A DNA stretch of 23,857 nucleotides, taken from the IMG/VR virus record IMGVR_UViG_3300023222_000128, positions 1 through 23,857 of that record, one strand, 5' to 3'. Positions 1 through 23,857 of this stretch are shown here, piece by piece (position 1 is the first letter of the stretch; every line of letters starts with the position of its first letter). This DNA is from a virus. Under the pieces are notes generated by a model that was not told the origin of the DNA, ran no database searches, and worked only from the letters and a program-made list of their open reading frames with translations. Made by a program: the position numbers and the translations under genes.

Positions 1-449
1 TCATCTGCGTCTACCTTGCGAAAAAAGAGACCATCAGTAGGAGTATCCAAAACAGTAGTATCTGTTATTGCCAATCCAATGAGACTATCAGATTCTAGAG
101 TTTCGCTAATCTTAAAACGACAAGTCATCCAAATTTTCTTAGTAGCAGATAAATCCCAGATTTCAGCAACAGTAGAGCCGCCAACGCCAGCTTGAAGATT
201 AGAAGAATCATTATCAGCAGCAGCGTTGGTAAGAACCAAAGCACCACCGATTTCTGTAGCAGAGATTGTTTGAGTAGCAACACCTACTTCAGTCACCACA
301 AAATCATTAGCAATATAGTCAGATTCTCTAGTGAAATCGTTGTAATACTCATGCTTAGGGCCGACATCCCCAAGCGGGTAGCCAGCCAAGGCTTGCAACT
401 TTTGCTGATCGTCGTCGCTGTAAGTAAATGGTCCTACACTTTTAGTCAT
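1..449 (-). CDS. Putative virion protein downstream of the capsid gene (partial, C-terminus outside window)
   Basis: The reading frame starts with ATG at 449 and stays open to the left edge, giving about 149 residues without a stop. The N-terminus is polar (MTKSVGPFTYSDDDQQK). It is followed by a beta-rich stretch ending in IWMTCRFKI and DGLFFRK. That ending resembles the beta-sandwich (concanavalin/LamG-like) virion proteins often placed after capsid genes in marine-type phages. This family assignment is from memory and weak. The start lies 1 base from the capsid stop, and the capsid tail holds an AAGGAG-type ribosome site, so it is almost surely co-translated with the capsid as the next late gene. 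A head-surface or head-tail role is inferred from position only. Confidence 0.7.
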   Translation of the reverse strand, partial: MTKSVGPFTYSDDDQQKLQALAGYPLGDVGPKHEYYNDFTRESDYIANDFVVTEVGVATQTISATEIGGALVLTNAAADNDSSNLQAGVGGSTVAEIWDLSATKKIWMTCRFKISETLESDSLIGLAITDTTVLDTPTDGLFFRKVDAD

Positions 450-450
450 C

Positions 451-1344
451 TTAGGCTCCTTGAACTCCGAAGACACCTCTCCAATCAGAGTGGCCAGTAG
501 AGAAACGATAAGTAATCTTGAATTTAGCATCACCAGTATCAAAATCCATGGCACTGTCAAAGATAGGCCGTTGACGCCAGAAGAAGTTAATAAAGTGACG
601 ATCACCTAGCAAAAACCATGCTTTAGCATCATCGAGATAATGCCAAATCATATGACGCATATCAAGATCATTTACAGGGTTAATATTGTTGTCAGAAGTA
701 TTAGGTTTAAGAGATGTTTCAATAAGTTCTTTAGCTGTATACCGCAGTCCAGAAGGTACAACCAAAGTAAGAGCACGTTGATTAATACGAAGACCACGAT
801 CATCAGTAGTGTCTTCAAATGCAACGATAGCGTCCTCTAGAGATGTCAAAGACAAGTCAGCAGCGACAGCCAATGTATTAGAAGCGGTGCTACCACCTTT
901 TAATGTTTGTGTTGCTGAAAACAAAGGATCGCCGTTACCACCAGTATTAGTAGTAAAGCCATTATTGAACAACTTGGCTGATTCAGTTTCAATGCTTTCT
1001 TTAGAAGATGATCCCAAACCCTGTGGTAATTGACGAATCTTTCCAGAAAGGTCGTCATCAAACATCTCTTTAGTAACGCGATAGCCCATACCATAAGAAA
1101 TATGGTCATATGTCACGGAGAAACCTTCAACAGCATTGTCAAAAGTAACTGGAGTACCTTCAGGCTTTTGAGGTGTCAGGCCAAATCCGACAACTTGGCT
1201 ATCAGTCTCAAAATTACGCTGCGAACCTAACATGTTATAAATACGGTCGTACTCCGTAGGAAGCCTTTTATACTCTTCCCAAAGGACTTGAGTAGTCTCT
1301 GGGGTGATAAGAGCTGCAAAATCTTTAGTAGTATTAACTGCCAT
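451..1344 (-). CDS. Major capsid protein
   Basis: This 297-residue protein is the size of a compact HK97-fold major capsid protein. It has the usual layout: an N-terminal arm (MAVNTTKDFAALITPETTQVLWEEYKRLP), a region fitting an E-loop and spine helix (GYRVTKEMFDDD, then SSKESIETESAKLFNNGF), a middle domain with LVVPSGLRYTAKELIE, and a C-terminal part WFLLGDRHFINFFWRQRP. The order portal, scaffold-like, small decoration-like, capsid is classical. A GGGAG ribosome site lies 8 bases before ATG. No prohead protease is seen next to it, so maturation may be protease-independent. The call rests on motif style, length and gene order, since no search was run. Confidence 0.82.
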   Translation of the reverse strand: MAVNTTKDFAALITPETTQVLWEEYKRLPTEYDRIYNMLGSQRNFETDSQVVGFGLTPQKPEGTPVTFDNAVEGFSVTYDHISYGMGYRVTKEMFDDDLSGKIRQLPQGLGSSSKESIETESAKLFNNGFTTNTGGNGDPLFSATQTLKGGSTASNTLAVAADLSLTSLEDAIVAFEDTTDDRGLRINQRALTLVVPSGLRYTAKELIETSLKPNTSDNNINPVNDLDMRHMIWHYLDDAKAWFLLGDRHFINFFWRQRPIFDSAMDFDTGDAKFKITYRFSTGHSDWRGVFGVQGA

Positions 1345-1358
1345 TTTCTATTCTCCCT

Positions 1359-1853
1359 TTAGAGTGCTGCTACGAAGCCATTCCACTGACTACGTTTAAA
1401 AGTAAATTCAACCCGATCATTAGCGCCAAGATCAAGATCGACTTCTATATCTGAGCCCAAAGCAGTGATCCTAGCGACCTGCTCTGTAGTAGCATTTTCA
1501 TTAATTTCCATAACACCTGTAGCACCTTCAATGTCTACGTCAGTAAACAAAAGTGCAGCAGTTGAAGAACCCGAAACCTGACCTTCAAAAACAGCATCGT
1601 CCATTGCTGGATATACAAGAAAACGGTCATCAACACGAGTAACTGAACCAGTAGTAGTAATAGCTTCAGCAGCCACGCCAAGAATAGCTCCACTAGTACT
1701 AATGGCAATAGCAACTAAGCCACTACCGTTATCAATAACTGCATCGCCTTTAGCAATCGTCTGACTAGCAGCTACCGCAAGTGAAACAGGAGCCATCTGG
1801 CCCGTTAGTGAACGTATATATTTAAAACCGTTTGGTTTATCAGGATTTGCCAT
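1359..1853 (-). CDS. Capsid decoration/cement-like protein
   Basis: The protein is 164 residues and starts MANPDKPNGF, a beginning common among small phage proteins encoded just before the major capsid gene. It is rich in Ala, Val, Thr and Gly with alternating beta strands (VSLAVAASQTIAKGDAVI, GAILGVAAEAITTTGSVTRV). This fits a compact beta-barrel that trims or stabilises the capsid surface. It lies 14 bases upstream of the capsid gene and has a GGGAG ribosome site. Decoration or cement is inferred from composition and position, and the exact family is not identified. An alternative is a capsid-assembly accessory protein. Confidence 0.55.
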   Translation of the reverse strand: MANPDKPNGFKYIRSLTGQMAPVSLAVAASQTIAKGDAVIDNGSGLVAIAISTSGAILGVAAEAITTTGSVTRVDDRFLVYPAMDDAVFEGQVSGSSTAALLFTDVDIEGATGVMEINENATTEQVARITALGSDIEVDLDLGANDRVEFTFKRSQWNGFVAAL

Positions 1854-1885
1854 TTTAATTTCTCCCTAACAGATTAATCTAGCTG

Positions 1886-2455
1886 TTATATTTCAAATAT
1901 AGTATCACTCTCATTCAGCATATTCAAGGAAGAAGCGTAAGTTTTTTTCTTAGTAGCTATTTTTCCTTCTAATTCACCACTTTCATGTGCTTCTCTAACG
2001 GCCTTCATACGAGATGCAGCCCTAGCAGGTCCCATCATCATCTGTTTTTTGTGATTTTCCTTAGAAGTTTCCATAAGAATAAGATCATGTGTTTCAATAT
2101 TAGATCCGCCCATCATACGAGGCCCTTGTATTTTATTCTCGGGATCAGAAACAACAGTATACTTTCTAGTAATCCGTTGATTAACAGCAGCAGTATTAAG
2201 ATATTTTAGCTTAGGATCTTGTTTAGAAACAAAACGATATTCCTTATTAGGATCAAGACCAGAAACTGCTAATTGTTGATCGGTACTGTGTGCATGTGAA
2301 CGCATACCAGAAGTAACAGGTTTTGGTTCATCTTCTTCAACTACTTCCTCTTTATTTTCTTCAATTTGTTTTTCAAGTGCTTTAAATTTTGTTTCCCAAT
2401 CCTCTTGTTCTGGTGTTGGATTAGGTAATGCGTTATCAAAATTTTCTTCGCTCAT
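1886..2455 (-). CDS. Acidic/basic virion-assembly protein sharing a motif with its scaffold-like neighbour
   Basis: The protein has 189 residues. The N-terminal third is acidic and probably helical (DWETKFKALEKQIEENKEEV), and the C-terminal half is basic and Met-rich (KKQMMMGPARAASRMKAV). Residues 15-35 resemble the motif near residue 45 of the upstream protein (EWEQKFKSLESQM). Its ATG overlaps the upstream stop by four bases (ATGA), which implies translational coupling. A short inverted repeat, TAACAG/CTGTTA, straddles its stop (1867-1888). Function is unknown. Placed between a scaffold-like protein and the decoration/capsid pair, a role in head assembly is likely. The enzyme-like motifs of a prohead protease are not visible. 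Confidence 0.65.
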   Translation of the reverse strand: MSEENFDNALPNPTPEQEDWETKFKALEKQIEENKEEVVEEDEPKPVTSGMRSHAHSTDQQLAVSGLDPNKEYRFVSKQDPKLKYLNTAAVNQRITRKYTVVSDPENKIQGPRMMGGSNIETHDLILMETSKENHKKQMMMGPARAASRMKAVREAHESGELEGKIATKKKTYASSLNMLNESDTIFEI

Positions 2456-3246
2456 ATTGGTAAATTCCCTTCTGAAGTTTCATAGATATGTTTCCATTTT
2501 CCAAAGTTATTCATATCTTTACCATTAGCTCGGCAATATGCTTTCTCTCTCTCGGTCAAATTGACTTTAACTACATTACCACTAGGTTCATTAATCTGTG
2601 TACTTCCGCTCACCGGCATCTGAGTATTTAATCTCTCAGCTTGCCCACTTTGCAATTGCTGCATCTTTTCCTGCACAGTATCAAATTCTTTTATCTTTTT
2701 GGCTTCGAGCATATTGATATTTCTAGTTTGCATAATATTTTGAAGTTCTCGGCCTTCTTTATTAATATCGAAATCATTTCCAAATACTTTCTTACATTCT
2801 GTTATGCCTGCCTCCCAAGCTTGTTGTCCTTGAAGCAATTCAATACTATCCATGCGTCCTTGAAATTCTTTAGAAACATTTTCGGTCACTTTCTTATCTC
2901 TATAAGACATATAAGTTTCCATCTCAACAGCGTAATTTTCTGAATATTGATCTGGCATCCTTGGAGGCTCATTAGGAGGCACAGGCACTTGTGTTTGTGC
3001 TGCTTGCGGCTGCACCATCAGTGCTTGTTGATTCTGGTATTTCAAACTCTCATTCTCATTAGATACCTGTGTCATTTGAGATTCTAAACTCTTAAATTTC
3101 TGTTCCCATTCAGCAGTAGGCTCTGGTGTCGGCTCTACAGTGGCAACAGGCTCTTGTGTTTGTGCTTCTTCTTCTACCACATATTCAGGTTCTTGTGGTG
3201 CCTGGATGGGCTCTGCAGCTTGTTTTACAAAATCTTCTTGTTCCAT
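2452..3246 (-). CDS. Scaffold-like head-assembly protein
   Basis: This 264-residue protein is highly charged and low in hydrophobics. It opens with a Glu/Pro/Gln-rich segment (residues 1-45), followed by a coiled-coil-like stretch (EWEQKFKSLESQM, then VSNENESLKYQNQQ). The middle is helical, and the short C-terminal tail is basic and aromatic (FGKWKHIYE). This is the usual look of scaffolding proteins, whose small basic C-terminus docks on the capsid protein. It sits between portal and capsid, the expected slot. Its start overlaps the stop of the upstream 110-aa gene by one base (TAATG). Scaffolding is an inference, since these proteins diverge too fast for recognition by eye. Confidence 0.6.
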   Translation of the reverse strand: MEQEDFVKQAAEPIQAPQEPEYVVEEEAQTQEPVATVEPTPEPTAEWEQKFKSLESQMTQVSNENESLKYQNQQALMVQPQAAQTQVPVPPNEPPRMPDQYSENYAVEMETYMSYRDKKVTENVSKEFQGRMDSIELLQGQQAWEAGITECKKVFGNDFDINKEGRELQNIMQTRNINMLEAKKIKEFDTVQEKMQQLQSGQAERLNTQMPVSGSTQINEPSGNVVKVNLTEREKAYCRANGKDMNNFGKWKHIYETSEGNLPI

Positions 3247-3578
3247 TAGTTACCCTTTCTCAGCTCCTCTATTTTCTTCTTTAATGTATTACACCTTCTC
3301 GTATGAATTTCAACCCAATCTCTAAGTTTTTTCAAACGAAAAACCTGCCCTTTAAGAATAAAACTCGGATTAGTATCAGTCGAAACATCATGAGCAACTT
3401 CTAATTTTCTCAAAGGATCGACAACAAATTTTTCAATCCATTTTTGAATATTTGGATTTTCAGACAAACGAAGGAAAGACATTTCTCTTTCATACTCAGC
3501 CTGTATTTGTTCTTTTTGTGTTGACACTTCTTGTTCTTCTTCTTCTGCTATTCCGTATTGAATTTCTTGAATACCCAT
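3246..3578 (-). CDS. Small helical coiled-coil protein next to the portal
   Basis: The protein has 110 residues and is predicted mostly helical. There is a Glu/Gln-rich N-terminal helix (AEEEEQEVSTQKEQIQAEYE) and a C-terminal basic helix (FRLKKLRDWVEIHTRRC, then LKKKIEELRKGN). No enzymatic motif is visible. Its stop overlaps the next start and its own start overlaps the portal stop, both as TAATG, so it belongs to a coupled portal-to-scaffold unit. Function is unknown. A portal-associated or assembly-chaperone role is only positional inference. Confidence 0.65.
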   Translation of the reverse strand: MGIQEIQYGIAEEEEQEVSTQKEQIQAEYEREMSFLRLSENPNIQKWIEKFVVDPLRKLEVAHDVSTDTNPSFILKGQVFRLKKLRDWVEIHTRRCNTLKKKIEELRKGN

Positions 3579-5680
3579 TAACCTACAATTCCTCCTGTTA
3601 ACCCTAGACTAGCTAAGTCGAGTTCTCCTTGAGGTTGCGCTAAATCCGCATTTTCAGGGACTGCGCCACCTTCTTCAACTGCTGTTTGTTCTGGGGGTCT
3701 AGTTAATTCATCTTCTCTCTTAATATCTGTATCAAATATACTTGCAAATCCTGGGGGTGATAAAAGAATGCGCTCTCCATTATCATCATACAAGTCTTCT
3801 CTTGGAAATTTAAACACGTCCACCCATAATTTTTCAGTCATCATATTAAAGAATGTCTGATTGTCAGGTGAAGGCGGAGATTGTGCCATAATCTGCATAA
3901 AGGGAATCAAATTTCTATTTCTTGCGTTTTCAATTTGAATATCAGTAAAGGAAGGAATAACAAAATCAACATCCATTGCAATTTCTGCTTGGCTCACTTC
4001 ATTTTCTGTTCCAAATAATTTAAGTTCTTTTCCTTCTCGTTCAGTTAAACGAACAAATGTATCTTTCTTCAGAAACTGTTGATTAAGTGAATGCACCATC
4101 TCAAATAAATCAACCCATTCGGACTGACTAAACTCTTCAACAGTCATATTAATACGTTCATCCGCTTGTGAGCTGAGTTGGCTTACTTCAAAGGCTGTCT
4201 GTCTTCCAGGTTCACTAATGCCTTGACTAGCTCGTGTAACTCCTGTGGTATCGCGTAAATTCTGCTCCATAATAGCTTCAGCCCGTTGACCTACAGGAGT
4301 CATATCAGGAAAAGTAAGTGGTTTAATAGCGTTAATATCTGCCACTCTAATAGCCGTCTGTTGAGAAATTTGAATATTAGAATCTTCTAACTCAGCCTCA
4401 TCACCAACGAGCCAGACAGGACTTAATGATAAAGTCGCGTAATCTAATTCTTGATTACGTTTATCATTGATTTCATATTGAATTTTTCTTATAGGATCTA
4501 AAACACCTTGGCCAAGAAATTCATTAGGGCGACGAGTATAAGGTCCACTAATAATTGGTTTTCTACCATGCCACCAAGGATTCTTTTCAGCCCTAATAAG
4601 TTTTTGTCTATTAATTAAAAAGAAGAGTGCATTTTTGGATACATAGTCATCACCCTTAAACTTATAGTCCATGTAGATTTCATGTACTTCGTGCTTTTGT
4701 TCTTCTTGTTCGGTTGTACGAAGAGAATTAAGAAAAGAAACATTTAATCCTAAAAGTTCTTTCCTATCAATAGTGTATTCTGATGGGTCTCCTTCGCCAG
4801 CACCTACCATATTTTCCCATTGCTCAAAAATAGGCCGATCATCAGCATTTAACGTATTGCCCCACATAGCTAATTCATCATCATCAAGTAAAGTTCGGAT
4901 AGACACCCATTTAGCTTGTTTAATATCGCCATTAGTGGCCATAGGATCTACTAAAACATCAAAGAAATCTAATGGTTTAAGATCCCAACAATCATAGTCT
5001 GCTACTCTAACTTCTTTTTCTTTAACTTTTACCCGTTTGTCATCCTTAATACCGCCTTCTGTGACGGGAAAAATTGATTCATCAAGGCCAAATGCCTCTT
5101 CTTCCGTTCCAAGTAGTGGTTCTTGCTCTAGTCCTGGGAGCGCTCCAGGCTCTGGTAATGTCTCTGGTGCAGGCGCTGGTACTGGCTGCCTGAATTCTGT
5201 CAAATTATCAATTTCAACACCTTTAGAGTCTACAGCAACAGTCTTTTTAACTGTACGGTACTCAGTACGCCAGTCTACTCTTGCATAACCTCTACCATAT
5301 ATTGCTTTGCCCCGCCAATAATCAGTAAGTTTTGGCTTTAGTTTAACTATCTTTTTTTGTTGCATATGGATTAAGGCACGTATTCTTTCTTCCCTATCCT
5401 TATCAGTAGGCCCCACACCTTGTAATTGCACAGGCACAGGATCGCTATAAATGGCTCTCATAACTCTAGCGACAATAGTTTCAATCAGCATAAAAGAAAA
5501 AGGCACAAAAATATCTGATCTACCTTTATAGAACCGCTTAGAACGAATAGAATTGTAGTTTTTGAAATGTTCTTTAGCTACTTTAAAACGAACATCGTAG
5601 ACCCTCTCGGCATCTTCAATCATTTGTTTTAATTTAGGAACTAATTCTTGCTCCTCTTCTGCACTAACATTTACTGGCAT
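3578..5680 (-). CDS. Portal protein
   Basis: At 700 residues this is the size of large P22/podovirus-type portals. The N-terminal region has the typical wing/crown pattern: ERVYDVRFKVAKEHFKNY, a basic RSKRFYKGRSDIFVP segment, IETIVARVMRAIYSD, then AIYGRGYARVDW. Later come IQYEINDKRNQELDYA and the long stem helix region (QTAFEVSQLSSQADERI). The protein would form the dodecameric DNA entry ring at the capsid vertex and act with terminase. Residues about 165-200 are a Pro/Glu/Ala-rich linker encoded by a locally GC-richer stretch near 5090-5170, perhaps an inserted flexible loop. Its start overlaps the upstream stop as ATGA. Confidence 0.85.
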   Translation of the reverse strand: MPVNVSAEEEQELVPKLKQMIEDAERVYDVRFKVAKEHFKNYNSIRSKRFYKGRSDIFVPFSFMLIETIVARVMRAIYSDPVPVQLQGVGPTDKDREERIRALIHMQQKKIVKLKPKLTDYWRGKAIYGRGYARVDWRTEYRTVKKTVAVDSKGVEIDNLTEFRQPVPAPAPETLPEPGALPGLEQEPLLGTEEEAFGLDESIFPVTEGGIKDDKRVKVKEKEVRVADYDCWDLKPLDFFDVLVDPMATNGDIKQAKWVSIRTLLDDDELAMWGNTLNADDRPIFEQWENMVGAGEGDPSEYTIDRKELLGLNVSFLNSLRTTEQEEQKHEVHEIYMDYKFKGDDYVSKNALFFLINRQKLIRAEKNPWWHGRKPIISGPYTRRPNEFLGQGVLDPIRKIQYEINDKRNQELDYATLSLSPVWLVGDEAELEDSNIQISQQTAIRVADINAIKPLTFPDMTPVGQRAEAIMEQNLRDTTGVTRASQGISEPGRQTAFEVSQLSSQADERINMTVEEFSQSEWVDLFEMVHSLNQQFLKKDTFVRLTEREGKELKLFGTENEVSQAEIAMDVDFVIPSFTDIQIENARNRNLIPFMQIMAQSPPSPDNQTFFNMMTEKLWVDVFKFPREDLYDDNGERILLSPPGFASIFDTDIKREDELTRPPEQTAVEEGGAVPENADLAQPQGELDLASLGLTGGIVG

Positions 5681-5850
5681 CAGTCTTCTGTCTCTTCAAA
5701 ATCTGTACAAGTAGAAGTGAATCCAAATTTGTGCCCTACAAAAGTACCTTTAATTAGACAAAAAACCATGTCTGGATTATATTTATGTTTGAATGGGTCG
5801 CCGTTACCACATCCTTTACATCCATCAGTTTCATTAAGTTCTTTAGGCAT
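5680..5850 (-). CDS. 56-aa four-cysteine zinc-binding-type mini-protein
   Basis: The gene starts with ATG at 5850 (MPKELNETDGCKGCGNG) and stops with TGA overlapping the portal ATG by four bases. Its start overlaps the preceding stop by one base (TAATG). The perfect packing between two flanking genes argues that it is real despite its length. Cysteines are at residues 11, 14, 31 and 48, which could bind one zinc ion. Function is unknown. A structural or regulatory role in the portal-terminase segment is possible. Confidence 0.7.
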   Translation of the reverse strand: MPKELNETDGCKGCGNGDPFKHKYNPDMVFCLIKGTFVGHKFGFTSTCTDFEETED

Positions 5851-6278
5851 TAGGATGAACGACCTAGTATTACTTGCGTAACTTTTGTTGTTGAATTAGC
5901 TACTGATGACCACGTAATAGTAGTAGGAAGGGTATCATTAATTGCGTCGTCTGTTTGCAATAAAAGAGTGTCTGTAGTTATTGCTGTACTGGTATTAACT
6001 TTTATTGTTATTGGTTCATGCGTACCGTCTGCATTAGCTCCATTACCATCAGCTTGAGAAATGAATTTAAGATAAATAAATACTGGTGAAACAACCTTAC
6101 CAAAGTCGATAACTTGGTCGGTTACTTGAGCACTTTCAAAATATTCATTAGTCTCTGCGTTTTCAGTAGATAAAGATAAATCTGTTAGAGTATCTTCTTT
6201 GCGGTTCGTAAAAGAAGAAGTATCACCTACAAGTATCTTTATACTAGATTGAAGTTCAGTAGTTAATGCTTGAACCAT
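5850..6278 (-). CDS. Small beta-rich protein between terminase and portal, function unknown
   Basis: The protein has 142 residues and is Thr/Ser/Asp/Val-rich with clear beta-strand alternation (VVSPVFIYLKFISQ, PITIKVNTSTAITTDTLLLQ, TITWSSVANSTTKVTQVILG). There are no cysteines and no charged patches typical of DNA-binding proteins. Composition suggests a virion component such as a head, neck or tail accessory protein, but no family is recognised. It lies 40 bases after the terminase stop with a GAGGG ribosome site five bases before ATG, and it is coupled to the next gene by TAATG. Confidence 0.65.
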   Translation of the reverse strand: MVQALTTELQSSIKILVGDTSSFTNRKEDTLTDLSLSTENAETNEYFESAQVTDQVIDFGKVVSPVFIYLKFISQADGNGANADGTHEPITIKVNTSTAITTDTLLLQTDDAINDTLPTTITWSSVANSTTKVTQVILGRSS

Positions 6279-6318
6279 CTCATCCCTCGCTTAATATGCC
6301 GCCAATAATACCACAAAA

Positions 6319-8022
6319 TCACTCATCTTCCCAATACCCACTGTAATTTTCAGCAAATTCTGCCGCTAAATCAAGGTCTTCATCGTCTATTTCTTTCTCT
6401 ATTGGTGCTTTTTTGTCTTTGCCCATACGACAATCCCACCCAAAACGCTCCTCTGGATCTTTATCCGTCTTAGGAAACTTAGCTACTTCTATAATAAACC
6501 CTTGATTATCAAGTAAATCATCATTTTTACAATAAGGAAATCGTGATGCTTGATCTAAAAGTAAGCGATTTGCCCCAGTAACATTATGTTGATCTGGAGA
6601 TTTATGGTCATCCACTATGACAAAATCACCATCCTCTAAATGAGGTATTGCTGCTCTTATTCTGACTTCTTTTGAAGTTCTATTTTCTTGTTTAAGTTCT
6701 TTCCACTTAATCTTTTGACCATGTTGCTCAGTTTTTGCCTTGAGCATAGTCTTCATTAACTTCTGAAAAGCTACTGTTTCGATATGCGCCGTTCCGTTAT
6801 ACGATGGGCCAAGATCTTTTCTGACAGAAATATAGTGATTGTATATTTCATCAATAACTGTATCTTCTCCAGCTTTAATGGCCTTAGCCCGATAAAGGTA
6901 CATCTTTCTATCAGGAGTGATAACATAAGGAGTGAGGGCTGTGTAGTCGCCTCGTTTTTTCTTTTCCTCAGTTAAAGCTGGATCAACTAAATAAAACCAA
7001 TAAAAATTGCCTCTTGCTTTTCCGTTTTTACCGTCTTTAAGTAAAATATCTTTGAAAAATGCTTTCTTAGAAATATACTCATACCTACTGACATCAAAAG
7101 CTTGCTCACCTGTGGGCACAGGTTTATTAAGATACTGACATGAGAATATATATCTCTTTTGTGCTTTGAGTTTCTTTTCAAGAAATGCTTCAGTCAAACG
7201 ATTAGGGAAGTAGAGTGGTTTTGGTTTTCCGGTAATTTCATTAAGATCTAGTGAGCCCCCTGCGCTCCTTATATAAATATTATATAAATCCCGTTGGTCT
7301 GGGTCATCTAAGATAGCACCATAAGCATCGTCAAAATGCCACCTAGTGCCAATAATGAATAAGAGACCACCCGGTGATAATAAGGATTGAAGATACCGGA
7401 TATTATCTACAACCTTTTCTACTTGTTCTGCTGTAGTGACGTTCTTCTCTGACACGAGGTCATCGCAGACAATAATATCATAATGCATTCCTGGCATTGT
7501 GGTGCCTATACCGCATGTCATGACTGTGTGCTCTTTAAGACCCACTCTGGTACGAGCAGTTAAACGGTACTGCCCCCTAGACCATACTGCATCATTCTTT
7601 GATTTTGGTGTCTGATCTCCGTAGTATGTTCTAAGAATATTATTATCTTCAAAGTGCTCTCTACCGGCTGCACAAAACTTTTCAGCTTTACCAACATTTT
7701 CACTAGCAATTAGAATACGAATGTTCGGATGTTTTAAGGCAGCATATACTGGTAGACATTCAGTCCACACAGTTGACTTGAAAGAATCACGAGGAGTAAG
7801 GCACAAGTAGTATGTCTTGTCGAAAGGCCCGGGTGTGACTCCTCTGACATAATAATCCTCGAATGAATTAATCGCATGTTCAGCTACCGAGCACATTTCC
7901 AAGTGTGGTTGTGGTTCCATATCTCGTTGCATAATATCACGGCAAAAATAATAGAAATTTTCTGGTTTAAGATACTCCTGAGCCTTTAGGAGTAAAGCTT
8001 CTTCCTTATTTGGTATATCCAT
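6319..8022 (-). CDS. terL: Terminase large subunit (ATPase-nuclease packaging motor)
   Basis: The protein has 567 residues. An adenine-binding/Walker A-type loop, LTPRDSFKST, is near residues 75-84. It is the variant P-loop of TerL proteins rather than the textbook GxxxxGKT. Walker B with the catalytic acid is YDIIVCDD (181-188). The coupling motif GTRWH is at 225-229. The C-terminal RNase H-like nuclease shows FYLVDPAL (Asp347), RGDY (Asp359), HIETVAFQ (Glu415) and a late acidic NDDLLDN. It would cut concatemers and drive DNA through the portal encoded just downstream. Its start lies inside the end of the preceding small gene (17-base overlap). Confidence 0.92.
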   Translation of the reverse strand: MDIPNKEEALLLKAQEYLKPENFYYFCRDIMQRDMEPQPHLEMCSVAEHAINSFEDYYVRGVTPGPFDKTYYLCLTPRDSFKSTVWTECLPVYAALKHPNIRILIASENVGKAEKFCAAGREHFEDNNILRTYYGDQTPKSKNDAVWSRGQYRLTARTRVGLKEHTVMTCGIGTTMPGMHYDIIVCDDLVSEKNVTTAEQVEKVVDNIRYLQSLLSPGGLLFIIGTRWHFDDAYGAILDDPDQRDLYNIYIRSAGGSLDLNEITGKPKPLYFPNRLTEAFLEKKLKAQKRYIFSCQYLNKPVPTGEQAFDVSRYEYISKKAFFKDILLKDGKNGKARGNFYWFYLVDPALTEEKKKRGDYTALTPYVITPDRKMYLYRAKAIKAGEDTVIDEIYNHYISVRKDLGPSYNGTAHIETVAFQKLMKTMLKAKTEQHGQKIKWKELKQENRTSKEVRIRAAIPHLEDGDFVIVDDHKSPDQHNVTGANRLLLDQASRFPYCKNDDLLDNQGFIIEVAKFPKTDKDPEERFGWDCRMGKDKKAPIEKEIDDEDLDLAAEFAENYSGYWEDE

Positions 8023-8218
8023 ATTTCTTTAGGATTGAGAAATGGCCTTTTGATGAAGGCTGGTTGCGTAACCATAGAGAATGACAGTCATAGCAAACTG
8101 CAAGTCTAAGGCCCTTTTCAGAAATATGTTTCAACTCTGGGTGAGAACAATTCTCAGGATTGTCTATTAGTGGTGTGCCCGAAAAACCTTCGCTGCTTGT
8201 CGGTGAGTTTTTTTCCAC
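8006..8218 (-). CDS. 70-aa zinc-ribbon-like protein overlapping the terL start
   Basis: A GTG start at 8218 is preceded by AAGGAG at about 7 bases. The frame ends in TAA 17 bases inside terL. The sequence holds NCSHPELKH and CYDCHSLW, that is one Cys/His pair and one CxxC pair, a likely zinc site. It overlaps the preceding 58-aa gene by 65 bases in another frame. The ribosome site also codes for conserved KEGVARG residues of that gene, so it could be coincidental and the true start could lie further in. No family is recognised. Coupling to terL is likely. Confidence 0.55.
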   Translation of the reverse strand: MEKNSPTSSEGFSGTPLIDNPENCSHPELKHISEKGLRLAVCYDCHSLWLRNQPSSKGHFSILKKYGYTK

Positions 8219-8330
8219 GAGCTACTCCTTCTTTGAGTATCTTCTTTGCCTTCTCTCTTGTGGGTGAATTAGAAGAAGACGCCTTCCTAGATTGTTGAAG
8301 ACGTCTTGCTCCACTCGATGCTCCTGCCAT
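8154..8330 (-). CDS. 58-aa basic phage protein of the KxLTxKQRxFFG type
   Basis: ATG at 8330 overlaps the preceding stop as TAATG, and the frame ends with TGA at 8154. The protein contains SPTREKAKKILKEGVARG and KKLTDKQRRFFGHTTN. This is a pattern I recognise from many short phage proteins encoded near terminase and portal genes (an aligned form being GxPLTxKQxRFFG). Function is unknown in the family. A packaging or head role is guessed from position. About a third of the gene overlaps the next gene in a different frame. Confidence 0.75.
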   Translation of the reverse strand: MAGASSGARRLQQSRKASSSNSPTREKAKKILKEGVARGKKLTDKQRRFFGHTTNRQS

Positions 8331-8488
8331 TATTTGTGTTTACTACCCATTTTCTTGGGACGTAAGCCACTAGAAGCTAGTTTGCCCATCCCAGTCGTAG
8401 TTACTCCACCATTAACTGTCTTATTGCCCTTGGTGTTACCGAAACGTTTGTCAAATGCGGCTTGATTGCCTGCTTTTATTAGTGCCAT
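8330..8488 (-). CDS. 52-aa basic small protein
   Basis: I chose ATG at 8488 (MALIKAGNQAAFDKRFG) over an upstream in-frame ATG at 8536. It has AGGA seven bases before it and sits one base after the stop of the preceding 31-aa gene. The longer form would overlap that gene by 47 bases. The tail is Gly/Lys-rich (GMGKLASSGLRPKKMGSKHK), suggesting nucleic-acid binding. It is coupled to the next gene by TAATG. Function is unknown. Confidence 0.6.
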   Translation of the reverse strand: MALIKAGNQAAFDKRFGNTKGNKTVNGGVTTTGMGKLASSGLRPKKMGSKHK

Positions 8489-8489
8489 T

Positions 8490-8585
8490 TTAATATCCTG
8501 TCTTGAAACCCTTGGGTTTCTTAGTTGTTGTCCCATTAGAAAGTGTTTTCTTAATGGGTTTTTTCTTTTTAATTTTCCTTGCCAT
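8490..8585 (-). CDS. 31-aa lysine-rich peptide
   Basis: ATG at 8585 follows the previous stop by two bases, and the frame ends one base before the next ATG. The peptide begins MARKIKKKKPIKK and carries about 13 lysines or arginines in 31 residues. No strong ribosome site is seen, so translation would depend on coupling. The exact fit between neighbours supports a real gene, but its short length keeps confidence modest. A DNA- or RNA-binding peptide is possible. Confidence 0.5.
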   Translation of the reverse strand: MARKIKKKKPIKKTLSNGTTTKKPKGFKTGY

Positions 8586-8587
8586 TG

Positions 8588-8788
8588 TTAAGGTCCAGCC
8601 TGTGCACCATTATTGAGCTCTAGCCAACCGCCACCCATAACGCGACGACGATTAGAAGCTATGCGGTCATTTTTTGATGGTGCCTTTGACATAGCCATTT
8701 GTGCAGCTTCTGATGCTGGATTACGTTGAATTGGTAAATGACCGTCAATATTACTAGGAAATGCTTCCATGTCTTGCTTATGTGCCAT
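8588..8788 (-). CDS. 66-aa small protein, function unknown
   Basis: ATG at 8788 (MAHKQDMEAFPSNIDG) has AAGGAG ten bases upstream. An in-frame TTG six bases earlier is a poorer alternative. The protein is basic in the second half (KNDRIASNRRRVMGGGW) and ends in a Gly/Asn/Ala-rich tail. It overlaps the end of the TerS-like gene by 11 bases. No family is recognised. It is one of several tiny basic proteins between the two terminase genes. Confidence 0.6.
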   Translation of the reverse strand: MAHKQDMEAFPSNIDGHLPIQRNPASEAAQMAMSKAPSKNDRIASNRRRVMGGGWLELNNGAQAGP

Positions 8789-9341
8789 CTTCAAATAACT
8801 CCTTTTTGGGTATCACGCCCAACTCTCCTATCTTAGCAGATTCTACCATCTTATCAATTTGTTCTTCTGGCATTTCTTCTTTTGCTTGATTATACACCTG
8901 TTGTAAGAGCTGAGAACGGTCAGTGATATTAATAGAACCGATTGTGAGGGATTCTTGTCGTTGTTCCTGGGGGTAAAGGTCGTATATTTTGTGGGCTTCT
9001 TTGACCACATTAAGGAGAGCAGTAGAAGCTTTTGGGTCGTCTTCCGCCAGGTCTGCAGCTTCCATTAGAAGAGAAGCGGTTTTTTCTTCTGTAAACCCCA
9101 CTTTTGCTAAATTTACGTGGTAATTGGCTCTAGTGAAATTTTTATTAGCTATCTTGGATAACGCGTACTTGATTGGGAATTTCTTAGCTGGATATGCTTC
9201 TATGGAGGCGTCTTCTGGGGATTTTCCTTGTGAGATTAAGGATTGAAATAGCATTTCTGATTGTGTGAGTGCAGACGATTCTTCGTCTTCTTCTAGTATA
9301 TATAAATCTTCAGCAGGGGCTATTTGCATTGAGTGGTCCAT
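8778..9341 (-). CDS. Terminase small subunit-like protein
   Basis: The protein has 187 residues. The N-terminal segment has the cadence of TerS proteins: EMLFQSLISQGKSPEDASIEAYP, a helix-turn-helix-like AxxAY stretch. It is followed by ALSKIANKNFTRANYHVNLAKVGFTEEKTASLLME and then DPKASTALLNVVKEAHKIYDLYP. The last two parts match the oligomerisation region of many TerS proteins, where a vulnerable-node helix is followed by a repeat ending in a YP motif. It is the first gene of the leftward late operon, upstream of terL, as expected for the subunit that recognises the packaging site. No ribosome site precedes ATG, which fits a leaderless start from the promoter at 9348-9376. An alternative start is Met5. 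Confidence 0.6.
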   Translation of the reverse strand: MDHSMQIAPAEDLYILEEDEESSALTQSEMLFQSLISQGKSPEDASIEAYPAKKFPIKYALSKIANKNFTRANYHVNLAKVGFTEEKTASLLMEAADLAEDDPKASTALLNVVKEAHKIYDLYPQEQRQESLTIGSINITDRSQLLQQVYNQAKEEMPEEQIDKMVESAKIGELGVIPKKELFEDGT

Positions 9342-9679
9342 TGTGTTATTATACCAATGTTGGTGATCTTATTCAATTTCACTTTTCTTCTCGACCCTAC
9401 TAGAAATAGTAGGGTTTTTTTTTTGTCGATCACTGTTAGTTCTGCCCGGGCGCCAAACCCATGGGCACAAAGCTCCCATTTTAAATCTGGCCTCTTCTTC
9501 ATAGCTTCGGACAATACTCTTCGCGTTGTCTTAGGGCTTGCTGGTATTGCATGGTCAGGCCCAACTGTAAATAGGGGCCCACAGTATGTACAGATCATGT
9601 TAGCGCATATCTGGCAAGCTGTGTCATCAAAAATACCATACCACAAAATCCCCGCAGAAAAAATTTTATTATCCCGCAC
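9320..9679 (-). CDS. Possible zinc-finger/HNH-like small protein upstream of TerS (doubtful)
   Basis: The open frame has 119 codons from a GTG at 9679, with a GAGAG ribosome site six bases upstream. It shows two CxxC pairs (CQIC and CTYC) and then a DHAIPAS segment, a spacing reminiscent of HNH nucleases whose Cys pairs flank a DH motif. A later CAHGF is also seen. The second HNH histidine is not clear. The frame runs across the A10 tract and hairpin and over the late promoter, and overlaps TerS by 22 bases. A -1 slip at the A10 would end it sooner (after DKKKNPTISSRVEKKSEIE). It may be a remnant of a terminase-linked homing endonuclease or not a gene at all. Confidence 0.35.
   Translation of the reverse strand: MRDNKIFSAGILWYGIFDDTACQICANMICTYCGPLFTVGPDHAIPASPKTTRRVLSEAMKKRPDLKWELCAHGFGARAELTVIDKKKTLLFLVGSRRKVKLNKITNIGIITQWTTQCK
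9348..9376 (-). promoter_or_regulatory. Late promoter, extended -10 sigma70 type
   Basis: On the minus strand there is TTGAAT (9376-9371), a 17-base spacer, then TATAAT (9353-9348) preceded by TGG, giving a perfect extended -10 (TGnTATAAT). Only six bases separate the -10 from the ATG of the TerS-like gene at 9341. The transcript would therefore start at or within a few bases of the start codon. This is the only strong promoter found for the leftward late operon. Host RNA polymerase recognition is inferred. Confidence 0.72.
9395..9424 (+). terminator. Perfect hairpin plus T10, plus-strand intrinsic terminator
   Basis: CCCTACTA (9395-9402), loop GAAA and TAGTAGGG (9407-9414) form an 8-bp perfect stem, followed directly by ten T residues. 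It is a textbook rho-independent terminator for rightward transcription. No rightward gene lies to its left, so it would stop antisense transcription from the late region before it enters the control region. On the minus strand it reads as A10 followed by a hairpin, 18 bases upstream of the late -35. It could also serve as a regulator site. Confidence 0.7.
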
Positions 9680-9890
9680 TGAAAGCTCTCGTTACGCTTT
9701 TACACTTCTCACTGCGCTTTTCTGTGTGGTTATTTGTGTAGTGAATTTGAAAATGGTGTGCGATACATGTTGGAGTTAAAATACATACTATGAGTTCGCT
9801 TGGGGTCCGATGCCCCCGCCTTTGAGCATCACCATATACCACACACAACACCCCTTTATCCCTCCACCAACGTTTAAGCCCCAGCTTCAT

Positions 9891-9918
9891 TTAATACATC
9901 GACACATGCTAATTTCAA
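9891..9918 (-). promoter_or_regulatory. Weak candidate leftward promoter
   Basis: On the minus strand TTGAAA (9918-9913) is followed by a 16-base spacer and TATTAA (9896-9891). This matches the sigma70 consensus at five of six and four of six positions. It would drive leftward transcription through the doubtful ORF upstream of TerS. The match is modest for AT-rich DNA and may be chance. Confidence 0.25.
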
Positions 9919-10042
9919 CTTAATAGCTTTGGGGGGATACACACTAATTAACTACATCCACACAATTGAATGGAAGTGGTTGATTAGTGAAGTACCTTAC
10001 CCCACTAAGAATATAACGGTGTTTAGAAGTATGAAGGCTTAG

Positions 10043-10070
10043 GGGAATGTGTGCTAATATCGTCATTCCC
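10043..10070. repeat. 7-bp inverted repeat in control region
   Basis: GGGAATG (10043-10049) and CATTCCC (10064-10070) are perfect inverted arms around a 14-base AT-rich loop. It directly abuts the next inverted repeat at 10071. It is either a protein-binding dyad or part of a larger folded structure. Confidence 0.5.
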
Positions 10071-10123
10071 ACACATACACCACATTTAGGGCAATAATTA
10101 GGGTGTATGTGTGGTGTATGTGT
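10071..10123. repeat. 14-bp inverted repeat combined with an 11-bp tandem repeat
   Basis: ACACATACACCACA (10071-10084) is perfectly complementary to TGTGGTGTATGTGT (10110-10123), with a 25-base loop. The right side is a perfect tandem of GGTGTATGTGT (10102-10112 and 10113-10123), and the left arm holds the same 11-mer inverted (10071-10081). Similar ACACATACC/CACACATA words recur at 10211-10226. Three copies of one 11-mer in mixed orientation look like operator or iteron sites spaced by one helical turn. Confidence 0.7.
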
Positions 10124-10124
10124 A

Positions 10125-10310
10125 TAACAGAGTTTGATTCTTGGTGTAAGTTCAGAACACTATCACTCTCTTATTTGCAAATAAGTAGTTGTATTGCTAA
10201 TTAAATACACACACATACCCACACATATATATAATAAACAATACAACTACTTTTATTAAATTATATATATGGTAGTCTTCTAGACTTACACCAAGTTTAG
10301 ATTTCTGTTA
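10125..10310. repeat. 186-bp imperfect palindrome (72-nt colinear arms)
   Basis: The left arm 10125-10196 and right arm 10239-10310 are reverse complements at about 70% of positions without any gap. Three perfect blocks are in register: TAACAGA with TCTGTTA; CTTGGTGTAAGT (10140-10151) with ACTTACACCAAG (10284-10295); and AAGTAGTTGTATTG (10183-10196) with CAATACAACTACTT (10239-10252). The inter-block spacers are equal, 31 bases on both sides. The 42-base centre is AT-rich and itself partly symmetric. The left arm also contains the perfect palindrome TTATTTGCAAATAA (10171-10184). It is probably an operator/origin element or a mirrored pair of regulatory sites. Confidence 0.85.
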
Positions 10311-10368
10311 AGCACAAAAAACCACACAATCTATTGTATTTGTCGGAAGGTTAAAGTAAACTAAAAAC

Positions 10369-10878
10369 ATGAACAACTCACCCCTAATTCAATGGAAACA
10401 AATCCCCTTTGCTCGTGAATATCAAATATCCACTTATGGTCAAATATGCCGTCAATTTAAACACAGGACTAAATACTACAAACCTTACCTCAAGAGGTAC
10501 TTTCAAATAAAACGTGTTAAGTACCGTATCATTGACCTAGTAGCTCAAACATTTATAGGTCCTTGCCCTAAAGACCACACTCTAATCCAAATAGGAGACA
10601 ACACTGATTTCTCAGTTAATAACTTAGAATACGTACCAACACATACCCTCAAACTACATTCACCAACAAGACAAGAGCTATTCGACATCGAAGAAACCCT
10701 AGAGAACGACACACAAGCCGATATTAGGACAATAGCCCTCTCATTAAGGTCAACCCCAGACAAAATAAGAAAGTCCCTGAGAAACGCTCGTAATCGCTTC
10801 GACAGGTATGTTGAATTCCCACTTCTAATAGATGTGCTCAACCGCACAGCTTCTCGTGATAACAAGATAAGATACTAA
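10369..10878 (+). CDS. Degenerate NUMOD4/HNH-like DNA-binding protein
   Basis: The protein has 169 residues. Residues 8-30 (WKQIPFAREYQISTYGQI) match the NUMOD4 pattern WKxIPGYExYEISNLGRV found in phage HNH endonucleases. Residues about 57-95 follow the HNH_3 framework (LVAQTFIGPCPKDHTLIQI, then DFSVNNLEYVPTH). The histidine normally before LVA and the NH pair before the DGxxxN element are both replaced, so cleavage is unlikely. The C-terminus has a helix-turn-helix-like stretch (ADIRTIALSLRSTPDKIRKS). As the first rightward gene beside the big palindrome, it may be a regulator or origin-binding protein; that role is inferred. The ribosome site GGAAGG lies about 17 bases from ATG, so it is weak. 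Confidence 0.68.
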   Translation: MNNSPLIQWKQIPFAREYQISTYGQICRQFKHRTKYYKPYLKRYFQIKRVKYRIIDLVAQTFIGPCPKDHTLIQIGDNTDFSVNNLEYVPTHTLKLHSPTRQELFDIEETLENDTQADIRTIALSLRSTPDKIRKSLRNARNRFDRYVEFPLLIDVLNRTASRDNKIRY

Positions 10879-10926
10879 AGCCACACCCAACACCAGCCGA
10901 CAACAGAGTAGAAAAGGAGAACCAAC

Positions 10927-11100
10927 ATGAATTACAACGAATTAGTACAAAAACGCCATCTTGATGGGAAAGATTATATTATCTCAGTAGATGGTAAGAT
11001 CCTTGATGGATATTTCACAGGGGAACAGGCCACCAAAACCCGCTTGGCAATCATTCAGGCCCTCAGAATAACAAACGAAGGGCGTAAAGATGAAGAATAA
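10927..11100 (+). CDS. 57-aa small early protein, function unknown
   Basis: ATG at 10927 has AAGGAG seven bases upstream. The sequence MNYNELVQKRHLDGKDYI continues with ISVDGKILDGYFTGEQ and a C-terminal helix (TKTRLAIIQALRITNEGRK). It looks like a small soluble alpha/beta protein. It overlaps the next gene by 11 bases. No family is recognised. Confidence 0.68.
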   Translation: MNYNELVQKRHLDGKDYIISVDGKILDGYFTGEQATKTRLAIIQALRITNEGRKDEE

Positions 11101-11254
11101 TAATAATACATGGCTCTGGCTGACAATATTAGCCGCCCTTCTTTTAATTTCTATGTGGATTTGGTGGGAATTTACACCACTCACAGACGAACAAGACAAA
11201 CAACTCAGGGAAAAACTGTGGCATGACACAGATAATGCCCCAAAACCAAAATAA
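11090..11254 (+). CDS. 54-aa single-pass membrane protein
   Basis: ATG at 11090 lies inside the end of the preceding gene. Residues 8-27 (WLWLTILAALLLISMWIWWE) form one strong, Trp-rich membrane segment. A charged tail follows (TDEQDKQLREKLWHD). The short positive-free N-terminus does not fix topology. A holin-like, superinfection-exclusion or membrane-anchor role is possible, but none is supported by family recognition. It is the last gene before the promoter at 11276. Confidence 0.65.
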   Translation: MKNNNNTWLWLTILAALLLISMWIWWEFTPLTDEQDKQLREKLWHDTDNAPKPK

Positions 11255-11275
11255 CATTTTCTTTTAATTTATCTC

Positions 11276-11304
11276 TTGACTTCTAACGGCCGTTAGATTA
11301 TATT
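11276..11304 (+). promoter_or_regulatory. Early promoter P1 with palindromic operator in the spacer
   Basis: TTGACT (11276-11281), 17-base spacer and TATATT (11299-11304) make a strong sigma70 promoter. The spacer is almost filled by the perfect 14-bp palindrome CTAACGGCCGTTAG (11283-11296), placed where a bound dimer would block RNA polymerase. The start would be near 11311, giving an about 80-base leader with a hairpin (11325-11349). A phage- or host-encoded repressor is inferred but not identified. Confidence 0.8.
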
Positions 11305-11324
11305 AAGATTATTAAGCTTCTCTC

Positions 11325-11349
11325 GGATCGTCGCTAAGTGCGGCGGTCC
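11325..11349 (+). other. Stem-loop in the P1 leader RNA
   Basis: GGATCGTCGC (11325-11334) and GCGGCGGTCC (11340-11349) pair over ten consecutive positions in RNA, two as G-U, around the loop TAAGT. It lies between the P1 start and the first gene. No T-tract follows, so it is not a terminator. It may protect the 5' end of the mRNA or bind a regulator. Confidence 0.65.
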
Positions 11350-11389
11350 ATTATACCAACAAGGGAAGTTAAGAAGAAAAGAGAAACAG

Positions 11390-11614
11390 ATGAATAACGA
11401 AATGACACCTATTGAAATGCAAATATTTAAAAAGCACCTCTTAGAAAACCTTGAAAAGAAGTTGCAGATATTACGAGATTATTTTCCTAGTGCTTCGCAC
11501 AAGCAGCGGGAAAGGTTTCTTGAAGCTGATTTTTGTAAAATAGACGAGGAGATGCTACGAGATGCTCAACCAGCGTCCGCAGCACGACAGAACGCAAGCG
11601 CAGCCATACATTAA
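11390..11614 (+). CDS. 74-aa helical protein, first gene of the P1 transcript
   Basis: ATG at 11390 follows the leader word GAAAAGAGAAACA, repeated before two later genes. The N-terminal half is an amphipathic helix (MTPIEMQIFKKHLLENLEKK), followed by DYFPSASHKQRERFLEADF. The last 20 residues are Ala/Ser/Gln-rich and low in information. No family is recognised. Confidence 0.6.
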   Translation: MNNEMTPIEMQIFKKHLLENLEKKLQILRDYFPSASHKQRERFLEADFCKIDEEMLRDAQPASAARQNASAAIH

Positions 11615-11628
11615 ACAGCAGGCACATT

Positions 11629-11673
11629 GTAAGACTTCGGTGGTGATTTGGTAAATCAGAGCTGCGGTCTTGC
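11629..11673 (+). other. Long imperfect RNA hairpin between early genes
   Basis: GTAAGAC (11629-11635) pairs with GTCTTGC (11667-11673), and inside it TGATTT (11644-11649) pairs with AAATCA (11653-11658) around a 3-base loop. The eight-base segments between these helices can form further C-G, G-C and G-U pairs. The result is one extended stem of about 45 bases in the 102-base gap between two genes. It is not a tRNA: no T-arm or acceptor ends are seen. Its role is unknown. Confidence 0.5.
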
Positions 11674-11705
11674 TTCAGTGAAAACTTTAACGAAAAGAGA
11701 AACAA

Positions 11706-11727
11706 ATGGGAACAATATGGGAACAAT
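11706..11727 (+). repeat. 11-bp tandem duplication at a start codon
   Basis: ATGGGAACAAT occurs twice in perfect tandem (11706-11716 and 11717-11727) and is followed by ATG again. The duplication moves the ribosome leader from ATG 11706 (now opening only a 19-codon frame) to 11 bases away from the ATG that starts the real gene. It looks like a recent slippage event. Confidence 0.85.
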
Positions 11728-11878
11728 ATGTGAACAAGCAGCCGAAGAGGCGCACGCACAAGTAGACGCACTGTACCATTCTCTAGGCTCATCTGCTGAA
11801 GGAATGGCCAATGAAGTTTGGGCCAAGGCGTATTTAAATGAATTAATGAAGCTGACTAACGAAAAGAGAAACAAATGA
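11717..11878 (+). CDS. 53-aa helical acidic protein, function unknown
   Basis: ATG at 11717 gives MGTICEQAAEEAHAQVDALY and then a second helix (NEVWAKAYLNELMKL). The start is offset by an 11-bp duplication. Without the extra copy the leader GAAAAGAGAAACA would stand directly before this ATG. The stop overlaps the next start as ATGA. An upstream TTG (11648) would extend the frame by 23 residues through the RNA hairpin and is unlikely. Confidence 0.62.
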   Translation: MGTICEQAAEEAHAQVDALYHSLGSSAEGMANEVWAKAYLNELMKLTNEKRNK

Positions 11879-12483
11879 ATACAGCACTAACAAAATCACA
11901 ATTTAAAACAATGGGGCCAATATTTTATACTGAGCAGGGCCAAAAATACAAAATCAATGTCAACGTTAGATATGATGATGAATGCGGGAATGGCCACAAC
12001 ACTTTTGCAATAACTGCGGATATACGAGTTAAGAGAGGCACTAGGTTTTTTGAAGATGCATGTGGTTGTCTTCATGATGCTGTGGCTCGTCATTTCCCAA
12101 AGCTTAAACCTCTCATCAAATGGCACCTTATGAGTTCAGAAGAGCCATTACACTACGTGGCCAACTCAATGTATCACGCTTTACGGTATGGGCCGACACA
12201 CGCTTATCTACGCCTCAAAGACGAAAAGAACGATCTTACTGGATGCCTTCAGTATGGGAAAATTGAAGAGATGAAAGCTAAAGCTAAAACACATCCAGAT
12301 ATTTATTCTATTGAAATACAGGAATCTAGTTCTAAAGAGGGTAATTTAAACCACGCTCGATCCAGTGCCATCTGGCCCAATGCTGATTGGGACGACTTCA
12401 CAAAAGAAAAATTAGAAGCCCGATTACCTAAACTCGTGGCTAATTTTAGAAAAGATATTGAAATGTTTGGCTTTATTTATTAA
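11875..12483 (+). CDS. Conserved phage/bacterial protein with GHNTF and HYVANxxYHA motifs
   Basis: The protein has 202 residues. It carries CGNGHNTFAITADIR (about 37-51), CGCLHDAVARHFPKLKPLIKWHL (63-85) and PLHYVANSMYHA (90-102), followed by a C-terminal region with IWPNADWDDFTKE. I recall this pattern from an uncharacterised family in phages and bacterial genomes whose members share GHNTFxITG, HxxIxxxFPEL and PMHYxANTxY. The biochemical role is unknown. Its start overlaps the preceding stop as ATGA, and the leader word GAAAAGAGAAACA sits within the end of that gene. Confidence 0.72.
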   Translation: MNTALTKSQFKTMGPIFYTEQGQKYKINVNVRYDDECGNGHNTFAITADIRVKRGTRFFEDACGCLHDAVARHFPKLKPLIKWHLMSSEEPLHYVANSMYHALRYGPTHAYLRLKDEKNDLTGCLQYGKIEEMKAKAKTHPDIYSIEIQESSSKEGNLNHARSSAIWPNADWDDFTKEKLEARLPKLVANFRKDIEMFGFIY

Positions 12484-12502
12484 GACCAATCTCTTTTCAC
12501 CC

Positions 12503-12532
12503 GCCCCTCTCAGCTTCATTGCTGTTTGGGGC
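12503..12532 (+). terminator. Possible weak terminator or attenuator
   Basis: GCCCC (12503-12507) pairs with GGGGC (12528-12532), and inside it CAGC (12511-12514) pairs with GCTG (12521-12524) around TTCATT. The following tract is TTTCTCT, shorter than a typical T-run. It lies between the 202-aa gene and the next gene with no room for a new promoter, so partial read-through is expected. Confidence 0.45.
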
Positions 12533-12559
12533 TTTCTCTAGTAGAAGAAGAGAGTGAAA

Positions 12560-12895
12560 ATGAGTACAACAATAACAAGTAATCTTTGTTCAATATGTTC
12601 AACACCAACTAAGCACAAAGTGTGCCAAGAGTGCCGACCATATTACCATTCCAATGATACAACCCTAGCAGACACGGACGAGGTTACTGCCATTACCGAG
12701 TCCGTGTCATTTTATTCTAATTTTATGGAAAAAAGATTAAGAAAACTAAGGTCCAGCACCGAGAATATTAGTGAAAGGATTTTCTATTATGAAAAACTCA
12801 CTAATGTTAGCTTACCCAGAGCAGCCCTTAAACGCACCGACAGAAAGCGTATTTTTAATAGTAATCGTATTCATAGTGGTATGGCTGATAGGTAG
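12560..12895 (+). CDS. 111-aa N-terminal zinc-ribbon protein
   Basis: ATG at 12560 has GAGAG upstream; an in-frame GTG at 12554 is an alternative. Residues 8-26 carry LCSICSTPTKHKVCQEC, a compact CxxC-x10-CxxC zinc ribbon. The C-terminal two thirds are basic and helical (FMEKRLRKLRSSTENISERI). A terminator-like hairpin lies within the gene (12671-12708). The last 107 bases overlap another gene in a different frame, where this protein's sequence becomes Arg-rich. Nucleic-acid binding is plausible but unproven. Confidence 0.62.
   Translation: MSTTITSNLCSICSTPTKHKVCQECRPYYHSNDTTLADTDEVTAITESVSFYSNFMEKRLRKLRSSTENISERIFYYEKLTNVSLPRAALKRTDRKRIFNSNRIHSGMADR
12671..12708 (+). repeat. 9-bp perfect inverted repeat inside a coding region
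   Basis: GACACGGAC (12671-12679) and GTCCGTGTC (12700-12708) are perfect inverted arms. Inside them GGT (12682-12684) can pair with ACC (12695-12697). The sequence after the stem is ATTTTATT. The structure looks like an intrinsic terminator but lies in frame within the 111-aa gene. Confidence 0.65.
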
Positions 12896-12914
12896 AAATA
12901 AAGAATGGTGGTGA
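12789..12914 (+). CDS. 41-aa single-pass membrane protein overlapping its neighbour
   Basis: ATG at 12789 has AAAGGA nine bases upstream. The sequence is MKNSLMLAYPEQPLNAPTES followed by VFLIVIVFIVVWLI and the tail GRNKEWW. This is a clean hydrophobic helix with a basic cytoplasmic-type end (N-out inferred). Most of the gene lies within the preceding gene in another frame. A hydrophobic helix this long is unlikely as a chance product of an overlapping frame. It could be a holin-like or exclusion peptide. Confidence 0.6.
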   Translation: MKNSLMLAYPEQPLNAPTESVFLIVIVFIVVWLIGRNKEWW

Positions 12915-12942
12915 TCCACTAGCAAAGAGAGAGAGATTTATT

Positions 12943-12984
12943 ATGGACAAAAGTATTAATTACTTAATTAGATGGTGGCTATAA
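12943..12984 (+). CDS. 13-codon leader peptide candidate
   Basis: ATG at 12943 follows a GAGAGAGA tract and encodes MDKSINYLIRWWL. Its TAA overlaps the ATG of the next gene as TAATG. The next gene lacks a good ribosome site of its own, so this mini-frame may deliver ribosomes to it. It could also be chance. Confidence 0.3.
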   Translation: MDKSINYLIRWWL

Positions 12985-13190
12985 TGGATATAGCTATTTG
13001 GGATCAAGATGAAAAAAGATGGCATAGTGCTTTAGTCAACCACGCAGTATTTTCTGATTGGTTTCTTATGGGAGCAATTCTTAGAGCAGCTAACGATAAC
13101 AAGGCACTAAAGGCAATACCACCCACTCACGAAGAATTTGAGGAAGCTTATTTATTTGCTTCTAATTATCAAAAAGAAGGGAGTAACTGA
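12984..13190 (+). CDS. 68-aa small acidic protein, function unknown
   Basis: I chose ATG at 12984 (MDIAIWDQDEKRWHSALVNH); an in-frame ATG at 12972 adds four residues. The protein has a mixed alpha/beta look, with a helix FSDWFLMGAILRAANDNKAL and the end THEEFEEAYLFASNYQ. It is joined to the next gene by TGATG. No family is recognised. Confidence 0.62.
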   Translation: MDIAIWDQDEKRWHSALVNHAVFSDWFLMGAILRAANDNKALKAIPPTHEEFEEAYLFASNYQKEGSN

Positions 13191-13708
13191 TGGGATTATT
13201 TTTTTGGGGTGAGCGCCCTTCTTCTTCTCCTCAGTTTGACACCATAATCAAACAACGTGAGAAACTATTCACCGACATTAAAGCATTAAAAGCCAGATAT
13301 ACATTATTACACTATTGGGTGGTGAGAGGAAAGTCTAGTTTCAAGATAGAAATGCGGAAAGTACGCCGAGAACTTCAAAAACTTCGCGCCGAACCTACAC
13401 CAAGCTACAATTACTTAGCTAATGCGGGTTACTCAAGTTATTTCGAGTACGATAATGAGGTTCTAAATAAAAACGAGAAGTCTAAGATGGGTAAATCATT
13501 TGATTCTAATTCTGATGCACCAACACTTGGTCGGCTGCTACATGAAGCACTTTTAAAAAAACATGCTACCCTTAACACCTTAACAGACTGTTGGAGCTGT
13601 AGTGCTCCTTATCGCTTTCATCTTTTATTTAAACACAGAGACCATGACTACTGTTCAGAATGTTTGAATGATTTGTTAGATTACGAGGAGGATAACCATG
13701 AGTCCTAA
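13190..13708 (+). CDS. 172-aa protein with helical N-terminus and C-terminal zinc ribbon
   Basis: After MGLFFWGERPSSSP comes a long basic helix region (IIKQREKLFTDIKALKARY, then IEMRKVRRELQKLRAEP) and a polar linker. A C-terminal zinc ribbon follows, DCWSCSAPYRFH paired with YCSECLNDLLD (about 132-165). The start is coupled to the previous gene by TGATG, and the end overlaps the next gene by 11 bases. Function is unknown; nucleic-acid or protein binding through the zinc ribbon is inferred. Confidence 0.65.
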   Translation: MGLFFWGERPSSSPQFDTIIKQREKLFTDIKALKARYTLLHYWVVRGKSSFKIEMRKVRRELQKLRAEPTPSYNYLANAGYSSYFEYDNEVLNKNEKSKMGKSFDSNSDAPTLGRLLHEALLKKHATLNTLTDCWSCSAPYRFHLLFKHRDHDYCSECLNDLLDYEEDNHES

Positions 13709-13871
13709 ATATCAAAACAAAACATATAAATGTTTAGGTTGCTTGCAAAAACTAACATTAAGATTTACAGATAAGAATTACGGCAACGCTAAACCAAAGT
13801 GTGTGTATTGTGAAGTACATAATGCGTACTACGAGTTAGTTGAAATTGAGTTGAGGCTACAAAATGAATGA
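13698..13871 (+). CDS. 57-aa zinc-ribbon protein
   Basis: ATG at 13698 has GAGGAGGA about six bases upstream. The protein carries KCLGCLQKLTLRF and KCVYCEVHNAYYE, a CxxC-x20-CxxC zinc ribbon that occupies nearly the whole chain. It overlaps both neighbours by a few bases. Small stand-alone zinc ribbons of this kind in phages often bind host polymerase or nucleases, but nothing here shows which. Confidence 0.68.
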   Translation: MSPKYQNKTYKCLGCLQKLTLRFTDKNYGNAKPKCVYCEVHNAYYELVEIELRLQNE

Positions 13872-13974
13872 ACAAACTAAACCTGAAGAAAAGCCAATGG
13901 TTGAGAACGACCAGAGTGTTAAGAATATCGTAGATTTGGTTATGGATGCTTTTTGGGAAGGAGTGGCGAAGTGA
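13864..13974 (+). CDS. 36-aa acidic peptide
   Basis: ATG at 13864 lies inside the end of the zinc-ribbon gene. The peptide is MNEQTKPEEKPMVENDQSV followed by a short amphipathic helix (KNIVDLVMDAFWEGVAK). Its stop overlaps the next start as GTGA. Support comes from the tight packing. Function is unknown. Confidence 0.5.
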   Translation: MNEQTKPEEKPMVENDQSVKNIVDLVMDAFWEGVAK

Positions 13975-14114
13975 ATAATAAAGTAACAAAACTATGGAAT
14001 AAGATGTTAAAAGAGAATAAGTTTATGCAGGGTTACGTGCAAGGCCATGGTATGTCAGATTCTTTTTTAGGGAATTATATACATAACACCCCAGATATTT
14101 CAAAATCTTTTTAG
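13971..14114 (+). CDS. 47-aa basic peptide, function unknown
   Basis: GTG at 13971 is preceded by GAAGGAG at seven bases, a strong ribosome site. The sequence MNNKVTKLWNKMLKENKF continues to GYVQGHGMSDSFLGNYIH. It is the last gene before promoter P2. No family is recognised. Confidence 0.58.
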   Translation: MNNKVTKLWNKMLKENKFMQGYVQGHGMSDSFLGNYIHNTPDISKSF

Positions 14115-14121
14115 AATCTTC

Positions 14122-14149
14122 TTGACTTATAAGTTTACTACGGTAAACT
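14122..14149 (+). promoter_or_regulatory. Early promoter P2 with an overlapping dyad
   Basis: TTGACT (14122-14127) is a strong -35. The -10 is either TAAACT (14144-14149, 16-base spacer) or TATAGA further on (21-base spacer, too long). The dyad AGTTTAC (14132-14138), TACG, GTAAACT (14143-14149) covers the spacer and the proposed -10, so a bound dimer would occlude the promoter. The half-site differs from that of P1, implying another regulator or a different activator. Confidence 0.6.
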
Positions 14150-14177
14150 ATAGATATAACTAAGTAAGGATTAAATA

Positions 14178-14492
14178 ATGTGCAAAGCAACAATGAAATT
14201 AGAGACTAAAAAGAAACTTGACGATATGGCTAAAAAAGTTATGGGCTTTAAAGAAAATCCTGTAAAAATAATCAACTTAACACCTAAGCTAACTATGAGC
14301 CAAGAAAAAGTAATTGAGAACCTAAAAGAAAATGCTCTTAGTTACGGAGACAAAGAGATAACGCAAGCCGAAGTAAGAGATATTGGAGGCGGTCGTGTTA
14401 TTTTCTTTTTAACTACGAAATATAAAACAGATGACCTGACAAATCAGCGTATTTTTTGGATTGGGTCTAAAGGAAGGGTTGAGGAAAAATGA
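14178..14492 (+). CDS. 104-aa phage protein, function unknown
   Basis: ATG at 14178 has TAAGGA seven bases upstream and is the first gene after P2. A basic N-terminal helix (TKKKLDDMAKKVMGF) is followed by a beta-rich domain (ITQAEVRDIGGGRVIFFLTT, then RIFWIGSKGRVEEK). The pattern EVRDxGGxRVxxxL is familiar from small uncharacterised phage proteins. It overlaps the next gene as ATGA. Confidence 0.65.
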   Translation: MCKATMKLETKKKLDDMAKKVMGFKENPVKIINLTPKLTMSQEKVIENLKENALSYGDKEITQAEVRDIGGGRVIFFLTTKYKTDDLTNQRIFWIGSKGRVEEK

Positions 14493-14776
14493 TAATTATC
14501 AAACCGACAACTCTTAAAAACGTTGATGTATTCAGAGATGGCGAACTATTGGTGCAAGGAATATCTCTACACCTAGCCAAAGACGGTTACGAGTATGACG
14601 AAATAATTACTACCACCACACAAGACCAGTTGACTGTAACAAATGAATTACTAGCCGAGGCTGTTAGGTTGTTACGTAAATATAAGTCTTTTGATGATAA
14701 ATCAAGTCACCCATTCTCTGCTATGGACAACACAGGACAAAAGGCTTTTGATTTTCTAAAGAAGTTCGACGAATGA
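14489..14776 (+). CDS. 95-aa protein, function unknown
   Basis: The N-terminus is beta-rich (MIIIKPTTLKNVDVFRDGEL), then VQGISLHLAKDGYEYDEI. A central helix follows (TNELLAEAVRLLRKYKSFDD) with a polar tail. It is coupled on both sides by ATGA overlaps. No catalytic or zinc motif is visible, and the family is not recognised. Confidence 0.62.
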   Translation: MIIIKPTTLKNVDVFRDGELLVQGISLHLAKDGYEYDEIITTTTQDQLTVTNELLAEAVRLLRKYKSFDDKSSHPFSAMDNTGQKAFDFLKKFDE

Positions 14777-14979
14777 AAAAACACCCAAAGCTCTATAAAG
14801 AGACAATGACAACCGATGAAGCCATTGAGGCCATACCCACAGTGAACAGCAAAATGGCTGCTTTAAAGTGGTTGAAACGCAATAACATATCATTTTACAA
14901 AACTCACAAAGAAGCTGGCCTATGGGATAGGTTAGAGGTTATGAGAAAGGTTTGTGATGCAACAAAGACCGCTAAGTGA
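14773..14979 (+). CDS. 68-aa basic helix-turn-helix-like protein
   Basis: The sequence contains MTTDEAIEAIPTVNSKMAAL followed by KWLKRNNISFYKTH and GLWDRLEVMRKVCDA. Two helices joined by a turn with basic residues suggest a small DNA-binding fold, similar in style to excisionase or transcription-regulator peptides. This is by inspection only. It overlaps the previous gene as ATGA and the next by 23 bases. Confidence 0.6.
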   Translation: MKKHPKLYKETMTTDEAIEAIPTVNSKMAALKWLKRNNISFYKTHKEAGLWDRLEVMRKVCDATKTAK

Positions 14980-15064
14980 TTCCATATCACCACATGAACT
15001 AGATTTGAAAGAGGTAACATTTTTATTCTACTACTGGACAGATGTGGTTTTAAATGAGAAATGA
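14957..15064 (+). CDS. 35-aa peptide, function unknown
   Basis: ATG at 14957 has AAAGG six bases upstream, inside the end of the previous gene. The peptide is MQQRPLSDSISPHELDLKEV followed by an aromatic stretch TFLFYYWTDVVLNEK. It bridges the gap to the next gene, overlapping its start by 11 bases. Packing supports it, but length limits confidence. Confidence 0.48.
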   Translation: MQQRPLSDSISPHELDLKEVTFLFYYWTDVVLNEK

Positions 15065-15629
15065 AGGGTTGGGGTGTTATGTATATAATTCCCCTTTTTT
15101 AGGTGCCGACAGCTCCGATGAAGATTTTGAAATAGCTTCTAGTTTTCTTAGAAAGTTAGCTAAGGACTTGGATACTTGTTGGATACTTGTTGGGGAGTCA
15201 ATGATGACCAGCTCTAACTTCATCGCAATGAGCAACCAAGATAGATTCAAGTTCCGCGCATTCGATCTAATCGATAATAAAATGAAGGAAGTTTTAGAAT
15301 TAGAATTCGATAATCATGGATCATTCGAAGCTAAAGTACACGGAGCCGCCACGCACTGCGATAACATGTTTGAATACATTGGACCTAAGTGGGTCATGCA
15401 ATCAAGCAGCCGAAAAGACAAAAATGGGAATCTGATTTTTGAGGGTGATCTTCTTCGGACTATTGAAAATTGTCTAACGGGATCAGGCGAGAAAATAGGA
15501 GAAGTTGTTTTTAAAGATGGAATGTTTACCGTTAGATCGTCACCTCTCCATATTATTACACAATCATTTAAACCTGAAATCATCGGCAACGTCCACCAAG
15601 ACAGTCATTTACTAAACAAAATTAAATAA
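15054..15629 (+). CDS. YopX-family protein fused to a short upstream ORF
   Basis: The open frame has 191 codons. Residues from about 59 on match the YopX family of phage proteins: RFKFRAFDLIDNKMKEV, SSRKDKNGNLIFEGDLL, GEVVFKDGMFTVRS and PEIIGNVHQD. Function in the family is unknown. The first 49 residues are unrelated and end at a perfect 11-bp tandem duplication (15168-15191). Removing one copy would end the upstream frame at codon 50 (after CWGVNDDQL) and leave YopX starting at ATG 15201 or 15204, with GGGGAG just upstream. So this is either a fusion by duplication or two genes, with YopX (142 aa) initiating internally. Confidence 0.72.
   Translation: MRNEGLGCYVYNSPFLGADSSDEDFEIASSFLRKLAKDLDTCWILVGESMMTSSNFIAMSNQDRFKFRAFDLIDNKMKEVLELEFDNHGSFEAKVHGAATHCDNMFEYIGPKWVMQSSSRKDKNGNLIFEGDLLRTIENCLTGSGEKIGEVVFKDGMFTVRSSPLHIITQSFKPEIIGNVHQDSHLLNKIK
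15168..15191 (+). repeat. 11-bp tandem duplication causing a frame change
   Basis: GGATACTTGTT is repeated perfectly at 15170-15180 and 15181-15191, with two further matching bases on the left. Eleven is not a multiple of three, so the extra copy shifts the frame and joins the upstream short ORF to the YopX frame. Confidence 0.85.
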
Positions 15630-15653
15630 CAATTTCTATTGAAAGGAAATAAA

Positions 15654-16043
15654 ATGAAAACACAAGAATTAAGTAAAAAGATCAAAGAAACAGCACCTAT
15701 CGATCCAGAGATTAGATACGTGCAAGAAATAAAAGAAGGACAGTGGGCACATCAAGGTGATATTGCTTTGATCGCCATACCTTCACTACCAAAAGGTAAA
15801 GAAATCAAAGAGTTGCAGTTAGCTCCGGGTACCACAAAAGGATCTAGGCACATTCTTTCTGACTTTGTGGGTACTATTGTCAACCACTCTTCCCAGGAGC
15901 TTTACGGGCCAGCATTCGAAGCCAAAGAACGCTTCACACTCACGCATCCTGAACATGCTCACTACTCTTTGCCTGCGGGTTGTTACCAAGTCATTTATCA
16001 ACAAAATAATGAATTGGAAGAACTTAGAAGGGTGAGGGATTAG
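15654..16043 (+). CDS. 129-aa conserved partner of the DUF6745-type gene
   Basis: ATG at 15654 has AAAGGA six bases upstream. The protein contains QGDIALIAIPSLPKGK, QLAPGTTKGSRHIL, FTLTHPEHAHYSLPAGCY and the end ELEELRRVRD. I recognise this pattern (QGDVxxxxxxxLP, GxxxGSRHxL or GHAH, LTHEEHAPxxLPxGxYxV) from uncharacterised bacterial and phage proteins encoded immediately upstream of DUF6745-type genes. It is probably a small beta-barrel. Only one base separates its stop from the next ATG, so both proteins are likely made together. The biochemical function is unknown. Confidence 0.72.
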   Translation: MKTQELSKKIKETAPIDPEIRYVQEIKEGQWAHQGDIALIAIPSLPKGKEIKELQLAPGTTKGSRHILSDFVGTIVNHSSQELYGPAFEAKERFTLTHPEHAHYSLPAGCYQVIYQQNNELEELRRVRD

Positions 16044-16044
16044 C

Positions 16045-17544
16045 ATGAAAAAAATAACTAATTTAACAGAAGCACAAAGAGATCTTATTCCCGGCCATAT
16101 AAATAAATGGTTGGGTATAGGGTTGAAATATAACGCTCCGAAATGGGAGGACATCAAAGCAGATATGGATTGGCTTTATGAGCTTTGTGGCCTACCCAAA
16201 CCTAAGTTTGTGGTCTGTCTGCCTTCACCTATGAGTTGCGTGTATGCTATTAATACTTTTCAAGTGCATGACCAAGTGGATGCCCAAGTGGATGCCCAAG
16301 TGTATGACCAAGTGGATGCCCAAGTGGATGCCCAAGTGGATGCCCAAGTGTATGACCAAGTGCGTGCCCAAGTGCGTGCCCAAGTGCGTGACCAAGTGGA
16401 TGCCCAAGTGTATGCCCAAGTGAATGCCCAAGTGTATGCCCAAGTGTATGCCCAAGTGCGTGACCAAGTGTATGACCAAGTGCGTGACCAAGTGCGTGCC
16501 CAAGTGGATGCCCAAGTGGATGCCCAAGTGCATGACCAAGTGCGTGCCCAAGTGGATGCCCAAGTGTATGCCCAAGTGAATGACCAAGTGTATGCCCAAG
16601 TGAATGCCCAAGTGGATGACCAAGTGCGTGCCCAAGTGTATGACCAAGTGTATGCCCAAGTGGATGCCCAAGTGTATGCCCAAGTGAATGACCAAGTGCG
16701 TGCCCAAGTGGATGACCAAGTGTATGACCAAGTGCGTGACCAAGTGCGTGCCCAAGTGGATGCCCAAGTGGATGCCCAAGTGCGTGACCAAGTGCGTGCC
16801 CAAGTGGATGACCAAGTGTATGACCAAGTGCATGCCCAAGTGCGTGACCAAGTGCATGCCCAAGTGCGTGACCAAGTGGATGCCCAAGTGAATGCCCAAG
16901 TGGATGTCTCACCAAAATTAAAACATTGTTTTCAAGTGAGTTTCCAAAATTGGTCGGGATATTACGCTTACTTAGATTATATGCGATTAATAGGCATGTC
17001 TCTAGCTAATGACTTAAACGCTAAATTAAATAGAATTATAAAAATCGTCAAAACTGTTGGCTGGCTCTACCCTTGCAAGGATATATGTTTTGTATCACAT
17101 AGCCCAGAACAGATAAGCCTCGTAGACGGCGAGCTGCATAATGAAAGAGGTCCTTCAGTTAGGTATTCCGATGGTTTTGAAGTGTATTCTATAGAAGGTG
17201 TCAGAGTACCAAAATGGATAATTGAAGAACCTAAAAAAATTACAATTGATTTAATTCAAAAAGAAGGTAATGCGGAAATTAAACGTATTATGCGTGAAAT
17301 ATATGGGACAGAAAAATATCTTGAAGATATTGGCGCGAGGATAATGCATTATGACGAGGATTTCCATGGTGGTTTACGGGCGTTGCTACTAGATAACAAT
17401 GGTAAAAAATGGTTGCAAGGTTCTGACGGCTCCACTGGACGAGTTTATACTATGAGTGCTAAGGACGATGCTGAAACGTGCCAACAAGCTCATGAATCTT
17501 TATGGCCTGGGCTGAAAGAAGATATGCGGATAGGGCAGTCATGA
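16045..17544 (+). CDS. DUF6745-type protein with a 53-unit tetrapeptide repeat
   Basis: The protein has 499 residues. Residues 1-72 are a conserved N-terminal region (TEAQRDLIPGHINKWLGIGL). Residues 73-286 are a perfect four-residue repeat, QV followed by D/Y/R/N/H and then A/D. Residues 287-499 form the C-terminal part, with SLVDGELHNERGPSVRYSDG, EGVRVPKWIIEEP and a tail ending CQQAHESLWPGL and IGQS. The C-terminus matches the DUF6745 pattern (LHNExGPAVxYxDG, GVRVPxWI), and similar QV-repeat inserts occur in relatives as I recall. It has no known activity. The repeat may form a long helix with a Val stripe. The end overlaps the next gene as ATGA. Confidence 0.8.
   Translation: MKKITNLTEAQRDLIPGHINKWLGIGLKYNAPKWEDIKADMDWLYELCGLPKPKFVVCLPSPMSCVYAINTFQVHDQVDAQVDAQVYDQVDAQVDAQVDAQVYDQVRAQVRAQVRDQVDAQVYAQVNAQVYAQVYAQVRDQVYDQVRDQVRAQVDAQVDAQVHDQVRAQVDAQVYAQVNDQVYAQVNAQVDDQVRAQVYDQVYAQVDAQVYAQVNDQVRAQVDDQVYDQVRDQVRAQVDAQVDAQVRDQVRAQVDDQVYDQVHAQVRDQVHAQVRDQVDAQVNAQVDVSPKLKHCFQVSFQNWSGYYAYLDYMRLIGMSLANDLNAKLNRIIKIVKTVGWLYPCKDICFVSHSPEQISLVDGELHNERGPSVRYSDGFEVYSIEGVRVPKWIIEEPKKITIDLIQKEGNAEIKRIMREIYGTEKYLEDIGARIMHYDEDFHGGLRALLLDNNGKKWLQGSDGSTGRVYTMSAKDDAETCQQAHESLWPGLKEDMRIGQS
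16261..16902 (+). repeat. 12-bp coding tandem repeat array, 53.5 units
   Basis: The unit is CAAGTG, then a variable codon, then GAC or GCC. Gln is always CAA and Val always GTG. The variable codon is GAT (16), CGT (15), TAT (13), AAT (5) or CAT (4). The fourth codon is GCC 33 times and GAC 20 times. A larger block beginning at 16465 recurs 21 units (252 bp) later at 16717 with almost the same order, showing segmental duplication. No stop or frame break occurs in any unit. Confidence 0.95.
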
Positions 17545-17666
17545 GCTGGCATTCTGACAACTGGGATGACGTATACCCAATAGAAACAACAACATGCAGA
17601 GAACACGGCACAAGCCACATGGTAGAAAATAAATGCCTAGCTTGTTTACAGGAGGATGATGCGTGA
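17541..17666 (+). CDS. 41-aa Cys/His zinc-binding-type peptide
   Basis: ATG at 17541 overlaps the previous stop as ATGA. MSWHSDNWDDVYPIETT is followed by TCREHGTSHMVENKCLACLQ, a CxxH-type pair and a CxxC pair that could hold one zinc ion. Its stop overlaps the next start as GTGA. Function is unknown. Confidence 0.6.
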   Translation: MSWHSDNWDDVYPIETTTCREHGTSHMVENKCLACLQEDDA

Positions 17667-17941
17667 GCGCTCAAGACCCCACTGAAACTCAATTCGGCTT
17701 CATAAAAACAAAAGGTCTCCATAAAAAGAAGGCGAAGAAGAATCAAATCTGTAGCTGGTGTGGTCAATATATTATCAAAGGCGAAAAGTATAAGTTTCAT
17801 CGTTATCAAGACGAGGAATTTAAAAGTCATAGACTTCACAATGAATGTTTTGCTCATGTCTTGTGGTTGAAAAATGACGAGTGTGTTGATGTTGAATTTA
17901 GAAGAAATGGTGTTAGGCCGAACAAGAAAAGGGATGAGTGA
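17663..17941 (+). CDS. 92-aa zinc-finger protein
   Basis: GTG at 17663 has AGGAGG seven bases upstream, a strong ribosome site. Residues 28-64 carry ICSWCGQYIIKGEKYKFH and RLHNECFAHVLW, a CxxC plus HxxC zinc site resembling small treble-clef or PARP-like zinc fingers of phages. The flanks are basic (KKKAKKNQ and RPNKKRDE), suggesting nucleic-acid contact. It overlaps the next gene by one base. Confidence 0.68.
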   Translation: MSAQDPTETQFGFIKTKGLHKKKAKKNQICSWCGQYIIKGEKYKFHRYQDEEFKSHRLHNECFAHVLWLKNDECVDVEFRRNGVRPNKKRDE

Positions 17942-18228
17942 TGAGTAAGTTCACAACCTGTTCAAAATGTGATAAAGAGTATTTTTATGATGATGTGCAC
18001 ATATGTGAAGAACCCCTGAATATACGAATGAATAACCAAGAGGAAGAGGCCGCGAAAATGATAACAATAGAAGTACACGGTTCATTGGGTTATGGCAACC
18101 ACTACCTAAATGAATTTGAGATAGATAAGGAGGAATGGCACAATATGTCAGAAATGGACAAAGATAAGATGATAGCTGATGTAGCCTGGGAGCATTTTGA
18201 GCACTGGCCAAAGGTTAACGGTGAATAA
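17941..18228 (+). CDS. 95-aa protein: short zinc knuckle plus DUF7167-like domain
   Basis: ATG at 17941 has AAGGGA six bases upstream. Residues 5-23 (TTCSKCDKEYFYDDVHIC) carry three cysteines. From about residue 41 the sequence MITIEVHGSLGYGNHYLNEF continues with DKEEWHNMSEMDKDKM and VAWEHFEHW. That cadence matches the small phage domain I know as DUF7167 (GYxGxxxExEFExDDxxWxxMSxEE). A start at that internal Met would give the domain alone, so this may be a fusion of two small proteins. Function is unknown. Confidence 0.62.
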   Translation: MSKFTTCSKCDKEYFYDDVHICEEPLNIRMNNQEEEAAKMITIEVHGSLGYGNHYLNEFEIDKEEWHNMSEMDKDKMIADVAWEHFEHWPKVNGE

Positions 18229-18559
18229 CCAAGAAGAAATCAACGAGTTTAATCGGCGGTGTGCTTTGGCGTTGGGGTGGGATTACGTTCAGTACGGGTC
18301 GACATGGTATTGTTGGAGAATACCTAGCGAGTTTCGTAAACAGCATAATCATATTTTCCACGGCTACAACACACGTACAAAATTAAAGTTTCATAAATCC
18401 TACGATTGGGCCATGTTGTTGGTTCATGAAGTCATAAAAAGACACCTTTTGGTCGAGAAGTGCAACATATTACCCATGCTTCCAATCCGTTGGATGACTG
18501 ACTCACCACGTCAAATATCGGAAGAAGCTTTAGAGGTATTGGAGGCCAACGATGAGTGA
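18221..18559 (+). CDS. Phage ABA-sandwich-like protein
   Basis: GTG at 18221 has AAAGG six bases upstream and overlaps the previous gene by eight bases. The 112-residue protein shows INEFNRRCALALGWDYV near the N-terminus, FHKSYDWAMLLVHEVIKRHL in the centre and RQISEEALEVLEANDE at the end. This is the order seen in the ABA-sandwich family of small phage proteins (start helix with LGW, then STDxxAAWxLV, then a final helix). Function is unknown in the family. A second, clearer member is encoded at 22737. Confidence 0.6.
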   Translation: MNNQEEINEFNRRCALALGWDYVQYGSTWYCWRIPSEFRKQHNHIFHGYNTRTKLKFHKSYDWAMLLVHEVIKRHLLVEKCNILPMLPIRWMTDSPRQISEEALEVLEANDE

Positions 18560-18692
18560 AGAATTGAAGCCGTTAAGTCAAAATCCGTATTGGGACAAAG
18601 TTAAAAATCATAAATGGACTTGCACATGTGAATGGTGTTTACTGTCTGGTGATTGGTTTAACACTCGCCACACTAACAAGGAGAAATCATGA
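18552..18692 (+). CDS. 46-aa cysteine-containing peptide
   Basis: ATG at 18552 overlaps the previous stop. The peptide includes KWTCTCEWCLLSGDWF, three cysteines in six positions, and ends RHTNKEKS. With nearby histidines it could bind a metal. It is coupled to the next gene as ATGA. Function is unknown. Confidence 0.55.
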   Translation: MSEELKPLSQNPYWDKVKNHKWTCTCEWCLLSGDWFNTRHTNKEKS

Positions 18693-18844
18693 CTGAGTTA
18701 GAAAAGTTTATACAAAGATATGTCCATGGAATTCATGGTAGTGATTTTAAAACTGTGGCCACTTCACGAAACCCTCATGGCGTAAACGGGGTCATCGCTG
18801 ACCTTGCTACCGCGTTGGCCAAAGATTTGAAGGAGAAATCATGA
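18689..18844 (+). CDS. 51-aa small protein, function unknown
   Basis: ATG at 18689 is preceded by AAGGAG, and the 16-base context AAGGAGAAATCATGAC is repeated exactly at the next gene start (18830-18845). The sequence MTELEKFIQRYVHGIHGSD continues to NGVIADLATALAKDLKEKS. It overlaps the next gene as ATGA. No family is recognised. Confidence 0.58.
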   Translation: MTELEKFIQRYVHGIHGSDFKTVATSRNPHGVNGVIADLATALAKDLKEKS

Positions 18845-19290
18845 CAATAACACTAGCCTTAATAACTTATATATCAACGATTCTAGCCTGCTATGGGTCA
18901 TACAGAATAGGTCTTATGCTTGGGAAAGTGAAAGGGTATAAACGTAGGATTAAAGAGGAATCAGAAGTCGAGTGTGACCTTGAAGAGATCAGCCGTAAAG
19001 CGATAGCCTCTGTGAAACAAGAGAGAAAAGAAGAAGGTAGTTTTGTTGGTAGATGTGTGACGGCTACTTCAGAGAACGATGCTAAGGTTCAGAGAGACTT
19101 TAACATCATGCAGTCAATCGTCGAAAGCGAAGATTTCAAATCTATGATAAACAGTAGTGCTGAGACTGATGATGGTGAAGATTCGTCTATTATTATGGCA
19201 AAGGCTCGGGCGTACCATAGTGGTAAAAGTGTGGCAGAGTACTATCGAGGATTAAACAATTATATTAAGAAAAGGAAGGGCAAATCATGA
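18841..19290 (+). CDS. 149-aa membrane-anchored helical protein
   Basis: Residues 3-26 (ITLALITYISTILACYGSYR) form an N-terminal membrane anchor, followed by a basic stretch (KVKGYKRRIKEE) that predicts a cytoplasmic tail. The tail is acidic to polar and helical. It ends KARAYHSGKSVAEYYRGLNN and KKRKGKS. No enzyme motif is visible. The anchor and coiled tail resemble phage inner-membrane accessory proteins of unknown role. The start has AAGGAG and ATGA coupling. Confidence 0.62.
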   Translation: MTITLALITYISTILACYGSYRIGLMLGKVKGYKRRIKEESEVECDLEEISRKAIASVKQERKEEGSFVGRCVTATSENDAKVQRDFNIMQSIVESEDFKSMINSSAETDDGEDSSIIMAKARAYHSGKSVAEYYRGLNNYIKKRKGKS

Positions 19291-19568
19291 ACGATGAACA
19301 CACACCGGAGCCTTGGTTTGATTATAAGTCAACACTACCAAAAACTCTAAACGCTGAAGATTATGAACGTGCCTGTATATGTGTCAACGCCTTAGCCGGA
19401 ATCCCAAACCCTGCGGATTGGATGGCTGACGCAGCCGGTGAAGCATTGGCCGTATATTCATTAGCTCAAACAGGAAATCCAGATTATATTAAGGATATTG
19501 CGAAAATAACTCTTAATACTTTAAACCGCTACCCATACAACCAAAGAAAGAAGGTAAGTGATGAATAA
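19287..19568 (+). CDS. 93-aa phage protein of the TPEPW/RACxCVNALAGIP type
   Basis: The protein starts MNDEHTPEPWFDY and has YERACICVNALAGIPNPADW in the middle. This pairing (HTPGPW followed by ANARRIVACVNACAGIP) is common in small uncharacterised phage proteins. The C-terminal half is helical (GEALAVYSLAQ, IAKITLNTLNRYP). Function is unknown. It is ATGA-coupled upstream and overlaps the next gene by eight bases. Confidence 0.68.
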   Translation: MNDEHTPEPWFDYKSTLPKTLNAEDYERACICVNALAGIPNPADWMADAAGEALAVYSLAQTGNPDYIKDIAKITLNTLNRYPYNQRKKVSDE

Positions 19569-19971
19569 ACCAACACCACCCCAGTTAATTACAGCGGAGG
19601 ATCTGAGAGAAACAGTGGCAAATGATCTCGTCAAAAAAGATGGCACCCCAGATTATGTCATATTGAATATTAAATCTAGAGAGAATTTAGCGTTCGATAT
19701 CAACACCCTCATTGCCTCGAAGCTGAATCACAAAAAATGTAAACTTTATAGAAGTACACCAATTGATGTTGCTTTTAAATACGGAGAAGACACCCACCAC
19801 ATCTACTACATCACCCAACCAATTGAGCCTGAAAAGGTGGAGTGCGAGCATGAACTTAAACGCACTAAGATGACAAGAAACCCTCAAACAGATGGCACTG
19901 TTATTTTAGCTCACTGTGAAGCTGCTAATGACTACTGCCCAAAATGCGGTTTAGAGCTTACACAGGAGTAA
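19561..19971 (+). CDS. 136-aa protein with C-terminal zinc ribbon
   Basis: ATG at 19561 has AAGG six bases upstream. The N-terminal part (ITAEDLRETVANDLVKKDG) is helical, and the middle is beta-rich (DVAFKYGEDTHHIYYI). The last 45 residues hold CEHELKRTK, then AHCEAANDYCPKCGLEL, a Cys-rich zinc ribbon. Zinc-bound protein or nucleic-acid contact is inferred. The stop is two bases before the next ATG. Family is not recognised. Confidence 0.62.
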   Translation: MNKPTPPQLITAEDLRETVANDLVKKDGTPDYVILNIKSRENLAFDINTLIASKLNHKKCKLYRSTPIDVAFKYGEDTHHIYYITQPIEPEKVECEHELKRTKMTRNPQTDGTVILAHCEAANDYCPKCGLELTQE

Positions 19972-19973
19972 TT

Positions 19974-20279
19974 ATGAAAACGCCAGGCAAACCACGCGAG
20001 TTAGCAAAAACCCAATACACACAATCAGAAGTCCCAAATGAAGTGTGGGGTCGTTTTGGTGATTTTGCGATTCAAGATAATAACGGATACTTATACGCCA
20101 CGGTACTTAAACAACGTTTACCTAAATGGTTTAATTCTGAGCGTATTTCTATTGCTAAATTAGTGTGGCTATGCCACTACCCCACACACCGCTTTGTATC
20201 AGGAGAAAAGCTAATGTATCGTGACCAAAACAAACTCAACAATGATATTTCTAATCTATTCCTAGGAGGAACTAAATAA
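19974..20279 (+). CDS. Second degenerate HNH-like protein
   Basis: ATG at 19974 has AGGAG five bases upstream. The 101-residue protein follows the HNH_3 layout: FAIQDNNGYLYATV, then RISIAKLVWLCHYPTHRFV and YRDQNKLNNDISNLFLGG. The framework LVWxxH, NxxxNxxxNL is kept, but the histidine before LVW is Ala and the HHxDGN element has become MYRDQN. So it probably binds DNA without cutting it, or has a new role. It overlaps the GroES-like gene as TAATG. Confidence 0.62.
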   Translation: MKTPGKPRELAKTQYTQSEVPNEVWGRFGDFAIQDNNGYLYATVLKQRLPKWFNSERISIAKLVWLCHYPTHRFVSGEKLMYRDQNKLNNDISNLFLGGTK

Positions 20280-20560
20280 TGACTAAACCATATTCTAATT
20301 TGAAACCGCAAGGCGAAAGACTACTCGTCAAAAGATTCTCAGCAGAAACCACATCTTCTGGGGGGATCATCTTAATTGATGCTGCACAAGAAAAACCAAT
20401 GGAAGGTACAGTATTAGCCACTGGTACTGAAAAAAGTAAGACAATTAAAAAAGGCGATCAAGTGTTATTCCCTAAGTTCGCCGGTAATGCAATAGATGAC
20501 GAAGATACTTATTTGATTATGGCGTATAGCGATGTGATTGCTGTGGTGAACCATGCCTAA
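20279..20560 (+). CDS. groES: GroES-like co-chaperonin
   Basis: The 93-residue protein is full length for GroES (about 95). It shows LKPQGERLLVKRFSAE at the N-terminus and the mobile loop with GGIIL (28-32), which in GroES is the GroEL-binding hydrophobic tripeptide. It continues with GTVLATGTEKSKTIKKGDQV and ends YLIMAYSDVIAVV, like GroES's ending in LIMSESDILAIV. AGGAGG lies nine bases upstream. A heptameric lid cooperating with host GroEL to fold phage proteins is the expected role. No GroEL gene is in the window. It is overlapped by a second co-chaperonin-like gene. Confidence 0.88.
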   Translation: MTKPYSNLKPQGERLLVKRFSAETTSSGGIILIDAAQEKPMEGTVLATGTEKSKTIKKGDQVLFPKFAGNAIDDEDTYLIMAYSDVIAVVNHA

Positions 20561-20876
20561 CCTCCTCAAAGCCGGTGACAATTACACCTTAGTCACAAGA
20601 ATCAATCGAAAGTCACATTCTAATGCCGGGGTATGGGTACCTCGTAGAGACCAAGAAGAAACTTTTGGAGCTGTGGTGTACGACCCTGGCTACAACGGGA
20701 TTAAAGAAGGTATCGCAGAGGGCGACTTGGTAGTTGTTCGTCCTAATTGCGGTCATGATTTCTTATTAAATGACCCAGAATTAGGAACAATATCCCTTAC
20801 AGCTTTGCGTATTGAAAATGATGAGATATTTGGAATCATCGCTGGTAAGGGTGATTTAGATAAAAGGAGTTACTGA
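20553..20876 (+). CDS. Second, divergent GroES-like protein
   Basis: The protein has 107 residues. The order of elements mirrors GroES: GDNYTLVTRINRKSHSNAGV (loop residues 18-30), ETFGAVVYDPGYNG, EGDLVVVRPNCGHDF and TALRIENDEIFGIIAG. The final stretch resembles the GroES strand LREEDILAII. The loop reads AGVWVP instead of GGIIL, so GroEL docking may be changed or lost. It overlaps the first gene by eight bases and the next as TGATG. It could form a mixed ring with the first protein or a new barrel function. Homology is by inspection. Confidence 0.6.
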   Translation: MPNLLKAGDNYTLVTRINRKSHSNAGVWVPRRDQEETFGAVVYDPGYNGIKEGIAEGDLVVVRPNCGHDFLLNDPELGTISLTALRIENDEIFGIIAGKGDLDKRSY

Positions 20877-21082
20877 TGAGTAATAAATTATTGACTTGTT
20901 ATTTTTGTGCAGACGAAAAACTGAAAGGAGCCTTTGAAATAAATGACAGAAAGGTAGATATTTGTTTAAAATGTGTTAGTACAAGAGCTTTACTTAGCCC
21001 AAAAGGAGTACCTAGTAGAGAAGCGATTGAAATTTACGAGAGAGAAGTGCTTAAAGCTAAGTCAGGTAGGTATGCTTACTAA
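20876..21082 (+). CDS. 68-aa zinc-ribbon protein
   Basis: ATG at 20876 is coupled by TGATG. The sequence carries TCYFCADEKLKGAFEI and ICLKCVSTRALL, a CxxC-x20-CxxC zinc ribbon, followed by a basic helix (SREAIEIYEREVLKAKSGR). It overlaps the helicase start by 11 bases, suggesting shared expression. A partner role for the helicase is possible but not shown. Confidence 0.66.
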   Translation: MSNKLLTCYFCADEKLKGAFEINDRKVDICLKCVSTRALLSPKGVPSREAIEIYEREVLKAKSGRYAY

Positions 21083-22460
21083 AAATTTCAAATTTGCACC
21101 CCACCAAGAAGAAGCCCACCGCAGGTTGTGTACTAATCCTTGTTACTCCCTCTTCCACGAAATGGGGTGTTTTAAGACTTCTACTATCATTGGTCACTCT
21201 GAAATACAAGGCTACCCCCGAGTGTTAATAGTATGTTTTAAAGGTAATCTCAAAACATGGGAAGATGAATTAGAAAAGTGGACTGGTGAGAAAGATTGCT
21301 TGCGTATGCCAGATAAGTCACCACAAAGGTTAAAAAAGACTAAAGCTTTCTTCGAGAATACCACTCGTTATTTTTTTGCTAACTATGATTGCTTGACGAG
21401 TGATAAGCTGTATCGTCTATTATCTCGTCATGCTAGAGAATTTTCTTTAATAGTTTTTGATGAAAGTTACTCTATACATAATACTGGCAGCTCTCGTAAT
21501 AAACGTTGGCTTCAAATTCGTCGAAAGATTTCTCGTTGTGTGATTATGGACGGCGATCCTACGGCTGAAGGTGAAATGAAATTGTTTGGGCAATATAAAA
21601 TGATGGATCTTGGGCACACTCTCGGTTCTAATTATTATGAAGATTTCTTGGAAAAGTATTTTGTTGAAAATGATATGGGTTTTTGGGTGCCAGGAAGGAA
21701 CACCAAGCGACAAATAGCAGAAATAATATCTAAAACTGCCCATGTCATTAGAAAGAAAGATGTTCTCAAGTGGCTGCCGCCTGTCACTTATGAGGTCGCT
21801 TATCCTACACTGACAGCAGAGCAAAAATCGGCTTACAGCCAAATGGTCAAGGAATTTGCTGTTACTCTTAATGATAAAACAATTGAATTAGATTACAAGA
21901 TTGCTCAGATACACAAACTCCGGCAAATTACCGGAGGTTTTATGTATGGAGAGGACGGAGAGGTTTACCGTTTCCCTTCTAATGCTAAAGAGACAATTAC
22001 TCGTCGTATAATGAGACAAAATAAAAAACTAGTGATATGGTGTGCTTACGAAGAAGAGATACAAATTATTCAAGAGATTTCACAATCTCTGGGGCGTACA
22101 AGTGTAGTTTACACTAGTAAAGACAGTGACCGAATTAAACATGAATTTGCTACTGATCCGAATGTTAATGATTTCATTAGTAATATTGATCGTGGTATTG
22201 GTCTTAATGAGTTGGTTGTAGCTGACACAGCTTTTTATTATTCACGTAGTGAAAAGCGGCGCAGTCGCTCACAGTCCATTGCTCGTCTAGACCGTCCAGG
22301 ACAAGAAGGTTTAAAAGTTACTATCATCGATGCTGTCATTCCTGATTCTATTGACGAACATGTCTACAAAAGGTTAAACAAAAAAGGAGAGAGAAGTAAT
22401 TACCTGTTGAATTACAGGAACAATTCCCAACTGAAGGAGGCTATTCGTGGGAAACTCTAA
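21072..22460 (+). CDS. SNF2-family (SF2) helicase/ATPase
   Basis: I chose ATG 21072 over an upstream in-frame start because it overlaps the zinc gene only briefly. The 462-residue protein has motif I HEMGCFKTST (29-38), Ia-like VLIVCFKGNLKTWEDELE, motif II IVFDESYS (127-134, DESY for DExH), motif III MDGDPTAEG, the second RecA-like domain with KLVIWCAYEEEIQII, and motif VI QSIARLDRPGQ (401-411), the SNF2 signature QAIGRxHRxGQ. It would move along or remodel DNA in phage replication or recombination. A downstream nuclease gene supports that. No UvrD or DnaB motifs are seen. Confidence 0.88.
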   Translation: MLTKNFKFAPHQEEAHRRLCTNPCYSLFHEMGCFKTSTIIGHSEIQGYPRVLIVCFKGNLKTWEDELEKWTGEKDCLRMPDKSPQRLKKTKAFFENTTRYFFANYDCLTSDKLYRLLSRHAREFSLIVFDESYSIHNTGSSRNKRWLQIRRKISRCVIMDGDPTAEGEMKLFGQYKMMDLGHTLGSNYYEDFLEKYFVENDMGFWVPGRNTKRQIAEIISKTAHVIRKKDVLKWLPPVTYEVAYPTLTAEQKSAYSQMVKEFAVTLNDKTIELDYKIAQIHKLRQITGGFMYGEDGEVYRFPSNAKETITRRIMRQNKKLVIWCAYEEEIQIIQEISQSLGRTSVVYTSKDSDRIKHEFATDPNVNDFISNIDRGIGLNELVVADTAFYYSRSEKRRSRSQSIARLDRPGQEGLKVTIIDAVIPDSIDEHVYKRLNKKGERSNYLLNYRNNSQLKEAIRGKL

Positions 22461-22734
22461 GAAAAGAAAAACTGTACCAGCAGGCTATTCATTAGATCCT
22501 TGGGTAGTAGATACTATTTCTAATATGGCTAAAGAACTTAATGTTACTAAATCAGGGTTAGTGAATTATATGTTGGATCGTGTGATTAGAGCAACAGAAG
22601 AAGCTGTTGTAATCGAAGATCCTCAAAGAGCAAAGAAAATTTATGCTACTAATCGAAGTATCATGAATCCATTAGCAACAGCATTGACTTATGATTTGTG
22701 TGTGCACCTGGAATTTGTGAACGAGTTGGTGTGA
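22447..22734 (+). CDS. Ribbon-helix-helix-like DNA-binding protein
   Basis: GTG at 22447 has AAGGAGG six bases upstream. Residues 10-48 follow the ribbon-helix-helix plan: VPAGYSLDPWVVDTISNMAK, then ELNVTKSGLVNYMLDRVI. The rest is helical and may mediate oligomerisation. It could repress the early promoters or act with the helicase, which it overlaps by 14 bases. The operator is not known; the dyads at 11283 and 14132 are candidates by analogy only. Confidence 0.7.
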   Translation: MGNSKKRKTVPAGYSLDPWVVDTISNMAKELNVTKSGLVNYMLDRVIRATEEAVVIEDPQRAKKIYATNRSIMNPLATALTYDLCVHLEFVNELV

Positions 22735-22736
22735 AA

Positions 22737-23072
22737 ATGAAACCATCCCCAGAACTAGACGTCCTTATTGCTGATAAGGTGATGGGATTAGAAGTCTGTA
22801 AGAGAGATCATGAGTTGAAATTTTATACTGATGATAATTGCTTTGAATGCGCTAAGGACTTTGCTAAAAATTACTCTACCAACATAAAAGCCGCCTGGGA
22901 AGTGGTGGAGAAGATGAGGGCTGCCTTGGATTCGGGCCGCTTTATGCTCTATGATGATAATAATGGAGAGTGGCAATGCGATATTAACAATTACATAGAA
23001 ATTGGCGACACAGCCCCTCGTGTAATATGCCTAGCAGCCCTGAAAGCAGTAGGAGTAGAGATTGATGATTGA
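22737..23072 (+). CDS. Phage ABA-sandwich domain protein
   Basis: I chose ATG at 22737 (MKPSPELDVLIADKVMGLEV); GTG at 22731 is an alternative. The 111-residue protein shows the family layout: ELDxLIAxKVMG, CFECAKDF, YSTNIKAAWEVVEKM and a final helix TAPRVICLAALKAVGVEI. This matches the small phage ABA-sandwich proteins closely. Function is unknown in the family. It overlaps the nuclease gene by eight bases. Confidence 0.8.
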   Translation: MKPSPELDVLIADKVMGLEVCKRDHELKFYTDDNCFECAKDFAKNYSTNIKAAWEVVEKMRAALDSGRFMLYDDNNGEWQCDINNYIEIGDTAPRVICLAALKAVGVEIDD

Positions 23073-23857
23073 AGTAACCAATTCAGAAATATCAACATTT
23101 AAAGCCTGTAGTTATAAATGGCATTTGAGTTACAACTTACTATGGACCCCTAAAATCCCTAGACCAGCATTAGAAGATGGATCTATATTTCATGATTGTT
23201 TAGAAATGCATTATAACGGGGAGACCATTAGTGACATCAGCAAATTTATTACTGAAAGTTACCGCACTTTGGTTGCTGATTTACTAATCCCGTTCACTAC
23301 TAATCTTTCCGAAAGCTACGAGAAACGAAAAATGATACTCCAAGCTATGGTTTTTAGCTATATCAAATACTGGCAAGACGATAAATCTATTGAAGTTATC
23401 GAAGCTGAAAGTGAGTTTGCGGTAGAAGTTAAAAGTTCAAGACCAAAATCTCATTTTATGTTCAGGGGTAAGCGTGATTTGAATCTGCGTAAGGGTCCAT
23501 ACCGTTTCATCATGGAACACAAAAGCACCGGAACAATGCGATCTTCATTTATTAATCAATTAGAAATGAGTCCACAAATGATTACGTACATTTGGGCAGA
23601 TTGGAAAGAAAACCCAAATGATAGGGCAGAAGGTATTATTATTAATGCTTGTTTTAAATCAAAATTAAAACAAAAAGGTAGTGAAACAAATCAAGAGTAT
23701 TTAAGTCGTGTCATTGATGCTTATGCTGGAGACCCCGACAAACACTTTTTGCGCGAGGAACTCAGGATGCCCTTAAAAGACTTGAAGCGCTTTGAAAGAG
23801 ATGCTATAAAAATAGTCCGGCTCATGACAAGAGCTGCTAAAGATCCATGTGCGAACC
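23065..23857 (+). CDS. PD-(D/E)XK nuclease, Cas4/RecB-like (partial, C-terminus outside window)
   Basis: ATG at 23065 opens a frame that runs to the right edge, 264 complete codons. Motifs in order: GSIFHDCLE (Gly39-His43), FRGKRDLN (Asp138), FIMEHKST (Glu151 and Lys153 as ExK) and QLEMSPQMITY (Q171xxxY175). This is the Cas4/RecB-type PD-(D/E)XK nuclease set. The N-terminal ISTFKACSYKW is typical of its start. No four-cysteine iron-sulphur cluster is visible in the present part. A role in phage recombination or DNA end processing beside the SNF2 helicase is likely. Confidence 0.85.
   Translation, partial: MIEVTNSEISTFKACSYKWHLSYNLLWTPKIPRPALEDGSIFHDCLEMHYNGETISDISKFITESYRTLVADLLIPFTTNLSESYEKRKMILQAMVFSYIKYWQDDKSIEVIEAESEFAVEVKSSRPKSHFMFRGKRDLNLRKGPYRFIMEHKSTGTMRSSFINQLEMSPQMITYIWADWKENPNDRAEGIIINACFKSKLKQKGSETNQEYLSRVIDAYAGDPDKHFLREELRMPLKDLKRFERDAIKIVRLMTRAAKDPCAN

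Follow-up and report, generated by a model that had tools for sequence, protein, structure and literature searches.

Divergent operator/promoter regions with repeated binding sites are known from phage lambda, in the form of OL/PL and OR/PR. The PR/PL switch of phage TP901-1 is likewise a divergent operator/promoter region (PMC7250872), and prokaryotic bidirectional promoters are characterized as pseudo-symmetric, single promoter-sized elements (PMC12825309). The nearest described genome layout is that of the Zobellviridae, where the corresponding gap holds the direct terminal repeat (DTR). In ICBM1, ICBM2, and RIO-1, the DTR has a length of 172, 159, and 121 bp, respectively, and is located between the early and the structural arm, at the point where both start. 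A cobavirus study relied on an ORF-free inter-module region to relocate the ends of SIO1 (PMC6775973), and T7 infection is cited as involving a hairpin that includes the terminal repeat (PMC4281155).

The DNA analyzed here, referred to as the window, is a fragment of 23,857 bases (a partial genome) from an unclassified bacterial virus, IMG/VR record IMGVR_UViG_3300023222_000128, and spans a divergent gap that carries a long imperfect inverted repeat (IR). The IR resembles the regions of lambda and TP901-1 in placing repeated sites, putative in its case, between divergently read gene blocks. It differs from them in that a single unit has been duplicated into an adjoining mirror image, about 220 bp long, whose four blocks keep their register; furthermore, no repressor gene was identified beside the IR and no signs of lysogeny were found in the window. 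Its symmetry could serve both directions, like that of the bidirectional promoters covered in PMC12825309, but the symmetric unit exceeds theirs many times in length, and its promoter elements are weak or putative. With the genome ends of T7 and the Zobellviridae it shares the position between early and structural arms and the presence of short repeats nearby, in addition to the hairpin reported for T7. By contrast, the DTR boundaries of T7, ICBM1, ICBM2, and RIO-1 have no significant mirror symmetry. The IR represents an uncommon form of a familiar type of region.

An inverted repeat between divergent gene arms

The leftward (minus-strand) structural arm comprises a small-terminase-like gene, small genes, the large terminase, the portal, further structural genes, and the capsid, while the rightward (plus-strand) early arm contains an HNH-like gene at 10369, small genes, YopX, DUF6745, Cpn10, a helicase, and an exonuclease. 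An ORF-free gap separates these arms and contains the IR, in agreement with an earlier note on this DNA, which had located it between two transcription arms. The surrounding features were as follows:

6319-8022, minus strand: large terminase subunit
8778-9341, minus strand: small terminase subunit-like gene, the first confident gene of the structural arm
9342-10368: largely ORF-free divergent gap holding the IR, noncoding from about 9360 to 10368 by coding scores
9348-9376, minus strand: best candidate structural-arm promoter, TTGAAT-17-TATAAT with TG
10369-10878, plus strand: HNH endonuclease-like gene, the first gene of the early arm

An ORF at the edge of the gap (9320-9679) is uncertain. 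The small-terminase-like gene matched a gene of contig L332 that has weak terminase small subunit matches (26% aa, 2.5e-5), and the candidate promoter sits 6 nt ahead of its start codon, about 750 bp to the left of the IR. The large terminase (TerL) and portal are homologous to those of the Zobellviridae at about 23-28% aa, and the capsid matches PF25209 and PF10124, whereas the annotation of RIO-1 lists a P22-type coat protein. Seven of the 10 CCACACA boxes of the window are inside the gap (0.26 expected, 0/500 shuffles).

Some separate observations were made in the same DNA. Overlapping -10 boxes are present on both strands at 9344-9424 (TGTTATTAT on plus, TGGTATAAT on minus), together with a strong intrinsic plus-strand terminator at 9393-9416 followed by a T run, and this stretch may promote transcription in both directions and yield a short plus-strand RNA of about 60 nt. 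The early arm also carries a Cpn10 (GroES-like) chaperonin gene at 20279-20560 with a weakly similar neighbor at 20553-20876.

The earlier note had reported a 186-bp palindrome at 10125-10310, with three perfect inverted blocks that measure 7, 12, and 14 bp and stand in register. All three blocks were found at those positions, the spacers are 31 nt in both arms as it had claimed, and the 42-nt center corresponds to 10197-10238. The palindrome itself is longer than had been recognized, reaching from 10108 to 10328 and including a fourth mirrored block, and a perfect palindrome in the left arm, first read as 14 bp, measures 16 bp. The elements in and beside the IR are listed below:

10108-10328: whole imperfect IR, with arms 10108-10207 and 10228-10328 and center 10208-10227, one-base gaps allowed
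Block 1, 14 bp, AAGTAGTTGTATTG/CAATACAACTACTT: left copy 10183-10196, minus strand; right copy 10239-10252, plus strand; reads CAATACAACTACTT outward
Block 2, 12 bp, CTTGGTGTAAGT/ACTTACACCAAG: left copy 10140-10151, minus strand; right copy 10284-10295, plus strand; reads ACTTACACCAAG outward
Block 3, 7 bp, TAACAGA/TCTGTTA: left copy 10125-10131, minus strand; right copy 10304-10310, plus strand; reads TCTGTTA outward
Block 4: left copy 10108-10115, minus strand; right copy 10321-10328, plus strand; reads ACCACACA outward, a motif common to the relative L332
10157-10165, minus strand: extended -10-like TGATAGTGT in the left arm, putative, from sequence and arm alignment
10270-10278, plus strand: extended -10-like TGGTAGTCT in the right arm, putative, on the same basis
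10206-10235, plus strand: sigma-70-like TACACA-18-TATAAT in the IR center, with TATAAT at 10230-10235
10170-10185: 16-bp perfect palindrome CTTATTTGCAAATAAG, left arm only, one of two this long in the window
10071-10123: element with three exact copies of GGTGTATGTGT, at 10071-10081 (minus), 10102-10112 (plus), and 10113-10123 (plus)

The other 16-bp perfect palindrome, TCTAACGGCCGTTAGA, is found in the early arm at 11282-11297, near a minus-strand TGGTATAAT at 11350.

Without gaps, the best arms are 10119-10207 and 10228-10316, which agree at 63 of 89 positions. With gaps, the arms score 87, whereas 1000 mononucleotide shuffles of their sequence gave 23 ± 4 and a maximum of 45. A shuffled-sequence null, as the earlier note had proposed, gave palindrome scores of 10.5 ± 1.4 with a maximum of 20 (300 dinucleotide shuffles of 9890-10369), compared with 37 for the IR, and the second-best palindrome in the whole window scores 14. 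Minus-strand self-BLAST recovered the IR at 68% over 219 bp (E 1e-10), and the segment 10100-10330, folded as a single strand, reached -77.7 kcal/mol (z = -8.8). Other loci, about 3.4 Mb in total, contained just three palindromes that came near or above the IR, with scores of 49, 35, and 32, aside from a low-complexity repeat at 28; L295, with a REP-like palindrome array, exceeded the IR score, and L237 and L082 approached it. The array of L295 (590-990) consists of near-perfect palindromes of about 60 bp (CTGATACTCTTAAAAATTGAC...) and is situated far upstream of the terminase. With a score far above shuffles and spacers that are alike, a chance dyad is excluded. The IR is real and strong, and features like it are uncommon.

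Apart from the three blocks, the arms still agree at 30 of 56 positions (54% vs. 31% expected by composition, P ~3e-4), and in the flanks beyond the IR the identity is at the chance level of 25-33%, ending sharply at the IR borders. Since the spacers as well as the blocks are alike and the arms are equal in length, a common origin of the arms follows. An old inverted duplication of a unit of about 100 bp, in which about half of the spacer positions now differ, is therefore well supported, and the trace of an inverted duplication considered in the earlier note is borne out. If the 26 mismatches were placed at random, perfect runs as long as 14 and 12 would rarely arise (P ~0.01), which is modest evidence that the blocks may be held by selection. 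An assembly fold-back was rejected as the source of the IR, because such an artifact would be nearly identical, as in PQ867846 and PQ867847, which have near-perfect fold-backs at or beside the record ends; the arms of the IR are 71% identical with diverged spacers. Both of these records (L247, PQ867846.1; L254, PQ867847.1) are called circular and complete, and their near-perfect inverted repeats at or near the ends are probable assembly fold-backs.

Putative binding sites facing both arms

Our preferred reading, to which we give a rough probability of 0.45, is that the IR constitutes a mirrored pair of binding-site clusters for one or more phage DNA-binding proteins, facing both arms; the duplication, the four mirrored blocks, and the divergent position are observed, and from there on we infer binding by the blocks, transcription as its target, and every protein involved. 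According to this model, a control unit of about 100 bp would have been duplicated in inverted orientation long ago, leaving a mirror-image site cluster between the divergent arms. Each half carries, from the center outward, block 1, the extended -10-like TGRTAGTNT, block 2, block 3, and block 4 with near-equal spacing. Identical DNA-binding proteins, encoded by the phage (or the host), may bind both halves and would control transcription with opposite polarity, that of the early arm rightward and that of the noncoding leader of the structural arm leftward, while the left-only palindrome CTTATTTGCAAATAAG would let one side be regulated separately.

The arguments for mirrored binding sites are that the IR scores well beyond all shuffles and has no equal in the window, that its spacers are alike, that its blocks are oriented and spaced as described within a gap between the leftward structural and rightward early arms, and that the perfect runs of 14 and 12 are clustered among the mismatches. 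A -10-like TATAAT is present in the center on the plus strand, its minus-strand mirror being TTTAAT at 10200-10205, and the extended -10-like TGRTAGTNT is found at the matching place in both arms. The box to which block 4 corresponds is enriched both in the junction of the window and in L332, and the 16-bp palindrome is confined to one arm. The RNA folds of the two arms differ, and thus the conserved level is the DNA sequence.

Other results speak against mirrored binding sites. The sigma-70-like matches at the IR (3 vs. 3.4 expected in shuffles) are not in excess, the best structural-arm promoter is located some 750 bp to the left and has a counterpart in L332, blocks 1-3 have no further copies in the window, and L332 lacks the IR. 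No regulator gene was identified among the proteins scanned. The earlier suggestion of mirrored regulatory sites for divergent transcription fits the position and the preserved blocks and stays a proposal, given the sigma-70 scan and the distance of the structural promoter. A general phage promoter repeated through the genome was considered separately and rejected within the window, where the blocks have no further copies.

No DNA-level relatives of the IR region were found in the phage collection, and none via single proteins. IMG/VR yielded no exact mirrored-block relative; the listed matches that were inspected had no comparable symmetry and look like chance matches, most of them lying in coding DNA. 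Terminase alignments reached L011-L021, followed by L255, L256, and L332 (50-57% identity). The terminase gene is the first thing on L256, and no junction is visible ahead of it on L255, while L332 is the closest relative with its junction visible (TerL 57-59% aa identical). The IR is absent from L332, which has no palindrome scoring at least 12, so the conservation of the pairing in relatives, which the earlier note had looked to, is not seen in this sole and distant relative with a visible junction. Because it is missing where a counterpart of the structural-arm promoter exists, the IR is lineage-specific as far as visible. L332 contains 12 CCACACA boxes in its 4.65 kb contig (0.87 expected, 0/500 shuffles), also within genes, and since this box is enriched there as well as in the window junction, block 4 is the sole element supported outside the genome of the window. 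Ahead of its first structural gene, L332 carries CCAACATTGTGGTATAATG, which resembles CCAACATTGGTATAATA of the window. With an independent candidate structural promoter that has such a counterpart, the left IR arm is unnecessary for starting the structural genes; a leader or some other RNA may still begin there. In the more distant L014, L015, and L017, the equivalent place is likewise a divergent gap with promoters and structured leaders, and a long repeat like the IR was found in none of the three.

In the course of this comparison, a possible small RNA of about 110 nt was noted at L332:1299-1425, where an extended -10 promoter (TGGTATAAT) is followed by GC-rich hairpins and a terminator (1403-1420), ahead of a second promoter at 1463. 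By inspection, L017:1405-1506, L015:232-342, and L014:3101-3198 each carry a promoter that is followed, immediately ahead of the structural arm, by a structured leader ending in a U-tract; the leaders have two interleaved stems that seemingly co-vary between loci, and there was no Rfam match at the gathering threshold in these loci.

Genome end, replication origin, and other possible explanations

Alternatively, the gap could hold the DTR and the packaging cut, with the mirrored sites recognized by the terminase or forming a hairpin used in the duplication of the terminal repeat, as has been reported for T7 concatemers; we consider this possible but rather unlikely. By its layout, the gap is a good candidate for a genome end, as the DTR of ICBM1, ICBM2, and RIO-1 stands at the equivalent place between the arms, the small terminase-like gene adjoins the gap, and an ORF-free inter-module region of this kind was used for the SIO1 ends (PMC6775973). 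Measured across the center, the copies of block 2 delimit 156 bp and those of block 3 delimit 186 bp, near the known DTR lengths, and the T7 hairpin with the terminal repeat, as cited in PMC4281155, points in the same direction. So does the cobavirus-like contig L082, which has a 136-bp imperfect palindrome (score 32) upstream of the terminase, directly ahead of the structural arm; however, its sequence is unrelated to that of the IR, its center consists of tandem repeats of about 18 bp, and the far side of its junction has no clear gene. The known DTR boundaries without mirror symmetry count against a genome end, as does L332 without a palindrome, and strong palindromes occur irregularly at the junction across the Zobellviridae, in some members only. 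A strong palindrome as a general junction feature of this family was suggestive early and failed on more genomes. In a more specific and quite improbable version, the mirrored blocks would be paired packaging or replication recognition sites bounding the terminal repeat in a new podovirus-like lineage, placed about 150-190 bp apart and nicked on opposite strands or folded into hairpins, thereby duplicating the repeat at the concatemer junction.

A replication origin, whose AT-rich core would be accompanied by inverted arms and short repeats binding an initiator, is distinctly unlikely. The segment 10170-10265 is 78% A+T, the three copies of GGTGTATGTGT, which make a 14-bp perfect hairpin (10071-10084/10110-10123), were reached in 0/100 shuffles, all four copies of CACACATA in the window are in the IR region, and the turning point of the cumulative GC skew is no more than about 1 kb away. 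Yet the skew follows gene direction and the two effects are inseparable, no initiator gene was present among the proteins scanned from this partial genome, and the copy numbers and spacing of the repeats seem unlike those of a regular iteron array. For the origin proposed in the earlier note, the AT-rich core and short repeats thus offer generic support, while the skew turn is confounded with gene direction. The mirrored-site, junction, and origin readings are mutually compatible.

It is very improbable that the region is transcribed and acts as a structured RNA in the form of a long imperfect hairpin. Its folding energy and the U-tract structured leaders seen by inspection before the structural arm in L014, L015, and L017 would agree with this, but any inverted repeat folds well by construction, the differing spacers break many pairs, no terminator was found close downstream of the IR on either strand, and no Rfam family matched at the gathering score, the weak matches being eukaryotic hairpins. 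A conserved RNA fold in both arms was sought and not found. Just as improbable is a fold-back mobile element or a neutral, functionless leftover of a template-switch duplication. While the IR is lineage-specific and absent from L332, adjoins an HNH endonuclease-like gene, and has REP-like palindrome arrays for company in the distant relative L295, it is present as a single copy in the window, shows no target-site duplication at its borders by inspection, and has no matching copies in IMG/VR for its mirrored-block patterns, and its perfect blocks amid diverged spacers suggest selection. A telomere-resolution site of the N15 type was not supported, as no protelomerase was present among the proteins scanned (partial genome) and the longest perfect palindrome is off-center.

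Implications for the lineage

In a lineage where no close cultivated relative turned up, the ACCACACA box common to the window and L332 offers a lead that can be tested. Competing models still exist for the duplication of direct terminal repeats in T7-like phages, and if the IR is the concatemer junction, it would offer a sequence handle on how the ends are duplicated in such phages. If the blocks are binding sites, the two diverged copies would amount to a natural mutagenesis map, with 41 bases kept in four blocks and about half of the rest changed, and one short element would set the polarity of the whole genome.
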